Below are positions 1 through 64,000 of a stretch of 64,000 nt of DNA, piece by piece (positions within the stretch are counted from its first letter, which is position 1; every line of letters starts with the position of its first letter). Origin of the DNA: Streptomyces sp. PsTaAH-137 (lineage in GTDB: Bacteria > Actinomycetota > Actinomycetes > Streptomycetales > Streptomycetaceae); NCBI RefSeq assembly GCF_003259365.1, contig NZ_QLLY01000005.1, positions 124,001 to 188,000 of the forward strand. The letters run 5' to 3'. The notes beneath the pieces were generated by a model. The model was given only the letters and a program-made list of their open reading frames with translations, was not told where the DNA came from and made no database searches. Both the position numbers and the translations under genes were made by a program.

Positions 1-1364
1 ATCGCGTCGACGGAGTCGAGGCCGTGGCGGGTCGGCGGCGCGAACCCGAACTCCTTCTCCAGGGCGTCGAGGAACGTCTGCGGCATGCGTTCCCAGATGC
101 CCATCGTCCGGTCGCCCTGGACGTTGCTGTGCCCGCGCACCGGGCAGACTCCGGCGCCGGGCCGGCCGATGTTGCCGCGCAGCAGCAGGAAGTTGACGAC
201 TTCCCTGATGGTGGGGACCCCGTGTTTGTGCTGGGTGAGGCCCATCGCCCAGCACACGATGACGCTGCGGGCGTTGAGGACCCGCTCGTGGACCTCCTCG
301 ATCTCCTCGCGCCGCAGTCCGGTCGCGGCGAGGACGTCGTCCCAGTCGAGATCGCGGACGTTGTCGTTGAAGAGGGCGAAGCCGGTCGTGTGGCGGTCGA
401 TGAAGTCCTGGTCGAGCACGGTGCCGGGGGCCTTGTCCTCGGCCTGGAGGAGCAGCAGGTTCAGTGCCTGGAACAGGGCGAGGTCGCCGCCGGGGCGGAT
501 CTGGAGGAACTGGTCGGCGATCCGGGTGCCCCTGCCGATGACGCCGCGCGCCTTCTGCGGGTGCTTGAAGCGCAGGAGTCCGGCCTCGGGGAGCGGGTTG
601 ACCGCGACGATCTGTCCGCCGCGCCGCTTTGTCTCCTCCAGTGCCGAGAGCATGCGGGGGTGGTTCGTGCCCGGGTTCTGGCCGACGACGAACACCAGGT
701 CGCTGTCGTAGAGGTCGTCCAGGCTGACGCTGCCCTTGCCGATGCCCAGCGTCTCGTTGAGCGCGGAGCCGCTGGACTCGTGGCACATGTTGGAGCAGTC
801 GGGGAGGTTGTTGGTGCCGAAGGCGCGGGCGAACAGCTGGAGCAGGAAGGCGGGTTCGTTGGCGAGGCGGCCCGAGGTGTAGAACAGCGCCTCGTCGGGG
901 TCGTCGAGGCCGGTCAGCTCGTCGGCGAGCAGGGTGAGGGCCTCGTCCCAGCCGATGGGCTCGTAGTGGTCGCTGCCGAGCCGCTTGACCATGGGTTCGG
1001 TGAGCCGGCCCTGCTGGTTGAGCCAGTAGTCGGACCGCTGCGCGAGTTCGCTGACGGGGTGCTCGGCGAAGAACTCCCGGGTGACGCGGCGCGTGGTGGC
1101 CTCGTCGCTGATGTGCTTGGCGCCGTTCTCGCAGTACTCGTTGCGGTGCCGCTTGCCCGGGGCCTCCTCGGGCCAGGCGCAGCCGGGGCAGTCGATGCCG
1201 CCGGCCTGATTGATGTTCAGGAGGGTGAGGGCCGTGCGGCGGGGCGAGGTCTGGCCGAGCGCGTACTTCAGGGCGTGGGCCACGGCCGGGGCTCCCGTGG
1301 CCCAGGTCTTGGGCTTGTGCAGGGAGAGTTCCTCCGCGGGCTCGCCCGTGTCACGCATGCCCAT
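1..1364 (-). CDS. FdhF/YdeP-family molybdopterin oxidoreductase (N-terminal part, runs off the left edge)
   Basis: About 454 N-terminal residues of a molybdopterin oxidoreductase are present; the C-terminus lies outside the window. The segment NINQAGGIDCPGCAWPEE near residue 50 is typical of the YdeP/FdhF-like family, a formate-dehydrogenase-alpha relative of poorly defined substrate. Further in are ESSGSALNETLG and GQNPGTNHPRM, which belong to the pterin cofactor-binding fold. Two ATGs are possible (1364 and 1358); GAGGTG lies 2 bases before the first and about 8 before the second, so 1358 is probably the real start. It is divergent from a LysR regulator across 190 bp, which suggests LysR control. 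Family call is firm; physiological substrate is not known. Confidence 0.88.
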   Translation of the reverse strand, partial: MGMRDTGEPAEELSLHKPKTWATGAPAVAHALKYALGQTSPRRTALTLLNINQAGGIDCPGCAWPEEAPGKRHRNEYCENGAKHISDEATTRRVTREFFAEHPVSELAQRSDYWLNQQGRLTEPMVKRLGSDHYEPIGWDEALTLLADELTGLDDPDEALFYTSGRLANEPAFLLQLFARAFGTNNLPDCSNMCHESSGSALNETLGIGKGSVSLDDLYDSDLVFVVGQNPGTNHPRMLSALEETKRRGGQIVAVNPLPEAGLLRFKHPQKARGVIGRGTRIADQFLQIRPGGDLALFQALNLLLLQAEDKAPGTVLDQDFIDRHTTGFALFNDNVRDLDWDDVLAATGLRREEIEEVHERVLNARSVIVCWAMGLTQHKHGVPTIREVVNFLLLRGNIGRPGAGVCPVRGHSNVQGDRTMGIWERMPQTFLDALEKEFGFAPPTRHGLDSVDA

Positions 1365-1554
1365 CACCTCGGTGTCTCGTCCGTGGGCCGTGGAGTTCCG
1401 GCGGCCCGCGCACAGCAGCATTCGCCCGGGCCGCCCGCACGGTCAAAGCGGAAGATCCGATGGTCGATAGGCGGCTACGATCACGCCGGACTCCCCACGT
1501 GGACTCCTCCGAACATGAACTCCTCCGTGACCGGACAGGCGGTGGCCCCGACCC

Positions 1555-2460
1555 GTGCTCCTGAGACAGCTCGAGTACCTGGTGGCGCTGGCGCACACCG
1601 GGCACTTCGCCCGGGCGGCCCAGAACTGCTTCGTCTCCCAGCCGACCCTGTCCGAGGGCATCCGCAAGCTGGAGAGCGAGCTGGGCGTGCCGCTGGTGCG
1701 GCGCGGCCACCGGTTCGAGGGGCTGACGGCGGAGGGCGAGGAGGTCGTGGTGTGGGCGCGGCGGATGCTCGCCGACCGGGACGCCATGACGGCCGGTCTG
1801 GCCGCGCTGCGCTCCGGTCTTGAAGGTGAGTTGCGGATCGGTGCCGTGCCGACGGCGGTCGCGGCCGTCGCGCTGCTGACACAGCCGTTCTGCGCGGCGA
1901 ATCCGCACACCACCGTACGAGTGCACGCGGATCTTCAGGGCGACGAGATCGTCCGGCGGCTGCGCGCGTTCGAACTGCACGGCGCGGTGACCTATCCGAC
2001 CCGTGAGCCGGGGCTGCCGTTCGTGCCGCTGTACCGGGAGCGGTACGTCCTGCTGACGCAGGAGTCGGCGGACGTCGAGCCGGAGGGCGTCGGCTGGGCC
2101 GAGGCGGCGGGCCGGCCGCTGTGTCTGCTGCATCCGCACATGGTGGGCCGCCAGGTCCTCGACGCCGTCTTCGCCGAGCTGCGGGTCGCGGTCGCGCCAC
2201 GCGTGGAGACCGACTCCATCGCCTCGCTCATCGCGCACGTCCGCACGGGGAACTGGTCGACCGTCGTCCCGCACACCTGGCTGCACGTCTTCGGCATCCC
2301 CGCCGGAATGCGGGCCGTGCCCCTGTTGCGGCCCCGGCGCAGCGCGAGCATCGGGCTGCTGCTGCCGCCCCGTACCCCACTGTCGGTGATGGAGCAGGCG
2401 CTGGCCGATCTGGCCCGCACGTCCTCGATGCACACGGTGCTGGATGAACTTCCGGGCTGA
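1555..2460 (+). CDS. LysR-family transcriptional regulator
   Basis: A 301-residue protein with the classical LysR layout. The N-terminal winged helix-turn-helix is at about residues 1-60 (LRQLEYLVALAHTGHFARAA, then QPTLSEGIRKLESELGVPLVRR), followed by a periplasmic-binding-protein-like effector domain to the C-terminus. The start is GTG at 1555, because the recognisable HTH begins four residues later. It is divergent from the FdhF/YdeP oxidoreductase, a common LysR arrangement in which the regulator controls both promoters from the shared 190-bp gap. The inducer cannot be read from sequence. No convincing T-N11-A operator stood out in the gap. Confidence 0.92.
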   Translation: MLLRQLEYLVALAHTGHFARAAQNCFVSQPTLSEGIRKLESELGVPLVRRGHRFEGLTAEGEEVVVWARRMLADRDAMTAGLAALRSGLEGELRIGAVPTAVAAVALLTQPFCAANPHTTVRVHADLQGDEIVRRLRAFELHGAVTYPTREPGLPFVPLYRERYVLLTQESADVEPEGVGWAEAAGRPLCLLHPHMVGRQVLDAVFAELRVAVAPRVETDSIASLIAHVRTGNWSTVVPHTWLHVFGIPAGMRAVPLLRPRRSASIGLLLPPRTPLSVMEQALADLARTSSMHTVLDELPG

Positions 2461-2710
2461 GTGGTCGGGGCGCGACTGCACCAGCGGGTACAAACAGGAG
2501 CAGATGACGCACGCCGGTCACCCGGGGTGCGCTCCCCTGCGCCTCCCGGAGCGGGCAGCCGGGTCGCCGACCGCGGCCTAGGTCCAATGGCGGGTTCGGT
2601 CCGGGACCTCCGGGCGAGGTGGGTGGAGAGCGTCTCGCGTAGGTTCCGAGACCGACAGGCGTGCGGGGCCGCAGCGGCGGCCGTGGCGCATCGGGAGGAG
2701 AGGCGAGGAC

Positions 2711-3568
2711 ATGCACGGCGAGCGGACGACATCGGTGTGGCAGGGAGCGGAGCTCGATCTCGACGCGTACCTCGAGCGGATCGGGTTCAGCGGGTCGCGC
2801 GACGCGACGCTGAAGACCCTCGGGCGGCTCCAGCACGCCCACACCACGTCGATCCCCTTCGAGAACGTCCACGCCGTCCTGGGCCTCCCCCTCCCGGTCG
2901 ACCTCGACTCCGTGCAGGAGCGTCTGGTGCGGCGCCGCCGCGGGGGCTACTGCTTCGAGCACGTCATCCTCTTCGCGGCCGCGCTGGAACGGCTCGGGTT
3001 CGACCTCACCGGGATCAGCGGCCGTATCACCCTGGGCGCCCCCAGGATCACACCGGCGACCCACGCCATGGTGGTCGTGCGTTTCCCCGACGACGCGCGT
3101 GCCTGGCTGTGCGACGTGGGCTTCGGCAGCGGCCCGACCGCGCCGATCGAGCTCGCCGACGGTGCCACGCTGGAGGCCCACGGCTGGCGCTACCGCCTGG
3201 AACGACGGCCCGGCGCCCTGGCCGACTCGTGGACGACGTACCAGTACGGGGCCGAGGGCTGGACCGGTCGCAACACCTTCGTTCTGGTGCAGCAGTACCC
3301 GGTCGACTACCGGGTCGGCAGCCACTACGTCGGCACCCACCCGCGCTCGCCGTTCGTGACGCGCCTGTTCGCCCAGCGATTCACCGGCGCCGAGCACCAC
3401 CAGCTCGACGGCACGACCTGGAAGGTGTTCACGCCCGACGGCGCGTGCGTGGAGAAGGAGGTCGGGCCCGAGCAGATCGGCGAGCTGCTCGCCGACACCT
3501 TCGACATCGCTCTCACCCCGGGTGAACTGACCGCGCTCCTCGGGACGTTCCGCCGCGACGGGCGGTGA
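2711..3568 (+). CDS. nat: Arylamine N-acetyltransferase (NAT)
   Basis: A 285-residue acetyl-CoA-dependent arylamine N-acetyltransferase, close to the usual bacterial NAT length. The cysteine-protease-like triad is visible: Cys81 in RRGGYCFEH, His118 in PATHAMVV and Asp135 in LCDVGFG. The NAT motif SIPFENVH is at residues 47-54. NATs acetylate arylamines and hydrazines, and in actinomycetes some close ansamycin rings. Nothing nearby suggests a biosynthetic cluster, so a detoxification-type NAT is the better guess. The ATG at 2711 follows a purine-rich GGAGGAGAGGCGAGGAC segment. The preceding 250 bp after the LysR gene hold no gene I can support. Confidence 0.93.
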   Translation: MHGERTTSVWQGAELDLDAYLERIGFSGSRDATLKTLGRLQHAHTTSIPFENVHAVLGLPLPVDLDSVQERLVRRRRGGYCFEHVILFAAALERLGFDLTGISGRITLGAPRITPATHAMVVVRFPDDARAWLCDVGFGSGPTAPIELADGATLEAHGWRYRLERRPGALADSWTTYQYGAEGWTGRNTFVLVQQYPVDYRVGSHYVGTHPRSPFVTRLFAQRFTGAEHHQLDGTTWKVFTPDGACVEKEVGPEQIGELLADTFDIALTPGELTALLGTFRRDGR

Positions 3569-3640
3569 CAGGGGGAGGAGAGAACCTCCGGGGAGGCCGG
3601 CGCGGCCCACGCTTGATGCGCGTACGCACAATAGGGGCGG

Positions 3641-3669
3641 TTGCAATAGCCCGCGCTTGCAAGTACTGT
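3641..3669 (+). promoter_or_regulatory. Candidate promoter with embedded palindrome upstream of the aldo/keto reductase
   Basis: TTGCAA at 3641-3646 and TACTGT at 3664-3669 are separated by 17 bp, a good fit to a housekeeping -35/-10 pair. The spacer holds a second TTGCAA (3657-3662) inside the 8-bp palindrome CTTGCAAG (3656-3663), where a repressor could occlude RNA polymerase. The start codon is 91 bp downstream. Inference from spacing and symmetry only. Confidence 0.4.
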
Positions 3670-3759
3670 CTTCCTCTGTAAGGCACGCGCCGGCATGCGA
3701 CCGCGGCGCTCACAGGTGGCCGCTCGGCCCCTCCCCCACATCTTGCGAAGGCACCACCC

Positions 3760-4770
3760 ATGGCACTCAAGCACCTCCTTCCCGGCCGTCTCGGCTTCGG
3801 CACCGCCCCGCTCGGCAACATGTTCCGCGACATCCCCGCGGACGAGGCCCGCGCCACCGTCGAGGCCGCCTGGGACCACGGCGTCCGCTACTACGACACC
3901 GCCCCCTTCTACGGCGCCGGCCTCGCCGAGGAGCGGCTCGGCGAGGTACTCGCCGGCAAGCCGCGCGACGCGTTCGTCCTCTCCACCAAGGTGGGCCGGG
4001 TGATCCTCGACGAGCACGAGACCGACGTGCCGGACTTCGGCGAGAAAGGCGGCCTGTTCGAGCACGGCAACCCGAACAAGATCCTTCACGAGTGGACCGC
4101 CGACGCCACCGAGCGCTCCATCGAGGGAAGCCTCAAGCGGCTCGGCACCGACCGCCTCGACATCGTCTGGGTCCACGACATCGCGCAGGACTTCCACGGC
4201 GACGCGTGGCTGGCCAGGTTCGAGGAGGCCCGCACCGGAGCCTTCCGCGTCCTGTCCCGGCTGCGCGACGAGGGGGTCATCAAGGCCTGGGGCCTCGGCG
4301 TCAACAAGACGGAACCCATCGAGCTGGCCCTCGCCCTCGACGAGCCCCGGCCCGACGGCTTCCTCCTCGCCGGCCGCTACACGCTGCTCGACCACGAGCA
4401 CGCGCTCACCCGCCTGCTCCCCATGGCCCAGGAGCAGAACGTCGACATGGTCGTCGGCGGCCCGTACAGCTCCGGCGTCCTCGCCGGCGGCACGCACTTC
4501 GAGTACCAGCAGGCGCCCGCCGAGATCATCGAGCGCGTCGGCAGGTTGAAGGCCCTCACCGCGAAGCACGGTGTCGGCATCAAGGCCGCCGCCCTGCAGT
4601 TCTCCCTCGCCCACCCGGCCTCCGCCGCCGTCGTCGCCGGCGCGACCCGGCCCGGCCGCCTCTCCGAGGACACCGCTGCCCTGAACGAGACGATTCCGGC
4701 CGCGTTCTGGACCGACCTGCGCGCCGAGGGCCTGGTCGGCGCGGCCGCCCCGCTCCCCCACCACGCCTGA
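3760..4770 (+). CDS. Aldo/keto reductase
   Basis: A 336-residue NAD(P)H-dependent oxidoreductase with an (alpha/beta)8 barrel. The catalytic tetrad is visible: Asp46 and Tyr51 in YYDTAPFYG, Lys77 in STKVGR and His139 in WVHDI. The insertion after Lys77 and the overall length resemble the D-threo-aldose/L-fucose 1-dehydrogenase branch, but the substrate cannot be fixed by eye. It is followed 30 bp later by a small SRPBCC protein on the same strand, so the two are probably co-transcribed from the promoter at 3641-3669. A non-sugar aldehyde or ketone substrate remains possible. Confidence 0.93.
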   Translation: MALKHLLPGRLGFGTAPLGNMFRDIPADEARATVEAAWDHGVRYYDTAPFYGAGLAEERLGEVLAGKPRDAFVLSTKVGRVILDEHETDVPDFGEKGGLFEHGNPNKILHEWTADATERSIEGSLKRLGTDRLDIVWVHDIAQDFHGDAWLARFEEARTGAFRVLSRLRDEGVIKAWGLGVNKTEPIELALALDEPRPDGFLLAGRYTLLDHEHALTRLLPMAQEQNVDMVVGGPYSSGVLAGGTHFEYQQAPAEIIERVGRLKALTAKHGVGIKAAALQFSLAHPASAAVVAGATRPGRLSEDTAALNETIPAAFWTDLRAEGLVGAAAPLPHHA

Positions 4771-4799
4771 TCCCCCACGCGACACCACAAGGAGCGACC

Positions 4800-5237
4800 A
4801 TGGCTTCCACGTCCGTCTCCCGCACCGTCCCCGCCTCGCCCGACCGGGTGTGGAGCCTGATCGGCGGCTTCGACGCCCTGCCCGACTGGCTCCCCTACAT
4901 CTCCACGAGCACCGCTCTGGAAGGCGGCCGGGTGCGCCGCCTGACCAACCCCGACGGCGACCTCATCGTGGAGCGGCTGACCGGCTTCGACGAGACCGGG
5001 CGTCACTACAGCTACGCCATCCTCGAAGCGCCGTTCCCCGTCGAGGGCTACCTCTCCACGATCCGGGTCCACACGGTCCCCGGCCGCGACGACCTCGCCG
5101 AGGTCCAGTGGTCCGGCCGCTTCCATCCCCGGGGTGCCACCGAGGAGGAGGTCGTCGAGCTCTTCACCGGCATCTACGCCGACGGGCTCGACGCGCTGCA
5201 CAGCACGCTCGCTCAGGACGTGCCGTCGGAGCGGTGA
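4800..5237 (+). CDS. SRPBCC (START-like) family protein
   Basis: A 145-residue single-domain protein beginning ASTSVSRTVPASPDRVWSLIGGFDALPDWLP, the characteristic opening of the SRPBCC/MxaD-like polyketide-cyclase superfamily, whose helix-grip fold encloses a hydrophobic pocket. No catalytic residues are defined for this branch. An AAGGAG ribosome-binding site lies seven bases before the ATG. It sits 30 bp after the aldo/keto reductase and may bind or help turn over the same small hydrophobic ligand; that link is inferred from position only. Confidence 0.85.
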   Translation: MASTSVSRTVPASPDRVWSLIGGFDALPDWLPYISTSTALEGGRVRRLTNPDGDLIVERLTGFDETGRHYSYAILEAPFPVEGYLSTIRVHTVPGRDDLAEVQWSGRFHPRGATEEEVVELFTGIYADGLDALHSTLAQDVPSER

Positions 5238-5343
5238 AGCGCGCCCGGCACCGCGCGGGCCACCGGGGGAGGGTGCCCGGCCGTGGGACACGGCCGTTCA
5301 ATTGCCTCGACAGCGATCACCCCGGCGGGGCACCCTGCACCCG

Positions 5344-5850
5344 ATGACCAGAATCGATGACACACCCATGACGTGGGACGAGCGCACTCAGCTCACCACG
5401 TTCCTCGACTACACACGTGACACCGCCCGCGCCAAGTGCGAGGGAATCTCGGAGGAGGACGCCCGCAGGGCGCTTCTGCCGGGCTCGCCGCTGATGACGG
5501 TGAGCGGGCTGATCAACCATCTGCGGTGGGTCGAGTACTACTGGTTCCAGGTGGTTCTCCTCGGGGAGGAGGACCGGGGGCCGTGGACGGACGAGGATCC
5601 CGACCGGGAGATGCGGATCGCCGTGGAGTTCCCGGTGAAGCAAGTGCTCGACGAGTACGAGGCGCAGTGCGCCCGGAACCGGGAGCTGGCCTCCGCGACG
5701 GACCTGGACGCGCGGGCCGAGCGGGCCATCAGGGACGGGCGCCATGTCGACCTGCGGTGGATCCTGCTCCACCTGACCGAGGAGACCGCCCGGCACAACG
5801 GGCATCTGGACATCCTGCGGGAGATGCTCGACGGCACGACCGGCTCCTGA
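5344..5850 (+). CDS. DinB/DUF664-family protein
   Basis: A 168-residue four-helix-bundle protein of the DinB/DUF664 type, very common in Streptomyces. The expected metal-binding histidines are present: His59 in LINHLRWVE, and His143, His151 and His154 in LLHLTEETARHNGHLD. Members include thiol-dependent S-transferases of the YfiT/bacillithiol/mycothiol group, but most are uncharacterised. It lies 106 bp after the SRPBCC gene and may have its own promoter. The family call is solid and the reaction unknown. Confidence 0.87.
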   Translation: MTRIDDTPMTWDERTQLTTFLDYTRDTARAKCEGISEEDARRALLPGSPLMTVSGLINHLRWVEYYWFQVVLLGEEDRGPWTDEDPDREMRIAVEFPVKQVLDEYEAQCARNRELASATDLDARAERAIRDGRHVDLRWILLHLTEETARHNGHLDILREMLDGTTGS

Positions 5851-5865
5851 GGCCCGCCAGGGCGG

Positions 5866-6390
5866 TCAGTGGCCGGCGAGGAGTTTGACGCCGACCACGC
5901 CCAGACCGATCACGGCGTTGAGGACGCCGGTGACCGTGGCGCGCGGGATGCCCGCCCCGATGCTGCGGCCACCGGCGAAGCCCCACAGCGCGAGCGCCGC
6001 GACCTCGCTGTAGACGGAGACCCACAGGGCGGTGTCGAGGTGCAGCGCTCCGGCCGCGGACAGGCCGATCAGGAGCAGCGGTCCCACGGCGCTGGTCAGC
6101 AGGGGGCTGCTGACGAACAGGACGTGCCGGATCTCGTGCGCGCCCGGACGGCTCTTGTGGGCGACCGGGTGCGCCTGCAGATCCGCGACGAGGGTCGCCA
6201 GCCACAGGCCGAGCGCGGTGACGGCGACGGCGACCGCGGCGCCCGAGTGGCTGGGGTGGCCGCTCATGGCGAGGCCCACCAGGACGGCGAGCAGGGTGAG
6301 CGAGGCGTAGATGCGCTCCTTGAGCCGCTCGCCCCACACCGCCGCCCGCTCGTGCGCACCGGTGTCCTGCCCCGCGCTGTCGTCGCTCAC
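5866..6390 (-). CDS. Small integral membrane protein of unknown function
   Basis: A 174-residue protein with four or five hydrophobic segments (YASLTLLAVLVGLAMSG, then AAVAVAVTALGLWLATLVA, LLTSAVGPLLLIGLSA, VYSEVAALALWGFAGG and NAVIGLGVVGVKLLA) after a charged N-terminus. The reading frame stays open far upstream, but that extension is arginine-rich and low-complexity. I therefore start at GTG 6390, preceded by AAGGATC. It converges on the DinB-like gene with a 15-bp gap. I recognise no family with confidence; it resembles uncharacterised actinobacterial membrane proteins. The 396 bp between this start and 6787 contain no supportable gene. Confidence 0.6.
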   Translation of the reverse strand: MSDDSAGQDTGAHERAAVWGERLKERIYASLTLLAVLVGLAMSGHPSHSGAAVAVAVTALGLWLATLVADLQAHPVAHKSRPGAHEIRHVLFVSSPLLTSAVGPLLLIGLSAAGALHLDTALWVSVYSEVAALALWGFAGGRSIGAGIPRATVTGVLNAVIGLGVVGVKLLAGH

Positions 6391-6786
6391 CTCGATGATC
6401 CTTCCCGTACATCGCCGCTGTCGTCGTCGCGAACGTACACAGCCGCCCGCGCCCGGCACCGTGCCAACACGGCCGGGACCCGTTCGTCGTGCCCGATGAG
6501 CCCGCCCCCACACGGTGTCACGCACGACGAAGCCGACCGCACGCCCCCTCGCCCGCCTCCCCGTGCCTACCCGGCAGCGCCGAGGACGGCGGCCGGAGGA
6601 GGAGGCGCTCGGCAGCGACAGTGCGCGGAGCGCGGCAACGGGAAACAGCGTCAAGTGGTGAACCTGGAGGGCCCGTTGACCGTGTCATGAGCGTGTAACG
6701 GTGATCGGCGGGCCCTCGCGCCCCGACCGGCCGCCTGGCAGACTGACAAGGATGCTCCGACCGCCTCGGGGGAGGAACCGGACGGT
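6391..6786. other. Intergenic region upstream of the caspase operon
   Basis: Divergent intergenic stretch between the membrane-protein gene and the EACC1-like gene. No gene, RNA or convincing hairpin seen. TTGACC occurs at 6676-6681, but no -10 element lies at the right spacing. The promoter of the caspase operon should be in here but I cannot locate it. Confidence 0.5.
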
Positions 6787-7146
6787 ATGACAGCGACGAT
6801 CTCCGTGAGGGTCGAGGGCCCCGTCGGGCTGGACGAACCAGAGGAACTCCGCGCCGAGCTGGCCCGGGAGACCGCGCTCCAGTGGCGGCTCGAAGCGGCG
6901 GACGAGGAGCGGGACACGCTCGACGGCGGGACGGCCGCCGCCCTGTTGATGGCGGTCCTCACCAGCGCGACCGGGGCCGTGGTGCAGGCCGCGGCGCAGC
7001 GCGCCATCGACGCGTGGCGCGAGCGCCGGCTCGACCCGCCGACCGTCACCGTCGTCGTGGTCCAGGCGGACCAGCGGGCCGAGTTGCCCGAGGAGGGCGC
7101 CGACGGCACCGACGGCGAGCCGCCCGCCCTTCCCGAGGGGAGCTGA
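6787..7146 (+). CDS. EACC1-like (effector-associated constant component) protein
   Basis: A 119-residue acidic protein. It opens with a beta-strand (TATISVRVEGPV), continues with a charged helix and a hydrophobic helix (TAAALLMAVLTSATGAVVQAAAQRAIDAWRERR), and then has a strand (TVTVVVV) and an acidic tail. This pattern matches the small EACC1 proteins described by Aravind and colleagues as the constant partner of variable effectors in actinobacterial and cyanobacterial conflict systems. It is the first gene of a three-gene operon; the caspase starts six bases after its stop. The middle helix could insert in or lie on a membrane. The family call is by pattern recognition and should be checked by profile search. 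Confidence 0.7.
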   Translation: MTATISVRVEGPVGLDEPEELRAELARETALQWRLEAADEERDTLDGGTAAALLMAVLTSATGAVVQAAAQRAIDAWRERRLDPPTVTVVVVQADQRAELPEEGADGTDGEPPALPEGS

Positions 7147-7151
7147 GGACG

Positions 7152-8180
7152 ATGGCCTCCCGGGCCCTGGTGATCGGTGTCGGTACCTACGAAGTGAACT
7201 CGGGGATGAGCGGCTATCCCACGATCGAGACCAGCGCCCGTGCCTACGGGGACGCGCTCGCCCAGGACCCGCGCTGGGGCGACACCGCCCGCTCGGTGAT
7301 CCTCTCCGACGGCGCCGCGCGCACCGCGGACGGCGTGATGCGCGCCCTGCACGACGCCGCGTCGGCGGGCGAGGGCCCCGAGGACACCCTCCTCGTCGTG
7401 TACGTCGGGCACGGCGCGTACTGGAAGGACGTGCCCGGCGGCCAGGTCCACTTCGCCGTGGGCTCCTCGTACCAGAACGAGCCGTGGACGTGGCTGTCGT
7501 CCTGGTACGTGTACCGGGCGATCCGGCAGAGCAGGGCGGGGCTCAAGGTCCTCATCACCGACTGCTGCTACTCGAACCTGCTGCCGCATCTCGGCCCGGA
7601 GTCGCCGCTCCCGGGCATCCTGGGCACCCGCTCCGACGGCACCTGTGTCTTCAGCGCGGTCAGCGGCGACGTGCACAACGCGTCGGCGGACGCCTGCGCC
7701 AATCTGCCGAGTCCGCTCGACGGCTGCACCCCGTTCAGCGGCCATCTGCTGAACGTGCTGGGCCAGGGCATGTCCGAGCACGACGACGACCTCACGCTCG
7801 GCGCCCTGCGCGCGGGCATCGACGAGGACATGCAGTCGTGCGGGGTGCACGACGCGCCCCGGATGCTGCTCAACGACGCGTCCGAGGCGGCGTCGCTGTT
7901 CACCAACCACGCGAAGGGCCGCCGCACGCCCGGCCGTGAGCCGCAGACCGAGGACGACTGGGTGCGCGAGCTGAGGCTGTACGGCGAGCGCAAGCTGCGC
8001 AGCCTGATGCAGAAGCCGGATCTGGCGGGCCGCGTCGTGGTCCGGCTGAAGTCCGGCGACGAGCAGAGCCGCGACCTGGCGAGCCGGGTCGAGCGCCGCG
8101 CCGCCACGCTGCTGCCGAACCCGGCGGACTTCGTCCGCTACTGGGGTGAGATCGAACCGGCGCTCCTGGGCGGCGCGTGA
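7152..8180 (+). CDS. Caspase-fold (C14) peptidase
   Basis: A 342-residue protein with an N-terminal caspase/metacaspase domain (about residues 1-250). The first strand is RALVIGVGTYE. The catalytic His is H87 in VVYVGHGAYW, and the catalytic Cys lies in LITDCCYSN (C138/C139; by analogy with metacaspase DCCHSG the second Cys is the nucleophile). The remaining ~90 residues (from DDWVRELRLYGERKL) are helical and may contact partners. No signal peptide or TM segment, so cytoplasmic. It lies between the EACC1-like gene and a large helical protein whose GTG overlaps this stop (GTGA at 8177-8180), so the three are translationally coupled. Its likely role is a proteolytic effector in a defence or programmed-death module; the substrate is unknown. 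Confidence 0.88.
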   Translation: MASRALVIGVGTYEVNSGMSGYPTIETSARAYGDALAQDPRWGDTARSVILSDGAARTADGVMRALHDAASAGEGPEDTLLVVYVGHGAYWKDVPGGQVHFAVGSSYQNEPWTWLSSWYVYRAIRQSRAGLKVLITDCCYSNLLPHLGPESPLPGILGTRSDGTCVFSAVSGDVHNASADACANLPSPLDGCTPFSGHLLNVLGQGMSEHDDDLTLGALRAGIDEDMQSCGVHDAPRMLLNDASEAASLFTNHAKGRRTPGREPQTEDDWVRELRLYGERKLRSLMQKPDLAGRVVVRLKSGDEQSRDLASRVERRAATLLPNPADFVRYWGEIEPALLGGA

Positions 8181-9847
8181 GCGAGCACAACGGCGCCGCG
8201 GGCGCCCGCCGCACCCACCTGCTGTTCCAGCCGGACGTGGCGAAGCTGCTCACCGAGGACTACGCGTGGGTGACGCAGGTCGACGGGCCGCAGTTCGCCC
8301 GGATCCTCGACCAGATGCGGTCCACCCGCAGCGAGGCCATGGCGATGCGCGCGCTGCACGCCTTCGCGCTGCGCCGCGGTGTCCAGGATCTGGTGGAGCT
8401 GGCCGACGGGTTCGACGCCCGCGACGCGGTCATGATCATGGCGACGGCGGCGCTGGCCCGGCCGGTCAGCGAGGCCGCCGAACTGGCGATGCTCCAGCAG
8501 GAGATGGAGGCGGGCCGGGCCAGCGCGCCGATCACCGCGAGCATCGTGCACGACGTCGCCTGCCAGCGCACCGCGTTCGACGTGGCGGTCTTCGTGCGGG
8601 TCGTCCGTGACCGGTATCCGCAGCTCGCGGACGGGACGGTGGCGGTGTTCGGCGGTCCCGACTCGGGCCGCACCAACCTCGACAAGGCGCTGCTGCACAC
8701 CGCGCTGCTCGACGAGAAGTGCCCGGACCAGGCCGACCAGCTCCTCAGGCTGACGCTGCGCGTCGTCGCCGCTCACGCGCCCGGCGGCCCGGAGGGGCAG
8801 GGCGAGGAGATCGCCGACCTCGCGGGCGCGTTCCTCCACCTGAGTCCGCACGGGCAGATCCTGGAGACCTGGGCGCAGACGCAGTTGAGCGCGGCCGACG
8901 CCAAGCAGGTGGACCGGGCGCGCAAGCTCATCGCCCGGCTGATCGCCCGCCGCGGCACGGGCCACGACGCGCTGGCCGCCCACATCGGCCGCACCGCGCA
9001 ACCGCGTGACGTGGTCAAACTCTGCGCGCTGCTGACCCGCGAGGAGGAGTCGCCCGCCAAGTCCGAGCTGCTGCGCCGGCACGCGGCCGGACAGCCGAAC
9101 GTCCAGGGACTGGCCAAGCTGGTGTCGCTCTGGCACCGGGACCCGGTGCTCACGGCCGGGACGCGTGAGCTGCTGGCCGACATCGTGACCGTGCCCGCGG
9201 GACCGGACGCCGTGCCGCGCTCCCTCGATGTCCTCGCGCAGCTGTGCGACTGGCTGAACGAGGAGGAGGGCGGCGACCAGACCTGTGTGGCGCTGCTGTG
9301 CCACATCGCCGCGGTGCAGGTGCGCGGGCGCTCCGGGGACGAACTGACCGAGCTGCTGAACCGCATCACGCGCAACCGCGAGCGGACCCGGGCCGCGCAC
9401 GAGGTGGGCCGCCAGCTCGCCGTCGCCGTGATGGAACCGGGCGCCGACCGGGAGTGGTTCGTCGACTGCCTGGTCGTGCTTCAGGGGAGCCGGCACGCCG
9501 AGGCGGTGGGGGCCGCCTGCCGTGAGCTGTCCGACCCCTCGGCGTCGCAGGGGGCGGACGCGCTGCTCGTCGCCGCCGTCGCCCGGCTGCTGCACGTCGC
9601 CGGTCTGGAGAACGCGGCCTGGACCCTGCTCGAACGGTTCCTGGAGAACGAGCAGTTGGTGCAGGCGTCCGACGTGCTGTGCGTGGTGCGGGGCGTGCTC
9701 GCGATCCCGCTGCCCGACGCGGAGCTGCTGCTGCGCGCCACGGTGGGCCGCTGGTCGGACGTGCGGCACCGCGACGAGGCGGTCGACACGCTGCGCGCGG
9801 AGGGCCTCGGCCCGCAGGCCGACTGGATCGTCAAGTCTCTGCGCTGA
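8177..9847 (+). CDS. Large helical protein of unknown family, third gene of the caspase module
   Basis: A 556-residue protein starting at GTG 8177, overlapping the caspase stop by four bases. I recognise no known domain. Composition and spacing suggest all-alpha structure with irregular helical repeats: many Leu/Ala-rich segments such as MAMRALHAFALRRGVQDLVELADG, KALLHTALLDEKCPDQADQLLRL and DVVKLCALLTREEE. No TM segments, signal peptide or NTPase motifs are visible. Its coupling to a caspase and an EACC1-like protein suggests a sensor, scaffold or caspase target. Its last 17 bases overlap the end of the convergent permease gene. I cannot assign a molecular function. Confidence 0.75.
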   Translation: MSEHNGAAGARRTHLLFQPDVAKLLTEDYAWVTQVDGPQFARILDQMRSTRSEAMAMRALHAFALRRGVQDLVELADGFDARDAVMIMATAALARPVSEAAELAMLQQEMEAGRASAPITASIVHDVACQRTAFDVAVFVRVVRDRYPQLADGTVAVFGGPDSGRTNLDKALLHTALLDEKCPDQADQLLRLTLRVVAAHAPGGPEGQGEEIADLAGAFLHLSPHGQILETWAQTQLSAADAKQVDRARKLIARLIARRGTGHDALAAHIGRTAQPRDVVKLCALLTREEESPAKSELLRRHAAGQPNVQGLAKLVSLWHRDPVLTAGTRELLADIVTVPAGPDAVPRSLDVLAQLCDWLNEEEGGDQTCVALLCHIAAVQVRGRSGDELTELLNRITRNRERTRAAHEVGRQLAVAVMEPGADREWFVDCLVVLQGSRHAEAVGAACRELSDPSASQGADALLVAAVARLLHVAGLENAAWTLLERFLENEQLVQASDVLCVVRGVLAIPLPDAELLLRATVGRWSDVRHRDEAVDTLRAEGLGPQADWIVKSLR

Positions 9848-11609
9848 CCCGCGGGCGCGGTGCCTCGCCCTGGTGCGGCAGGGTGGGTTTGACGCGGTCC
9901 ATGTAGCGGCGGGCGGCCCGCACGAGCAGCGGGAAGACCAGGACGGCCGCCAGCACGGAGACCGCGCGCGTGAGCGGCGCCGTGTGCTCGCCGAACAGTG
10001 CGCGCAGCCCGGTGCAGCCGACGAGTACGCCGATGTAGCCGACCAGCAACAGCAGCGGCGGCACCGCGGGATCGCCGCGCCGGGTGAACCGGGACACGTG
10101 CTCGCGGGCGTCGTAGTGGCGCAACACCCGCCCGATGTACGGCAGATCGCGCACGGCGAGCCAGGGCAGCGCGAGCAGCAGCGCCGCCCCGGTGCCCACG
10201 CCCGCCATGCCCCGCCAGACGTCCGCCCAGCCCGCCTCGTGGATGACCACGGCGACCGCCACGAACCCGGCGTAGGCCAGGCACCAGCGGACCGCCTTGC
10301 GCAGCCCGGTCGCGTCGGTGCCGGGCAGCGCGACGAGCACGACGCCCGGCATGGCGTAGACGACCATGATCGGGACGCTGTTGAGGGCGACCAGTTGCTC
10401 CCAGTTGCCGCGCACGAGGGCGAGGGTGGTCAGGCCGATGACGAGGTTGACGATGAGGATCATCCAGTACGCGTCGATCTCGGCCCCGCGGAACTTGAAG
10501 GAGGCCCGGCGCGCGGTCTGCAGTCCGCGGTGGGTGAGGTGGGCGCGGCTGAGGGCCGCGACCTCGCGGGTGAGGGCGTGGGTGAAGACGATGCCGGAGC
10601 CCATCGGGGACAGCACGGCGTTGAGCCGGATCAGCCAGGCCAGCCAGCTCATCGAGGCGGCGGTGGCGAACTGGGCGTAGGGCGACTGGAGCAGGTCCGC
10701 GGCGAGCGCGCCGCAGTGCCGGGCGAACACGTACTGCAAGGCGGTGTAGAGGGCGACGGCGCCGACCAGGGTGCCGTAGACCGCCCAGCGCAGCCGGGCC
10801 GCCTCCCCCATGCCGCGGCGCTTGATGTTGCCCGCGAAGTCCAGGGGCGCCTGGAAGCCGATGTACGCGTAGATGATGCCGCCGCCGAGCACCACGTACA
10901 GCGCCGAGAAGTGTCCGGCCTGGCCGCGCAGCTGGTCGGCGCCGCCCGACTGACCGCTCAGGTACCAGGCGTCGCCGGGCGCGCAGGAGCCGATGGTGTC
11001 GGTCGCGGCGAAGGTGAGGCAGACGACGATGAGCAGCGGGACGAGCACCTTGATCACGGTGAGGAACAGGTTCAGCCGTATCAGCCGCCGGGCGGGCAGC
11101 AGGTTGAAGCCGACGACCACGATCATCAGGAGTACCGCGCACAGGGCGCCGGTGAGCGACAGGTCGTTGGCCCGGTCCATGCCGAGGGGCAGCCCGGCCA
11201 CGTCGGCGCCGACGTGGCCGCTGCGCAGCAGGGAGGGGAACCAGTGGGCGAGGCCGCGCACCATGGCGGCGGCCTCGCTGGCCGGGTTCACGGCGTAGAC
11301 GATCCACAGGGCCGCGGCCACGACGGTGGCCACGAGCGGCCCGGCGGCCTGGAGCGGCAGGAAGATCAGCCCGCCGGTCTTGGGCGCGGCGATGCCCAGC
11401 TCGACCATCACGGCGGCGATCAGCAGCATCACGGCGCCGCCGATCACCCAGGCCCACACGGCGTCCTCGCCCGCCGCCCAGTGGGCCTGCCCCGCCGCGA
11501 GGAGCCAGCCCGAGCCGACGACACCGCCGGCGGCGAGTCCCACCAGATCGAGAACGGACAGCCGCCGCCCCTCGTCCACGTCCTGCGCCGAAGCAGTCCG
11601 GGCATGCAT
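9831..11609 (-). CDS. APC-superfamily amino acid permease
   Basis: A 592-residue polytopic membrane protein with about 12-13 TM segments. The first-helix signature (LSVLDLVGLAAGGVVGSGWL) fits amino-acid/polyamine/organocation transporters, and GFQAPLDFAGNIKR lies in the middle helices. It is longer than typical APC permeases, with a C-terminal extension of two further TM segments and a basic tail. ATG 11609 is chosen because GGAGGGAG lies nine bases upstream; an in-frame TTG three codons earlier is less likely. It converges with, and overlaps by 17 bp, the third gene of the caspase module. The substrate is not deducible. Confidence 0.9.
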   Translation of the reverse strand: MHARTASAQDVDEGRRLSVLDLVGLAAGGVVGSGWLLAAGQAHWAAGEDAVWAWVIGGAVMLLIAAVMVELGIAAPKTGGLIFLPLQAAGPLVATVVAAALWIVYAVNPASEAAAMVRGLAHWFPSLLRSGHVGADVAGLPLGMDRANDLSLTGALCAVLLMIVVVGFNLLPARRLIRLNLFLTVIKVLVPLLIVVCLTFAATDTIGSCAPGDAWYLSGQSGGADQLRGQAGHFSALYVVLGGGIIYAYIGFQAPLDFAGNIKRRGMGEAARLRWAVYGTLVGAVALYTALQYVFARHCGALAADLLQSPYAQFATAASMSWLAWLIRLNAVLSPMGSGIVFTHALTREVAALSRAHLTHRGLQTARRASFKFRGAEIDAYWMILIVNLVIGLTTLALVRGNWEQLVALNSVPIMVVYAMPGVVLVALPGTDATGLRKAVRWCLAYAGFVAVAVVIHEAGWADVWRGMAGVGTGAALLLALPWLAVRDLPYIGRVLRHYDAREHVSRFTRRGDPAVPPLLLLVGYIGVLVGCTGLRALFGEHTAPLTRAVSVLAAVLVFPLLVRAARRYMDRVKPTLPHQGEAPRPRVSAET

Positions 11610-11760
11610 GTGACCCAACTCCCTCCCCCGTCCCTGGAGTTGTAGCTGGCCAGGCTATCCCCGTCGCGGTACGGGCGTCAGATGAACGGCACAACGATCC
11701 GTGCACGCCACCCGGCGCGTCTCACCCGCTATGCACCATAAGTACAGATATGCATGGTTC

Positions 11761-14652
11761 ATGACCTTGTTGGTCCTCGCACACTTCGCCGTCGCGCTCT
11801 GCGCCGCACCGCTGGTCCGCAGAGCGGGCCCGCGCGCCTTCCTCGTGCTCGCCCTGCCGCCCCTGGCGGCGCTCTGCTGGGCGCTCTCCCGGTGGGGCGA
11901 CGTGGCGTCGGGGCGGCCGAGCACCGAGACCTGGTCCTGGATCGGGGCGTACGACGTCGAGGCCGCGTTCCGGCTCGACGCGCTGTCGCTCGTGATGGTG
12001 CTGCTGGCGGCCGGGATCGGGGCGCTGGTGCTGGTGTACTGCGCCGGTTACTTCCGGCCCGGCACCCGCCAGTTGGGCCAGTTCGGCGGGAACCTCCTCG
12101 CGTTCGCGGGCGCGATGCTCGGCCTGGTCCTGGCCGACGATCTGATGATCCTCTATCTGTTCTGGGAGTTGACGACCGTCCTGTCGTTCCTGCTCATCGG
12201 GTACGACAGCGAGAAGCGCGGCAGCCGCCGCTCGGCGCTCCAGGCGCTGACCGTCACGGCGGCGGGCGGGCTCGCGATGTTCGTCGGGTTCCTGATGCTC
12301 GGGAAACTCGCGGGGACCTACCGCATCTCGCGGATCGTCGAGGCGCCGCCCGCGCCGAGCGCCGCGCTCACCGTGGCCGTGGTGCTGATCCTGTGCGGGG
12401 CGCTGGCCAAGTCGGCGGTGTGGCCGCTGAGTCTGTGGCTGCCCAACGCGATGGCCGCGCCCACCCCGGTCAGCGCCTATCTGCACGCGGCGGCGATGGT
12501 CAAGGCGGGCGTCTACCTGGTCGCGCGGCTCGCCCCGGCCCTCTCGGACGTCACGCCGTGGCGGCCGGTGCTGCTGACCCTCGGCACGGCGACGATGCTG
12601 CTCGCCGGCTGGCGTGCGCTGCGGCTCAACGACATCAAGATCGTGCTCGCCTACGGGACCGTCAGCCAGCTGGGGTTCCTCGTCGTGCTCGCGGGCGCCG
12701 GGACGTACGACACCGCGCTCGCGGCCGTCGCGATGATCCTGGGCCACGCGCTGTTCAAGGCCCCGCTGTTCCTCGTCACCGGCATCGTCGACCACGCGGC
12801 GGGCACCCGCGATCTGCGGCGCCTCTCCGGCGTGGGGCGGTCGCTGCCGTGGGTGTGCGCGGTCGCCGTCGTGTCCGGGGCGTCGATGGCCGCGCTTCCG
12901 CCGCTGCTCGGCTTCGCCGCGAAGGAGGCCGCGTTCGACGCGCTGGCGCACGGCGGCACCGGCGAGCGGTGGTCCCTCGCGCTGATCGTCGTCGGCTCCG
13001 CGCTCACCACCGCGTACACCCTGCGCTTCCTGTGGGGCGCCTTCGCACGCAAGCCCGGCGTCGCCGACACCCCGGTGCACCGGGTCGGCGCGGGGCTGCT
13101 CGTCCCGCCCGCGCTGCTCGCGCTCGGCAGTCTCGTGTTCGGCCCCGGCATCGGCCTGTTGGCCGGGCTCTTCGAGGAGTACGCGCACGCCTACCCAGTG
13201 CCCGAGCACCCCTACCACCTCGCGCTGTGGCACGGCTTCGGGCTCGCGCTCGGTCTGTCGGCACTCGCCTGGGCGGGCGGCGCCGCGCTGTTCCTCGCGC
13301 GGGAGCCGGTGGTGCGGCTCGGCCGGCGGCTCGCCTGGCCCAAGGCCGACGAGGTGTTCGGCCGGATCGTCCTCGGCCTGGAACGCTCGTCCCTCCAGGT
13401 GACGGGCTCGGTGCAGAAGGGCTCGCTGCCCGCGTACGTGGCCACGGTCCTCGCGGTCATGCTCGCCGGGCTCGTCGCGGTCCTCGCCACCGACCTGCCC
13501 TGGGCCGGCACCCCCGCGCCCCGCGTGTGGGACTCCCCGTGGCAGGCCGGTGTCGGCGCGCTGACCTGCGCCTGCGCCCTGATGTGCCTGCTGGTGCAGC
13601 GACGGATGAAGGCCGCCGTGCTCGCGGGCCTCACCGGGTACGGCACGGCCGCGCTGTACATCGTGCAGGGCGCCCCCGATCTCGCGCTCACCCAGTTCGG
13701 CGTGGAGACCGTGTCGACGGTGGTGCTCGTGCTCGTCCTGCGGCGCCTTCCGGTGTTCTTCGGCGACTCCCAGAAGATCCGCCGCCGCCTGACGGGCGTG
13801 CTGCTCGCGCTGGGCAGCGGCGCCGTGGTGGCCTGCGCGGTGTGGCTCGCGGCGGGCGCGCGCACCGCGGAACCGGCCGGGGCCGCGATGACCGAGGAGA
13901 CCGCGCACCACGGCCTGAAGGACGTCGTCGCGACGATCCTCGTGGACTACCGGGCCTGGGACACGATGGGCGAGTCCGCCGTCCTCGCGGTCGCGGTGCT
14001 CGGCGTGACCAGCCTGCTCTACGTGCACCGCAGGCAGGGCCGGGCGGCCTCGCCCCCGACCCGGCTGCCGGGCGGGGTGACGGCGTGGTCGCTGGCCACG
14101 TCCCGGCTCCGGGTGCCCGCCAAGTACCGGCAGGGCGCGCCGGAGCGCAGCTGGCTGGTGGCCGGGGACACGCTCGCGCCCGAGCACCGGTCGGTGGTCT
14201 TCGAGGTGGTGGCCCGACTGGTCTTCCACCCGATCCTGATGCTGTCCGTGTATCTGCTGCTGTGCGCGGAGAACCTGCCGGGCGGCGGCTTCGTCGGCGG
14301 CCTGGTCGCCGGGGTCGCGCTGACCATCCGTTACCTCGCGGGTGGCCGACACGAGTTGGCGGCCGCGGCCCCGGTGCACCCGGGCTTCTTCACCGGCCTC
14401 GGCCTCGCCCTGTCGACCGGGGTCGCCCTCGTGGGTCTCGCCGACGGGACCGTGCTGCACGCCTGGACCTGGCACGGGCATCTGCCGCTGATCGGCGACT
14501 GGCACGCGGGCACCGCCGTCCTGTTCGACCTCGGCGTGTATCTGCTGGTGCTGGGCGTGGTGCTCGACGTCGTCCGCGCCCTCGGCTCCAAGATCGACCA
14601 GCAGACCGAGTACAGGGCGGGTCTCGCGCTCGCCGGTGAGGAGCGCCGGTGA
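11761..14652 (+). CDS. mrpA: Na+(K+)/H+ antiporter subunit MrpA with fused MrpB domain
   Basis: About 963 residues and over 20 TM helices. The N-terminal two-thirds is the NuoL-like proton-translocating module (LILCGALAKSAVWPLSLWLP, SAYLHAAAMVKAGVYL). The central part carries the MrpA-specific domain (TGYGTAALYIVQGAPDLALTQFGVETV). The last ~150 residues (FHPILMLSVYLLLCAENLPGG) are an MrpB/MnhB domain, explaining the absence of a separate mrpB. Mrp complexes exchange cytoplasmic Na+ or K+ for protons and support pH and salt homeostasis. Upstream in-frame starts exist at 11701 and 11731. ATG 11761 immediately precedes the first TM helix, but no ribosome-binding site is visible, so the start is uncertain. 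First gene of a GTGA-coupled operon. Confidence 0.9.
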   Translation: MTLLVLAHFAVALCAAPLVRRAGPRAFLVLALPPLAALCWALSRWGDVASGRPSTETWSWIGAYDVEAAFRLDALSLVMVLLAAGIGALVLVYCAGYFRPGTRQLGQFGGNLLAFAGAMLGLVLADDLMILYLFWELTTVLSFLLIGYDSEKRGSRRSALQALTVTAAGGLAMFVGFLMLGKLAGTYRISRIVEAPPAPSAALTVAVVLILCGALAKSAVWPLSLWLPNAMAAPTPVSAYLHAAAMVKAGVYLVARLAPALSDVTPWRPVLLTLGTATMLLAGWRALRLNDIKIVLAYGTVSQLGFLVVLAGAGTYDTALAAVAMILGHALFKAPLFLVTGIVDHAAGTRDLRRLSGVGRSLPWVCAVAVVSGASMAALPPLLGFAAKEAAFDALAHGGTGERWSLALIVVGSALTTAYTLRFLWGAFARKPGVADTPVHRVGAGLLVPPALLALGSLVFGPGIGLLAGLFEEYAHAYPVPEHPYHLALWHGFGLALGLSALAWAGGAALFLAREPVVRLGRRLAWPKADEVFGRIVLGLERSSLQVTGSVQKGSLPAYVATVLAVMLAGLVAVLATDLPWAGTPAPRVWDSPWQAGVGALTCACALMCLLVQRRMKAAVLAGLTGYGTAALYIVQGAPDLALTQFGVETVSTVVLVLVLRRLPVFFGDSQKIRRRLTGVLLALGSGAVVACAVWLAAGARTAEPAGAAMTEETAHHGLKDVVATILVDYRAWDTMGESAVLAVAVLGVTSLLYVHRRQGRAASPPTRLPGGVTAWSLATSRLRVPAKYRQGAPERSWLVAGDTLAPEHRSVVFEVVARLVFHPILMLSVYLLLCAENLPGGGFVGGLVAGVALTIRYLAGGRHELAAAAPVHPGFFTGLGLALSTGVALVGLADGTVLHAWTWHGHLPLIGDWHAGTAVLFDLGVYLLVLGVVLDVVRALGSKIDQQTEYRAGLALAGEERR

Positions 14653-15194
14653 CCGTCAGTGCGACCCTGCTGGTCTGCGGCATCGTGCTGGTCGCCGCGG
14701 GCGGGATGCTGATCCTGACCCGCAGTCTGACGCGGGTGCTGATCGGCATCATCGTGTGCGGCAACGGCGTCAATCTCTTCGTCCTCGCCTCGGCCGGGCG
14801 GGCGGGCCTTCCCCCGCTGCTGTACCCGGGTGTCTCGCACGCCCGGGTGACCGATCCGCTGCCGCAGGCCATCGTGCTGACCGCCGTCGTGATCACGCTC
14901 GCCACCACGGCGTTCGTGCTCGCGATGGCCTACCGCAGCAGCCAGTTGACCGGTTCGGACTTCGTGCCGGACGACATCGCCGACCGGCGCGTGGTGCTGC
15001 GCGCCCAGATCGCCGAGGAACGCCACGAGCTGCGCGAGCAGCACCGCGAGGAGGGCAAGCGGGCCTGGCGCGAGGAACGCCGCGAGCAGCGCCACCGGAT
15101 CCGCGCGGACCGTGCCTTCCAGGCGCGGGCCCGGGACTCGTCCGGCGACCTGTGGGACGACGTGCTCGGCACCGATCCGGAGGAGACCCGGTGA
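14649..15194 (+). CDS. mrpC: Mrp antiporter subunit C (NuoK-like) with charged C-terminal extension
   Basis: A 181-residue protein. The first ~97 residues form the three-TM NuoK-like MrpC subunit (LLVCGIVLVAAGGMLILTRSLTRVLIGIIVCGNGVNL, DPLPQAIVLTAVVI). The remaining ~75 residues are an unusual, highly charged, probably coiled-coil tail rich in Arg and Glu (EERHELREQHREEGKRAWRE). A typical MrpC is about 110-120 residues, so the tail is extra. GTG 14649 overlaps the mrpA stop in GTGA. The tail may regulate the complex or anchor it to a cytoplasmic partner; that is speculation. Confidence 0.92.
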   Translation: MTVSATLLVCGIVLVAAGGMLILTRSLTRVLIGIIVCGNGVNLFVLASAGRAGLPPLLYPGVSHARVTDPLPQAIVLTAVVITLATTAFVLAMAYRSSQLTGSDFVPDDIADRRVVLRAQIAEERHELREQHREEGKRAWREERREQRHRIRADRAFQARARDSSGDLWDDVLGTDPEETR

Positions 15195-16777
15195 ACGCTC
15201 TCGTTCCGCTGCCCGTCGTCATGCCGCTCACGGTGTGCGGCCTGAGTCTGTTCATCGGGCCCCGGCTGCGCTGGCTGCACCGGCTGATCACCGTCGGGGT
15301 GCTCGCCGGGGTCGTCGCCGTCGACCTGGTGCTGCTCGTCGAGTCCGACCGGATCGGCCCGCTCGTGGTGCATCTCGGCGACTTCGGGCCGCCGCTGGGC
15401 GTGACCCTGGTCGCCGACCGGCTGGCCGCGCTGATGCTGACCGTGTCCGGCGCCGTCACCCTCATCGTCCTGGTGTACGCGATGGGCCAGGACATGGCCG
15501 ACCGCGAGGAGAACGCGCCGCTGGCCGTCTTCCACCCGGCGTACCTGGTGCTGGTGTCCGGGGTGTCGCTCACCTTCCTCGCGGGCGACCTCGTCAATCT
15601 CTACGTCGGCTTCGAGATCATGCTGATGGCCAGCTTCGTGCTGCTGACGGTGGGCGCCACCGAGCCGCGCATCCGCGCCGGTTCGACCTATGTCGTGGTC
15701 TCTCTGGTCTCCTCCCTGGTGTTCCTGGCCGGAGTGGCCGTGACGTACGCGGCGGCGGGCACCGTGAACTTCGCTCAGCTCGCCGTGCGGCTGCCCGAAC
15801 TCCCGCTCGGTGTACGGACCATGGCCGAGGTGCTGCTGCTCACCGTGTTCGGGGTGAAGGCCGCCGCGTTCCCGGTCGCGGCCTGGCTGCCGGACTCGTA
15901 TCCGACGGCGCCCGCGCCGGTGACGGCGGTCTTCGCGGGCCTGCTCACCAAGGTCGGCGTGTACTCGATGATCCGCGCCGAGACGCTGCTCTTCCCCGGG
16001 AACCGGCTGTCGGCCGTCCTGATGGCGGTGGCGTTCGCGTCCATGGTCATCGGCATCATCGGCGCGGTCGCCCAGACCGACCTGAAGCGGCTGCTGTCGT
16101 TCACGCTGGTCAGCCACATCGGCTTCATGCTGTTCGGGCTCGCGCTCGGCAGCCGGGGCGGCATCGGCGGCGCGATCGTGTACACGGCCCACCACATCAC
16201 CGTGCAGACGACGCTGTTCCTGGCGGCGGGGCTGCTGGAGAAGCGGTACGGGACCACGGAGCTGACCCGGCTCGGCGGTGCGGCCAGAACGGCCCCGCTG
16301 CTGGCCGCCCTGTGGTTCGTGCCCGCGATGAACCTCGCCGGGATCCCGCCCCTGTCCGGCTTCATCGGCAAGCTGGGGCTGATGCGCGCGGGCGCGGCGG
16401 ACGGCGGCGCCTGGGCGTACGTCCTGCTCGCGGGCGCGGCGGTGACGAGTCTGCTGACGCTGTACGTGATGGTGAAGGTCTGGAACCTGGCGTTCTGGCG
16501 GGGGCCCGCGACGACCGAACTCCCCGTGGAGGGCGATGTCCTGGAGGAGAGCGACGATCCCGACTCGGATCCCGAGGAGGGCTCGGGACCGATGACGAAG
16601 ACCGTCGTGCGCACCACCGCCCGGATCCCGCGCGTGATGACGGCGGCGACCGCGGCGGCCGTCGCCCTCGGCCTCTCCTACACCGTGCTCGCCACCCCGC
16701 TCACCGGCCTGGCCGACCGCTCGGCCGCCGAACTCCTCGCCCGTACCCCCTACGTCAAGGCGGTGCTCGGACCGTGA
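15191..16777 (+). CDS. mrpD: Mrp antiporter subunit D (NuoN/NuoM-like)
   Basis: A 528-residue proton-translocating subunit homologous to complex I NuoM/NuoN, with about 14 TM helices. Recognisable features are DLVNLYVGFEIMLMASF, the conserved ion-channel helix FGVKAAAFPVAAWLPDSYPTAPAPVTAVFAGLLTKVGVY and LLSFTLVSHIGFMLFG. A short acidic cytoplasmic segment (GDVLEESDDPDSDPEEGSG) precedes the last helix. GTG 15191 overlaps the mrpC stop by four bases. It works with MrpA to form the antiport pathway of the Mrp complex. Confidence 0.94.
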   Translation: MNALVPLPVVMPLTVCGLSLFIGPRLRWLHRLITVGVLAGVVAVDLVLLVESDRIGPLVVHLGDFGPPLGVTLVADRLAALMLTVSGAVTLIVLVYAMGQDMADREENAPLAVFHPAYLVLVSGVSLTFLAGDLVNLYVGFEIMLMASFVLLTVGATEPRIRAGSTYVVVSLVSSLVFLAGVAVTYAAAGTVNFAQLAVRLPELPLGVRTMAEVLLLTVFGVKAAAFPVAAWLPDSYPTAPAPVTAVFAGLLTKVGVYSMIRAETLLFPGNRLSAVLMAVAFASMVIGIIGAVAQTDLKRLLSFTLVSHIGFMLFGLALGSRGGIGGAIVYTAHHITVQTTLFLAAGLLEKRYGTTELTRLGGAARTAPLLAALWFVPAMNLAGIPPLSGFIGKLGLMRAGAADGGAWAYVLLAGAAVTSLLTLYVMVKVWNLAFWRGPATTELPVEGDVLEESDDPDSDPEEGSGPMTKTVVRTTARIPRVMTAATAAAVALGLSYTVLATPLTGLADRSAAELLARTPYVKAVLGP

Positions 16778-17355
16778 ACTCCCCCGCTCTCGCGGCGCGC
16801 CGGCGCCGCCTCGACTGGCCGCTGATCGCGTGGCTGACCGTCATCTGGATGCTGCTGTGGTCGGGCCTCACCTGGGGCAACCTCATCAGCGGTGTCGTGG
16901 TCGCGGTCATCCTGTGCCTGGCGTTCCCGCTGCCGGCCGTCGACCTCGATCTGCGGCTGCGTCCGCGCGGCATTCTGCGGCTCGCCGGATATCTGCTGGT
17001 CGACATGGTGACGTCCAGCGTCGTCGTGACCCGGCACGCGCTGACGGGGCGCCGTCGTCCGGCCGCCGTGCTGCGGGTTCGGTTGCGCTGCCGTACGGAT
17101 CTGATGATCGCGGCGACCGCCGTCGCCGTCTCCAGCGTGCCGGGCGGCGCCCTCGTCGAGGTCAACGCCGCGACGGCCACCCTGTACCTGCACGTGAGCG
17201 ACGCCGACGACCCGGCGACGGCACCCCGCTCGCGCCGCGACGTGTGGCGCCTGGAGGCCCTGGTCGTACGGGCCTTCGGTACGCGCGAGGAGATCGCCCG
17301 GATCGCGGCGGACCCCGATCCGTCCTCCCCCACCGGAAAGGAGAGCGGCTCGTGA
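16774..17355 (+). CDS. mrpE: Mrp antiporter subunit E
   Basis: A 193-residue MrpE subunit with two or three TM helices near the N-terminus (LIAWLTVIWMLLWSGLTWGNLISGVVVAVILCLAF) and a cytoplasmic C-terminal domain containing the family segment TDLMIAATAVAVSSVPGGALVEVN. GTG 16774 overlaps the mrpD stop, and its own stop overlaps the mrpF start. MrpE is a structural subunit needed for assembly of the antiporter. Confidence 0.92.
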   Translation: MNSPALAARRRRLDWPLIAWLTVIWMLLWSGLTWGNLISGVVVAVILCLAFPLPAVDLDLRLRPRGILRLAGYLLVDMVTSSVVVTRHALTGRRRPAAVLRVRLRCRTDLMIAATAVAVSSVPGGALVEVNAATATLYLHVSDADDPATAPRSRRDVWRLEALVVRAFGTREEIARIAADPDPSSPTGKESGS

Positions 17356-17645
17356 GGCTGGCCAACGACATCCTGCTCAACGCCGCCCTGACCCTGATCG
17401 TCCTCGCGGGCGTGCTGTTGCTCATCCGCATCTGGCGCGGCCCTTCGATGCTGGACCGGGCCGTCGCCGTCGACGTGGCGGCGGTGCTGATCATCGCGGG
17501 GATCGGGGTGGACGCGGCGATGACCCGGACCCGCTACTACCTGTCGATCATGCTGGTCCTCGCCTTCCTCGGCTTCACCAGCTCGGTCGGCATCGCCCGG
17601 TTCATCGCCTCCCGCGACCGCGCGGGCACCAAGGAGCGCCCGTGA
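17352..17645 (+). CDS. mrpF: Mrp antiporter subunit F
   Basis: A 97-residue protein with three TM helices and the conserved segment RIWRGPSMLDRAVAVDV that defines MrpF. GTG 17352 overlaps mrpE and the stop overlaps mrpG, both in GTGA. MrpF is a small membrane subunit of the Mrp antiporter. Length and order match the family. Confidence 0.93.
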   Translation: MRLANDILLNAALTLIVLAGVLLLIRIWRGPSMLDRAVAVDVAAVLIIAGIGVDAAMTRTRYYLSIMLVLAFLGFTSSVGIARFIASRDRAGTKERP

Positions 17646-18007
17646 ACGCCTGGCAGCAGACGGCCGATCTGGCCGGCTCGATCCTGCTCTTCCTGGGTGC
17701 CGCGGTCTGTCTGGCCGGCGTCATCGGGATGCTCACGCTGCCCGACGTCCTCACGCGCAGCGCCACCGCGACCAATCCGCAGACGTTCGGGATGCTGCTG
17801 CTCGTGGCCGGTCTCGCGCTGCGGCTGCGCTCCGGGGTCGACCTCGGCACGCTCGCCCTCGTCGCCTTCTTCCAGCTCCTGACCAGCGCCGTCGCCGCCC
17901 ACTTGGTCGCGCGAGCCGCGTACCGCACCGGCCAGACGGGCGACTGCGCCCTTCTCTACGACGAGTTGAGCGCCCCGGAGAGCGGTCGGCGGCCGCCTAG
18001 CGCTTGA
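17642..18007 (+). CDS. mrpG: Mrp antiporter subunit G
   Basis: A 121-residue MrpG subunit with three TM helices and the family motif GVIGMLTLPDVLTRSATATNPQTFG. Last gene of the mrp operon. Its final 11 bases overlap the end of the convergent apnO-like gene, leaving no room for an intergenic terminator, so transcripts of the two operons are expected to run into each other. Confidence 0.93.
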   Translation: MNAWQQTADLAGSILLFLGAAVCLAGVIGMLTLPDVLTRSATATNPQTFGMLLLVAGLALRLRSGVDLGTLALVAFFQLLTSAVAAHLVARAAYRTGQTGDCALLYDELSAPESGRRPPSA

Positions 18008-18860
18008 TCTCCTTGATCTTCAGCATGCGCGTGATGACCTTGTCGAGCTCGGCGTCGTCGAAGACCTTCTTCCAGTCGTCACGGACGATCGACTCACGGC
18101 CGTAGTCCATGGCGATGAGGCACGCGTCCGAGAACGGGTTCGAGCCCTTGAGGGTGTTGGCGAGGGCCACCTGGGTGTGGCCGAGGAGCATCGCGCGGGC
18201 CGCCTTCTCGGGGACGCCGACGGTGTGCACGGTCTCGTGCAGAGCCTCGGTGAGCAGCGCGCCGACCATGCAGGCGATGGTCTCGACGAGCGTCGGCTCC
18301 AGGACGGCGAGCTGCTTGACGGTGACCCAGTGGACGTCGACCACGGGCGCGTACATGACGCGGATGACGGAGTCGGCGAGCGCCTGCTTGTCGGCGTCGC
18401 CGCCCTCGTACGCGGCGACGACCTCCTGCGGGGCGGCGATGCCGCCGAAGGTGTCCTGCCACTCCTCCTTGGTGGTGCGCTCCAGGAAGACCGACGGGTG
18501 GCAGGGGTGGGCGCAGGCGTAGTGCACGTCGTCGCGGGCGAGGAGCAGGCCCGCGTAGGCGGCGGCCGGGTCGAGGGTGAGGACGACGGCGCCGGGCTTC
18601 ATCAGCGGCACCAACTGCTCGGAGACGGTGCCGAGGACGATGTCGGGGACCGCGAGGATCACGACGTCGGCCTCCTTGGCCGCGACGTCGGAGTCGGTCA
18701 GTTCGCGGCCGAGGGAGCGGATGAGTTCCTGCCCCTTCTCGGACGCCTCGCTGAAGAGGACCCGGAAGTCGCTCTTCACCAGGTTGTTGGAGACCCGCTG
18801 GCCCATCTTGCCCGCGGCCCCGATGACGGCGACGGTCTTGTTCTCGGTGGCCATGGTCAT
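17997..18860 (-). CDS. apnO: Probable D-apionate oxidoisomerase (ApnO-type, PGDH_C family)
   Basis: A 287-residue protein with an N-terminal Rossmann fold (VAVIGAAGKMGQRV at residues 6-19) and the C-terminal domain of the phosphogluconate-dehydrogenase-like family that includes ApnO. ApnO converts D-apionate to 3-oxo-isoapionate. The assignment rests mainly on the neighbours: genes matching a 3-oxo-isoapionate decarboxylase, two erythrulose-phosphate isomerases, an erythrulose kinase and an MFS importer lie in one operon. ATG 18860 overlaps the upstream stop (ATGA) and has GAGGAG just before it. A different branched or keto sugar-acid substrate is possible. Confidence 0.75.
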   Translation of the reverse strand: MTMATENKTVAVIGAAGKMGQRVSNNLVKSDFRVLFSEASEKGQELIRSLGRELTDSDVAAKEADVVILAVPDIVLGTVSEQLVPLMKPGAVVLTLDPAAAYAGLLLARDDVHYACAHPCHPSVFLERTTKEEWQDTFGGIAAPQEVVAAYEGGDADKQALADSVIRVMYAPVVDVHWVTVKQLAVLEPTLVETIACMVGALLTEALHETVHTVGVPEKAARAMLLGHTQVALANTLKGSNPFSDACLIAMDYGRESIVRDDWKKVFDDAELDKVITRMLKIKEIKR

Positions 18861-19657
18861 GCGCTCCTCAGAAGGGTGGTGATGCTGGTGTGCGTCCACT
18901 GGTGTTCGAGCCGGACGGTGGCTTCGAAGCCCTCGTCCTGCCACGGGAGCCAGTGCTCCACGATCTGGTTGATGCCGCGCTCGTGCGGCCGGACCGCCGC
19001 GATCATGGCGGCGTGGTCCAGGAGGCCGGTGCCCAGCGGGCAGCCGGCGTAGGTGAAGCCGACCCAGCCGTCGCGGCGGGTGAAGGCGAAGTCCTTGACG
19101 TGGATGTTCACGGTGTGCGCGGCGGTGGCCGCGACGACGTCGGCCGGGCGTTCCAGGCGGGCGACGCTGTTGCCCGGGTCGAGGACGATGCCGAGGTGGG
19201 GGTCGTCGATGGCGCGGACGATGCGCATCAGGTCGTCGGTGGCGATCTGCTCGTACGTCTCCAGGCCGAGGGTGACCCCGGCCGCCGCGTACCGCGGCAC
19301 GGCCTCGCCGAGCAGGGCCGCGGCCTCGTCGACCGTGGGCCGCAGGGCGGGCGTGTGGGTCATGGAGCGGACCAGCTTCACGCCCAACTGCTCGGCCATG
19401 TCGAGGTACTTGAGCAGGTGCTCGGGGGTGATGCCTCGGGTGCCGAGTTCCAGGGTGAGGCCGAGGTCGCGGGCGGCTTCCTTGACGTCGGCGAGGCGCG
19501 CGGCGTCGTAGGTCTCGATGGCCGGGTAGTCGCAGATCTGGAAGACCTGTCCGCCCAGTTCCTTGGTGTCGACGAGCATGTCGAGGAGCGACAGCGGCTT
19601 GGGCGCGCGCTCGGAGATCCGCCAGAAGTAGGCGTAGGTGCTGATGCCGTACGCCAT
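18857..19657 (-). CDS. oiaC: Xylose-isomerase-like TIM barrel; probable 3-oxo-isoapionate decarboxylase
   Basis: A 266-residue AP-endonuclease-2/xylose-isomerase-like TIM barrel. Metal-ligand segments of the family are visible: LETYEQ, IVLDPGNS, NIHVKDFAF and QIVEHWLPWQ. In the D-apionate pathway described by Carter, Gerlt and colleagues, OiaC is a TIM-barrel protein that decarboxylates 3-oxo-isoapionate to L-erythrulose. Position between apnO-like and triose-isomerase-like genes supports that role over a simple sugar epimerase. The ATG at 19657 shares its A with the preceding TGA; a GTG at 19660 is an alternative. Reaction inferred from context. Confidence 0.65.
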   Translation of the reverse strand: MAYGISTYAYFWRISERAPKPLSLLDMLVDTKELGGQVFQICDYPAIETYDAARLADVKEAARDLGLTLELGTRGITPEHLLKYLDMAEQLGVKLVRSMTHTPALRPTVDEAAALLGEAVPRYAAAGVTLGLETYEQIATDDLMRIVRAIDDPHLGIVLDPGNSVARLERPADVVAATAAHTVNIHVKDFAFTRRDGWVGFTYAGCPLGTGLLDHAAMIAAVRPHERGINQIVEHWLPWQDEGFEATVRLEHQWTHTSITTLLRSA

Positions 19658-20427
19658 CACGCCACCGCCGCGGGGGACTTCATGGCCTCGATCTCGTCGA
19701 GGATCCGGCCGACGGCCGCCGGGTCGTGGGCGAAGCGGCCCAGGAAGAGTCCGCCGGTGGAGTCGCCGAGCCGGGTGAGCAGGCCGGGGCCCGCGCTGCC
19801 GCCGTAGATCACGGTCGAACCGGCGTGCTGCGGACGGGAGTCGAGCCATGCGCGCAGCGCGCCGCACACCGTCGTGATGTGGTCGGGCGAGGCGGGTTCG
19901 GGGGCGCCGATGGCCCACTGCGGCTCGTAGGCGAGGACGACGCTGCCGCGCAGGCCGTACAGGAGGCGGGCGGCCTCGGCGACGGTGCGGCGGGCGGCCT
20001 CCGCGGGGTCGACGGGGTCGAGTTCGCCGACGCACAGGACGGGCGTGAGCCGGTTGCGCAGCGCGGCCGCGGTCTTGGCGGCGACCACGGTGTCGCCCTC
20101 GCCGTACAGGCGGCGCCGCTCGGCGTGGCCGACCTCGGCGTAGCGGCAGCCGATCTCCCACAGGTAGGAGCCGGAGACCTCGCCGGTGTACGCGCCGGCG
20201 TCCTCGGTGGCGATGTCCTGGGCGCCGACGGCGACGGCGCTACGCGCCAGGATGCCGGCGACGGGCACGATCGCCGGGAAGGCGGGGAGCACGAAGAGGC
20301 GGGCGGCGCCGCTGGTGACGGCGGGGTGCGTGTCGGCCAGTTCGACGGTCTTGCGCGCCCAGTTGAGGGTGTCGTGGTGGCCGAAGTACATCTTCAGGCT
20401 CACCCCGAGCAGGACGGGGGGTGTCAT
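19657..20427 (-). CDS. lerI: Triosephosphate-isomerase-like protein; probable L-erythrulose-1-phosphate isomerase
   Basis: A 256-residue TIM-family enzyme with the catalytic residues intact: Lys12 in GVSLKMYFG, His101 in EVGHAERR and Glu168 in LAYEPQWAIG. The departures GVSLKMYF (for GNWKMN) and GVIYGGSAGPGLL fit the tetrulose-phosphate branch (LerI/EryH) rather than the glycolytic enzyme. LerI converts L-erythrulose 1-phosphate to D-erythrulose 4-phosphate. Starts in a GTGATG overlap with the rpiB-like gene. Glycolytic TIM activity is a possible alternative. Confidence 0.75.
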   Translation of the reverse strand: MTPPVLLGVSLKMYFGHHDTLNWARKTVELADTHPAVTSGAARLFVLPAFPAIVPVAGILARSAVAVGAQDIATEDAGAYTGEVSGSYLWEIGCRYAEVGHAERRRLYGEGDTVVAAKTAAALRNRLTPVLCVGELDPVDPAEAARRTVAEAARLLYGLRGSVVLAYEPQWAIGAPEPASPDHITTVCGALRAWLDSRPQHAGSTVIYGGSAGPGLLTRLGDSTGGLFLGRFAHDPAAVGRILDEIEAMKSPAAVA

Positions 20428-20900
20428 CACGCGGCCTCGGACTCGCTCTCGTAGTCCACCATGAGCTGGACCTTCGCGGCGGACGGGGAGGTCTCGTCGA
20501 AGCGGTAGGTGAGCCATTCGGCGGCGAGGCGGCGGGCCAGTTCGAGGCCGACGACGCGCTGGCCGAAGGTCAGCACCTGGGCGTTGTTGGAGAGGATCGC
20601 GCGCTCCACGGAGAAGGAGTCGTGGGCGGTGACCGCGCGGATCCCCTTGACCTTGTTGGCGGCGATCGCGACGCCGAGGCCGGTGCCGCACACGAGGAGC
20701 GCCCGGTCGGCCTCGCCGCGGGCGACGAGTTCGGCGGCCGCGATGGCGATCTCGGGGTAGGCGGTGTGCCCGTCGGCGTCCACGCCCACGTCGGTGACGG
20801 AGGCGACGAGGCCGCTGGCCTCGAAGTCCCGCTTGAGGGCTTCCTTGTACTGGAGTCCGGCGTCGTCGCAGCCGACGACGATCCGCAGCTTGTCGCTCAT
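20427..20900 (-). CDS. derI: RpiB/LacAB-family isomerase; probable D-erythrulose-4-phosphate isomerase
   Basis: A 157-residue RpiB-type sugar-phosphate isomerase. The active-site cysteine is Cys71 in [22 protein letters not shown], and His93 lies in [11 protein letters not shown]. In tetritol and apionate pathways this family (DerI/EryI) converts D-erythrulose 4-phosphate to D-erythrose 4-phosphate for the pentose phosphate pathway. AGGACACCAGAG precedes the ATG, and the stop overlaps the start of lerI. Ribose-5-phosphate isomerase activity cannot be excluded by sequence alone. Confidence 0.78.
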
Positions 20901-20921
20901 CTCTGGTGTCCTTAGGGGGAG

Positions 20922-22649
20922 TTAGCGGCGGGGGGCGAGCGCGCCGTGCACGGCGCGGACGATCAGGGCGAGGGAGTGCGCGCCTGCGTCGGGCGTGCCG
21001 AGGGACTTCTCGGCGTGCGGACGGGCGCGGCCCATGCGGGGCAGCAGGTGCGCGGTGTCGCGGGCGGCCCGCTCGGCGGCGGTGGCGGCGGTGTCCCAGG
21101 CGGCGGTCAACTCCGCTCCGGACGCGACCTGTTGGTACAGGTTCTCGGCGAAGGGGACGAGGACGTCGACCATGGTCTTGTCGCCGACCTCGGCGCCGCC
21201 GGTCTCGCGGACGCCGTCCGACGCCGCGCGGACTCCGTGGGCGACGGTCGCCGGGGTCGGCCGTTCGGTGTCGCCGAGCGCGTCGGCGAGGGAGCGCAGG
21301 ATGATGCCCCACAGGGCGCCGGAGGTGCCGCCCGCCTTGTCGGCCCAGGCGTCCCCGGCGGCGGCCAGCAGCGAACCGGCGCCCGCTCCGCAGGCCGCTG
21401 CGCGTTCGGCGGCCGTGTGGGCGCCGGCCGAGCCGCGCCGCATGCCGATGCCGTGGTCGCCGTCACCGGCGACGGCGTCGATGCGGCCGAGTTCGTCGGC
21501 GTGCGTGTCGACGGTCTCCTTGAGGCGGCGCAGCGCGTCGAGGGCGGTGGCCGCGGCGGCCCGGGACTCCTCGGTCGCCTCGTAGGACCGCTCTTCGGGC
21601 GCCGTGTCGTCCGGCTCCTCGTCGGCGGGGGCGGCCTCGGGGACCGCGCCCTTGCGGAAGGCGGGGGTATCGGCGGGCGCGGTCCACAGGGCTTCGAGGT
21701 CGTCGTCGAGCCAGGTCAGGGTGAGGGAGACGCCGGCCATGTCGAAGCTGGTGACGAGTTCGCCGACCTCGGGGTCGACGATCGTGACCCCGGCCTCGTC
21801 GAGCAGCCGGGCCACGCGGCGGTAGACGACGAAGAGTTCCTCGTACTTGACCGAGCCGAGGCCGTTGAGGATGACGGCGGCGCGCTGTCCGCGCGGGCCC
21901 GTGACGTCCTCGGGGAGTTCCTTGAGGAGCGCGGAGACGAGGAGATCGGCGGCCTCGTCGGCGGTGGGCACGGCCTCCTCGCCGATGCCGGGTTCGCCGT
22001 GGATCCCGAGGCCGACGGCGGTGCGGCCCTCGGGGACGGTGAACAGGGGGTGGTCCGCGCCCGGCAGGGTGCAGCCGGAGAAGGCGATGCCGAAGGAGCG
22101 GGTACGGGCGTTGGCGCGCTCGGCGACCTGCGCCACGTCCTCCAGCGGTCGGCCCTGTTCGGCGGCGGCGGACGCGGCCTTGAAGACGGGCAGGTCACCA
22201 GCGATGCCGCGGCGCTTGTGGGACTCGGCGGGGGCGGCGCTGGATATGTCGTCGGTGACGGCGAAGGTGCGGGTGGGTATCCCGTCGGCGGTCAGGGTCC
22301 GGGCGGCCTGTCCGAAGTGGAGGACGTCGCCCGCGTAGTTGCCGAAGAGGAGGAGGACGCCGCCGTCGGCCTGGGCGGCGCGGGCGACCGTGGCGATCTG
22401 CTGGGCGGACGGCGAGGCGAAGACGTTGCCGACGGCGGCGCCGTGCGCGAGGCCTTGGCCGACGAGCCCGGAGAAGGCCGGGTAGTGGCCGGAGCCGCCG
22501 CCGATGACCACCGCGACCTGGCCGGGCGTCCTGGCGGTGGCGCGGACCACGCCGCCCCGGACGGGGCGCACCCAGCGGCGGTGGGCGGCGGCGAACCCTT
22601 CGAGGGCCTCGTCGGCGAAGGCTGCGGGGTCGTTGTAGAGGCGGGTCAT
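20922..22649 (-). CDS. lerK: DhaKL-fusion kinase; probable L-erythrulose kinase
   Basis: A 575-residue fused dihydroxyacetone-kinase-type protein. The N-terminal DhaK domain (to about residue 330) has VIGGGSGHYPAF and the substrate-binding His217 in GLGIHGEPG. An acidic linker (about 345-375) is followed by an ATP-binding DhaL domain with AVAGDGDHGIGM and DKAGGTSGALWG. ATP-dependent DhaKL fusions include glycerone kinases and the tetrulose kinases LerK and DerK. Given the neighbouring LerI- and DerI-type isomerases, L-erythrulose is the likely substrate. ATG 22649 overlaps the transporter stop (ATGA). Confidence 0.8.
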   Translation of the reverse strand: MTRLYNDPAAFADEALEGFAAAHRRWVRPVRGGVVRATARTPGQVAVVIGGGSGHYPAFSGLVGQGLAHGAAVGNVFASPSAQQIATVARAAQADGGVLLLFGNYAGDVLHFGQAARTLTADGIPTRTFAVTDDISSAAPAESHKRRGIAGDLPVFKAASAAAEQGRPLEDVAQVAERANARTRSFGIAFSGCTLPGADHPLFTVPEGRTAVGLGIHGEPGIGEEAVPTADEAADLLVSALLKELPEDVTGPRGQRAAVILNGLGSVKYEELFVVYRRVARLLDEAGVTIVDPEVGELVTSFDMAGVSLTLTWLDDDLEALWTAPADTPAFRKGAVPEAAPADEEPDDTAPEERSYEATEESRAAAATALDALRRLKETVDTHADELGRIDAVAGDGDHGIGMRRGSAGAHTAAERAAACGAGAGSLLAAAGDAWADKAGGTSGALWGIILRSLADALGDTERPTPATVAHGVRAASDGVRETGGAEVGDKTMVDVLVPFAENLYQQVASGAELTAAWDTAATAAERAARDTAHLLPRMGRARPHAEKSLGTPDAGAHSLALIVRAVHGALAPRR

Positions 22650-24007
22650 CGCAGGAGGTCCTTCTCGGTGGTGGTGCGCGTGCGGGAGGCGAGCCGGATC
22701 ATCAGCGCGGCGGAGAGCAGCATCAGGGCGCCCACTAGGTAGAGCGGCACGTAGTAGGCGCCGGTCCAGTCCTTGAGCCAGCCGGTGATGTAGCTGGCGG
22801 CGAAGCCCGCGAGGTTGCCCGCAGTGTTGATCAGGGCGATGCCCGCGGCGGCGGCCGCTCCGGTCAGGAAGCGGGAGGGCAGGGCCCAGAACACCGGCAG
22901 CGCGGCGAAGATCGAGCAGGCGGTGACGGTGATGACGGCGACGGTCGCGGTCGGCGAGCCCATGTACAGCGCGAGCGGGATCGAGATGCCGCCGACGATC
23001 GCCGGGGCGGCGACGTGCCAGGTGCTGGTGCCGTGCCGGGTGGCGTGGCGGGACCAGAAGAAGAGGACGACGGCGGCGGGCAGGTACGGGATCGCGGTGA
23101 TCCACGCCTTGTCCATCACGCTGAACGTGGTGTCGTACTGCTCCTGGAAGCCGTTGATGATCGTCGGCAGGAAGAACGCGAGCGCGTACAGGCCGTAGAC
23201 GAAGCCGAAGTAGACGAGGGCGAGGGTCCACACCCGGCCGTTGGTGAAGGCGGCCTTCAGGTCGCCCTTGGCATGGGCGGCCTCGTGGCCGGTCTTGCCG
23301 GAGTTCTCGGCGGCGAGTTCGCCGGTGAGCCAGTCCTTCTCCTCGGTGGTGAGCCACTTCGCGTCGGCGGGCCGGTCGATCAGGTAGAACCAGGCGATGA
23401 CGCCGAGCAGGATCGCCGGGATGGACACGAAGAGGAACATCACGCGCCAGCCCTCCAGGCCGAACAGGCCGTGGTGGCCGATCAGCCAGCCCGCGAGCGG
23501 GGCGCCGAAGACCGTGGTCAGCGGCTGGGCGAGGTAGAAGAGGCCGAGGATCTTGGTGCGGTGGCGGCTGGGCACCCACTGACTGAGGAAGAGGATGGCC
23601 CCGGGGAAGAAGCCGGCCTCGGCGACGCCGAGCAGGAAGCGCAGCGTGTAGAGCTCGCCGCTGCTGTTCACCCAGGTGAAGAGGAGCGAGACGATGCCCC
23701 AGGTGACCATGATCCGGGCGAGCCAGCGGCGGGCGCCGAAGCGGTGCAGGGCCATGTTGCTCGGGATCTCGAGCACGATGTAGCCGATGAAGAAGACCCC
23801 GGAGGCGAAGCCGAACTGGGCGGCGGTGAGTGCCAGGTCGTCACCCATCCCGTTGGGTTCCGCGAACGACACGGCGGTCCGGTCCAGGTAGTTCACGAAG
23901 AACATCAGGGCCACGAAGGGCACGAGACGGATCGAGATCTTCCTGATGGCCGACGTCTCGACGGCTGATCGCGACTCCGGCACGGGTGGCGCGGTGCTGG
24001 CAGGCAT
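22646..24007 (-). CDS. MFS transporter, anion:cation symporter type (probable apionate importer)
   Basis: A 453-residue, 12-TM major facilitator with features of the ACS family, which imports organic and sugar acids: FFVNYLDRTAVSFA in TM1, GIVSLLFTWVNSSGELYTLRFLLGVAEAGFFPGAILFLSQWVP around TM4, and a hydrophilic central loop. ATG 24007 is preceded by GAGGAG six bases upstream. It is the first gene of the minus-strand operon, divergent from a GntR regulator. Substrate assignment to D-apionate or a related acid is from context only. Confidence 0.85.
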   Translation of the reverse strand: MPASTAPPVPESRSAVETSAIRKISIRLVPFVALMFFVNYLDRTAVSFAEPNGMGDDLALTAAQFGFASGVFFIGYIVLEIPSNMALHRFGARRWLARIMVTWGIVSLLFTWVNSSGELYTLRFLLGVAEAGFFPGAILFLSQWVPSRHRTKILGLFYLAQPLTTVFGAPLAGWLIGHHGLFGLEGWRVMFLFVSIPAILLGVIAWFYLIDRPADAKWLTTEEKDWLTGELAAENSGKTGHEAAHAKGDLKAAFTNGRVWTLALVYFGFVYGLYALAFFLPTIINGFQEQYDTTFSVMDKAWITAIPYLPAAVVLFFWSRHATRHGTSTWHVAAPAIVGGISIPLALYMGSPTATVAVITVTACSIFAALPVFWALPSRFLTGAAAAAGIALINTAGNLAGFAASYITGWLKDWTGAYYVPLYLVGALMLLSAALMIRLASRTRTTTEKDLLR

Positions 24008-24132
24008 GGCGGCTCCTCGACTCTCCGGACAACTCTGTCCGGACTGGCGGCACTCTCGGCGCACGGGACACGTCAGCGGGGGCTGACCCCACCCGGTGGG
24101 CCGATCCGGTCGTCACGCTATGCCCGATTCTC

Positions 24133-24149
24133 AAATTGGTCACCAATTT
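24133..24149. promoter_or_regulatory. Perfect palindrome, candidate GntR operator in the transporter promoter region
   Basis: AAATTGGT C ACCAATTT: two 8-bp arms with a one-base centre, 126 bp upstream of the MFS start and in an AT-rich patch unusual for this DNA. TGGT/ACCA half-sites are typical of FadR-subfamily GntR operators, although the one-base centre is shorter than the usual three. A partial copy (ACCAATGTGGT) abuts it at 24150-24160. Confidence 0.6.
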
Positions 24150-24257
24150 ACCAATGTGGTGAGCGTCGCACTTCCCCGTCGTGGTTGAACCCTTGACAAA
24201 GCAGGTGGGAGGGCGCAGAACGCGGGCGGGAGCCGGTCGCGGCGGGCGGTCTGGTCT

Positions 24258-24276
24258 ACTGGTGACCGTGACCAGT
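24258..24276. promoter_or_regulatory. Candidate autoregulatory GntR operator over the regulator start codon
   Basis: ACTGGT-N7-ACCAGT: perfect 6-bp arms that span the GTG start codons at 24262 and 24268. TCTACT at 24255-24260 could be the -10 of a leaderless transcript starting at 24268, so a bound repressor would cover transcription start. Confidence 0.4.
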
Positions 24277-25023
24277 CAGCCCGCTTCCGCCGCCTCAGAA
24301 CCCCAGCCGGACCTCGCCCGGCTCCTGCGCCCCGTGGTGCGGGAGTCCTCGGTGAGCGAGGTCGCCAAGCGGCTGCTCGACCACCTCTCGGCGGGCAACA
24401 TCAGGCCGGGCACCCGGCTGCCGGCCGAACGCCAGCTCGCCGAGGCGCTGGGCGTGGCGCGCTCCAGCGTGCGCGGGGCGCTGTCCGCGCTCGACGTGCT
24501 CGGCATCGTCGAGATCCGGCCGGGTTCGGGGTCGTACGTGCGCGAGGGCACGTCGGAGTTCCTGCCGCGCGCGATCAACTGGGGCCTGATGCTCGGGCAG
24601 CGGCGCACCCAGGACCTGGTCGAGGTGCGCACGTACATGGAGGGCGTCTCGGCGCGGCTCGCGGCCGAGCGGGCCACCGACGAGGACGTGGCGCGCCTGG
24701 AGGAGCACCTGCGGGACATGCGCGAGGCGGGCGGGGACGTCAAGGCGTTCGTCGACGCCGACATCGCCTTCCATCTGGAGTGCGCGAACATCGCGCGCAA
24801 CACGGTGCTGAGCGACATCCTGCACAGCATCCGGGCGCTGCTCCAGGTCTGGATGGAGCGAGTGAACGACATCGAGGGCACCGTCACCGGCACCCTCTGC
24901 GAGCACGACGCCGTGCTGGAGGCCATCCGGTCGCGCGACCCCGAGGCCGCGGACCGGGCGATGGCCGAGCACATGCGGATGGCGAGCGAGCGGCTGCAGA
25001 CGTCCATCGGCGACCTCGCCTGA
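24268..25023 (+). CDS. GntR/FadR-subfamily transcriptional regulator
   Basis: About 251 residues. A winged HTH (VAKRLLDHLSAGNIRPGTRLPAERQLAEALGVARSSVRGALSALDVLGIVEIRPGSGSYV) is followed by an all-helical FCD ligand-binding domain, with metal-ligand-type positions in DADIAFHLECANIARN and LCEHDAVLEAIRSRD. Divergent from the apionate-type operon and presumably its repressor. GTG 24268 or 24262 is more plausible than starts farther upstream, where the translation is arginine/glycine-rich. There is no ribosome-binding site, consistent with a leaderless message. The ligand is probably a pathway acid such as apionate. Confidence 0.85.
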   Translation: MTSQPASAASEPQPDLARLLRPVVRESSVSEVAKRLLDHLSAGNIRPGTRLPAERQLAEALGVARSSVRGALSALDVLGIVEIRPGSGSYVREGTSEFLPRAINWGLMLGQRRTQDLVEVRTYMEGVSARLAAERATDEDVARLEEHLRDMREAGGDVKAFVDADIAFHLECANIARNTVLSDILHSIRALLQVWMERVNDIEGTVTGTLCEHDAVLEAIRSRDPEAADRAMAEHMRMASERLQTSIGDLA

Positions 25024-25072
25024 GACGCCCGCACCGCACGCCAACACCCCTTTACCTAATGGGACTTGGGGC

Positions 25073-25213
25073 CTACTCCGGCCGGGCGTCCCGCTCCTTC
25101 GCGTGGGCGGCGATGTCCCGGCCGACCTGGTGGCCGAAGACCGTCGCGGGGCCGATGTTCGCCCCGTATCCCGGGTAGCCGCCGCCGAAGACGGAGACCG
25201 CCGAGGTGCCCAC
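25073..25213 (-). pseudogene. C-terminal remnant of an FAD-dependent dehydrogenase
   Basis: The minus-strand frame ending at 25073 encodes about 45 residues containing SVFGGGYPGYGANIGPATVFG and QVGRDIAAHAKE, the typical C-terminal end of FAD-binding fumarate-reductase/ketosteroid-dehydrogenase-type proteins, where the chain closes on the FAD. Upstream in the same frame the match stops and the sequence becomes arginine-rich noise before the GNAT gene. Only the last piece of the gene survives, so this is a decayed remnant, probably left by a deletion. Confidence 0.65.
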
Positions 25214-25287
25214 CGCGCACCAACCGACTCGGCGCACGCGGCGCAGGCCGCGAGCTGGGCCAGCCGGACGGCGTGCTCTCGGGAGGA

Positions 25288-26229
25288 TCAGAAGGAGTCG
25301 CCGTACCAGTAGGCGGCGCCGGGCGCGGCCACTGTCCGTTCCACGGTGCGGGCCGGGGTGAGCAGCGGACGGTACATGCCTGTCGTGTCGGTCCCCCTCG
25401 TCACGGCGCCGGACCGCAGCAGCCGGGGCAGGGCGTGCTCGGCGCCGGGCGAGGCCGGGACCGCGGTGCGGGCCCGGACGGCTCCGGCCGCGCGGGCGCG
25501 GACGGCGAGTGCCGCATACAGGGTGCCCAGGCAGTCGTCGGCGGCGACCGCGGCCTCCAGCACCTCCGCCGTCCCGTCGGCGATCCGGGCGACGAGCCAG
25601 CCGCGCAGCCCGCCCGCGCCGTCCTCGGCCACCAGCTGGAGCGTGTCGGCGCCGTACCAGGCGGGCACCCGCACCCGCCAGTCGTCGGCCGAGCGAACGG
25701 AGCTGAGCGGCCGGTGGGCATTGTGGGCTTCCTGGAGGCGGGCCAGTGGTGCGCGGTCGACGGAGCGTGCCTCGCGTACGCCGCCGGGGGCCTCCGGCGC
25801 TGCGGCGAGCGGCCCCTCGGCGTGCGGCCGCGCGAACGTCCGCCATCCCGAACTCTCGTACACGCCGGGCGTGCCGGTGAACAGCAGGGACCAGCCGCAG
25901 CCCTCCCCGGACATGGTCGCCGTCGCCTCGGCGAGCAGCGCGCGGACCAGTCCCCTGCCGCGCGCCTCGGGCCGGGTGGCGACGCTGCCGATGCCGCCGA
26001 TCCGGTGCGGGACGCCGTGCACGTCGCGCACCGTGCGGGGGACGTACACGACGACGGCGTCGAGGGCTCCGTCAGGTCCGGCGGCGACGAAGGTGCGGTG
26101 GTGGCGGCCGTCGTCGAGGGCGTACAGCGCGGGCAGGTGCGGGGCGTCGCCGAAGCACCGGGCCCACAGCGCGTACAGGGCGGGTTCGTCGGCGGGGGTG
26201 GCGGTGCGGATCACCGGCTCAGGGATCAC
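25288..26229 (-). CDS. GNAT-family N-acetyltransferase, Eis-like two-domain layout
   Basis: A 313-residue acetyltransferase. The N-terminal GNAT domain has the acetyl-CoA pyrophosphate-binding motif in GGIGSVATRPEARGRGLVRALL (about residues 80-101) followed by GWSLLFTGTPGVYESSGW. The second half (about 160-300) looks like a divergent second acetyltransferase-type domain, as in Eis-like proteins. GTG 26229 overlaps the stop of the upstream beta-helix gene (GTGA), placing this as the last gene of the six-gene operon that begins at 32599. The substrate is unknown; context suggests an amino group on a sugar derivative, but that is a guess. Confidence 0.85.
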   Translation of the reverse strand: MIPEPVIRTATPADEPALYALWARCFGDAPHLPALYALDDGRHHRTFVAAGPDGALDAVVVYVPRTVRDVHGVPHRIGGIGSVATRPEARGRGLVRALLAEATATMSGEGCGWSLLFTGTPGVYESSGWRTFARPHAEGPLAAAPEAPGGVREARSVDRAPLARLQEAHNAHRPLSSVRSADDWRVRVPAWYGADTLQLVAEDGAGGLRGWLVARIADGTAEVLEAAVAADDCLGTLYAALAVRARAAGAVRARTAVPASPGAEHALPRLLRSGAVTRGTDTTGMYRPLLTPARTVERTVAAPGAAYWYGDSF

Positions 26230-28340
26230 AGGAGGAGGTTTCCCTCGGTGCGCACGTGGTCGCCGTCCTTCGGCAGGGCGCTGCGGATGGTTCCCTGCTC
26301 GACGCAGGCGGTGTGGAGGACGTCGGCGCAGGCGGCGGGCTCCAGGTGCAGGCGGCCGCCGGTGAAGCGGCAGCCGGTGGCGGCGTAGTGGTTGGTGCCG
26401 TCGGCGATCCGGACATGGGCGGTGGCCGCGTCGTCGGTGCTGGACGCGGTGCCGGTCAGCTGCCAGGTGACGGTGCCGGAGCCGCCGGCGGCGCGGCCGA
26501 GGAGCGCCTTGGCCTTGTTCGTTCCGGTGATGCGGACGCCCCCGGCGATCTGGAGGCGCTGGTCGCGCACGGCGCTCAGTTCGATGCCGGTGTCGGTGAA
26601 CGTGCCGCCCTCGATGACGAGTTGGGCCGACCCGACGGACAGCGGCGCGGCGGCCGGGGCGCCCTCGACGGTGCAGTCGGTGAGGTGAACGGGGCCCGCG
26701 CCGCGCAGGACGAGCCCGTCGGCCTCCTTGATCACGCAGCGGACGAAGTGGACGGGCGCCGTCACCGGGGTCTGGACGAGGACGGTGCCCGCGGGCGGGC
26801 TGAAGACGCAGTCGCTGATCACGGTGGGCCGCGTGGAGCGCGCCGAGCGCTGGGCGACGGCGAAGGTCTTCGCGGTGCAGCCGCGCAGTTGCGCTCCGTC
26901 GGCGTTGACGGTGAGGGTGCCCGCCCGGTCGAAGGTGGGGCGGGCGATGACGGTGACGTCCTCCAGGGTCAGATCGGTGATCTTCGTGCTGGCGGTGAAC
27001 CAGGAGCAGGTGTGCCGCCGCACGGTGATGCGTTGGGCCGAGATTCCCCACTGCGCGCCGGAGTTGGCGATGTCCATCAGGCCGGAGTTGCCGTCGAAGA
27101 GCAGGTCGTGCTCGTACTGGCCGTGGGTGGTGAAGGGGTTGCCGCCCGCGTCGTCGCCGTCGCCGTGACAGTTGACGACGGTGCAGTAGGCCGATGCCGT
27201 CAGGTCGTTGAGGTGGCGTACGTTGCTGGTGGTGCAGTCGGCGATCCGGCCGTAGAGGCAGTAGATCTGCTGGGTGAGATAGCCGGCGCCGCCGTATTCG
27301 ACCGTCGGCGGGTTCTTCAGGGAGCACTGCTCGGTACGGAACCGGGTGCACCAGCGGCGCATGATCACCGGCCAGAAGGAGCCGGTGGCGTGGATGCCGG
27401 AGACGTCGCAGTCCACCGCGTACTCGTAGGACACGGGGTGCGAGCCGGTGTACTCGTCGTCGCCCGCGCCCTCGAAGACGAGGTTGCGCACATGGGCGGC
27501 GCGGACGGGTTCGACGCGGGTCCAGGTGAGGGTGCGGCCCTGGGCGAGGGGCCAGCCGTTGAGGTAGCCGACGCGGATGTGGGTGCCGTCGACGATCTCG
27601 GTGATCTCGACGAGCTTCTGCAGTTCCCGCTCGTCGCGTCCGCCGCCCGCGACCGGGTCGACCTGCACCGTCCACCACTGGCCGACGGTGAAGACGGCCG
27701 CGTCCGGCACGGGGAAGGTGTCGGTCAGCTCGATGACCTCGGCGGGCAGTGCGTAGGTGTGGGTGGTGTCGGTGGGGGTGCCGCGGAAGGCGAGGACGGC
27801 GCCGAAGGGGTTGTCGTGGGTGTTGGCCTCGATGCCGGTGGTGAGCATGCGGTGGCCGTGGAAGTCGAGTTCGATGCGGGAGCGGTGCCACAGATGGCGC
27901 TTGGTGAACAGGAGGTCGGTGTGGGCCTCGATGCGGTGGACGGCCGGGTCGTCGACCATGGCGTCCAGGGCGGCGTCGGCGGGGGTGTCGGCGTCGAAGT
28001 GGCCGAAGGTGCGGAAGTCGAGGACTCCGGTGTGGAGTTGGTGCCAGCGGCCCCGGGCGGTGGTCTTGGCGGGGGCGATGACGGTGCCGCCGTTGTGGGC
28101 GGCCCGGGAGCCGGCGTCCCAGCGGACGGCCATGCCGCCGCCGTCACCGGGCGTGCGGTAACCGGCGACGATCACGACCGCCCCGTCCCGAACACCCTTC
28201 ACCGCCCGCAACGCGGCGACGGTGTCGACGTACGCGGCGTCTTCCCGGGCCGCCGCGTACGCCGTGCCGGGGGCGGCGGTCAGGACGCCCACCCCGGTCA
28301 GCCCGGACAGCAGCAGGGCCCGTCTGCGTGACTCGTCCAT
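26226..28340 (-). CDS. Tat-secreted right-handed beta-helix protein (paralogue 1)
   Basis: A 704-residue protein with a Tat signal (SRRRALLLSGLTGVG..., cleavage near AYA-A around residue 30). The body has repeated short hydrophobic strands and Asn/Cys/His-rich turns (DCDVSGIHATG, CLYGRIADCTTSNVRHL, ITVRRHTCSW, LTLEDVTVIA), the pattern of a parallel beta-helix as in pectate lyases and polysaccharide depolymerases. No catalytic set can be fixed by eye. It lies 14 bp after an SDR gene in a sugar-acid-type operon, suggesting extracellular attack on the polymer whose products the operon uses. Residues ~46-195 are nearly identical at DNA level to the paralogue at 34026. Confidence 0.75.
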   Translation of the reverse strand: MDESRRRALLLSGLTGVGVLTAAPGTAYAAAREDAAYVDTVAALRAVKGVRDGAVVIVAGYRTPGDGGGMAVRWDAGSRAAHNGGTVIAPAKTTARGRWHQLHTGVLDFRTFGHFDADTPADAALDAMVDDPAVHRIEAHTDLLFTKRHLWHRSRIELDFHGHRMLTTGIEANTHDNPFGAVLAFRGTPTDTTHTYALPAEVIELTDTFPVPDAAVFTVGQWWTVQVDPVAGGGRDERELQKLVEITEIVDGTHIRVGYLNGWPLAQGRTLTWTRVEPVRAAHVRNLVFEGAGDDEYTGSHPVSYEYAVDCDVSGIHATGSFWPVIMRRWCTRFRTEQCSLKNPPTVEYGGAGYLTQQIYCLYGRIADCTTSNVRHLNDLTASAYCTVVNCHGDGDDAGGNPFTTHGQYEHDLLFDGNSGLMDIANSGAQWGISAQRITVRRHTCSWFTASTKITDLTLEDVTVIARPTFDRAGTLTVNADGAQLRGCTAKTFAVAQRSARSTRPTVISDCVFSPPAGTVLVQTPVTAPVHFVRCVIKEADGLVLRGAGPVHLTDCTVEGAPAAAPLSVGSAQLVIEGGTFTDTGIELSAVRDQRLQIAGGVRITGTNKAKALLGRAAGGSGTVTWQLTGTASSTDDAATAHVRIADGTNHYAATGCRFTGGRLHLEPAACADVLHTACVEQGTIRSALPKDGDHVRTEGNLLL
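27756..28201 (-). repeat. 446-bp inverted repeat, copy 1 (inside beta-helix paralogue 1)
   Basis: Read on the minus strand, this stretch aligns without gaps to 34201-34646 on the plus strand with only 7 mismatches in 446 positions, counted by eye. Identity falls off sharply at both ends, although both genes continue in the same reading frame and remain homologous. Confidence 0.9.
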
Positions 28341-28354
28341 CGGGACGTCACTCC

Positions 28355-29203
28355 TCAGTTGTCCTTGCGTGTAAGTGAGTTGCTGTACGGCGGCATGAAC
28401 CGCATCCGGGGCATCTGGTCGGCGAGCACGCCGCCGTCGACGACGATCCGGGCACCGGTGAGGTACGCACCCGCGTCGGAGGCGAGCAGCAGCAGCGCCC
28501 CGACGCAGTCGTCCGGCTGGGCGTAGTGGCCGAGCGGGATGCGCTCGCGGTAGGCGGCCTCGAACGCCTCACGGTCGAAGGGGAACTCCCCGTCGATCGG
28601 CGTCTCGACCATGCCCGGGGCGAGGGTGTTCGCGGTGATGCCGTGCGGGGCCAGCTCCACCGCGTAGGTCTCGGTGAGGAGCTGCGCCGCCGCCTTGGAC
28701 GCGTTGTAGTGGGCGAGGCCGGCCTCGGCGACCAGCGCGTTCTTCGAGGTGATGGTGATGACGCGGCCCCGGACTCCGTCGGCGACCATGTGCTCGGTGA
28801 CGCGCTGGGTGAGGAAGAAGACGGCGTCGACGTTCACCCGCATCACCGCCGCCCAGCTCGCCGGGGTGATCTCGCCGACCCGTTCCAGGGCGGCCGTGCC
28901 CGCGTTGTTGACGAGGATGTGCAGCGGCCCGCAGTCGGCGCGGACGGTGTCGGCGAAGGCGGCCAGCTCCTCGGTGCGGGACAGGTCCTGGCCGTAACTC
29001 CACGCGCGGCGGCCGAGCTTCTCGACGGCGGCGGCCGTGGTGCCGATGCCCTCGGCTCCCGGCAGGTCGACGAGGACGAGGTCCGCGCCCGCCTCGGCGA
29101 GGCCGACGGCGAACGCGCGGCCGAGGCCCCGGGCCGCACCGGTCACCAGCGCGGTGCGGCCCGTCAGGTCGAAGCGGTCGACGCCCCGCGCCCCGGCGCT
29201 CAC
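28355..29203 (-). CDS. Short-chain dehydrogenase/reductase (SDR)
   Basis: A 282-residue classical SDR: cofactor motif TGAARGLG (residues 21-28), NNAG (99-102) and catalytic Ser153, Tyr166 and Lys170 (YNASK). Asp46 at the end of the second strand (LVLVDLPG) favours NAD. GTG 29203 overlaps the amidohydrolase stop. Sitting after a dehydratase and a lactonase-type amidohydrolase, it could oxidise a 2-keto-3-deoxy sugar acid as in the L-fucose oxidative route, or a sugar upstream of the lactone; both are inferences. Confidence 0.9.
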   Translation of the reverse strand: MSAGARGVDRFDLTGRTALVTGAARGLGRAFAVGLAEAGADLVLVDLPGAEGIGTTAAAVEKLGRRAWSYGQDLSRTEELAAFADTVRADCGPLHILVNNAGTAALERVGEITPASWAAVMRVNVDAVFFLTQRVTEHMVADGVRGRVITITSKNALVAEAGLAHYNASKAAAQLLTETYAVELAPHGITANTLAPGMVETPIDGEFPFDREAFEAAYRERIPLGHYAQPDDCVGALLLLASDAGAYLTGARIVVDGGVLADQMPRMRFMPPYSNSLTRKDN

Positions 29204-30042
29204 GACAGCCCCAGGAGATCGAGGGAAGGGCGTTCGATGATGGCCTCCACCGCGTCCGCGTCCAGCGGCGGGAGGCCGGGGATGCCGGGGATCGCGGCGA
29301 TCTCCCGCAACCCCTTCACCGAGTCGTCGACGGTGGTGAACGGGTAGTCGCTGCCGAACAGCAGCTTGTGCAGGACGCCGTAGTCCTGGGCGAGCCGAAG
29401 GCTGTGCCAGAGCTGGAACGGCCGGTAGTGCAGGGCGCTGATGTCCGCGTAGACGTGCGGGTGCTTCCGGATGACGGCGATGCACTCGCCCTCGAACGGA
29501 TGGCCCAGATGGGCCAGGACCATGCGCAGTTCGGGGTGTCGGATGGCGACGGCGTCGAGGTGGCGCGGCATCGCGTACTCCAGCGGCGCCGCCGACACGA
29601 AGGTGGTGCCGGTGTGCACGAGGAGCGGCAGGCCGTGCCGTTCGGCATACGTGTACAGCTCGTCGTACTCCTCGGCCGCCGGGTCGAATCCCGCGTACAT
29701 CGGCATCAGTTTGATGCCGCGCAGGCCCAGTTCCTGGTGTCCGTACCGCAGTTCGTCCTGCCAGCCGGGCTGGGTGGGGTCGAGGGCGAGATAGCCGATC
29801 AGGCGGTCGGGGTGCTCGGCGACGTAGGCGGCGACGGCCGTGTCGTCGACCCACAGGCCGCTGCGGCGGGCCTTGCCGCCGACGACGATCGTGCGGGTGT
29901 CGGCGGGCGAACTGGCCGCGTACTCGTCCCACGTGACCGTGAGGTCGACCTCGCCCTCGTGGGCGCGGGCGGAGTCGGAGGCGAACGGGTCGGTGAAGTC
30001 GTGGCTGTGCCGGAACAGATGGGAGTGGACGTCGACGATCAT
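29200..30042 (-). CDS. Amidohydrolase-2 family protein (lactonase-type)
   Basis: A 280-residue TIM-barrel metal hydrolase. The HxH metal motif is at the N-terminus (IVDVHSHLF), with later ligand segments LLVHTGTTF, MVLAHLGHPF and LFGSDYPFTTVDD. This family includes sugar-acid lactonases such as L-fuconolactonase, and decarboxylases. Next to a sugar-acid dehydratase and an SDR, a lactonase role is most likely. ATG 30042 overlaps the dehydratase stop (ATGA). Confidence 0.87.
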   Translation of the reverse strand: MIVDVHSHLFRHSHDFTDPFASDSARAHEGEVDLTVTWDEYAASSPADTRTIVVGGKARRSGLWVDDTAVAAYVAEHPDRLIGYLALDPTQPGWQDELRYGHQELGLRGIKLMPMYAGFDPAAEEYDELYTYAERHGLPLLVHTGTTFVSAAPLEYAMPRHLDAVAIRHPELRMVLAHLGHPFEGECIAVIRKHPHVYADISALHYRPFQLWHSLRLAQDYGVLHKLLFGSDYPFTTVDDSVKGLREIAAIPGIPGLPPLDADAVEAIIERPSLDLLGLS

Positions 30043-31229
30043 GCCCGGTTCCTCTTCTCCCAGCCCTCGGCGAACATGTTCCAGAACCGGTGGGTCGGCG
30101 GGTGCTCCTCGAAGACCTCGTCGACGAGTTCGACGCCGAGGCCGGGCTCCTTGGGCAGGTCGATGTGTCCGTCGGCGGCGAGCGGCAGGGTGCCCTTGAG
30201 GGCTTCGAAGACGTAGTCCTCCAGGAGGCCGTCGAAGGTCTCCAGGATCTTGAAGTTGGGGATGCCGAGCGCGGCGTGCACCGAAACGGTCGTGCAGAGC
30301 GGCGAGTTGGAGTTGTGCGGGGCGACGAGCATGCCATGGGTGTCGGCGATCGCGGCGAGCTTGCGGACCTCGGTGAAGCCGCCGGCCATCGACAGGTCGG
30401 GCTGGATGATGTCGACGGCCTCGGTGGCGAAGAGCTGCTTGTACTCGTAGCGGTTGTGGAAGTGCTCGCCGCCGGAGATGGGGAACGGGGCCCGCTGCCG
30501 CAGCTCCGCGTAGCGCTCGATGTGGGTCCAGGGCAGCGGCTCCTCGAACCAGCCGATGTCGTACGGCTCCAGCTCGCGCAGCAGCCGGGCCGCGGTCGGC
30601 ATGGCGAACCGGGCGTGGCCCTCGATGAAGAGGTCGATGTCGGGTCCGACGGCCTCGCGGACGGCTGCGACGAGGTCGACGGAGCGGCGCAGTTCGGCGC
30701 GCTCCAGCTCGTGCAGGCCGGGGCCGAACGGGTCGAACTTCAGGGCGGTGAAGCCCTTTTCGAGGATGGAGCGGGCCTTGGCGGCGAAGACGTCCGGTTC
30801 GCGTTCGCCGTTGTACCAGCCGTTGGCGTAGACGCGGACGCGGTCGCGGCAGGCGCCGCCGGTGAGCCGGTAAGCAGGGACGCCGAGGGCCTTGCCCATC
30901 AGGTCGTACATGGCCTGATCGAGGCCGGACAGGGCGATGCCGCCCATGTCGCCGCCGCGCAGGAAGTCGCCCTGGTAGAGCCGCAGCCAGACTTCCTCGA
31001 TGTCGAAGGGGTCGGCGCCGATGAGGTGGCGGCGGGCGAGGGACTCGGTGAGGGCGCAGACCTCCTGGCCCCGGTAGGGGTGGGTGATCTCGCCGATGCC
31101 GGACAGGCCCTCGTCGGTGTGGACGCGGACGTAGCCGAAGTCGCGCCAGGCGGTGCCGAGCATCAGGGTCTCGACGCGGGTGATGCGTCCTGCGGGGCCC
31201 GCCGGGCGGGTGGTGTTCACGGTGAGCAT
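30039..31229 (-). CDS. Enolase-superfamily sugar-acid dehydratase, D-galactonate-dehydratase-like
   Basis: A 396-residue mandelate-racemase/enolase-superfamily protein. Metal ligands Glu203 (LFIEGHARF), Glu229 (WFEEPLP) and Glu255 (SGGEHF) are spaced 26 and 26 residues apart. A catalytic His pair is visible at His205 and His305 (PHNSNSP). This spacing matches that reported for E. coli D-galactonate dehydratase (ligands 183/209/235, His185/His285) with a constant shift of 20. A Lys-x-Asp (KFD, 164-166) also occurs. It should dehydrate an aldonic or uronic-derived acid to a 2-keto-3-deoxy acid. The exact sugar is unknown. Coupled in a TGATG overlap to the aminotransferase upstream. Confidence 0.88.
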   Translation of the reverse strand: MLTVNTTRPAGPAGRITRVETLMLGTAWRDFGYVRVHTDEGLSGIGEITHPYRGQEVCALTESLARRHLIGADPFDIEEVWLRLYQGDFLRGGDMGGIALSGLDQAMYDLMGKALGVPAYRLTGGACRDRVRVYANGWYNGEREPDVFAAKARSILEKGFTALKFDPFGPGLHELERAELRRSVDLVAAVREAVGPDIDLFIEGHARFAMPTAARLLRELEPYDIGWFEEPLPWTHIERYAELRQRAPFPISGGEHFHNRYEYKQLFATEAVDIIQPDLSMAGGFTEVRKLAAIADTHGMLVAPHNSNSPLCTTVSVHAALGIPNFKILETFDGLLEDYVFEALKGTLPLAADGHIDLPKEPGLGVELVDEVFEEHPPTHRFWNMFAEGWEKRNRA

Positions 31230-32599
31230 CAGTTGACCGCCCCGCCCATCGTCGACGTGTTCTCCAGGTCGCGGGCGCCGCCCTCGGCGAGGACGGCCTT
31301 CACGGCGGCCTCGGTGCCTTCGAGGAGCCGGTCGACGTCGGCGTCCGTGTGCGCGTAGCTGATGTGGCTGCGCTTGAGGTTGAGCGGCAGCTCGAACAGA
31401 CCGTGGTCGAGGAGCTTGCGCCGGTAGCCGACGAACAGTGACGCGTCGTTGGCGAGGAGGTCGTCGTAGGTGCGCGGGGTGTCGGGGCCCGGCATGAAGT
31501 ACGAGACGAAGACGGAACCGTGCCCGGTGACGACGGCCGGGACGCCCAACCGGTCGTAGAGCGCGGCGAGTTCGGCGCGGACCCGGTTGCCGAGGCGGTA
31601 CACGTGGGCGTGGACCGGCTCCTCGCGCAGCTTGCGCAGGGTGGCGAGGGCGGCGGCGACCACGGACGGGTGGCCGTTGTAGGTCCCTGCGAAGAACGCG
31701 GGGGCGCCGGGCCGGGTGGAGAAGAGGTCCATCAGGTCGGCGCGGCCGCCGATGGCGCCGACGGGCGCGCCGTTGGCAATGGCCTTGCCGAGGGTGGTCA
31801 GGTCGGGGGTGACGCCGCAGATGGACTGCCAGCCGCCGAGGTCGTGCCGGAAGCCGGTGATGACCTCGTCGAAGACCAGCACGCTGCCCGCCTTGACGGT
31901 CTCCTCGCGCAGGGTGGTCAGGAACTCCTGGTGCGGCAGGAGGGCACCGACGTTGTGCGGTACGGGCTCGACGATGACGGCGGCGATGTCGTGGCCGTGC
32001 TCGGCGAAGGCGCGACGGACGGCGTCGCTGTCGTTGAAGGGGAGCACGAGGGTGGCGTCGAGGACCTCCGGCAGGATGCCGGTGGAGATCGGGTCGTGGG
32101 AGCCGACCTTCTCGGGTGCGGAGATGACGTTGAGGCTCACGGCGTCGTGCCAGCCGTGGTAGCAGCCCTGGAACTTGACGATCAGGCGGCGGCCGGTGGC
32201 GGCGCGGGAGACGCGCAGCGCGTGGAACGTGGCCTCGCTGCCGGTCGAGGTGAGCAGCACCTTCTCGACGGACGGGATCAGCTCGACGAGCTGCTCGGCG
32301 AGGGCGACCTCGCCCTCGGTGACGCCGACGCCCATGTGCCCGAGGCGGGCGCCCGCCTCGGCGGCGGCGCGGGCCACGTCGGGGTCGTTGTGGCCGAGCA
32401 GCGGCGGGCCGAACGCGGCGTGGAAGTCGGTGAACTCGCGGCCGTCGGCGGTCCGGAAGCGGGCGCCTCCGGTGCCGGTGACGACGAGATCGGTGAGGCC
32501 GGGGATGCTGCGCTGGCCGCTGTTCACACCGCCGGGCACGACCGTGCGGGCGCGCTCGGCGATCCGGGCTCCGGAGGTGGCGTCCGGGCCTGCACTCAT
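31229..32599 (-). CDS. Class III aminotransferase (glutamate-1-semialdehyde aminomutase-like)
   Basis: A 456-residue PLP-dependent class III aminotransferase resembling GSA aminomutase: VPGGVNSGQRS at the N-terminus, STGSEATFHALR, KFQGCYHGWHDAV, the PLP-binding VLVFDEVITGFR, and the Schiff-base lysine in DLTTLGKAIANGAPVGAIGG. AAGGAG lies eight bases before ATG 32599. Because it heads a sugar-acid operon rather than a haem cluster, it probably transaminates an amino-sugar or amino-acid intermediate instead of making 5-aminolevulinate. First gene of the six-gene minus-strand operon, controlled by the operator region at 32707-32744. Confidence 0.88.
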   Translation of the reverse strand: MSAGPDATSGARIAERARTVVPGGVNSGQRSIPGLTDLVVTGTGGARFRTADGREFTDFHAAFGPPLLGHNDPDVARAAAEAGARLGHMGVGVTEGEVALAEQLVELIPSVEKVLLTSTGSEATFHALRVSRAATGRRLIVKFQGCYHGWHDAVSLNVISAPEKVGSHDPISTGILPEVLDATLVLPFNDSDAVRRAFAEHGHDIAAVIVEPVPHNVGALLPHQEFLTTLREETVKAGSVLVFDEVITGFRHDLGGWQSICGVTPDLTTLGKAIANGAPVGAIGGRADLMDLFSTRPGAPAFFAGTYNGHPSVVAAALATLRKLREEPVHAHVYRLGNRVRAELAALYDRLGVPAVVTGHGSVFVSYFMPGPDTPRTYDDLLANDASLFVGYRRKLLDHGLFELPLNLKRSHISYAHTDADVDRLLEGTEAAVKAVLAEGGARDLENTSTMGGAVN

Positions 32600-32706
32600 G
32601 GGGCTTGCTCCTTGCGTCGAGAGTCGTCGATGTCAGGGGCCCTGCCCGGCCCGTGCACCCTGGCGCCATCCGCCCGGCAGTCTCCGCAGGAAGTGTTCTC
32701 ACAGAC

Positions 32707-32744
32707 GTTCTGAATTTTCAGAACAGCGTTCTGTGGTGCAGAAC
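32707..32744. promoter_or_regulatory. Tandem palindromes, candidate IclR operators
   Basis: Two adjacent dyads: GTTCTGAA-TT-TTCAGAAC at 32707-32724 (8-bp arms) and GTTCTG-N5-CAGAAC at 32728-32744. Their centres are about 20.5 bp apart, two helical turns, so two dimers could bind the same DNA face. They lie about 110-145 bp upstream of the aminotransferase start. Confidence 0.65.
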
Positions 32745-32801
32745 ACGTCTGGAGACTACGACCGGTTCCCGGGCCGGTCAACCCCCTTCGGGCGTCATCC
32801 A

Positions 32802-32825
32802 GAACAGGATGTGACTAGACTGTTC
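32802..32825 (+). promoter_or_regulatory. Leaderless iclR promoter with overlapping dyad
   Basis: TAGACT at 32816-32821 is a good -10 element eight bases before the iclR ATG, with no ribosome-binding site between, so the message is probably leaderless. GAACAG (32802-32807) and CTGTTC (32820-32825) form a 6-bp dyad around it that uses the same half-site as the upstream operators, suggesting autoregulation. Confidence 0.5.
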
Positions 32826-32829
32826 GGCC

Positions 32830-33654
32830 ATGACGAACAGTGAGGGCCCAGACTCCCCACCGGCCGAGCCGAAGTACTGGGTCAAGAGCGTCGCCAGAGC
32901 CGCCGACATCCTCGAAGTCCTCGCCGCCCCGGCGCCCGGAAACGGCCTGAGCGTCACGGAGGTCGCGCAGACCTGCGGGATCTCCAAGAGCGCCGCGTTC
33001 GGCACGCTGCAGACACTGCGCTCGTACGGTCTCGTCTCCGACGACGGCGAGGGCATGAGCCGGCGCTACCGCCTCGGCATGGGGCTCGCCCGGCTCGGCG
33101 ACCGCGCCCGGTCGCAGGTGTCCCTGCGCGGGGTCGCCCAGCCGGTGCTGCGGGAGCTGACCGCCGGGACCGGGATGGCCTCGCGGCTCGCCGTGCCCGA
33201 GGACGGCCACGCGGTGGTCGTGGACCAGGTCGAGCTGGACCAGCGGGTCCGCCTCGATCTGCGCATGGGCCAGCGCGAGCTGCCGCACTGCACCGGGCTC
33301 GGCAAGGCGCTGCTGTCGGCGGTGCCGGAGGCCGAGGCGGCGCGGGTCGTCGAGCGGTTCGGGCTGCCTCGGCGCACTCCTCGTACGATCACCGATCCCG
33401 CCACGTTCCTCGCCCACCTCAAGGACATCGACCGGGTCGGGTACGCGCTCGACGACGAGGAGGACGCCGAGGGGATCATCTGCATCGGGGCGCCCGTGCG
33501 GGACGATCACGGGGTGTGTGTCGGGGCGATCAGCATCACGGGGCTGAAGTTGGGGCTGCCTGCCTGGAAGTACCAAGAGTTGGGCGGTCAAGTGCGGGAC
33601 GCTGCGCGGGCGGTCAGTTCGGCGTTGGGCTGGGTTTTCGAGGGGTCCGCCTAG
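32830..33654 (+). CDS. IclR-family transcriptional regulator
   Basis: A 274-residue IclR-type regulator. A winged HTH (about residues 16-80: KSVARAADILEVLAA, LSVTEVAQTCGISKSAAFGTLQTLRSYGLV) is followed by the GAF-like effector domain with the family segments LPHCTGLGKALLSA and GYALDDEEDAEGIICIGAPV. It starts at ATG 32830, apparently leaderless. Divergent from the six-gene operon and upstream of the second half of the catabolic region, so it probably senses a pathway acid and controls both sides. The GTTCTG/CAGAAC dyads in the shared gap are the likely sites. Confidence 0.92.
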   Translation: MTNSEGPDSPPAEPKYWVKSVARAADILEVLAAPAPGNGLSVTEVAQTCGISKSAAFGTLQTLRSYGLVSDDGEGMSRRYRLGMGLARLGDRARSQVSLRGVAQPVLRELTAGTGMASRLAVPEDGHAVVVDQVELDQRVRLDLRMGQRELPHCTGLGKALLSAVPEAEAARVVERFGLPRRTPRTITDPATFLAHLKDIDRVGYALDDEEDAEGIICIGAPVRDDHGVCVGAISITGLKLGLPAWKYQELGGQVRDAARAVSSALGWVFEGSA

Positions 33655-34025
33655 GCGCCGTTCAGGGGTCTCTTGGTGTGCGGGCGCGGGTCGTGTGTGG
33701 CTGGTCGCGCAGTTCCCCGCGCCCCTTACGGGGCCCGATCAGCCGGCCGCGCCCACGCGGCGGAGCCACACATTGGCACAGCCCCGCGGCCCTGGCGGGG
33801 CTTGACGGCTGGAATCGTTCGACGTACGGTCCTGGGCCATCAGCCGGTTGTCGCTTCATCACCGGCACTTCACCTCGATCGATCCGCTCCCCGGTACCTG
33901 CCCATGTCACCGGGACGCACCCTGAGTCGCCTCAGGAACGGTCGCTTTCAGCCATCCGCCGTCACGGCAGCACCCCGCAGGAACGCTCCCCTCCCTTCGG
34001 CACTTCTCGGAAGGCGAAGTCCGTC
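33655..34025. other. Intergenic region between iclR and beta-helix paralogue 2
   Basis: A 371-bp gap with no gene I can support. It contains a Streptomyces-type dispersed repeat with two hairpins (33693-33801). The rest, including the promoter of the downstream gene, shows nothing clearer. Confidence 0.6.
33693..33801. repeat. Dispersed Streptomyces intergenic repeat with hairpins
   Basis: Contains GGTCGCGCAGTTCCCCGCGC followed by the hairpin GCCCC-TTAC-GGGGC, then GGCGGAGCCACACATTG and a second hairpin GCCCCGC-N7-GCGGGGC (33781-33801). I remember this as a sequence found after many genes across Streptomyces genomes. It may terminate iclR transcription. Confidence 0.55.
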
Positions 34026-36179
34026 ATGAGCGTTCCGCAGCATCCGAGCACGACCACGAGAACCGATCGCCGCGCCCTGTTGCGCGCTTCCGGCCTCGCC
34101 GGCCTCGCCGTCGTCGGCACTGTCGCGGCCACCGGCACCGCGCAGGCCGCGTCCCAGGAAGATGTCGGTCACGTCGACACCGTCGCCGAACTGCGCGCCG
34201 TGAAGGGTGTCCGGGACGGGGCGGTCGTGATCGTCGCCGGTTACCGCACGCCCGGTGACGGCGGCGCCATGGCCGTCCGCTGGGACGCCGGCTCCCGGGC
34301 CGCCCACAACGGCGGCACCGTCATCGCCCCCGCCAAGACCACCGCCCGGGGCCGCTGGCACCAACTCCACACCGGCGTCCTGGACTTCCGCACCTTCGGC
34401 CACTTCGACGCCGACACCCCCGCCGACGCCGCCCTCGACGCCATGGTCGACGACCCGGCCGTCCACCGCATCGAGGCCCACACCGACCTCCTCTTCACCA
34501 AGCGCCACCTGTGGCACCGCTCCCGCATCGAACTCGACTTCCACGGCCACCGCATGCTCACCACCGGCATCGAGGCCAACACCCACGACAACCCCTTCGG
34601 CGCCGTCCTCGCCTTCCGCGGCACCCCCACCGACACCACCCACACCCACAAGCTGGGCGCGGCGATGCCTGACCTCTCCGACCTGTTCGAGGTCGGCGAC
34701 TCCGGTCTGTTCAAGGCCGGCCAGTGGTGGGCCGTCGAGGTGGACGCCCTGTCGGGGAAGTACGAGAAGGAGATCCAGCGGCTCGTCCAGGTCACCGATG
34801 TCGTCGACGGCACGCACATCCGCGTCGGCTACCAGATCGGCTGGGACCTCGCGGCGGGGCGGACGCTCACCTGGACGCGGGTCGAGCCGGTCGACGGCGC
34901 CCATGTGCGCAACCTCGTCTTCGAGGGCGCGGGCGACGACGAACTCACCGGCTCGCACCCGGTGTCGTACGAGTACGCGGTCCGCTGCGACGTCTCCGGC
35001 ATTGAGGCGACCGGCACCTTCTGGCCCGTGGTCATGCGCCGCTGGTGCACCTTCTTCCGCACTGAGCAGTGCTCGCTGGCCAACCCGAAGTCCGTGACGT
35101 ACGGCGGCGCCGGCTATCTGACCCAGCAGATCTACTGCCTGTACGGGCACGTCGAGGACTGTCACACCTCCAACGCCCGGCATCTGAACGACTTCACGGC
35201 CTCCGCCTACTGCTATGTGACGAACTGTCACGGCGACGGGGACGACCAGGGCCCGTTCGTCACGCACGGCCAGTTCGAGCACGACCTCGTGTACACGGGC
35301 AACTCCGGTCTGATGACGTTCGCGAACTCCGGTGCCGCCTGGGGCGGCGCGGCCAAGCGGATCACGGTGCGGCGGCACGCCTGCTCGTGGTTCGTGGCCC
35401 GGGTCAAGGTCACCGACCTCACCCTGGAGGACGTCACCGTCATCGGGAAGCCGTCCCTCGACGGCTCCGGCATGCTGTGGGTGAACGCCGACGGCATCCA
35501 GATGCGGGGCTGCACCGCGAGCGGCCCGCTCATCGTGTCGCAGGCCTCGTCGCGGTCGAAGCGCCCCAACGTGATCGCCGATTCGAGCTTCGCGTTCGCG
35601 TCCGGCGCCGAGATCACCAAGGCGGACGTCGCCGATCCGCTCACCCTGCGCGGCGTCACCCTCACCGGGGTCGGTGGCGCCGCCTTCAACGGCACCGGCC
35701 CGCTCACCCTCGACGGCTGCACCCTCACCGGCGCTGCGGACGCGGCCGCGGTCTCGTACGCGCACCGCGAGCTGACCTTCCACGGCGGTGAACTCAAGGA
35801 CACCGGGGTCACGTTGACCGGCGCCAAGGACCAGCGACTGCGCGCCGACGGGCTCCGCGTCGGCGGCGGCACCAGGGACGACGCCCTGCTCACCCGGGCG
35901 GGCGGCGCCGAGCGCACCGTCACCTGGGAGCTGTCCGGAGTCACCTCCGACGCCGCCGACGCGAAGACCGCGCATCTGCTCGTCACCGAGGGCGTCAACC
36001 GGTACCGCGCCACGGGATGCACCTTCACCGGCGGGCGGCTCGACCTGCGCGCCGCCGCGTTCGCCGGCTCCGGCAGCCATCTGCTGCACACCGGCTGCGT
36101 CGAGGACGGCGTCGAACGCGCCGCCCTCCCCGACGAGGGCGCGCGCGTCGCCCACACCGCGGGCACCGTCCGCTACTGA
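34026..36179 (+). CDS. Tat-secreted right-handed beta-helix protein (paralogue 2)
   Basis: A 717-residue paralogue of the protein at 26226-28340. It has a Tat signal (TDRRALLRASGLAGLAVVG..., cleavage after AQA) and the same beta-helix body with Cys/Asn-rich turns (RCDVSGIEATG, CLYGHVEDCHTSNARHLND, RITVRRHACSWFVA). The two differ most at the signal peptide and after about residue 205, while the segment between is nearly identical at DNA level. No catalytic residues can be assigned. It precedes an oxidoreductase and a sugar-type ABC importer, consistent with secretion to act on the polymer or oligomer that the importer takes up. It could instead be a carbohydrate-binding surface protein. Confidence 0.75.
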   Translation: MSVPQHPSTTTRTDRRALLRASGLAGLAVVGTVAATGTAQAASQEDVGHVDTVAELRAVKGVRDGAVVIVAGYRTPGDGGAMAVRWDAGSRAAHNGGTVIAPAKTTARGRWHQLHTGVLDFRTFGHFDADTPADAALDAMVDDPAVHRIEAHTDLLFTKRHLWHRSRIELDFHGHRMLTTGIEANTHDNPFGAVLAFRGTPTDTTHTHKLGAAMPDLSDLFEVGDSGLFKAGQWWAVEVDALSGKYEKEIQRLVQVTDVVDGTHIRVGYQIGWDLAAGRTLTWTRVEPVDGAHVRNLVFEGAGDDELTGSHPVSYEYAVRCDVSGIEATGTFWPVVMRRWCTFFRTEQCSLANPKSVTYGGAGYLTQQIYCLYGHVEDCHTSNARHLNDFTASAYCYVTNCHGDGDDQGPFVTHGQFEHDLVYTGNSGLMTFANSGAAWGGAAKRITVRRHACSWFVARVKVTDLTLEDVTVIGKPSLDGSGMLWVNADGIQMRGCTASGPLIVSQASSRSKRPNVIADSSFAFASGAEITKADVADPLTLRGVTLTGVGGAAFNGTGPLTLDGCTLTGAADAAAVSYAHRELTFHGGELKDTGVTLTGAKDQRLRADGLRVGGGTRDDALLTRAGGAERTVTWELSGVTSDAADAKTAHLLVTEGVNRYRATGCTFTGGRLDLRAAAFAGSGSHLLHTGCVEDGVERAALPDEGARVAHTAGTVRY
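34201..34646 (+). repeat. 446-bp inverted repeat, copy 2 (inside beta-helix paralogue 2)
   Basis: Partner of the repeat at 27756-28201, in opposite orientation, with 7 mismatches and no gaps. The copies are about 6 kb apart and flank the aminotransferase-dehydratase-amidohydrolase-SDR genes and iclR, so recombination between them could invert that block. Confidence 0.9.
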
Positions 36180-36213
36180 CACCCCGGCCCACCGACACCT
36201 CCAGGGAACCCTC

Positions 36214-37473
36214 GTGTCCACGCACACCCCGATCACCGGCCGCCCGGTCCGCGTCGCCCTCGTCGGCGCGGGCAACCGCGGCCTCACCTACGCCGAGTGG
36301 ATCAAGCAGCACCCCGAGCGGGCCGAGCTGGTCGCGGTCGCCGACCCGCGCCCCGCCGCGCGGGCCGCGTCCGGGGCGCCCGTCCAGTACGAGGACTGGC
36401 GGCCGCTCGCCGAGGAGCGGATCGCGGACGCGGTGATCGTCGCCACCCAGGACCGCGACCACGTCGAACCGGTCCTGGCGCTCGCCCGCGCCGGGTACGC
36501 GATCCTCGCCGAGAAGCCGCTCGCGCCGACCGAGGAGGAGACGCGGACCCTCGTCGAGGGGGTGCGGGAGGCCGGCGTGCTGTTCGCCGTGTGCCACGTC
36601 ATGCGGTACATGCCGTACACGGACCTGGTGAAGGAGGTCGTCGACTCGGGAGTGCTCGGGCAGCTGGTGTCGGTCGACCATCTGGAGCCGGTCGGCTGGT
36701 GGCACTACGCGCACAGTTACGTCCGCGGGCCGTGGAGCAGCGAGAGGGACTCCTCCCCGATGCTGCTCGCCAAGTCCTGTCACGACCTGGACTGGCTCTC
36801 GTACGTGCTGGGCGACGCCCGGATCGAGCAGGTCGCGAGCTTCGGCGGGCTGCGGCACTTCACACCCGGGAACGCCCCGGAGGGCTCCGGCGAACGCTGC
36901 CTGGACTGCGCGGTCGAGGCCCAGTGCCCTTACAGCGCCTTGAAGTTGTATGTCCCCACGCTCCGCGAGCGGGGTCCGGTGTGGCCGGTCACGCATGTCA
37001 CGGAGGCGACCGACGAGGCCGGGCTGCTCACCGCGCTGCGCGAGGGCCCGTACGGGATGTGCGTCTACCGCTCCGACAACGACGTGGTCGACCACCAGGT
37101 CCTCGCCATGCAGCTGTCGGACGGGGTGACCGCCACGTTCCAGATGGTCGCCTTCACCGAGCAGACGCACCGGCAGACCCGGATCTTCGGCTCGCACGGC
37201 TGGCTGCGCGGCGACGGCGAGCGGGTCACCGTGCAGGACTTCCGCACCGGCGAGACCGTCGTGCACGAGCTCGGTGCCAGCGGGTCGAACGCGGCCGACG
37301 GGCACGGCGGCGGCGACACCGCACTCGTCGAGGCGTTCGTGCGGGCCGTCGCGACCGGCGACCCGGCCGCCGTGCGCTCGGGGACGACGGCGTCCCTCGG
37401 CAGCCATCTCGCGGCGTTCGCCGCGGAACGGGCCCGGCACACGGGGACCGTGCAGACCGTCCCCGCCCACTGA
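36214..37473 (+). CDS. Gfo/Idh/MocA-family oxidoreductase
   Basis: A 419-residue NAD(P)-dependent oxidoreductase with an N-terminal Rossmann motif (VRVALVGAGNRGLTY), the conserved EKP of the family (AILAEKPLAPT) and the catalytic-type Lys/His in AKSCHDLDWLSYVLGD. A four-Cys segment (ERCLDCAVEAQCPYSALKLY) resembles that seen in a subset of the family and could bind metal. It begins at GTG 36214 after AGGGAA. It lies between a secreted beta-helix protein and an ABC importer, as expected for a sugar-modifying enzyme; substrate unknown. Confidence 0.88.
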   Translation: MSTHTPITGRPVRVALVGAGNRGLTYAEWIKQHPERAELVAVADPRPAARAASGAPVQYEDWRPLAEERIADAVIVATQDRDHVEPVLALARAGYAILAEKPLAPTEEETRTLVEGVREAGVLFAVCHVMRYMPYTDLVKEVVDSGVLGQLVSVDHLEPVGWWHYAHSYVRGPWSSERDSSPMLLAKSCHDLDWLSYVLGDARIEQVASFGGLRHFTPGNAPEGSGERCLDCAVEAQCPYSALKLYVPTLRERGPVWPVTHVTEATDEAGLLTALREGPYGMCVYRSDNDVVDHQVLAMQLSDGVTATFQMVAFTEQTHRQTRIFGSHGWLRGDGERVTVQDFRTGETVVHELGASGSNAADGHGGGDTALVEAFVRAVATGDPAAVRSGTTASLGSHLAAFAAERARHTGTVQTVPAH

Positions 37474-37522
37474 CCTCCCCCACACCCTTCCACGCCCCTT
37501 CCACGCCCCTGGAGAAACCCTC

Positions 37523-38788
37523 ATGTCCCGTACCACGCAACGGAGTTCCAGACTGCGTGTGGCCGCAGCGCCCGCCCTCGCCACCGTCCTCGCCGTGAGC
37601 GCCCTCGCCGGGTGCGGCGGCTCGGGCAGCGGCTCCGACAGCAAGACCGTCACCATGTGGACGTACCCCGTGATCTTCGACGAGGCGAAGAACAAGGCGT
37701 ACTGGGACGGTCTGGTCTCCGCGTTCGAGAAGAAGCACGCTGGCGTCACCGTCAAGGTGGAGACCTTCCCCTGGGCCAACCGCGACACCCAGCTGGCCAC
37801 CGCCATCGCCTCCGGCAAGGGCCCCGACGTCGTGTACCTGATCCCGGACCAGCTGCCCAAGTACGCGAAGAACATCGTGCCCGCCGACGACTACATGCCG
37901 GCCGACGCGAAGAAGGACTACACCGACTTCGCGCTCCAGTCGGTGACCGTCGACGGGAAGGCGCTGGGCACCCCCGTGCTCACCAGCGCCAACCCGCTGA
38001 TCTGCGACAAGCGGGTCTTCAAGGCGATCGGCGAGACGTCGTACCCGACGACGTGGGCCGACCTCGAAGCGCTGGCGCCGAAGTTGAAGAAGAAGGGCTA
38101 CTACGCGACCAGCTACAGCGGTGACACGCAGCAGACGCTCAACATGACGTTCTACCCGCTGCTGTGGCAGGCGGGCGGCGACGTGTTCGCCGAGGACGGG
38201 AAGGCGACGACGTTCAACAGCGCCGCCGGTGTGAAGGCGCTGACGTACCTGAAGAAGCTGGTCGACGGCGGCTACACCGACAAGGACCTGGTGACGACGA
38301 CGCCGAAGCTGGAGCAGACGCCGGTCGCCCAGGGCAAGGTCGCCTGTACGTGGCAGAACACCCCGGCGGACGTCGAGCCGTTCTGGGGCAAGGAGAACAT
38401 CGTCGTCCAGCCGCCGCTGAAGGACGCGAAGTCGGTCGGGTACGGGACCGTCGGCGCGCTGTCGATGCTCAAGGGTGCCAACACGGACCTGGCCGGCGAC
38501 TGGATCGGCTTCGTCGCCGAGCCGAAGAACGCGGCCGGTCTGGAGAAGGGCGCGGGCTACTTCCCGGCGCGCGAATCGGCCGGTGACCTCTACCCGGGCG
38601 ACGCGCTCCAGAAGGCCGTCGGCGACACCCTGCCGACCATGACGGCCGGCCCGCTCCAGGACAAGGCGCGTGAGGTGATGGGCGTGCTGGCGCCGGAGAT
38701 CCAGGCGGCGCTGCTCGGCAAGAAGTCGCCGAAGGACGCGCTGGACACGGCGGCCAAGGCGGCCGACGCGCTGGCCGCCCGCGGCTGA
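37523..38788 (+). CDS. ABC transporter substrate-binding lipoprotein (sugar type)
   Basis: A 421-residue extracytoplasmic binding protein of the family that captures mono- and oligosaccharides. The lipobox SALAGC puts the lipidated Cys at residue 31. The mature chain opens TVTMWTYPVIFDEAKNKAYWDGLVSAFEKKH, typical of SBP family 1. It is followed by two permease genes on the same strand. No ATPase is encoded nearby; Streptomyces sugar importers often share the MsiK ATPase encoded elsewhere. The ligand is presumably an oligosaccharide released outside the cell. Confidence 0.92.
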   Translation: MSRTTQRSSRLRVAAAPALATVLAVSALAGCGGSGSGSDSKTVTMWTYPVIFDEAKNKAYWDGLVSAFEKKHAGVTVKVETFPWANRDTQLATAIASGKGPDVVYLIPDQLPKYAKNIVPADDYMPADAKKDYTDFALQSVTVDGKALGTPVLTSANPLICDKRVFKAIGETSYPTTWADLEALAPKLKKKGYYATSYSGDTQQTLNMTFYPLLWQAGGDVFAEDGKATTFNSAAGVKALTYLKKLVDGGYTDKDLVTTTPKLEQTPVAQGKVACTWQNTPADVEPFWGKENIVVQPPLKDAKSVGYGTVGALSMLKGANTDLAGDWIGFVAEPKNAAGLEKGAGYFPARESAGDLYPGDALQKAVGDTLPTMTAGPLQDKAREVMGVLAPEIQAALLGKKSPKDALDTAAKAADALAARG

Positions 38789-38796
38789 CACATTCG

Positions 38797-38818
38797 AGCC
38801 CGTCCGGCGATCGAGGAC
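38797..38818. repeat. Short dispersed Streptomyces repeat
   Basis: AGCCCGTCCGGCGATCGAGG(AC) between the binding-protein and permease genes. I remember closely similar elements at many intergenic sites in Streptomyces chromosomes. Function unknown. Confidence 0.45.
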
Positions 38819-38853
38819 TGCACCCCCTCCCCCGTACCACAAGGAGACCGACC

Positions 38854-39759
38854 GTGACAGCAGTCGCGGACCACACCCGCCGAACCACCCGCCCCGGCCC
38901 CCAAGCGCGCCGCGAAGCCCGGATCGGCCTGCTGTTCGTCCTTCCCTGTTTCCTCCTCTTCCTCGCCTTCCGGTTCGGTCCGGGTGTCGCCGGTGTGCTG
39001 ATGAGCTTCACCGACTACACCCTGACCGGAGGCGGCAGGTTCATCGGCGTCGACAACTTCACGCGTCTGTGGGCCGATCCGCTGTTCTGGAAGTCCCTCA
39101 AGGTCACCGTCCTGTACACGGTGCTCGCCGTGCCGGGCACGCTGGTCGCTTCGGTGGCGCTCGCGCTGCTGACGCGGCGGGCGTTCCGCGGCTCGAAGGT
39201 GTTCCGTTCGGTGTTCTTCCTGCCGGTCGTCACCTCGCTGGTGCTGGCCGCGACCGTCTTCGTGTGGATCTTCTCGACGGGCGGCCCGTGGGCGACGTTC
39301 GTCAGTTGGTTCGGCATGTCCGACGAGTCGTGGCTGACGTCCGACACGCTGGTCGTCCCGGCGCTCGCCGTGGTCGGGATCTGGTCCCGCTTCGGCTACG
39401 GGATGCTGATCCTGCTGGCCCGGATGCAGGACATCCCGCGGGAGCTGGAGGAGGCCGCGCTGACCGACGGCGCGGGGCCCTGGCAGCGCTTCCGGCACAT
39501 CGTGCTGCCGCAGTTGCGGCCCGCGCTGTTCTTCCTCGCCGTCATCGAGACGACGGCGTCGTTCCAGGTGTTCGACGCGGTGTACACGATGACCGGCGGC
39601 GGCCCCGCCAACGCCAGCTACACCCTCGTGTTCCAGCTGTACGACGCGGGCTTCAAGTACTTCGACCTGGGCTACGCCTCCGCGATCGGGGTCGCCCTGT
39701 TCGTGCTGACCCTCGTGGTCGCCGTCGTCCAGCGGCTCGTGATCGGGAAGGACCAGTGA
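38854..39759 (+). CDS. Sugar ABC transporter permease (MalF type)
   Basis: A 301-residue inner-membrane permease with six TM helices. The EAA-type coupling loop that contacts the ATPase is clear: EEAALTDGAGPWQRFRHIVLP. The C-terminal GGGPANASYTLVFQLYDAGF is typical of MalF-like carbohydrate permeases. AAGGAG precedes GTG 38854. It pairs with the following permease as a heterodimer. Confidence 0.93.
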   Translation: MTAVADHTRRTTRPGPQARREARIGLLFVLPCFLLFLAFRFGPGVAGVLMSFTDYTLTGGGRFIGVDNFTRLWADPLFWKSLKVTVLYTVLAVPGTLVASVALALLTRRAFRGSKVFRSVFFLPVVTSLVLAATVFVWIFSTGGPWATFVSWFGMSDESWLTSDTLVVPALAVVGIWSRFGYGMLILLARMQDIPRELEEAALTDGAGPWQRFRHIVLPQLRPALFFLAVIETTASFQVFDAVYTMTGGGPANASYTLVFQLYDAGFKYFDLGYASAIGVALFVLTLVVAVVQRLVIGKDQ

Positions 39760-39761
39760 CC

Positions 39762-40688
39762 ATGACCGCACCGCCTGTCGAGAAGACCCCGACTCCCGCG
39801 CCGGAAGCGCCCGTTCGCCCGTCGCGGCGGCTGCGCAAGGAGGCCGAACGGGACTTTGTGCCGGCCGGACTGCGCGGCACGCCCGGCGGCCGGATCGTGC
39901 GGGGCGTGCTCCTCACGATCGCCGCGCTCGCCACGATCTTCCCGTTCTACGCGATGGTCGTCCTGTCCCTGAAACCGTCCGCCGCCGTGGAGTTCCCCGG
40001 GAGCCTGCTGCCGTGGCCGCTGACCGGCGAGGCGTACGACTCGGTGCTCGGCTCGCAGGACGTGCCGCGCTGGCTGCTCAACACGCTGGTCTACTCGGTC
40101 GTCTCCGTGGTCGGCGTGCTGCTCCTCGCCTCGCTCGCGGGATACGCGTTCGCCAAGAAGCGGTTCCCGGGGCGCGAGGCGATGTTCTGGTCGTTCCTGT
40201 CGATGGTGATGGTGCCCTACCACGTCACGATGATCCCGACCTTCGCGATGATCGCGAAGCTGGGCGGCGTCGACACCTACTGGGGGCTCATCGTGCCGAC
40301 CCTCGCCAACGCCCAAGCGGTGTTCCTGATGCGGCAGTTCATCCAGGGACTGCCCGACGAGCTGTTCGAGGCGGCGCGGCTCGACGGGTGCAGCGAGTGG
40401 CAGGTGTTCCGCCGGATCGTGCTGCCGCTGCTGAAGCCGATCCTCGCCACGCTCGGCGTGTTCGTCTTCCTGTGGCACTGGAACGACTTCCTGTGGCCGC
40501 TCGTCATCGGCCAGTCCACCGACATGCGCACGCTCACCGTCGGCATCGCCTCGCTCCAGCAGCAGAACGTGCCGCTGAACGTGGTCCTGTCGGGTTCCGT
40601 CATCGCGTTCGTGCCCATCTTCGCCGCGTATCTGGTGGGCCAGCGCTACTTCACCGAGGGCGTCACGGCGTCCGGGATCAAGGGTTGA
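39762..40688 (+). CDS. Sugar ABC transporter permease (MalG type)
   Basis: About 308 residues with a long charged N-terminus and six TM helices. The EAA loop is EAARLDGCSEWQVFRRIVLPLLKP, and the C-terminus (GQRYFTEGVTASGIKG) is characteristic of MalG-type carbohydrate permeases. GTG 39756 overlaps the preceding stop (GTGA) and is an alternative start; ATG 39762 has the better spacing from AAGGA. It completes the membrane part of the importer with the previous gene. Confidence 0.92.
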   Translation: MTAPPVEKTPTPAPEAPVRPSRRLRKEAERDFVPAGLRGTPGGRIVRGVLLTIAALATIFPFYAMVVLSLKPSAAVEFPGSLLPWPLTGEAYDSVLGSQDVPRWLLNTLVYSVVSVVGVLLLASLAGYAFAKKRFPGREAMFWSFLSMVMVPYHVTMIPTFAMIAKLGGVDTYWGLIVPTLANAQAVFLMRQFIQGLPDELFEAARLDGCSEWQVFRRIVLPLLKPILATLGVFVFLWHWNDFLWPLVIGQSTDMRTLTVGIASLQQQNVPLNVVLSGSVIAFVPIFAAYLVGQRYFTEGVTASGIKG

Positions 40689-40696
40689 GTTCCACG

Positions 40697-41725
40697 ATGT
40701 TCACTGCTGAGGCGGCGCTGGAAGAGCGCCTGGCCACCCCCTCCCCCGCGCTCGTCGCGGACCTCGCCGGGCTCGACGGCGATCTGCTGGTGCTCGGCGC
40801 GGGCGGCAAGATGGGCCCGAGCCTGTGCCGGCTCGCGCGCCGCGCCCTCGATGCGGCGGGCCGCACCGATGTCGCCGTGCACGCGGTGTCGCGCTGGTCG
40901 GACCCGGAGGCGGCGCGCGCCCTGGAGGCCGACGGGGTGCGCACGGTCGCCTTCGACCTGATGGACCCGGCGGCCGACCTCGCCGCCCTGCCGGACGCGG
41001 GCAACATCGTCTTCATGGTGGGCGCCAAGTTCGGCTCCGCCGGGACGCCTGCGCACGCGTGGGCGGTGAACGCGGCCATGCCGGACCGCGTCGCGCGCCG
41101 CTGGCCGACGGCCCGGATCGCCGCGTTCTCCACCGGCAACGTGTATCCGCTGGTCCCGGTGAGCTCGGGCGGCTGCACCGAGGACGACCCGGTCGCGCCG
41201 GTCGGCGAGTACGCCATGTCGTGCCTGGGCCGCGAGCGGATCTTCGGTCACGCCGCGCTCACCCGGGGCACGCCCGTCGCCCTGATCCGCCTCAACTACG
41301 CGGTGGACCTGCGCTACGGAGTCCTCGCCGACATCGCCTCCCGGGTCCGCGACGGCGAGCCGGTGGACGTGACGACCGGGCACGCCAACGTCGTCTGGCA
41401 GGGGTACGCCAATGAGGTCGCCCTGCGCTCGTTGAAGCACGCGGCGGACGGCGACGGGTTCACCGTGAACCTGACCGGCCCGGAGACGGCGTCGGTGCGG
41501 CGGCTCGCGCACTGGTTCGGCGCGGAGTTCGGCAAGGAGCCGTCCTTCACGGGCACCGAGGCGCCGACGGCGCTGCTGTCCGACGCGAGCCGCTGCCACG
41601 CCCTGTTCGGCTATCCGGACGTGCCGCTGCGCACGCTGGTGAGCTGGCAGGCCGACTGGCTCCGCCGGGGTCTGCCGCTGTCCGGCAAGCCCACCAAGTT
41701 CCAGGTCCGCGACGGAAGGTTCTGA
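40697..41725 (+). CDS. NAD-dependent epimerase/dehydratase (extended SDR)
   Basis: A 342-residue Rossmann-fold protein with the cofactor motif LLVLGAGGKMGPSLCRLARR (about residues 30-49). An extended-SDR core follows: FSTGNVYPLVP, with EYAMSCLGRERIF at the usual YxxxK position. There the Tyr is followed by AMSC rather than a Lys at +4, so the active site is atypical. The last third is an extended-SDR substrate domain. It starts eight bases after the permease and leads a set with an aldolase and a 2-hydroxyacid dehydrogenase. Probable sugar or sugar-acid oxidoreductase or epimerase; substrate unknown. Confidence 0.82.
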   Translation: MFTAEAALEERLATPSPALVADLAGLDGDLLVLGAGGKMGPSLCRLARRALDAAGRTDVAVHAVSRWSDPEAARALEADGVRTVAFDLMDPAADLAALPDAGNIVFMVGAKFGSAGTPAHAWAVNAAMPDRVARRWPTARIAAFSTGNVYPLVPVSSGGCTEDDPVAPVGEYAMSCLGRERIFGHAALTRGTPVALIRLNYAVDLRYGVLADIASRVRDGEPVDVTTGHANVVWQGYANEVALRSLKHAADGDGFTVNLTGPETASVRRLAHWFGAEFGKEPSFTGTEAPTALLSDASRCHALFGYPDVPLRTLVSWQADWLRRGLPLSGKPTKFQVRDGRF

Positions 41726-41733
41726 ACCGCACC

Positions 41734-42762
41734 ATGACCGCGCTCGAAGTGCTCTCCCAGGGCACCGTCATCCCCGCCCACCCCCTTGCACTCGACGCCG
41801 ACCGCAGGCTCGACGAACGCCGCCAGCGGGCGCTGACCCGCTACTACCTGGCGTCCGGCGCGGGCGGTGTCGCGGTGGCCGTGCACACCACCCAGTTCGA
41901 GATCCGCGAGCCCCGCGTGGGCCTGCTGAGGCCGGTGCTCGAACTGGCCGCCGAGACCGTACGGGCCGAGGCGGGCCGCCCCTTCGTGAAGGTGGCCGGG
42001 GCCTGCGGGTACACGGCGCAGGCCGTCGCCGAGGCCGAACTCGCGGCATCGCTCGGCTACGACGCGGTGCTGCTGAGCCCCGCCGTGCCGGGCGCCGACG
42101 AGAAGGGCCTCCTGGAACGGGCGCGGGCGGTCGGCGAGGTGCTGCCGGTCATCGGCTTCTACCTCCAGGAAGCCGTCGGCGGGCGGTACTTGTCGCCGGC
42201 GTTCTGGTCGGCCTTCGCGGACCTGCCGTCGACGGCGGCCGTAAAGATCGCCCCCTTCGACCGGTACCGGACGGCCGACGTCATCCGCGCGGTGGGCGCC
42301 GCCGACCGCGCGTCCGAGGTGGCGCTGTACACCGGCAACGACGACGACATCATCGGCGACCTGCTCACCCCGTACGAGACGGCGGGCGGGCGTCGCTGGT
42401 TCGCGGGCGGGCTGCTCGGGCAGTGGGCGGTGTGGACCCGGTCGGCGGCCACGCTCCTGGACGACGTGCGGGCGGCGCGGGCCGGTGACCACGAGGCGCT
42501 GCTGCGCTGTCTGGCCCGCCGCCCCGAGCTGACCGACGCCAACCAGGCCGTCTTCGACGTGCGCGGGGCGTTCCGCGGCTGCATCGCCGGTATCCACGAA
42601 GTCCTGCGCCGTCAGGGCCTGTTGGAGGGCATCTGGTGCCTGGACCCGGCGGAGACGCTGTCACCGGGCCAGGCCGACGAGCTGACCCGGGTGGCGGCCG
42701 CGTACCCGTGGCTGACGGACGACGCCTTCGTGAAGGAGCACCTGGATGACTGGCTCCGCTGA
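41734..42762 (+). CDS. DapA-family aldolase (2-keto-acid lyase type)
   Basis: A 342-residue class I aldolase/dehydratase of the dihydrodipicolinate-synthase family: Schiff-base Lys171 in AAVKIAPFDRYRT and the Tyr143 in VIGFYLQEAVGG. It is about 40 residues longer than DapA and sits in a carbohydrate cluster, so a 2-keto-3-deoxy sugar-acid aldolase or dehydratase role fits better than lysine synthesis. The product of the dehydratase at 30039 would be a natural substrate. Its 3' end overlaps the next gene by 17 bp. Confidence 0.87.
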   Translation: MTALEVLSQGTVIPAHPLALDADRRLDERRQRALTRYYLASGAGGVAVAVHTTQFEIREPRVGLLRPVLELAAETVRAEAGRPFVKVAGACGYTAQAVAEAELAASLGYDAVLLSPAVPGADEKGLLERARAVGEVLPVIGFYLQEAVGGRYLSPAFWSAFADLPSTAAVKIAPFDRYRTADVIRAVGAADRASEVALYTGNDDDIIGDLLTPYETAGGRRWFAGGLLGQWAVWTRSAATLLDDVRAARAGDHEALLRCLARRPELTDANQAVFDVRGAFRGCIAGIHEVLRRQGLLEGIWCLDPAETLSPGQADELTRVAAAYPWLTDDAFVKEHLDDWLR

Positions 42763-43759
42763 GCGGCCGAAGGTCGTGGTGAGCGTGCCGCCGGGGCGGC
42801 GGGAGGAGTTCTTCACCGCCGAGACCTGGCGGCGCCTCGACGCGGCGGCGGACCTGACCGTCCTCGACGCGCACACCGACCGGGCGGCGCTGACCGCGGC
42901 CCTGCCGGGCGCCCGCGCACTGATCACGTCCTGGGGCACACCGCGGATCGACGGCGAACTGCTGACGCACGCGCCGGAGTTGGAGTTGGTGGCGCACACC
43001 GGTTCGGCCGTCGCCCCGTACGTCGCCGAGGAGGTGTTCCGGCGCGGGGTGCGGGTCACGCAGGCCGGGGACGAGATGGCGCGGCCCGTCGCCGAGGTGG
43101 CCCTCGCGTTCACGCTCGCCCTGCTGCACCGCACGCACCGCTTCGACCACGCGCTGCGCACCGGCGCTTCCTGGGAGGCGGCGGGACAGGCGCCGCCCCG
43201 GCACGAGATCCACGGCAGCGCGATCGGGGTGATCGGCGCGTCCCGCACGGGCCGGGCGTACATCGCTCTGGCCCGGGCGCTGGGCGCGCGGGTGTCGGTC
43301 ACGGACCCGTTTCTGCCGCCGTCCGAGGCGGACCGCCTCGGCGTCGAACTCATGCCGCTGGAAACGCTGTTGCGGAGCAGCAGGATCGTCGCCGTGCACG
43401 CCCCGGCCACCGAGGAGACCCGGCGCCTGCTCGACGTGGAGCGACTGGCCCTGCTGCCCGACGGGGCCGGGCTGGTGAACACGGCCCGCTCCTGGCTCGT
43501 CGACGAGTCTGCGCTCGCCGCCGAACTGCGCACCGGCCGGATCGACGCCGCCGTCGACGTCTTCGACGCGGAGCCGTTGCCCGTCGACCACCCGTTCCGC
43601 ACCCTGCCGAACGTCCTGCTCACCCCGCACACCGCGGCGGGCACCGTGGAGTGCCGGCAAAGGCTCGGCGCGAGCGCCGTGACCGAAGTGCTGCGCCTGC
43701 TCGACGGGCTGCCCGCGCTGACGGCGGTGGGCGTCGAGTCGCTGGCGCGGCTGCACTGA
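42746..43759 (+). CDS. D-isomer-specific 2-hydroxyacid dehydrogenase
   Basis: A 337-residue member of the D-2-hydroxyacid dehydrogenase family. The NAD-binding motif is a variant (IGVIGASRTGRAYIALARAL). The catalytic Arg is in VNTARSWLVD, the Glu in VFDAEPLP and the His in LTPHTAAGT. It would reduce a 2-keto acid, or oxidise a D-2-hydroxy acid, produced by the upstream aldolase. It overlaps that gene by 17 bp, so the two are translationally linked. Confidence 0.9.
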   Translation: MTGSAERPKVVVSVPPGRREEFFTAETWRRLDAAADLTVLDAHTDRAALTAALPGARALITSWGTPRIDGELLTHAPELELVAHTGSAVAPYVAEEVFRRGVRVTQAGDEMARPVAEVALAFTLALLHRTHRFDHALRTGASWEAAGQAPPRHEIHGSAIGVIGASRTGRAYIALARALGARVSVTDPFLPPSEADRLGVELMPLETLLRSSRIVAVHAPATEETRRLLDVERLALLPDGAGLVNTARSWLVDESALAAELRTGRIDAAVDVFDAEPLPVDHPFRTLPNVLLTPHTAAGTVECRQRLGASAVTEVLRLLDGLPALTAVGVESLARLH

Positions 43760-43811
43760 TCCACTCACCCACCCTTCCCTGCAACAGGACCAGTTGGAGA
43801 TCTGACCTCTC

Positions 43812-44660
43812 ATGCGTCTCATGCGCGTCGGCCCGCCGGGCCGCGAACGTCCCGTCCTCGCCGCCCCCGACGGCCGCCACCACGATCTGTCGTCCGTGAC
43901 GGACGACATCGACGGCACGTTCCTCGCGGCTCTCGCGGAGCGCCCCGGACTCGTGCCACCGGCCGAGGACCTGCCCGAGATCGACCTCACCGGTCAGCGG
44001 GTGGGCGCGCCCGTGGCCCGGCCCTCGGCAGTGCTGTGCATCGGCCAGAACTACGCGGCGCACGCCGCCGAGTCCGGTGCGCAGCCGTCCGAGCAGCCGA
44101 TCCTCTTCTACAAGTCGCCGAACACGGTCGTCGGTCCGTACGACGACGTGCTGATCCCGCGCGGCGGGGAGAAGACCGACTGGGAGGTCGAGCTGGCCGT
44201 CGTCATCGGCCGCCGCGCCGCCTATCTCGACTCGCCCGAGGAGGCGCTCGCGCACGTCGCCGGGTACGCGGTCAGCAACGACGTGTCCGAGCGGGCCTTC
44301 CAGCTGGAGGTGTCGGGCGGCCAGTGGTCCAAGGGCAAGAGCTGCGCCACGTTCAACCCGCTCGGTCCGGTCCTGGTGACGGCGGACGAGGTGGGCGACC
44401 CGCAGGGGCTGCGGCTGCGGTCGTGGGTCAACGGTGAGCCGCGGCAGGACTCGGTGACCGCCGACATGATCTTCTCGGTCGGCGAGATCGTGCACCACCT
44501 GTCGCGGTACCTGGTCCTGGAGCCGGGCGACGTCATCAACACGGGCACACCGCAGGGCGTGGCGCTGTCGGGCCGCTTCCCGTATCTGGGCGACGGCGAT
44601 GTGATGGAGATGGAGATCGCGGGGCTGGGCCGGCAGCGCTCGCTGTGCCGGCCGGCCTGA
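43812..44660 (+). CDS. Fumarylacetoacetate-hydrolase family protein
   Basis: A 282-residue FAH-fold hydrolase. Metal-binding and fold motifs are evident: CIGQNYAAHAAESG, PILFYKSPNTVVGPYD, DWEVELAVVIG, GYAVSNDVSERAFQ and NTGTPQGVALS. The family includes 2,4-diketo-3-deoxy-L-fuconate hydrolase, the last step of the oxidative L-fucose route. That fits the dehydratase, lactonase-type amidohydrolase and SDR across the iclR gene, giving a full set of enzyme classes for such a pathway. The exact diketo acid is not certain. Confidence 0.9.
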   Translation: MRLMRVGPPGRERPVLAAPDGRHHDLSSVTDDIDGTFLAALAERPGLVPPAEDLPEIDLTGQRVGAPVARPSAVLCIGQNYAAHAAESGAQPSEQPILFYKSPNTVVGPYDDVLIPRGGEKTDWEVELAVVIGRRAAYLDSPEEALAHVAGYAVSNDVSERAFQLEVSGGQWSKGKSCATFNPLGPVLVTADEVGDPQGLRLRSWVNGEPRQDSVTADMIFSVGEIVHHLSRYLVLEPGDVINTGTPQGVALSGRFPYLGDGDVMEMEIAGLGRQRSLCRPA

Positions 44661-44819
44661 CGCGGCTACGGAGCGTGGCGCCGAGTTGCGGCGCACCGGG
44701 GGTCGGCAAGGATGGGATCTCCACACGGAGGCGGTCGCCGGCACGTCCCGCGACAGCCGTCCCGCGGGCCCGCCATCTGGCCCGATTCGCTCGGTTCCCC
44801 GCTCTGGAGGCGTGTGCGC

Positions 44820-45797
44820 ATGTCGAATCTGCCCGACCCCATCACCCCGTACCTGGAGCCCGCCGCCCGCGAGCTCGCCGAGGCCACCGACCCGCACCCG
44901 CGGATCTACGAGGTCCCGCCGGAGCAGGGCCGTGACATCCTCGCGGGCCTGCAGAGCGGCGAGGGCGTGGCCCGGCCCGAGGTCGACGAGGAGTGGGTCG
45001 ACGTCGACGCGGGCGAGTGGGGCACGGTCCGTACCCGCATCATCAGGCCCAAGGGCGCCACCGGCCCGCTGCCCGTCGTCGTGTACATCCACGGCGCGGG
45101 GTGGGTCTTCGGCGACGACAAGACCCACGACCGTCTCTTCCGGGAACTGGTCGTCGGGGCGAACGCGGCGGGTGTGTTCCCCGTCTACGACCGGGCGCCG
45201 GAGGCGAAGTACCCCACGCAGGTGGAGCAGAACTACGCCGTGGGCCAGTGGGTCCTGAAGAACGGCGCCGAGCACGGTCTGGACACCTCGCGGGTGGCGG
45301 TGACCGGTGAGTCCGTCGGCGGCTGCATGTCCGCCGTGTTCGCCCTCATGAACAAGGAGCGCGACAACGGCATCGACCTGAAGGCGCAGGTGCTGCTGTA
45401 CCCGGTGACGAACGCGGACTTCGACACCCCGTCGTATCTGCAGTTCGCCGAGGGCTACTACCTCACGCGCGACGGCATGAAGTGGTTCTGGGACGCCTAC
45501 ACCGGCGATCCGGAGGAGCGCAAGCAGCACTACGCGTCGCCGCTCCAGTCGAGTCTCGACCAGCTCAAGGGGCTGCCGACCACGCTGGTGATCACCGACG
45601 AGGCGGATGTGCTGCGCGACGAGGGCGAGAGTTACGCCAACAGGCTCCGCGAGGCCGGTGTCGACGTCACGTCCGTCCGCGTCGCCGGCATGGTCCACGA
45701 CTTCCTGCTCCTGGACAGTCTGCGTGACACCCGCGCCGCGAACGTCGCCCGGCACCTCGCGATCGACGCGCTGAACAAGGCCCTGAACGACAACTGA
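44820..45797 (+). CDS. Alpha/beta hydrolase of the hormone-sensitive-lipase family
   Basis: A 325-residue esterase. The oxyanion motif appears as YIHGAGWVFGD (residues 89-99; the family usually has HGGG). The nucleophile is Ser165 in GESVGG, the acid is in VITDEADVLRDEG and the His is in GMVHDFLLLD. GGAGG lies nine bases before ATG 44820. No signal peptide, so cytoplasmic. It is 159 bp after the FAH gene and may be independently transcribed. Substrate unknown; esters of the imported carbohydrate are one possibility. Confidence 0.9.
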   Translation: MSNLPDPITPYLEPAARELAEATDPHPRIYEVPPEQGRDILAGLQSGEGVARPEVDEEWVDVDAGEWGTVRTRIIRPKGATGPLPVVVYIHGAGWVFGDDKTHDRLFRELVVGANAAGVFPVYDRAPEAKYPTQVEQNYAVGQWVLKNGAEHGLDTSRVAVTGESVGGCMSAVFALMNKERDNGIDLKAQVLLYPVTNADFDTPSYLQFAEGYYLTRDGMKWFWDAYTGDPEERKQHYASPLQSSLDQLKGLPTTLVITDEADVLRDEGESYANRLREAGVDVTSVRVAGMVHDFLLLDSLRDTRAANVARHLAIDALNKALNDN

Positions 45798-45815
45798 CAC
45801 CCCCGACGGGGTACC

Positions 45816-45844
45816 GGCGGGCGGGCCCCACGGGCCCGCCCGCC
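45816..45844. terminator. Bidirectional terminator hairpin
   Basis: A 13-bp perfect GC stem (GGCGGGCGGGCCC) with a 3-base loop, midway between the convergent alpha/beta-hydrolase and acyl-CoA dehydrogenase genes. It lacks a clear U-tract, as is usual in Streptomyces. Confidence 0.75.
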
Positions 45845-45876
45845 TGCGGCTGCGCCCTCCACGGCAGGCGCCCGGG

Positions 45877-47040
45877 CTAGAGATCCAGGTCGCGGGCGAC
45901 GATCTCCTTCATGATCTCCGTGGTGCCGCCGTAGATGGTGGTGATGCGGGAGTCGAGGTAGGCGTGGGCGATGGGGTACTCCAGCATGTAGCCGTAGGCG
46001 CCGTGCAGTTGGAGGCAGCGGCCGACGATGTCGACGTACTGCTCCGTCGCCCAGAACTTCGCGGCGGCGGCGTCGACGGCGCTCAGGGCGCCGCGGGAGT
46101 GCCGGGCGAGCAGGTCGTCGATGTACGTGCGGCCCACGCGGGCGGTGGTGGCCATGTCGGCGAGCTGGAAGCGGGTGTTCTGGAAGGAGCCGACGCTCCG
46201 GCCGAACGCCTTGCGCTCCCGCACGTAGTCGACGGTCCGCTCCAGTACGACCTCGATGGACGCCATGGCGTTGGCGGCGATCGAGATGCGCTCCTGGGGA
46301 AGATTGCGCATCAGGGCCCGGAAGCCCGAGCCCTCGGCTCCCAGCATGTGGGCGGCGGGGACGCGGACGTCCTGGAAGAACAGTTCGCTGGTGTCCTGGG
46401 CGTGCAGGCCGACCTTCTTCAGGTTGCGGCCGCGGGAGAAGCCGGGCCGGTCCGCCTCGACGACGAGCAGGCTCAGGCCGCCGTGCCGGTCGGGCCCGGT
46501 GCGGACGGCGGTCACCACCAGGTCGGCGTTCTGGCCGTTGGAGATGAAGACTTTGCTGCCGTTGACGACGTAGTCGTCGCCGTCGCGGACGGCGGTGGTG
46601 GCGATGCCGGCCAGGTCGCTGCCGGTGCCGGGTTCGGTCATCGCGACCGCCACGACGAGCCGTCCGGCCGCGATGCCGGGCAGCCAGCGGGCCTTCTGCG
46701 CGTCGTCGGTGAGGTCGGTGAAGTACGGCACGACGATGTCGTTGGAGAGGCCGACCGCCGCGAGGGCGTCCGCAGCGGGGTGGCGGGAGAACTCCTCGCC
46801 GATCACCGCGTTGAAGCGGAAGTCGGTGATCCCGCCGCCGCCGTACTCCTCCGGGATGTTGAAGCCGAGGAGTCCGGCGCGGGCGGCCTCCTCGAAGAGG
46901 TCCCGGTCGACCACTCCCGCCTCCCGCCACCGCTCGGCGTGCGGCGCGGCGTGCTTGTCGGCGAACGCGCGGACCGTCTCCCGCAGCAGTTCGTGGTCCT
47001 CCTCGTAGAGCGAGCGCTCTCCGATCACAGGGCTTGCCAT
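45877..47040 (-). CDS. Acyl-CoA dehydrogenase, LCAD/IVD catalytic type
   Basis: A 387-residue FAD-dependent acyl-CoA dehydrogenase (AMTEPGTGSDLAGI, GSKVFISNGQNADL, QLHGAYGYMLEYPI). The C-terminal motif is YGGTTEIMKE rather than YEGT, so the usual catalytic Glu is missing there. Instead Glu250 lies in NLPQERISIA, the position used by long-chain and isovaleryl-CoA dehydrogenases, which tolerate branched chains. That fits methyl-branched isoprenoid acids. It is 58 bp downstream of the aldehyde dehydrogenase on the same strand, likely one operon. Confidence 0.92.
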   Translation of the reverse strand: MASPVIGERSLYEEDHELLRETVRAFADKHAAPHAERWREAGVVDRDLFEEAARAGLLGFNIPEEYGGGGITDFRFNAVIGEEFSRHPAADALAAVGLSNDIVVPYFTDLTDDAQKARWLPGIAAGRLVVAVAMTEPGTGSDLAGIATTAVRDGDDYVVNGSKVFISNGQNADLVVTAVRTGPDRHGGLSLLVVEADRPGFSRGRNLKKVGLHAQDTSELFFQDVRVPAAHMLGAEGSGFRALMRNLPQERISIAANAMASIEVVLERTVDYVRERKAFGRSVGSFQNTRFQLADMATTARVGRTYIDDLLARHSRGALSAVDAAAAKFWATEQYVDIVGRCLQLHGAYGYMLEYPIAHAYLDSRITTIYGGTTEIMKEIVARDLDL

Positions 47041-47098
47041 CAGATCTCCGATCCGGACCGGTCTCGTACGTCCGTCATGTCGTCCCGCGCGTCATCGC

Positions 47099-48739
47099 TC
47101 ATCGCACACCGAGCCGGCGCAGCAGGGCGAGTTGTCCATTGGTGCGGCGGACGAAGTTCCGCACGGCGCTCTCCCCCGGCTTCGGCGGTCCGAGCGGCAG
47201 GAGCCGCTGGGTCGCGACGGTCTGGGTCTCGGTGTACTTGCGGATGCCCTCGGCGCCGTGGCGGCGGCCGAGTCCGCTGTCGCCCATGCCGCCCATCCCG
47301 GCCTCGATGCTGCCGGCCGCCGCGGACGCGCCGTCGTTGATGTTGACCGATCCGGCGCGGATCCGCGCCGCCATCCGGGCGGCCTCGCGGGTGTCCTTCG
47401 ACCAGATCGACGCCGAGAGGCCGTGGCTCCCCTGGTTGGCGAGGCCCACGGCCTCGCTGTCCGAGCCGACGGCGTAGAGGGAGATCACCGGGCCGAAGGT
47501 CTCCTGTGCGCACACGGACATCTCCTGGGTGACGCCTTCGAGGACGGTCGGTTCGTAGCAGAGCGGGCCGATGTCGGGGCGGGCCCGGCCGCCCGTCAGC
47601 ACGGTCGCGCCCTTGGCCACCGCCTCGTCGACGTGGGCGGTGACCGCCGCGAGCCGCGCCTGCGAGGTCAGTGATCCGACGTCCGCCGAGTAGTCGTAGG
47701 CCGTCCCGAGCCGCAACGCCCGTGTCGCCCGGACGAGTTCGGCGCGGAAGGCGTCGTGGATCTTCTCGTGCACGTAGACGCGTTCGATGTGGATGCACAT
47801 CTGCCCGGTGTTGGTGAAGGCCGCGGTCACCGTGCCGGCCGCGGCGGCGGCGAGATCGGCGTCCGCGCGGACGATCAGCGGGTTCTTGCCGCCGAGTTCG
47901 AGCGAGGCGCCGACGAGCCGCCGCGCGGCCCGCTCCGCGACGGTGCGGCCGGTGGCGGTCGAGCCGGTGAAGCAGACGAAGTCCACGGCGTCGGTCAGCG
48001 CGGTGCCCACCGCGGCCCCGGGCCCGGCGACGATCTGCCACAGCCCGGCGGGCAGTCCGGCCTCGGCCATCAGGTCGCGGGTCCAGAGCAGGGTCAGCGG
48101 GGTCTGTTCGTCGGCCTTGGAGACCACGGCGTTCCCGGCGAGGAGGGCGGGCAGCGCGTCGCCGACGCCCAGGTACAGGGGGTAGTTCCACGGGGAGACG
48201 ATGCCGACGACGCCCTTCGGGACGCGGATCTCCCTGACCTTCGTCAGGCCGGGCACCATGCCCCGTACCCGGCGCGGCGCCAGGTAGTGACGGGCGCGCC
48301 GCGCGTAGTGCCGGGCGATCGCCGCGACCTGCGCCACCTCCTGCCAGGCGTGGAAGCGCGCCTTGCCGGTCTCCCACTGGATCAGGTCGAGCACCTGGTC
48401 CTGGCGGCTCAACAGCAGGTCGTGGAAGGCGAGGACGGTGTCGCGGCGGTGCGCCGATGACGACTGTGCCCAGCCGGCCCGGGCGGCCCGGGCCTCGGCC
48501 ACGGCCGTCTCCACGTCGTGCGCGGTGCACGCGGGGACGGCCGCGATCGGCGCCAGGTCGAACGGCGCGAGGGCGGTCAGCGGCTCGGCGGCGCCGGGTG
48601 CCGCCGCGTCCCGGCTCACCCACCCGCACCACCGCGCGATCAGTTCGTCCGTCACCCACGGCGGCCGGGCACTCGTCGGGACCGGGCCGTCGGGCGGGAG
48701 GCCGCCGGGCGCCGGGGTCTCGTCCTGCTCCGTGGTCAT
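47099..48739 (-). CDS. Aldehyde dehydrogenase (succinate-semialdehyde-dehydrogenase-like)
   Basis: A 546-residue NAD(P)-dependent aldehyde dehydrogenase with ~35 extra N-terminal residues and a basic C-terminal tail. Motifs: VVGIVSPWNYPLYLGVGDALPALLAGNAVVSK, FTGSTATGR, the general-base Glu in LELGGKNP, the catalytic Cys in NTGQMCIHIER and QETFGPVIS. Divergent from the latex-clearing-protein-like gene, it is well placed to oxidise the aldehyde ends created by that oxygenase to acids. Other aldehydes are possible. ATG 48739 has GAGGAGCGC upstream. Confidence 0.93.
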   Translation of the reverse strand: MTTEQDETPAPGGLPPDGPVPTSARPPWVTDELIARWCGWVSRDAAAPGAAEPLTALAPFDLAPIAAVPACTAHDVETAVAEARAARAGWAQSSSAHRRDTVLAFHDLLLSRQDQVLDLIQWETGKARFHAWQEVAQVAAIARHYARRARHYLAPRRVRGMVPGLTKVREIRVPKGVVGIVSPWNYPLYLGVGDALPALLAGNAVVSKADEQTPLTLLWTRDLMAEAGLPAGLWQIVAGPGAAVGTALTDAVDFVCFTGSTATGRTVAERAARRLVGASLELGGKNPLIVRADADLAAAAAGTVTAAFTNTGQMCIHIERVYVHEKIHDAFRAELVRATRALRLGTAYDYSADVGSLTSQARLAAVTAHVDEAVAKGATVLTGGRARPDIGPLCYEPTVLEGVTQEMSVCAQETFGPVISLYAVGSDSEAVGLANQGSHGLSASIWSKDTREAARMAARIRAGSVNINDGASAAAGSIEAGMGGMGDSGLGRRHGAEGIRKYTETQTVATQRLLPLGPPKPGESAVRNFVRRTNGQLALLRRLGVR

Positions 48740-48827
48740 GCGCGCTCCTCGGTCGTGGTCCGAGCCGGCGACGGCCCCTGGTTTTCGCTCGCGTCACTGC
48801 CCTTGTCGACCTCGGCGAGCATCGCTA

Positions 48828-48847
48828 TGTTAATCAAAAATCACATC
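48828..48847 (+). promoter_or_regulatory. Shared 20-bp motif in the lcp/aldehyde dehydrogenase divergent promoter
   Basis: TGTTAATCAAAAATCACATC in an AT-rich patch 95 bp before the lcp-like start and 89 bp before the aldehyde dehydrogenase start. It matches 17 of 20 positions, in opposite orientation, at 51390-51409 next to the TetR gene. An imperfect dyad (TGTTAAT/ATCACA) makes it a candidate TetR-type operator. Confidence 0.6.
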
Positions 48848-48941
48848 CTGGAACAAGCTCCCGAGCCTGGCCGACAGAGCCAACTCCGAGCATTTCAAGG
48901 CGAGATGAGCCGCACTCCCTACCAGGAAAGCGAGCAAGTGA

Positions 48942-50147
48942 ATGGACAATCTCAGTCGCAGAAGAGTCCTCTCGCTCGGGGCCGCGCTGGGCCTCGTGAG
49001 CGCGACGGGCACCACCGGCGCCTGGGCGTGGTCCCCGGCGGGTTCGGTCGCCGGCAGCGGTACGGGCACCGATCCCGAGTACGTGTGGGACGACGAGGTG
49101 GACCGCCTCCTCGCCTCGCTCATCGACAGCGGCGGGGTCCCGGCGGTCAACAGCGCGATGGCGTCGTGGGTGAACAACGACGACCCGCTGCCCAGCAACC
49201 TCCCGGCCGACCTGACCGCCTACCTCCAGAAGGTCAACCGGCTGCCGTCCTGGGCGGATCCCGCGAAGCTGGCCCGCGCCGCCGACTTCAACCGGCGCAA
49301 GGACACGTACCTCTTCGTGCTGTACGGCCTGGGCAGCGGCATCATGAGCACGGTCATCCCGCGCGAGGCCAGGAGCGTCTACTGGTCGGCGGGCGGCGCG
49401 GACATGAAGGACCGCGCGGCCAAGACGTTCACGTTCGGCTACGACCTCGCGCAGCTCAAGGGCTTCGAGCCGACGGGCCAGTTCATCGTGACGGCGAACA
49501 AGACCCGCCTGGTGCACGCCGGGGTGCGTCATCTGCTCCCGCGGTCACCGCACTGGAGCACGGGCGCGGACCAGAGGATCCCGATCAGCAACGCGGACAT
49601 CCTGGTCACCTTCCACAGTCTCGGCACGTACGTGCGCCGGAAGCTGCTCGACTGGAAGGTCCCGTTCTCCGCGGCGGACCAGGATGCCTTCCTGCACAGC
49701 TGGCAGGTCGCGCTGCACCTGCTCGGGGTGCAGGACCAGTACATCCCCGGGACGTGGGCCGACGCGGAGGCGCAGTCGGGCCAGGTGCTCACCCCGATCC
49801 TCTCCCCGACGACCGAGGGCATCGAGCTCGCCGAGGACCTGCTCGGGCTGACCGCCCAGGTGGATCTGGGCGTCACGCGCGGATTCCTCAACGAGTTCGT
49901 CCGCTACGTCCTCAGCGACGAGATCGGCGACTGGCTGGGCCTGAAGCGTGACTACGCTTCGGCGGCGCTGATCCGCACCGTGTGGCCGGCGTTCATCCTG
50001 TTCCGCGAGGGCCTGTCACCCGTCGCGCCCGCCGCCTTCTACGTGTTCGACCAGTTCGTGCGCGCGCTGGCCATGGCGTTCCTGAACAACGGCGCCTCGG
50101 GCACGACCACACCCATCGTGATCCCGACGGGCAACCGCCCTTCCTAG
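48942..50147 (+). CDS. lcp: Latex clearing protein (Lcp) homologue, rubber oxygenase (DUF2236)
   Basis: A 401-residue Tat-exported protein (SRRRVLSLGAALG) of the Lcp/MpaB-type DUF2236 family. Lcp is a secreted b-type haem dioxygenase that cleaves poly(cis-1,4-isoprene) to oligo-isoprenoids with aldehyde and ketone ends. Haem-pocket residues reported for Streptomyces K30 Lcp (Arg164, Lys167, Thr168, axial His198) all line up here with a constant shift of six: Arg158, Lys161 and Thr162 in DRAAKTFTFG, and His192 in KTRLVHAGVRHLL. The length (~400) also matches. The ribosome-binding site is weak. Flanked by dehydrogenases, a TetR regulator and an acyl-CoA ligase that could process the products. 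Another hydrophobic polyene substrate is possible. Confidence 0.87.
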   Translation: MDNLSRRRVLSLGAALGLVSATGTTGAWAWSPAGSVAGSGTGTDPEYVWDDEVDRLLASLIDSGGVPAVNSAMASWVNNDDPLPSNLPADLTAYLQKVNRLPSWADPAKLARAADFNRRKDTYLFVLYGLGSGIMSTVIPREARSVYWSAGGADMKDRAAKTFTFGYDLAQLKGFEPTGQFIVTANKTRLVHAGVRHLLPRSPHWSTGADQRIPISNADILVTFHSLGTYVRRKLLDWKVPFSAADQDAFLHSWQVALHLLGVQDQYIPGTWADAEAQSGQVLTPILSPTTEGIELAEDLLGLTAQVDLGVTRGFLNEFVRYVLSDEIGDWLGLKRDYASAALIRTVWPAFILFREGLSPVAPAAFYVFDQFVRALAMAFLNNGASGTTTPIVIPTGNRPS

Positions 50148-50155
50148 GGCGGGTG

Positions 50156-51319
50156 TCAGAGGCCCAGCGCGCCCACGACCAGCGCGGTCACGGCCGCGCG
50201 GGCCTCGGGGCCGTCGCGCCAGCGCAGGCTCCGCCCGGCCTCGACCACCACGCCGAACCCGGCATGCACGAGGACCCGGGCCTGGCGCGGGTCGAGTTCC
50301 GGGCGGGCGAGCCGCAACTGCTGCTCCCACACGGCGATGTGCTCGCGCTGCGCCTGGACCAGGGGGCGCTGGAGGTCGGCCGGGAGACCGGCGAACTCCG
50401 CCTCGGCGACGCTGGTGAGCGCGGTGTGCTCGAAGCTGTAGGCCACGTACGTCGCCGCCAGCGCGCCGATGGCCTCGCGCGGCCCCGCCACCTCGTGCAG
50501 GCTGCGGTCCACGGCCTGGGCGAGCAGTCCCGCCGCTTGCAGGCACGCGGCGGCGAGGATGTCGACCTTGCCCGGGTAGTGGCGGTAAAGCGCGGACGGG
50601 GCGAGGCCGACCGCGCGGGCGATCTGGCCGTTGGTGACGGCGGCGAACCCGTCGCGGGCGAACAGCGGGACGGCCGCCGCGAGGATCTCCCCGCGCCGCG
50701 AGCGCGGGACGGGCAATGCGGGCAGGTCGACGGAGGGCTCGCTCCCGGCCGCCTGGGCGGGGTCGGTCCCGGCCACCCGCAGGGCGCACTCCACCAGCAG
50801 TTCCTCGACCCGGCGCTGCGCAATGGAGGTGTGGTGCATCGTGATCGACCCGATGGCGCCGAGCGCCGCCACCGCGCGCAACTGCTCCTTCGGCAGCGGG
50901 TGTTCGCGCCGCGTCACCTCGGCCACCCGCCCGACGACGTACCCGAACTTCGCCCGCAGCAGCCGACGGTCCTCGCGGTGCAGATACCTGGCCTCCCAGC
51001 GGTACACGCCGCCCGAGGCGCGGTGCGCGACGGTGACCCGGACCAGGGCGGTGAAGACCTCCGCCGGGCCGGCCTCCGGCGGCAGTGCGTCGAGCGCGGC
51101 GACGAGCCGGTCCGCCATGGCGTGCGCGCACTCGGCGAACAGCGCGTACTTGTTGGGGAAGTGCCGGTACAGGGCGGCGGCGGTGATGCCGACCCGGGCG
51201 GCGATCTCCTCCATGGACGCCGCGTGGAATCCGCGCTCGCTGAAGAGCCGGCCGGCCGCCTCGACGATGAGCTGTCGGCGGTTGCGGGGCCGGGTGGGCG
51301 AGGCCGACCCGACCGTCAT
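50156..51319 (-). CDS. Regulator with two TetR-type DNA-binding domains
   Basis: A 387-residue protein with two tandem TetR units. HTH 1 is at about residues 33-57 (ASMEEIAARVGITAAALYRHFPNK) and HTH 2 at about 227-251 (VTNGQIARAVGLAPSALYRHYPGK), each followed by a helical ligand-binding/dimerisation part. Most TetR proteins are ~200 residues with one HTH, so this resembles a duplicated TetR that could bind as a pseudo-dimer. ATG 51319 is chosen because homology starts there; GTG 51382 would add 21 residues. It ends 8 bp after the lcp-like gene and is divergent from the acyl-CoA ligase. Probable regulator of both flanking operons. Confidence 0.87.
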   Translation of the reverse strand: MTVGSASPTRPRNRRQLIVEAAGRLFSERGFHAASMEEIAARVGITAAALYRHFPNKYALFAECAHAMADRLVAALDALPPEAGPAEVFTALVRVTVAHRASGGVYRWEARYLHREDRRLLRAKFGYVVGRVAEVTRREHPLPKEQLRAVAALGAIGSITMHHTSIAQRRVEELLVECALRVAGTDPAQAAGSEPSVDLPALPVPRSRRGEILAAAVPLFARDGFAAVTNGQIARAVGLAPSALYRHYPGKVDILAAACLQAAGLLAQAVDRSLHEVAGPREAIGALAATYVAYSFEHTALTSVAEAEFAGLPADLQRPLVQAQREHIAVWEQQLRLARPELDPRQARVLVHAGFGVVVEAGRSLRWRDGPEARAAVTALVVGALGL

Positions 51320-51389
51320 GACCGGCCGGACGACTGCGGATACGGGGGCATGGGGCTCAGTCAACCACACGCGTGACCGCACCCGGCAC

Positions 51390-51409
51390 GATGTGATTTC
51401 CCATTAACA
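51390..51409 (-). promoter_or_regulatory. Second copy of the shared motif, between the TetR gene and the ligase
   Basis: On the minus strand TGTTAATGGGAAATCACATC, matching 48828-48847 at 17 of 20 positions. It lies in the divergent gap between the double-TetR gene and the acyl-CoA ligase, as expected for autoregulation plus control of the ligase. Confidence 0.6.
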
Positions 51410-51500
51410 AAATGCTTCACGAGCCTTCTCCGCAGGCCGTATTGACCGGCACAATGCGGCAGCGGCCACCCGATCGCCACGACCCCCGAGGAGTCGCCCC

Positions 51501-53069
51501 ATGCCGACCGACACGGCTCCCGCCTGGTCCTTCCGGCACCACTGGATGTCCCAGGCGGCCACCCACGCGATGATGCGCCCCGACAAGCCCGCGCTGCGCT
51601 TCCAGGGACGGACGACGACCTGGGCCGAGCTCTCCGGGCGCTCGCTGCGGCTGGCCGCCGCGCTCGCCGACCGGGGGATCGCCGAGGGCGACCGCGTGGT
51701 CCTGCTCACGCTGAACCATCCGTGGTTCGTGGAGAGCGTGTTCGCGGCGAACAGCCTCGGCGCCATGGCCGTCCCGCTCAGCTTCCGGCTCGCGCCGCTG
51801 GAACTCGACGGGATCCTCGCCGACTGCACCCCCGCGGCCGTCGTCGTCGACGCGCGGCTGCTGCCGCTGCTCGACGCGGCGCCGAACAGCGCGTCGGTCG
51901 GCACGGTCGTCGTCATCGGTGACCTGCCCGACGGCGCCGGGGCCCGGGGCCTGCTCGCGTACGAGGACTTCCTCGCGGCCCACGAGCCGCTGGAGCTGCC
52001 CGACATCAGCGAGGACGCGACCGCGCTGATCATGTACACCTCGGGCACCACCGGCCGCCCGAAGGGCGTGCTGCTGTCGCACCGCAACATGCAGGTGCAG
52101 GCGCTCACCTGCATCCGCGCGATGGAGATCTTCGACGACTCCGACATCGGCTTCCTGACGGCCCCCTTCTTCCACATCGCGGGCCTCGGCTCGATGGTGG
52201 CGAACTTCGTGGTGGGCAGCACCGTCGTGATCCATCCACTGGGGGCCTTCGACCCGCAGGAAGTGCTCGACGCCTATGAACGCGAGGGCGCCACGGTCGT
52301 GTTCAACGTGCCGCAGCAGTGGGACCTGCTCTGCGCCCAGCCCGGCATCGGGAAACGGGATCTGAAGCTGCGGATCATCAGCTGGGGCGCCGCGCCCGCG
52401 AGCGACGCGACGCTGCGCGCGATGGCGGACAAGTTCCCCGGCGCGCTCAACGTGGCCGTGTTCGGCCAGACCGAGACCTCGCCGATCACCTGTGTGCTGC
52501 GCGGGGAGGACTCGCTGCGCAAGCTGGGCTCGGTCGGGCGGCCGATCCCGAGCATCCAGTACCGCGTCGTCGACGCCGACATGAACGACGTACCGGCAGG
52601 CGAGATCGGCGAGATCGTCTACCGCGGGCCGTCCGTGACGCGGGGGTACTGGAACAAGCCGAAGGAGACGGCCGAAGCCTTCGACGGCGGCTGGTTCCAC
52701 TCCGGCGACCTCGTCACCCAGGACGACGAGGGCTTCGTGTGGGTGGTCGACCGCAAGAAGGACATGATCATCAGCGGCGGCGAGAACATCTACTGCGCCG
52801 AGCTGGAGAACGCCGTCGCCGCGCACCCGGCCGTGCTCGAGGTCGCGGTCATCGGCCGGCCCGACGAGCGCTGGGGCCAGGTGCCGGTCGCCTACGTCAC
52901 CGTGGCCCCGGGAACCGAACTGTCGCTGGAGGACCTGACGGACTTCCTCGACGGACGGCTCGCCTCCTTCAAGCGGCCCAAGGACCTGGTCGTCCTCGCC
53001 GAACTGCCGCGGAACGCGGGCGGCAAGGTGGTCAAGCCGCTGCTGCGGTCCCGGGACGCGGCGCGCTGA
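51501..53069 (+). CDS. Acyl-CoA ligase (AMP-binding family)
   Basis: A 522-residue ANL-superfamily adenylating enzyme: P-loop YTSGTTGRPKG (residues 179-189), A-motif region FGQTETSPITC, hinge DRKKDMIISGGENIYCAELE and the catalytic Lys near residue 509 in PRNAGGKVVKP. It forms acyl-CoA from a carboxylic acid, CoA and ATP. Given the lcp-like oxygenase and aldehyde dehydrogenase, an oligo-isoprenoid or other methyl-branched acid is a reasonable substrate. It starts downstream of the shared operator-like motif at 51390-51409. Confidence 0.93.
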   Translation: MPTDTAPAWSFRHHWMSQAATHAMMRPDKPALRFQGRTTTWAELSGRSLRLAAALADRGIAEGDRVVLLTLNHPWFVESVFAANSLGAMAVPLSFRLAPLELDGILADCTPAAVVVDARLLPLLDAAPNSASVGTVVVIGDLPDGAGARGLLAYEDFLAAHEPLELPDISEDATALIMYTSGTTGRPKGVLLSHRNMQVQALTCIRAMEIFDDSDIGFLTAPFFHIAGLGSMVANFVVGSTVVIHPLGAFDPQEVLDAYEREGATVVFNVPQQWDLLCAQPGIGKRDLKLRIISWGAAPASDATLRAMADKFPGALNVAVFGQTETSPITCVLRGEDSLRKLGSVGRPIPSIQYRVVDADMNDVPAGEIGEIVYRGPSVTRGYWNKPKETAEAFDGGWFHSGDLVTQDDEGFVWVVDRKKDMIISGGENIYCAELENAVAAHPAVLEVAVIGRPDERWGQVPVAYVTVAPGTELSLEDLTDFLDGRLASFKRPKDLVVLAELPRNAGGKVVKPLLRSRDAAR

Positions 53070-53074
53070 CCGGG

Positions 53075-53143
53075 TGCGGCCGCGCCCTCGCCCCGCCCGC
53101 CGTCTTCGGGTAGGAACAGCGGGACACGAGGGCGCCGGCCGCA
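53075..53143. terminator. Long inverted repeat after the acyl-CoA ligase, probable terminator
   Basis: TGCGGCCGCGCCCTCG at 53075-53090 pairs with 53127-53143 through 16 bp with a single bulged C, enclosing 36 bases, starting five bases after the ligase stop. It should act as a strong terminator or a structured leader of the next gene; the sequence does not decide which. Confidence 0.5.
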
Positions 53144-53177
53144 GCCGTCCGGGGCCGTGACCGAAGGAGGAGCCGCC

Positions 53178-54179
53178 GTGCCCCTGGGAGTAGCCGTCAT
53201 CGGGACCGGGAAGATGGGGTCCGATCACGTCCGCCGGATCGACACGGCGATCAGCGGGGCGCGGGTGGTGGCCGTCGCCGACGTGGAGGTGGAGCGCGCC
53301 CGTAAGATCGCCGCGGACCTCGACGGCTGCACCGCGCACGGCGACGCTGCGGCCGCGCTGGCGGCGCCCGGCGTGGACGCGGTGCTCATCGCCTCCTCCG
53401 GTCCTGCCCACGAGGAGGCGCTGACGCAGTCGCTCGCCCTCGATCTTCCGGTGCTGTGCGAGAAGCCCCTGACGCCGGACGCGGCGAGCGCGTACCGGAT
53501 CGTCGAGGCGGAGCGGCGGCTCGGGCACCGCCGGATCCAGGTCGGTTTCATGCGCCGGTTCGACGCGGAGTACCAGCAGTTGAAGGCGGCGCTCGACGGC
53601 GGCGGGCTGGGCCGCCCGCTGATGCTGCACCACCGGCACCGCAACACCACCACCCCCGGCCACTTCACCGAGCGGATGATGATCACCGACTCGGCGGCGC
53701 ACGAGATGGACGTCACCCGCTGGCTCACCGGCCACGAGATCGCGGCCGTCCAGGTCGTCAAGCCCGCTCCCCTGCCCACCTCGATGAACGGCGTGCCCGA
53801 TCCGCAGCTGGTGATCCTGGAGACGACCGGCGGGGTGATCGCCGACGTGGAGCTGTACCGCAACGCGGGCTTCGGCGACCAGGTCCGGTGCGAGGCGGTC
53901 TGCGAGCACGGCACCGCGCGGATCGGCGACGACCACGCCATGGTCGTCCAGACGGCGGGGCGTTGGGGCGGCGCCATCCCGCAGGACTACCTCACCCGGT
54001 TCCGGGCCGCCTACGACTGCGAGGTGCAGGCGTGGGTGGACGCGGCGCGCGCGGGCCGGGTCGTCGGCCCGTCCTCCTGGGACGGGTACGCGGCGGCCGC
54101 CGCCTGCGAGGCGGGCGTGACGGCCCAGGCGACGGGGGTCCGCACGGTCGTGGACCTGGCGGACGACGAACCCTTCTGA
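53178..54179 (+). CDS. Gfo/Idh/MocA-family dehydrogenase (inositol-2-dehydrogenase-like)
   Basis: A 333-residue NAD-dependent oxidoreductase: [18 protein letters not shown] at the N-terminus, the family EKPLTPD segment, and the catalytic His in [15 protein letters not shown] (DxxxH of inositol dehydrogenases). GTG 53178 has GGAGGAG seven bases upstream and is preferred over an in-frame GTG at 53157. No inositol genes are adjacent, so the polyol or sugar substrate is open. Followed after 123 bp by an aldehyde dehydrogenase on the same strand. Confidence 0.9.
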
Positions 54180-54302
54180 GCCCCGACGCCCCCCGTCCAG
54201 GCCCGACAGGCCGATGAGTTACGTTCGCGAGCAGGGCGGCGGCCCCGCCCTCCGCTCCCCCACGCGGCCCCGCACTCGTCATCGGCCCCCTTGGAGGCAC
54301 AC

Positions 54303-55760
54303 ATGACCCTGCTCGCCCCCGCACTCTGGTCCGGCAAGGCCGCCATCGGCGGCTGGTCCACTCCGACGGGCGGCACGGCCGACGTCGTCGAGCCCGCCAC
54401 CGGCGAGGTGCTGGACCGGATCGGCGTCGCCGCCGCCGAGGACGTCGCGGTCGCGGCCGGGCGCGCGGCCCGCGCCCAGCTCGCCTGGGCCCGCACCCCG
54501 TACACCGAGCGCGCCGCGGTGCTGCGCCGGGCCGGTGACCTGTTCACCGAGCACGCCGAGGAGATACAGGGCTGGCTGGTCCGCGAGGCCGGTTCGATAC
54601 CCGGCAAGGCCGCCTTCGAGACGACGACCGTGGCCCAGGAGTGCTACGAGGCAGCGGCGCTCGCGTCCCGGCCGCTCGGTGAGGTGCTGCCCTCGGCGGA
54701 GCCGCGGCTGAGCTTCGCGCGCCGGGTGCCCGCGGGGGTGGTCGGGGTGATCGCGCCGTTCAACGTGCCGCTGGTCCTCGGCATCCGGTCCGTCGCTCCC
54801 GCCCTGGCCCTCGGCAACGCCGTCCTCCTCAAGCCCGATCTGCGCACGGCCGTGTCCGGCGGTGTCGCGATCGCGCGGGTCTTCGAGGAGGCCGGACTGC
54901 CCGAGGACGTGCTGCACCTGCTGCCGGGCGGCGCCGGGACCGGGTCCGCGCTCGTGGAGGCGCCGCAGGTGCGGGTGGTCTCGTTCACCGGGTCGACCGC
55001 CGCGGGCCGCGCGGTCGGCGCGGCGGCCGCCCGCCATCTCAAGCGGGCCCACCTCGAACTCGGCGGGAACTCCGCGCTGATCGTGCTGCCCGACGCCGAT
55101 CTGGAGCGGGCCGCGTCGACGGCCGCGTGGGGCTCCTTCTTCCATCAGGGCCAGGTCTGCATGACGACGGGCCGGCACCTGGTGCACGCCGATGTCGCCG
55201 ACGAGTACGTCGAGCGACTGGCGGAGAAGGCCGCGCACCTGCCGGTCGGCGACCCGCACAAGGAGCAGGTCGCGCTGGGTCCCGTCATCGACGCCGGGCA
55301 GCGCGACAAGATCCACGCGCTGGTCACAGCCAGCGTCGACGGCGGCGCGCGGCTCGCGGCGGGCGGCACCTACGAGGAGTTGTTCTACCGGCCGACCGTG
55401 CTCACCGGCGTCACCGACGCCTCGCCCGCCTACGCGGAGGAGGTCTTCGGCCCGGTGGCCCCGGTGCGGGTCTACGCGGACGAGGACGAGGCCGTCGCGC
55501 TGGCCACGGCATCGTCGTACGGCCTCTCCCTGGGCATTCTCACCCGGGACGTGATGCGCGGCCTCGATCTCGCCGAGCGGATCCCGACCGGCCTGGTCCA
55601 CATCAACGACCAGACGGTCAACGACGAGGCGGTGGCCCCGTTCGGCGGCGTCGCCGCGTCCGGCACCGGGGCGCGGTTCGGCGGCGCCGCCAACATCGAG
55701 GCGTTCACGGAGACCCGCTGGATCACGGCCCGGTCCGCGCCGGCGACCTATCCCTTCTGA
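54303..55760 (+). CDS. Aldehyde dehydrogenase (benzaldehyde/vanillin dehydrogenase-like)
   Basis: A 485-residue NAD(P)-dependent aldehyde dehydrogenase: VVGVIAPFNVPLVLGIRSVAPALALGNAVLLKPD, FTGSTAAGR, the Glu in LELGGNSALIV, the catalytic Cys in FFHQGQVCMTTGR and EEVFGPVAPV. The APFNVPLVLGIRSVAPALALGNA segment and QVCMTTGRH are reminiscent of benzaldehyde/vanillin-type enzymes. GGAGG lies six bases before ATG 54303. It ends 7 bp from the convergent aminopeptidase gene. It may be a second aldehyde oxidase for the isoprenoid pathway or serve aromatic aldehydes. Confidence 0.92.
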   Translation: MTLLAPALWSGKAAIGGWSTPTGGTADVVEPATGEVLDRIGVAAAEDVAVAAGRAARAQLAWARTPYTERAAVLRRAGDLFTEHAEEIQGWLVREAGSIPGKAAFETTTVAQECYEAAALASRPLGEVLPSAEPRLSFARRVPAGVVGVIAPFNVPLVLGIRSVAPALALGNAVLLKPDLRTAVSGGVAIARVFEEAGLPEDVLHLLPGGAGTGSALVEAPQVRVVSFTGSTAAGRAVGAAAARHLKRAHLELGGNSALIVLPDADLERAASTAAWGSFFHQGQVCMTTGRHLVHADVADEYVERLAEKAAHLPVGDPHKEQVALGPVIDAGQRDKIHALVTASVDGGARLAAGGTYEELFYRPTVLTGVTDASPAYAEEVFGPVAPVRVYADEDEAVALATASSYGLSLGILTRDVMRGLDLAERIPTGLVHINDQTVNDEAVAPFGGVAASGTGARFGGAANIEAFTETRWITARSAPATYPF

Positions 55761-55767
55761 CCCGGCA

Positions 55768-57129
55768 TCACCGGGCGAGCGCGCCCATCGGGTCCCAGGC
55801 GGGAAGGACGACCGGCGGTTCGGCGAGGGCGTCGGCCAGCTCGGGCGGCAGCGCGGAGCGGCGCACCGCGACCTCGAAGACGTGCTCGCCGAACCAGGAG
55901 TCGTTCATCGTCCAGAAGCCCTTGTCGGCCTTCTCGCCGCCCCAGCTGTTCTCGACGCGCCAGCGGCGCGGCGCTCCGTCCACCACGTCGACGCCGGTGA
56001 ACAGCATCGCGTGCGTCATCTGCGTCTCGTGGTGGAGCAGCCGCTCCGCCTTGTCCATCGCCAACGAAGCGTCGTAGACGGCCTCGTAGTCGTACAGCTT
56101 CGCGTCCCAGAGCCCGAGGTCGGCGCGCATCATCCGGCCGACGTCGCAGCCGAACCAGACGGGCTCGCCGTCCACGACGGCCTCCATGGTGAGCCGCTTG
56201 AGGAGGTCCATCTCCACGTTCAGATAGACGACGGGCGGCGCCTCGACGATGTTCCCGAGGTGCTCGACGGTGAAGGTCCGGCCGGCCGGGCTCGACTCGC
56301 GCGGGTCGTGCACGAGGCACACGTACTCGTCGAGGGGTATGCGCACGTACGCGGCGGCGAACTCGGCCGGGGTCAGCCAGCCTTCGCGGTGGAACTCCTG
56401 GTCCTTGTCCCGCCACTGCCACAGGAACGTCTGCGGGGGCGTGCCGAGGTGGATGCTGAGCACGCGGTGCACGGCGGCGAGCACCTCGGCCTTGTGCTCG
56501 CGCTGCGCCTCGATCCCGTCGGCGGCCAGTTTGCGCAGGTCGCGGGCGCCGCGCCGCAGCAGGCTCTTGAGGGCCCGGTTCATCGGCCCGGTGGCGGACG
56601 AGCTCTCGGTCTCCGGCATGGCCGTCTTCGGTACGAGTCCGTGCTTGGCGACCAGCGCCACGAACATGTTCCACTGTCCGCCGTCGCTGATGGGGTCGCC
56701 GAGCAGATGCGCCACGGTCCGGTCGTCGACGTCGGCGCCGGACGTCTCGATCATGGACTCCAGGAAGTAGTTCGCCCGCTCGAACTTGTCCCACCAGAGC
56801 ACATAGTTCTGGGAGAACTCGAAGTCCTTCACGCCGAGTTCGCGCGCGGCGCCGACCCGCAGCAGGTTGAGCCCGGCGAACATCCAGCAGCGGCCGCTCC
56901 GCTTCTGGTTGGTGACCTTCCAGTCGTCCAGGTGGTGGGAGACGGAGTGGTCGGCGGCGGTCACGATCCGCCGGTCGAGGGCGATGTCGTCCACCGGGGT
57001 CTGGGTCACGGCGTTCTGCATCAGCCGGTTCGTCGGCCGGGCGGCGAACTCCTTCTCGAACATCTCGATGCGGGCCGGGGTGAGGCTGCCGTCGGCGGTC
57101 TGCGGGGAGTCAGGGTTTCCGAGCGTCAC
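55768..57129 (-). CDS. C1-family aminopeptidase (PepC/bleomycin-hydrolase type)
   Basis: A papain-fold cysteine aminopeptidase of about 453 residues. The triad is Cys81 in TNQKRSGRCWMFAG, His373 in QMTHAMLFTGVD and Asn394 in RVENSWGG, as in bleomycin hydrolase/PepC, which form hexameric cages that trim peptides in the cytoplasm. GTG 57129 is preferred because GGAAG lies upstream and homology starts at SLTPARIEMFEKEF; an open extension up to 57234 is possible. It converges with an aldehyde dehydrogenase and lies downstream of the CaiB gene, apparently unrelated to its neighbours. Confidence 0.92.
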   Translation of the reverse strand: MTLGNPDSPQTADGSLTPARIEMFEKEFAARPTNRLMQNAVTQTPVDDIALDRRIVTAADHSVSHHLDDWKVTNQKRSGRCWMFAGLNLLRVGAARELGVKDFEFSQNYVLWWDKFERANYFLESMIETSGADVDDRTVAHLLGDPISDGGQWNMFVALVAKHGLVPKTAMPETESSSATGPMNRALKSLLRRGARDLRKLAADGIEAQREHKAEVLAAVHRVLSIHLGTPPQTFLWQWRDKDQEFHREGWLTPAEFAAAYVRIPLDEYVCLVHDPRESSPAGRTFTVEHLGNIVEAPPVVYLNVEMDLLKRLTMEAVVDGEPVWFGCDVGRMMRADLGLWDAKLYDYEAVYDASLAMDKAERLLHHETQMTHAMLFTGVDVVDGAPRRWRVENSWGGEKADKGFWTMNDSWFGEHVFEVAVRRSALPPELADALAEPPVVLPAWDPMGALAR

Positions 57130-57240
57130 GGTGATCCGCTTCCAGTTCTCTCGGCGGCCCGTGGTCGCCGGGCCTGGGGCAGGCAGGAGGGGGAACGCGG
57201 TTTCACCGTTCCACGGCTTTTGCGCCCCAGTCAACGGTGT

Positions 57241-58395
57241 TCAGGCGCTGTTCGCGCCGAGCCATTCGGCCATGACCTGGCCGGTGTGCGCGCCGAGGGC
57301 CGGGCTGGGCGCCGTCGGTCCCGTCTCCCGCTCGTGGGGGCCGAAGTGGGCGGGCTGGCGGAGGTAGGGGGTGCGGCCGAGGACGGGGTGGTCGAACTCG
57401 CCGATGAGGCCGCGCTGTTGGATCTGCTCGCTCTCGATCGCCTGGGCGAGGTCCTGGATCGGGGCGGCCGGCACGCCCTCGGCCTGCGCCAGCTTCAGCG
57501 CCTCCTGCGTGGTCAGTCCGCCCGACCATGTCTCGGTGATCCGGCGCACCTCGTCCCGGTTGCGGGTGCGGGCGGTGTCGTCGTGGAAGCGGGGGTCGGC
57601 GGGCAGGTCGGGCCGGCCCACGAGCCGCGCGAACCGGGCGAACACGCCGTCCGACGCGACGGCTATCGCGAGCAGCCCGTCGGCGGTGCGGTAGGTGTCG
57701 AACGGGGTGGAGACGGGATGCCGGTTGCCGACGCGGCCGGGCAGGCTGCCGGTCGCGGTGAGCAGGCTCATGGCCGTGACCTGCAACGAGACCAGCGAGT
57801 CGAGCATGGCGACATCGACGTGCCGGCCGTGGCCGGTGCGCTCCCGGTCGAAGAGGGCGGCGCTGACGGCCCAGGAGGCGAAAAGACCCGCGATCAGGTC
57901 GCCGACGGACTCGCCCACCCTGGTTGGCGGCCCGTCGGGTGTGCCGGTCCCGGCCATGAGCCCCGACATCGCCTGCACGATCAGGTCGTAGGCCGGGTTG
58001 GCGTGCATCGGCCCGCTCTGTCCGAAGCCGGAGATGCTCGCGTAGACCAGGCGCGGGTTGACGGCGGCGAGCGTGGCGTGGTCGATGCCGAGGCGTGCGG
58101 CGACGCCGGGCCGGTAGTTCTCGACGAGGACGTCGGCGCGCTCGGCGAGCCGCAGCAGGGTGGCGTGGTCGTCGGGGTTCTTCAGGTCGAGCACGATGCT
58201 GCGCTTGCCCCGGTTGAGCTGGGCGAAGTACACGCTCTCGCCGTCGCGGAAGGGGCCGAGGTGCCGGGCGTCGTCGCCGGCCGGCGGTTCGACCTTGACG
58301 ACGTCGGCGCCGAGGTCGGCCAGCAGGGAGGTGCAGTACGGGCCGGCCAGCACCCGGCTGAGGTCGAGCACCCGCAGGCCCTGGAAGACAGTCAT
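57241..58395 (-). CDS. CaiB/BaiF family (class III) CoA transferase
   Basis: A 384-residue class III CoA transferase. The N-terminal signature LRVLDLSRVLAGPYCTSLLADLGADVVKVEPP, RGKRSIVLDLK and the likely catalytic Asp137 in NPAYDLIVQAMSG are clear. The family moves CoA between carboxylic acids, and close relatives are alpha-methylacyl-CoA racemases, relevant to methyl-branched acids. Divergent from an acyl-CoA dehydrogenase across 198 bp holding repeated GTGCAC elements. The specific acid is unknown. Confidence 0.93.
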   Translation of the reverse strand: MTVFQGLRVLDLSRVLAGPYCTSLLADLGADVVKVEPPAGDDARHLGPFRDGESVYFAQLNRGKRSIVLDLKNPDDHATLLRLAERADVLVENYRPGVAARLGIDHATLAAVNPRLVYASISGFGQSGPMHANPAYDLIVQAMSGLMAGTGTPDGPPTRVGESVGDLIAGLFASWAVSAALFDRERTGHGRHVDVAMLDSLVSLQVTAMSLLTATGSLPGRVGNRHPVSTPFDTYRTADGLLAIAVASDGVFARFARLVGRPDLPADPRFHDDTARTRNRDEVRRITETWSGGLTTQEALKLAQAEGVPAAPIQDLAQAIESEQIQQRGLIGEFDHPVLGRTPYLRQPAHFGPHERETGPTAPSPALGAHTGQVMAEWLGANSA

Positions 58396-58481
58396 GGTGT
58401 CGCGCCTTTCCGATCGTGGGGCCGCGGTGGTGACCGCCCGCGGCAACCGGAACCTATGCGGGCGCGGTCGGGGACGTCGAT

Positions 58482-58518
58482 GTGCACGTGCACGAAGAGC
58501 AGGCCGATCGTCGTGCAC
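58482..58518. promoter_or_regulatory. GTGCAC repeats in the CoA transferase/acyl-CoA dehydrogenase divergent gap
   Basis: GTGCACGTGCAC at 58482-58493 is a 12-bp perfect palindrome formed by two GTGCAC units; a third GTGCAC follows at 58513-58518. The position between divergent genes makes it a candidate operator, possibly for the PucR-type regulator encoded downstream. Confidence 0.4.
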
Positions 58519-58593
58519 ACGCACCTTGGCGCGGGGCGATGCGGTGCGCGGCAATGGACCGGCCTTGACGGACGCACCACGAAGGAGCACGGC

Positions 58594-59736
58594 ATGACGC
58601 CGTTTCTGCTGCCCCCGATGTACGACGAGTTCCGCGCCGCGGCCCGCACCTTCGCCGAGAAGGAGCTGGCTCCCCGGGCGGCGGAGACCGACGAGCGGGC
58701 CGAGTTCCCGCACGACAACTACCGGCGGCTCGTCGCCGCGGGCCTGCACGCCCCGGGTGTCCCGGAGGAGTTCGGGGGCGACGGGACGGACGCCATCGCG
58801 GCGGCGATCGCCGTGGAGGAGGTGGCGCGGGCCTGCGCGTCCTCGTCGACGATCCAGACGTCCAACAAGCTCGGTGTCACACCGCTGTTGCTGGCCGGTA
58901 CGCCGGAGCAGCGCGGCCGTTATCTGCCGGAGGTCGCCTCGGGCGAGGCGCTGATGGCCTACGCGATCAGTGAGCGGGAGGCGGGCAGCGACGTCGGCGC
59001 GATGCGCTGCCGGGCCGCCGCCGACGGGGACGGCTGGGTCCTCGACGGGGTGAAGACGTGGATCACGTCGGCGGGTGTCGCGAAGTACCTGATCGTGTTC
59101 GCGGTCACCGACCCGGAGGCGGGCTCGCGCGGCATCTCGGCGTTCGTCGTGCACGCGGACGACGCCGGGATCTCGTACGGCGAGCCGGGGCGGAAGATGG
59201 GGCTGAAGGGCTCGGTCACCCGCGAGGTGTACTTCGACGGCTGCCGGATCCCCGGCGACCGGCTGCTCGGCGAGCGCGGCAAGGGGCTGCGCCTCGCCCT
59301 GGGCACGCTGGACCACACCCGGGTCTCGGTCGGCGCGCAGGCGCTGGGCATCGCGCAGGGCGCCCTCGATCTGGCGACCGGCTATGTACGGGAGCGCCGC
59401 CAGTTCGGGCAGGCGATCGCGGACTTCCAGGGCGTGCGGTTCATGCTCGCCGACATGGCGATGAAGGTGGAGTCGGCCCGGCAGATGGTGTACGCGGCGG
59501 CCGCGCGGAGCAGCGTGAACGCCGACGATCTGACGTACTTCGGGGCGGCCGCCAAGTGCCTGGCCTCGGACACCGCGATGTCGGTCACGACCGACGCGGT
59601 GCAACTGCTCGGTGGCTACGGGTACACCAGGGACTTCCCGGCCGAGCGGATGATGCGCGACGCGAAGATCACGCAGATCTACGAGGGCACGAACCAGATC
59701 CAGCGGATCGTGGTGTCGCGCAAGCTGCTGCGCTGA
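58594..59736 (+). CDS. Acyl-CoA dehydrogenase (short/medium-chain type)
   Basis: A 380-residue acyl-CoA dehydrogenase with the standard motifs YAISEREAGSDVGAM, TWITSAGVAKYLIVFA, QLLGGYGYTRDFPAERMMRDAKI and the catalytic Glu364 in IYEGTNQIQR, the usual short/medium-chain position (unlike the enzyme at 45877). AAGGAG lies seven bases before ATG 58594. Divergent from the CoA transferase; together they likely activate and oxidise one carboxylic acid. It ends eight bases from the convergent PucR regulator. Confidence 0.94.
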   Translation: MTPFLLPPMYDEFRAAARTFAEKELAPRAAETDERAEFPHDNYRRLVAAGLHAPGVPEEFGGDGTDAIAAAIAVEEVARACASSSTIQTSNKLGVTPLLLAGTPEQRGRYLPEVASGEALMAYAISEREAGSDVGAMRCRAAADGDGWVLDGVKTWITSAGVAKYLIVFAVTDPEAGSRGISAFVVHADDAGISYGEPGRKMGLKGSVTREVYFDGCRIPGDRLLGERGKGLRLALGTLDHTRVSVGAQALGIAQGALDLATGYVRERRQFGQAIADFQGVRFMLADMAMKVESARQMVYAAAARSSVNADDLTYFGAAAKCLASDTAMSVTTDAVQLLGGYGYTRDFPAERMMRDAKITQIYEGTNQIQRIVVSRKLLR

Positions 59737-59744
59737 TCCCTGGG

Positions 59745-61205
59745 TCAGCCCGCTGCCGGGTCCGCGTCGAGGGCGGTGAGGGCCAGCCACAGTTCGAGCC
59801 GGTCGGTCAGCCGGTCGAGGTCGCGGCCGGTGAGCTGTTCGATCAGCTGGAGCCGGTAGCGCAGGCTGTTGCGGTGCAGGGTGAGCGCCGCGGCGGTGGC
59901 GGCGGAGGCGCAGTCGTGGGCGAGGTAGGTCCGCAGGGTGGTGAGGAGGTCGGCGTGCTGGGCCTCGTCGTGCCGCAGGAGCGGGGCGAGGACGCCGGTT
60001 CCGAGTTCGCGCAGCGGCAGGTCGAGGTTGCCCATGAGCAGGCCGGCGAGGCTGAGCGGTGCGGCCCGGTGCACGCCGGGCCCGGCCTGGGCGGCCTGGC
60101 GGGCCTCGAAGTAGCCGAGCCGCAGCCCGGTCACTCCGCGGCGCGGTTCGCCGACCCCGACGCGGACCTTCGGGTCCAGCAGCGTCAGGTGACCTGCGAC
60201 GGTCCTGGCGGCGGCCTCGGCGTCGACGCCGTCCGGGACGACGACCGTCACCGTGTCGTCGATGAGGGCGGTGGGCAGCCGGTCGCCCGCGCGTTCGAGG
60301 AGCGGGCCGAGGGTCCAGGGCAGGCTGCGCAGCCTGGCGGGATCGCCGTCGACGCGGGCGACCACGACCGCGTTCGGCCCGTCGACGGTCAGGTGGTGGG
60401 CGGCGAGCCTGCGACGGGCGTCGGCGTCCGGGATCGTACGGTGCGTCACGTCTTCGAGGAGCTGCCCGAGCAGTTCCCGGCGGCCGGTCAGCACGGCCTG
60501 GTGCCGGGCCACCTCCAGGCCGAGGATGCTGGTCGCGAACGACAGCAGGTCGCCGCGCGGGGTGGGCCGGCGGGTGCGGAGCCGGGCGACGGGCACCCCG
60601 TCGACCTCGATCGGCACGGACGCGCCGGGGTCGTCGCCCGGCCAGGTGGAGGAGGCGGGGTGGCGGGCGAGGACGCTCCCGTCCGGCTCCACCACGGCGA
60701 CAGGACCCGCGCCGAGCTGCCGGTACAGGCGGCGGAGCAGTCCGCGCAGCCCGTGTCCGGAGAGCAGCTCCCGCATCAGCTCGTCCTGGAGCGCGGCCGC
60801 GGCGCGCACGGCGTCGTACTGCTCGGCGAAGGTCTGCTCGGCGACCCAGTGGCTGATCTGGGCGAACGGCACCTCGACCGGTGACCGCAGCAGGGCGAGG
60901 CCGACGCGCTCGGCGGTCTCGACGACGACCGGCGGCACGGTCCGGTGCACGAGCCCGGTGCCGACGCACAGCGCGGCGACGGGCAGCTCCGCGAGCCTGC
61001 CGAGCAGGTCGATCCAGCCGGCCTCGGCCCGGTCCAGCAGGCCGGTGGTCATCACCAGCTCGCCGCCGCGCAGGAAGGGCAGCGGGTCGGGCAGCTCCGT
61101 GGTGGAGACCCAGCGGATCCGCCGCTCGGAGTCGTCGCAGTGGCTGGTCAGCGCGGTGAGCCGGAGCGCGGGCTGGGCCACGAGATCGGGTACGGAGACG
61201 GCCAT
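59745..61205 (-). CDS. PucR-family transcriptional regulator
   Basis: A 486-residue PucR-type regulator. The N-terminal PucR ligand domain is at about residues 5-120 (VPDLVAQPALRLTAL, PFLRGGELVMTTG). A middle GGDEF-like/CdaR domain follows, and the C-terminal HTH_30 is seen in ALTLHRNSLRYRLQLIEQLTG. PucR regulators usually activate nearby catabolic genes, here probably the CoA transferase and acyl-CoA dehydrogenase. ATG 61205 is chosen; CACAAT (61212-61217 on the minus strand), six bases upstream, could be the -10 of a leaderless transcript. Confidence 0.9.
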   Translation of the reverse strand: MAVSVPDLVAQPALRLTALTSHCDDSERRIRWVSTTELPDPLPFLRGGELVMTTGLLDRAEAGWIDLLGRLAELPVAALCVGTGLVHRTVPPVVVETAERVGLALLRSPVEVPFAQISHWVAEQTFAEQYDAVRAAAALQDELMRELLSGHGLRGLLRRLYRQLGAGPVAVVEPDGSVLARHPASSTWPGDDPGASVPIEVDGVPVARLRTRRPTPRGDLLSFATSILGLEVARHQAVLTGRRELLGQLLEDVTHRTIPDADARRRLAAHHLTVDGPNAVVVARVDGDPARLRSLPWTLGPLLERAGDRLPTALIDDTVTVVVPDGVDAEAAARTVAGHLTLLDPKVRVGVGEPRRGVTGLRLGYFEARQAAQAGPGVHRAAPLSLAGLLMGNLDLPLRELGTGVLAPLLRHDEAQHADLLTTLRTYLAHDCASAATAAALTLHRNSLRYRLQLIEQLTGRDLDRLTDRLELWLALTALDADPAAG

Positions 61206-61243
61206 CAGGCGATTGTGCAACAGGGGGCCGGGCCCCCGCGCCG

Positions 61244-61275
61244 GGAGGGCCCGAACGACGTCGTTCGGGCCCTCC
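61244..61275. terminator. Perfect 32-bp palindrome, terminator of the 2-methylisoborneol operon
   Basis: Two 16-bp arms (GGAGGGCCCGAACGAC) with no loop bases between them, 18 bases past the methyltransferase stop and before the pucR start. It would stop read-through from the terpene operon into pucR. Confidence 0.75.
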
Positions 61276-61293
61276 GGTGTGCGGGTGCGCGGG

Positions 61294-62181
61294 TCAGACG
61301 CGGTCGGCGGCGATCAGGACGTACTGGAAGGAGCCGTCCTCGTAGGACTTGATGAACGCCTCCTCGATGCCGGTGACCAGCGACGACGTGGCGCGCAGCT
61401 TCCAGTACGGCAGGGTGTCGGGGGTGAGGTCGATGACGGCCTGCGGGACCAGGCGGTTGTCGGCCATGGCGCGCAGGTACTCGCGGCGCGAGTGGATGTT
61501 GCACTCGAAGTGGGCGTTGATCTGGGAGACCCACTTGGAGGGCTGGCCGTAGCGCGGGTTCCAGCAGCCCGTGATGGTGACGTAGCGGCCGCCGACCTTC
61601 AGGACGCGGGAGTGCTCCGCGAAGAGGTCGTGCAGGTCGACGTACATGCTCGACTCGTTGTTCCACGAGCCCGCGATCTGCCCGGTGTCGAACGGCGTCG
61701 CCAGCATGTTGCAGACGCGGGCCCGCACCCGGTCCTGGATGCCCAGTTCGGCGGCGCGCCCGTTGGCGAACTCGGCCTGCTTGGCGGAGAGGGTGACGCC
61801 CTCGACCGAGCAGCCGAAGCGCTGGTTGGCCATCACCATCGAGCCGCCGCGGCCGCAGCCGGCGTCCATCAGGGTGTCGCCCTGTCCGATGTCGCCGAGG
61901 TGGTTCATCAGGACGTCGGCCTGGGCGGACTCCAGGCGGTGGAGTTCGGCGATGAGCTTCTGCTCGCTCGCCGGGTCACCGTCGGCGCCGAGGGCCGCGT
62001 GGTCGACGTCCCCGATGCCGTAGTGGTGGTGGTAGAGACCGTCGACGTCACCGAGCCGCAGGTTCACGGGCCGGGCTTCGCCGTCCCAGTAGCGGGCGAT
62101 GTCCCCCTGGTAGGGCGTGGCCGGGTTCGGGACGTGCGCGGTGCGGCCGTTGGAGGGGACGGTGAGTTCGGTGCTGAGCAC
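61294..62181 (-). CDS. Geranyl diphosphate 2-C-methyltransferase
   Basis: A SAM-dependent methyltransferase of about 295 residues. The SAM motif is DAGCGRGG (about residues 106-113), and DIARYWDGEARPVNLRLGDVDGLYHHHYGIG and GCWNPRYGQPSKWVSQINAHFECNIHSRREYLR are near-invariant segments of GPP methyltransferases, as I recall from S. coelicolor. It methylates geranyl diphosphate at C2 to give 2-methyl-GPP, the substrate of the synthase encoded just upstream. GTG 62181 is preferred; TTG 62193, nearly touching the previous stop, is an alternative. Confidence 0.95.
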   Translation of the reverse strand: MLSTELTVPSNGRTAHVPNPATPYQGDIARYWDGEARPVNLRLGDVDGLYHHHYGIGDVDHAALGADGDPASEQKLIAELHRLESAQADVLMNHLGDIGQGDTLMDAGCGRGGSMVMANQRFGCSVEGVTLSAKQAEFANGRAAELGIQDRVRARVCNMLATPFDTGQIAGSWNNESSMYVDLHDLFAEHSRVLKVGGRYVTITGCWNPRYGQPSKWVSQINAHFECNIHSRREYLRAMADNRLVPQAVIDLTPDTLPYWKLRATSSLVTGIEEAFIKSYEDGSFQYVLIAADRV

Positions 62182-62197
62182 AGATGGGTCCAATCTC

Positions 62198-63451
62198 TTA
62201 CCAGAAGTCGGGCAGGCTGTAGCGGTAGGTGTTGTTCTGGTGCCAGTGGTGGTTGCCGTCGACCCACGCGGCGACGCCGCGCAGGAACCGCTGGACGTTC
62301 GGCAGGGGCAGGTCCGCGGCCAGGTCCGCGGCCGCGGTCTCGAAGTCGCGCATGAGGTCGTTGTGGACCTCGACCGATTTCAGGTAGGCCTCCCGGTCGG
62401 AGAGTCCCTCCCGTTCCGCGATCACGACCGGCAGGTTCAAGTGCCGCCCGGGCGCGTCGAGTTCCTTGGTGTACGAGTAGAGGTCGTTGACGATCGTCGT
62501 CGCGTTCCCGGCGAGCGCGATGACCTTCTGCATGGCCGGTCGGGCGTGCAGGTCCGCGGGCAGTTCGTAGCCGCCGACGGTGTCGGTGATGGTGGGACAG
62601 GGACGGAAGTTGTTGAACTGACGCATCGCCAGGTACTCCCACACCTCCGGCACCCGGTCCTCCTGGGCCCAGGCGGCCTCGGCGAGGTAGCCGAGGTGCA
62701 GCCGCGCCATGTCGTGCCGGTACCGGTCGGTCTGGGAGTCGCTGCCCGCGGCGACGAAGTACTCCATGGCGGAGCGGTACGCGCGCCGCGGGGCGTCCGC
62801 GTGCAGCGACTTCACCCAGTCGGGCTGGTACTCCTGTGTCGTGTACAGGGGGTCGAGGGCGGTGTGGGCGAGCAGCAGGCGTTCACCGAGTCCGACGGGC
62901 GAGCCGCCGTGGTCCTCGCAGTAGCAGTCGTCCACCGCGTTCTCCGCCACCATCAGGCGGGTGGCGATCATCAGGTGGTCGACGGTCGGCGCGTCCGGGT
63001 GGCAGCCGACCATGTAACTGCCCACGGAGAAGCCGTCGAACTCCTCGGCCCAGTCGTCGGGGAAGAGGGAGACCTCGTCCACCGCCCAGGACTTGATCCT
63101 GCGGCTGACCTCCTCGACGCGTACGGGATCGGGCTCGGGGATCGGATGGAAGTAGAGGCCGGGGATCGGTGTGCCCGTCGCGGCCACCGGGGTCGGCGCC
63201 GGCGCCTCGTCCGGAAGGCTCAGGCGCAGACCGGCCGTGCCGATGCCGCTGGGACCGCCCAGGATCCGCGCCAGGTCGAGGTCCGGCAGCGGGACGTCGA
63301 CGGGCGGCGGGGCCTCGGGAGAGGGCGGGCCGCCGAAGGCCGCGCTGATGTCGCGCGCGCGGGCCGCGGCGTCGGCCAGGGCCTGTGCTCCGTAGCGGGA
63401 GGTCGCTTCCGGCAGGCTCGACTGCGGAGGTGTCTGCTCAGGCGGTGGCAT
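62198..63451 (-). CDS. 2-methylisoborneol synthase (terpene cyclase) with disordered cargo N-terminus
   Basis: A 417-residue class I terpene cyclase that cyclises 2-methyl-GPP to the earthy odorant 2-methylisoborneol. Mg-binding motifs are DDCYCED (174-180) and the NSE motif NDLYSYTKE (322-330); HHWHQNNTYRYSLPDFW near the end is also typical. Residues 1-110 are Pro/Ala-rich and probably disordered, with a conserved-looking stretch LARILGGPSGIGTAG (60-74), consistent with an encapsulin cargo-loading region. It lies 51 bp downstream of the encapsulin gene and directly before the methyltransferase, so the three probably form one operon. Confidence 0.96.
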   Translation of the reverse strand: MPPPEQTPPQSSLPEATSRYGAQALADAAARARDISAAFGGPPSPEAPPPVDVPLPDLDLARILGGPSGIGTAGLRLSLPDEAPAPTPVAATGTPIPGLYFHPIPEPDPVRVEEVSRRIKSWAVDEVSLFPDDWAEEFDGFSVGSYMVGCHPDAPTVDHLMIATRLMVAENAVDDCYCEDHGGSPVGLGERLLLAHTALDPLYTTQEYQPDWVKSLHADAPRRAYRSAMEYFVAAGSDSQTDRYRHDMARLHLGYLAEAAWAQEDRVPEVWEYLAMRQFNNFRPCPTITDTVGGYELPADLHARPAMQKVIALAGNATTIVNDLYSYTKELDAPGRHLNLPVVIAEREGLSDREAYLKSVEVHNDLMRDFETAAADLAADLPLPNVQRFLRGVAAWVDGNHHWHQNNTYRYSLPDFW

Positions 63452-63502
63452 CCATGACTCCTTGAAGGCTCCTTGCGTTCCGGGACACCGGGCGCTGCTC
63501 CG

Positions 63503-64000
63503 CTACCTGGGCCAGCGCGAGATCTGCACGTTCTCCAGGACGCCGACCGCGTCCGGCACGAGGATGGCGGCCGAGTAGTAGGTGCTGACGAGGTACGAGG
63601 TGATGGCCTTCTCGTCGACGCCCATGAACCGGACCGAGAGCCCCGGTTCGTACTCGTCGGGCAGTCCGGTCTGCCGCAGCCCGATGACGCCCTGGTCCTC
63701 CTCACCGGTCCGCATGATGAGGATGGAACTGGTCCGTTCCTTGGTGACGGGGATCTTGTCGCAGGGCAGGATCGGGACCCCGCGCCAGGTCATGACCCGC
63801 TCGCCGTGGAGGTCCATGGTCTCCGGGTGGAGTCCGCGCGCGTTGAACTCGCGGCCGATCGCCGCGATCGCGCGGGGATGGGCGAGGTAGAACTTCGACC
63901 CGCGCCGACGGGTGAGCAGCGAATCGAGGTCGTCGGGCGTCGGCGGGCCCGCGTGCGTCTGGATGCGCTGCTTGAAGTCGGCGTTGTGGAGGAGTCCGAA
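63503..64000 (-). CDS. Family 2B encapsulin shell protein (C-terminal part, runs off the right edge)
   Basis: The last 165 residues of a family 2B encapsulin. The segments [79 protein letters not shown] and [23 protein letters not shown] are typical of the HK97-fold shell. Family 2B shells also carry an inserted cyclic-nucleotide-binding domain, which would be upstream, outside the window. These nanocompartments are known to be encoded with 2-methylisoborneol synthase as cargo. The start codon lies beyond 64000. Confidence 0.92.

Follow-up and report, generated by a model that had tools for sequence, protein, structure and literature searches.

A predicted two-operator regulon joining a latex clearing protein gene to aldehyde dehydrogenase, acyl-CoA dehydrogenase and acyl-CoA ligase genes in a Streptomyces strain

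Introduction

The complete pathway of rubber degradation remains unknown (PMC9108482), and the steps downstream of the latex clearing protein (Lcp) are poorly known. In Streptomyces sp. K30, OxiAB are encoded next to lcp, in the order lcp-oxiB-oxiA. The locus of Streptomyces sp. AC04842 comprises genes for an alpha-methylacyl-CoA racemase, a TetR, a hypothetical protein, an alcohol dehydrogenase, a second TetR and Lcp, with no oxiAB on the scaffold; the available sections of the report list no aldehyde dehydrogenase, acyl-CoA dehydrogenase or FadD beside the regulator and describe no regulon (PMC9108482). Replacement of OxiAB by aldehyde dehydrogenases is already known from Gordonia polyisoprenivorans VH2 and Nocardia farcinica NBRC 15532, and there are documented cases in other genera of such enzymes oxidizing oligo-isoprene aldehydes. 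The VH2 and N. farcinica enzymes are intracellular and were found through homology and activity, the available text making no mention of clustering with lcp, and the main N. farcinica enzyme, NF2_RS14000, is constitutive (PMC9782182).

In lcp3-ACTI_69510 of Actinoplanes sp. OR16 and lcp-LcpRB of Streptomyces coelicolor A3(2), a duplicated-TetR regulator is combined with an operator upstream of lcp. ACTI_69510 binds lcp promoters, the LcpRB/ACTI_69510 operator sequence has been published, and Lcp3, encoded next to ACTI_69510, consumes oxygen on latex; the available parts of the report name lcp genes as the only targets and mention none of the other known rubber genes near lcp3 (PMC7413915). Mycobacterial Mce3R is also a double-TetR protein; its published operator is non-palindromic, and the genes under its control have been linked to the metabolism of lipids and cholesterol (PMC11667970).

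Results and discussion

Gene organization of the lcp locus

A 64,000-nt stretch of Streptomyces sp. PsTaAH-137 DNA (hereafter the window) was analysed. For 45877-53069, the initial annotation had described an Lcp-type oxygenase flanked by an aldehyde dehydrogenase, an acyl-CoA dehydrogenase, a double-TetR regulator and an acyl-CoA ligase, and all five genes were confirmed at the coordinates that it gave. The computed gene identities and operator positions are as follows.

45877-47040, minus strand: LCAD/IVD-type acyl-CoA dehydrogenase, following the aldehyde dehydrogenase gene as second in the left-going operon (Pfam Acyl-CoA_dh domains)
47099-48739, minus strand: first in the left-going operon; aldehyde dehydrogenase whose clade is cassette-specific and has GabD2 (succinic semialdehyde dehydrogenase) as a relative (NF006916)
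48826-48845, plus strand: predicted LcpRB operator 1, TATGTTAATCAAAAATCACA, between the aldehyde dehydrogenase gene and lcp (1 mismatch to the published site)
48942-50147, plus strand: lcp, latex clearing protein with a Tat-like signal, LcpRB-associated clade (MPAB_Lcp_cat; 5o1l match)
50156-51382, minus strand (true start perhaps 51319): double-TetR regulator of LcpRB/ACTI_69510 architecture (two TetR_N domains)
51392-51411, minus strand: predicted LcpRB operator 2, TTTGTTAATGGGAAATCACA, in the regulator-fadD intergenic region (differs from the published site at 2 positions)
51501-53069, plus strand: acyl-CoA ligase, closest solved relative FadD5 (Pfam AMP-binding)

The window Lcp scores above the cut-off of Pfam MPAB_Lcp_cat and matches PDB 5o1l ('Rubber oxygenase'), which we take to be LcpK30, over its full length (phmmer, E 1.6e-132); by family, it is predicted to be a b-type haem dioxygenase. 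The constant offset of six from the K30 haem-site residues that had been proposed for it fits all seven functional residues: K30 E148, R164, K167, T168, R195, H198 and R202 (numbering from PMC5522427) correspond to E142, R158, K161, T162, R189, H192 and R196. These residues are invariant in 91 distinct Lcps, apart from one row in which masked bases hide the His. A twin-arginine motif, SRRRVLSLG, was read from the N-terminal sequence, and 87 of the 91 proteins contain RR-x-[A/L/V/F/M] in the first 20 residues. The catalytic residues and the Tat-type signal are thus shared with K30 (PMC9108482).

A second Lcp or K30-type locus in this genome was rejected, as only one Lcp match was found at E <= 1e-60; five further MPAB_Lcp_cat hits belong to the wider Pfam family. 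The group containing the window Lcp is split from the tandem lcp genes of loci L062-L075 by branches with support 100 in a quick tree search without bootstrap, in which LcpK30 itself has no row and the partial match L076 was left out. Loci L062-L076 were named K30-type from their distance to the window Lcp and, for L063, also from an adjoining OxiB gene. No LcpRB operator was found at <=2 mismatches in these 15 distant-Lcp loci (one partial).

The regulator and its predicted operators

The regulator consists of two TetR domains in one chain, which are 41% identical over 90 residues. It matches the known Lcp regulators LcpRB and ACTI_69510 in architecture and position, and is present in 58 of 67 distinct Lcp loci (eight further loci duplicate others and were not counted). 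The best PDB match is Mce3R 9b7y (E 1.9e-32), over residues 28-384 and spanning both TetR units; the regulator is probably a single-chain pseudo-dimer like Mce3R.

The published LcpRB operator occurs twice in the window, compared with no occurrence in 100 shuffles, and both sites fall between cassette genes. Site 1 separates the aldehyde dehydrogenase and acyl-CoA dehydrogenase genes from lcp, and site 2 separates the regulator gene from the acyl-CoA ligase gene. A search of the 8.96-Mb assembly with the core TGTTAATN4AATCACA at <=2 mismatches returned the same two sites and no others. These operator sites do not appear in the initial annotation, which had proposed a regulon from gene adjacency; that proposal gains support because the sites lie precisely in the two divergent promoter regions, are unique in the assembly and are conserved in relatives. 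With a looser symmetric pattern (2 mismatches), a further match was seen at 48937, across the lcp start codon and at the same spot in several relatives, and was taken as a chance likeness of coding sequence.

The predicted operator site has the form of an inverted repeat, though an imperfect one whose arms are unlike, and differs in this respect from the non-palindromic site of Mce3R (PMC11667970). The unlike arms are conserved, which agrees with asymmetric DNA binding by a single-chain regulator.

In a scan of the genus, the exact core was found in 36 of 392 genomes (reversed-pattern control, 0), and all 36 carry an LcpRB-type Lcp. Among the distinct loci of relatives, an lcp-side site (<=2 mismatches) was counted in 60 of 67, lying 83-110 bp upstream in 57 of these 60, and 19 of 20 had one on the fadD side. 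Of 6200 random 260-bp stretches drawn from these loci, 120 contained a site, and this figure of ~2% is an upper bound because true sites were included. The upstream-site scan took 61 of the 67 loci; L187, L189, L190, L196, L198 and L199, in which a separate locus survey had shown no site at <=2 mismatches, were added as misses. The seven loci lacking an lcp-side site at <=2 mismatches are five of Frankiaceae, in which the regulator is not nearby either, together with Lentzea L188 and Actinosynnema L189; the sites of L188 and L189 have 3 mismatches each and were counted as misses, and no lcp-side site was found even at 3 mismatches in L187, L190, L196, L198 and L199. L189 is also the sole fadD-side miss, its site again having 3 mismatches.

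Candidate downstream enzymes and the lack of oxiAB at the locus

The aldehyde dehydrogenase has Cys315 in a GQMC motif. Neither oxiA nor oxiB is present at the locus, in contrast to K30 (PMC9108482). Although six MoCoBD_1 hits were obtained elsewhere in the genome, OxiB of L063, used as query, gave no match in this genome at E <= 1e-30. For this genome, the result supports the earlier suggestion that an aldehyde dehydrogenase is a different solution from oxiAB. The enzyme can be likened by its predicted role to the VH2 and N. farcinica enzymes, which also act in place of OxiAB (PMC9782182). Since OxiB is present in six relatives that have the cassette or parts of it (G160, G288, G102, G307, G311 and G345), the choice between the aldehyde dehydrogenase and OxiAB is not a strict one.

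The best PDB matches of the acyl-CoA dehydrogenase are 2pg0 and the mitochondrial long-chain acyl-CoA dehydrogenase 8w0t. It carries a Glu (E250) in LPQER and YGGT near the C-terminus. We take the LPQER Glu to be the catalytic position of LCAD/IVD enzymes, MCAD-type enzymes presumably carrying theirs at the YGGT place (Y-E-G-T); by this rule, the label 'LCAD/IVD-type' given previously is fair. A match at >=74% identity was found in 18 of the 67 distinct Lcp loci, the window included. The acyl-CoA ligase matches PDB 8r2q (E 4e-176) and scores 669.5 bits on NF005857, under the cut-off of 733.

A proposed regulon and its alternatives

The seven features at 45877-53069 probably constitute one regulon for cis-polyisoprene or a like isoprenoid polymer. 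It is most likely an oligo-isoprenoid catabolic regulon with an aldehyde dehydrogenase instead of OxiAB, and appears to be formed by two divergons under one regulator, its limits coinciding with those first annotated. The OR16 and A3(2) systems have the regulator type and the lcp-upstream operator in common with the window (PMC7413915), where the aldehyde dehydrogenase, acyl-CoA dehydrogenase and fadD genes also share the two predicted operators.

We infer the following scheme for regulator binding, sign of regulation, induction, uptake, substrate and order of enzyme steps. The double TetR would sit on two asymmetric operators, one per divergent promoter region, and would probably repress the aldehyde dehydrogenase-acyl-CoA dehydrogenase operon and lcp from one, and its own gene and fadD from the other. 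An oligo-isoprenoid signal would release it. Lcp, presumably exported via Tat, would cleave the polymer into oligomers that carry an aldehyde at one end and a ketone at the other; once taken up, these may be oxidized to the acid by the aldehyde dehydrogenase and converted to the CoA ester by the FadD5-like ligase, and the LCAD-type dehydrogenase would then begin beta-oxidation.

That the regulon is real but serves a natural substrate other than rubber, such as polyprenols, gutta-type trans-polyisoprene or long terpenoids of soil and plants, with incidental rubber activity, is unlikely. In its favour, LcpRB-type Lcps are spread over many actinomycete genera, the stem leading to the Lcp of one cassette subgroup (L060, L061 and L200) is long (0.69 changes per site), and the latex activity of OR16 Lcp3, encoded next to a double TetR, is ~18-fold lower than that of Lcp1 (PMC7413915). 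However, none of the functional residues checked is altered, OR16 transcribes lcp3 more strongly than its two other lcp genes (PMC7413915), and crude recombinant extract of Dactylosporangium Lcp1, whose gene adjoins a TetR gene of double-TetR length (1,209 bp), yielded aldehyde from rubber (PMC11169899). It is less probable still that the regulator at heart governs fatty-acid beta-oxidation through FadD and acyl-CoA dehydrogenase, lcp being one target of a general lipid regulon. Its nearest solved structure is Mce3R, to which it is homologous over most of the chain and with which it would share lipid-type targets (PMC11667970). In four of the 11 distant-homologue loci fetched (L156, L157, L158 and L161 among L156-L166), moreover, a regulator homologue is encoded divergently from FadD, an operator-like site is present and the stretch lacks lcp. 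These homologues are only 38-44% identical, though, and the other seven loci have no such site beside FadD; the two sites of this genome are both in the cassette, and lcp and the regulator are the sole tested cassette genes found in 36 of the 67 loci.

The remaining explanation, in which the neighbours are ordinary, the aldehyde dehydrogenase being housekeeping GabD2 and its adjacency to lcp accidental, is very improbable. The enzyme does pass NF006916 (734.5 bits, cut-off 521), but a separate GabD2-like paralogue (53-58%) is encoded at another place in this genome, and every one of the 30 genomes searched has one too. The cassette enzymes form their own clade against 12 housekeeping paralogues (SH-aLRT 100 in a quick search without bootstrap), set apart by a branch across which 63 differences are nearly fixed, and close orthologues were found inside the cassette only, in seven of the 30 genomes; identity with the housekeeping enzyme was rejected on the separate clade and the cassette-limited orthologues. 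Accidental adjacency is also opposed by the operator-bearing divergent promoter region common to the aldehyde dehydrogenase gene and lcp in Streptomyces and by the linkage of the two genes in Lentzea and Actinosynnema.

It may tentatively be supposed that an Mce3R-like switch of beta-oxidation, already acting on a divergent fadD, gave rise to the LcpRB regulator, with lcp recruited later, and that the regulator hence senses the FadD-made CoA ester rather than polymer or aldehyde, although we consider this doubtful. If true, the first CoA-bound intracellular product would switch on Lcp secretion, giving a self-reinforcing loop that begins with an insoluble polymer. More generally, the locus suggests how an enzyme that is secreted to cut a polymer could have been brought under a regulator of lipid catabolism.

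The cutting enzyme and the regulator are of known kinds; their linkage to the pathway genes and joint control are apparently undescribed in the literature searched, with no description of a linked, jointly controlled Lcp pathway among the matches listed. An operator of known sequence picks out three dedicated enzymes (an aldehyde dehydrogenase, a CoA ligase and an acyl-CoA dehydrogenase) within a short stretch and at no other place in the assembly. Candidate enzymes can thus be named, and two promoter regions are defined that lend themselves to direct testing. The cassette is small, transferable and devoid of the molybdenum enzyme OxiAB.

Variation of the cassette in relatives

In these surveys, tblastn pieces under 40-50% coverage were dropped, as were those of <50% identity in one locus survey. 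Because 36 of the 67 distinct loci have the regulator but no enzyme genes at the thresholds used, Lcp does not need the cassette in cis. Six label changes for cassette gain and loss were counted on the Lcp tree, and in Lentzea L186 and L188 the cassette is rearranged but kept and the sites have drifted. The AC04842 locus resembles the window in having Lcp and TetR genes beside lipid-type genes without oxiAB (PMC9108482), and the gene order of L052 is of the same kind.

A wider operon including the flanking hydrolase, FAA hydrolase, IolG-like dehydrogenase and second aldehyde dehydrogenase was rejected, as the thresholds used revealed none of these genes close to lcp in relatives; the window scan gave no published-operator match at flanking genes outside the cassette. 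Exceptions among the flanking genes are PepC in L118 and weak hydrolase or aldehyde dehydrogenase matches (about 40% or less) in a few loci. Nothing related was present among the literature matches listed for DUF4334/GXWXG. DUF4334 genes occur in the fuller cassettes, which also hold Zn-alcohol dehydrogenase, thiolase (assigned from Pfam) and FadB/J-like genes.

Gene organization of the cassette and conservation of Lcp

The cassette lies at 45877-53069 of the window (G000:C5:124001-188000), in an assembly of 8.96 Mb and 111 contigs, and consists of five genes.

Genes of the cassette (45877-53069), in order
First gene, strand (-): acyl-CoA dehydrogenase
Second gene, strand (-): aldehyde dehydrogenase
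Third gene, strand (+): lcp
Fourth gene, strand (-): double-TetR regulator
Fifth gene, strand (+): acyl-CoA ligase (fadD)

The intergenic gaps in this order are 58, 202, 8, and 118 bp, the last widening to 181 bp with the alternative regulator start at 51319. Based on the gap sizes, the acyl-CoA dehydrogenase and aldehyde dehydrogenase genes probably form one operon, divergent from lcp; the regulator gene is divergent from fadD. The cassette contains neither uptake genes nor the remainder of the beta-oxidation pathway. Elsewhere in the window, a 342-aa reading frame (41734-42762) that appears by eye to be of the DapA/DHDPS type, with no Pfam match at E <= 0.001, adjoins genes for a hydroxyacid dehydrogenase and an FAA hydrolase.

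A search of PDB sequences with the Lcp (phmmer, E up to 1) matched two chains, 5o1l (over the entire Lcp length, E 1.6e-132) and 5o1m, both named 'Rubber oxygenase' and both of which we take to be LcpK30. The constant offset of six at the haem-site residues of the K30 enzyme, proposed in the initial annotation, was confirmed for the functional residues named in PMC5522427. The 91 distinct Lcps obtained from the fetched loci all share E142, R158, K161, T162, R189, and R196; H192 is present in 90 of them, the remaining one having masked bases there. In a quick maximum-likelihood tree of these 91 proteins, in which LcpK30 itself is not a row, 24 rows (tandem-type Lcps of loci L062-L075 and one Frankia gene) were separated with a support of 100 from 67 rows including the window's Lcp, here named LcpRB-type; the label 'K30-type' for the 24-row group is based on sequence distance and the presence of OxiB next to the tandem lcp genes of L063. 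The named relatives nearest to the window's Lcp belong to Streptomyces. The Lcps of three cassette loci (L060:9302-10501, L061:9302-10501, and L200:8001-9200) branch off on a stem of 0.69 changes per site, which is very long, yet their functional residues are unchanged. The regulator, fadD, and acyl-CoA dehydrogenase of these loci share 72-86% identity with their counterparts in the window; judging from these sequences, the three Lcps possibly have a changed substrate.

The regulator and its operators

The regulator contains two TetR_N domains, its halves being 41% identical over 90 residues. The same architecture is described in PMC7413915 for ACTI_69510, which adjoins lcp3 of Actinoplanes OR16 and shares 72.3% identity with LcpRB of S. 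coelicolor A3(2), and the regulator sites published there are TATGTTAATGAAAAATCACA and TATGTTAATGGAAAATCACA. Scanning of the window with TATGTTAATGNAAAATCACA (<=3 mismatches) yielded two matches vs. 0 in 100 shuffles: one between the aldehyde dehydrogenase gene and lcp (48826-48845, 1 mismatch) and one between the regulator gene and fadD (51392-51411, 2 mismatches). In the whole assembly, both the core TGTTAATN4AATCACA (<=2 mismatches) and its symmetric form TGTKAWTN4AWTMACA (<=1 mismatch) identified these two sites only. When 2 mismatches were allowed, the symmetric form gave a further match at 48937-48954, across the lcp start codon; this weaker operator-like sequence, present at the same place in several relatives, may be either a second half-site or a coding coincidence.

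The exact core was found at 42 sites in 36 of 392 same-genus genomes (reversed control, 0), and all 36 encode an LcpRB-type Lcp (25 from a 295-genome search and 11 after fetching). Among the 295 genomes, 26 encode such an Lcp (24 at 75-100% identity, G102 at 60%, and G122 at 58%); 25 of these carry the exact core, and G236 carries it with one mismatch. The 15 loci whose Lcps are more distant (L062-L076) have no site with <=2 mismatches. Of the 67 distinct LcpRB-type loci, which represent several families, 60 have a site upstream of lcp at <=2 mismatches and 62 at <=3, the five loci lacking one even at <=3 all being from Frankiaceae, and TATGTTAA is unchanged in all 60 lcp-side sites. On the fadD side, 19 of the 20 loci with a linked fadD have a site at <=2 mismatches (the exception is L189 of Actinosynnema). 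For comparison, a site at <=2 mismatches was present in 120 of 6200 stretches of 260 bp drawn at random from the same loci, true sites included. In four Microbacteriaceae loci (L191, L193, L194, and L197), a recognizable LcpRB operator (1-2 mismatches) lies upstream of lcp, with no double-TetR gene in the fetched stretches.

The two operator arms are unlike each other and keep a single orientation relative to their genes, which would fit a single chain with two dissimilar DNA-binding domains. The nearest solved structure is Mce3R (9b7y, E 1.9e-32), for which such a pair of domains has been shown (PMC11667970). The simplest reading is that the double TetR would repress at both divergent promoter regions, because all five streptomycete TetR regulators tested at <=200 bp from a divergent gene repressed that gene (PMC3511530).

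Lcp, the double-TetR regulator, and its operator are already in print, and an alcohol dehydrogenase and a racemase gene neighbour lcp and the regulator gene in AC04842 (PMC9108482). What appears to be new, as predicted from the operators, is the joining of the aldehyde dehydrogenase, acyl-CoA dehydrogenase, and fadD genes to the regulon; they were not found as operator-linked members in the literature searched, which comprised parts of papers outside subscription.

Enzymes of the predicted pathway

From the chemistry of the Lcp products (PMC5522427) and the family functions, Lcp would be followed by the aldehyde dehydrogenase, FadD, and the acyl-CoA dehydrogenase, in this order. The ligase is closest in PDB to FadD5 (8r2q, E 4e-176), and its score is under the cut-off of the FadD5 model. 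The acyl-CoA dehydrogenase, closest to 2pg0 and the mitochondrial long-chain enzyme 8w0t, has its base in the LCAD/IVD position, in agreement with its earlier assignment to that type, whose members tolerate branched chains.

The aldehyde dehydrogenase passes the model of GabD2 succinic semialdehyde dehydrogenase. Matches at >=77% were found in 7 of 30 chosen genomes (including the window's), every one in the cassette, and a 53-58% paralogue is located outside the cassette in all 30. In the tree, 17 cassette enzymes are separated from 12 housekeeping enzymes by a branch with a support of 100, and 63 positions are nearly fixed differently between the two groups. Using the OxiB protein of L063 (genome G006) as a query (E <= 1e-30) against 12 genomes, matches were obtained in nine, including G006 (the G288 match shows 49% identity and one internal stop), and none in the window's genome, G002, or G122. 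Thus, the aldehyde dehydrogenase likely replaces OxiAB in the window's genome. Six of the nine genomes with a match carry the cassette or its parts; elsewhere, therefore, the two can occur together. Aldehyde dehydrogenases are known for this step in VH2 and N. farcinica, NF2_RS14000 of the latter being constitutive (PMC9782182).

Variation and origin of the cassette

Among the 67 loci, the regulator gene was found in 58, fadD in 19, the acyl-CoA dehydrogenase gene in 18, and the aldehyde dehydrogenase gene in 17, the regulator gene alone in 36, and none of the seven tested genes in 7. The counts apply at set identity thresholds and are lower bounds, because short and contig-truncated loci are among those counted. 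Gene order is altered in two Lentzea loci (L186 and L188), which keep the same divergent pairs. Fuller versions also carry genes for a DUF4334/GXWXG protein and a Zn-alcohol dehydrogenase, which lie between the aldehyde and acyl-CoA dehydrogenase genes in L118, L122, and L169. In Streptomyces sp. NRRL B-3428 (L200), whose cassette lacks the aldehyde dehydrogenase gene, they lie behind the lcp operator together with genes for a thiolase and a FadB/J-like protein. Genome G345, similarly, has a fadD / alcohol dehydrogenase-acyl-CoA dehydrogenase-thiolase-FadB/J block without an aldehyde dehydrogenase gene, which has sites of its own and lies ~14 kb away from lcp. Even in loci with lcp and the regulator gene, such as L052, genes for an alcohol dehydrogenase, DUF4334, a CoA-transferase-III protein (a family including racemases), an acyl-CoA dehydrogenase, and a thiolase are nearby; no further operators were found in the fetched stretches of this type. 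The GXWXG/DUF4334 gene recurs near LcpRB-type lcp (L122:6321-6800, L118:12857-13381, L052:13096-13599, and L200:7264-7851), in some loci behind an operator; a literature search on it returned nothing relevant, and its product is a candidate carrier or enzyme for oligo-isoprenoids.

Distant regulator homologues were compared in 11 fetched loci. In four of these (L156, L157, L158, and L161), from two other families, the genes for the homologue (38-44% identity) and for a FadD of 60-65% identity are divergent and accompanied by an operator-like site with 0 to 2 mismatches, and the fetched stretches contain no lcp. None of the other seven has a site beside FadD, L159 having the regulator-FadD pair without one. 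FadB/J-like and acyl-CoA dehydrogenase genes are nearby in L156, L158, and L161, and G680, the genome of L156, has a separate lcp locus (L154). Judging from the four loci, the regulator may have been paired with fadD before it was tied to lcp; this is the basis for proposing that the regulator descended from an Mce3R-like beta-oxidation switch on fadD and that lcp was recruited later. Since the cassette label requires 6 changes on the Lcp tree, the cassette was likely gained or lost repeatedly, in either direction.
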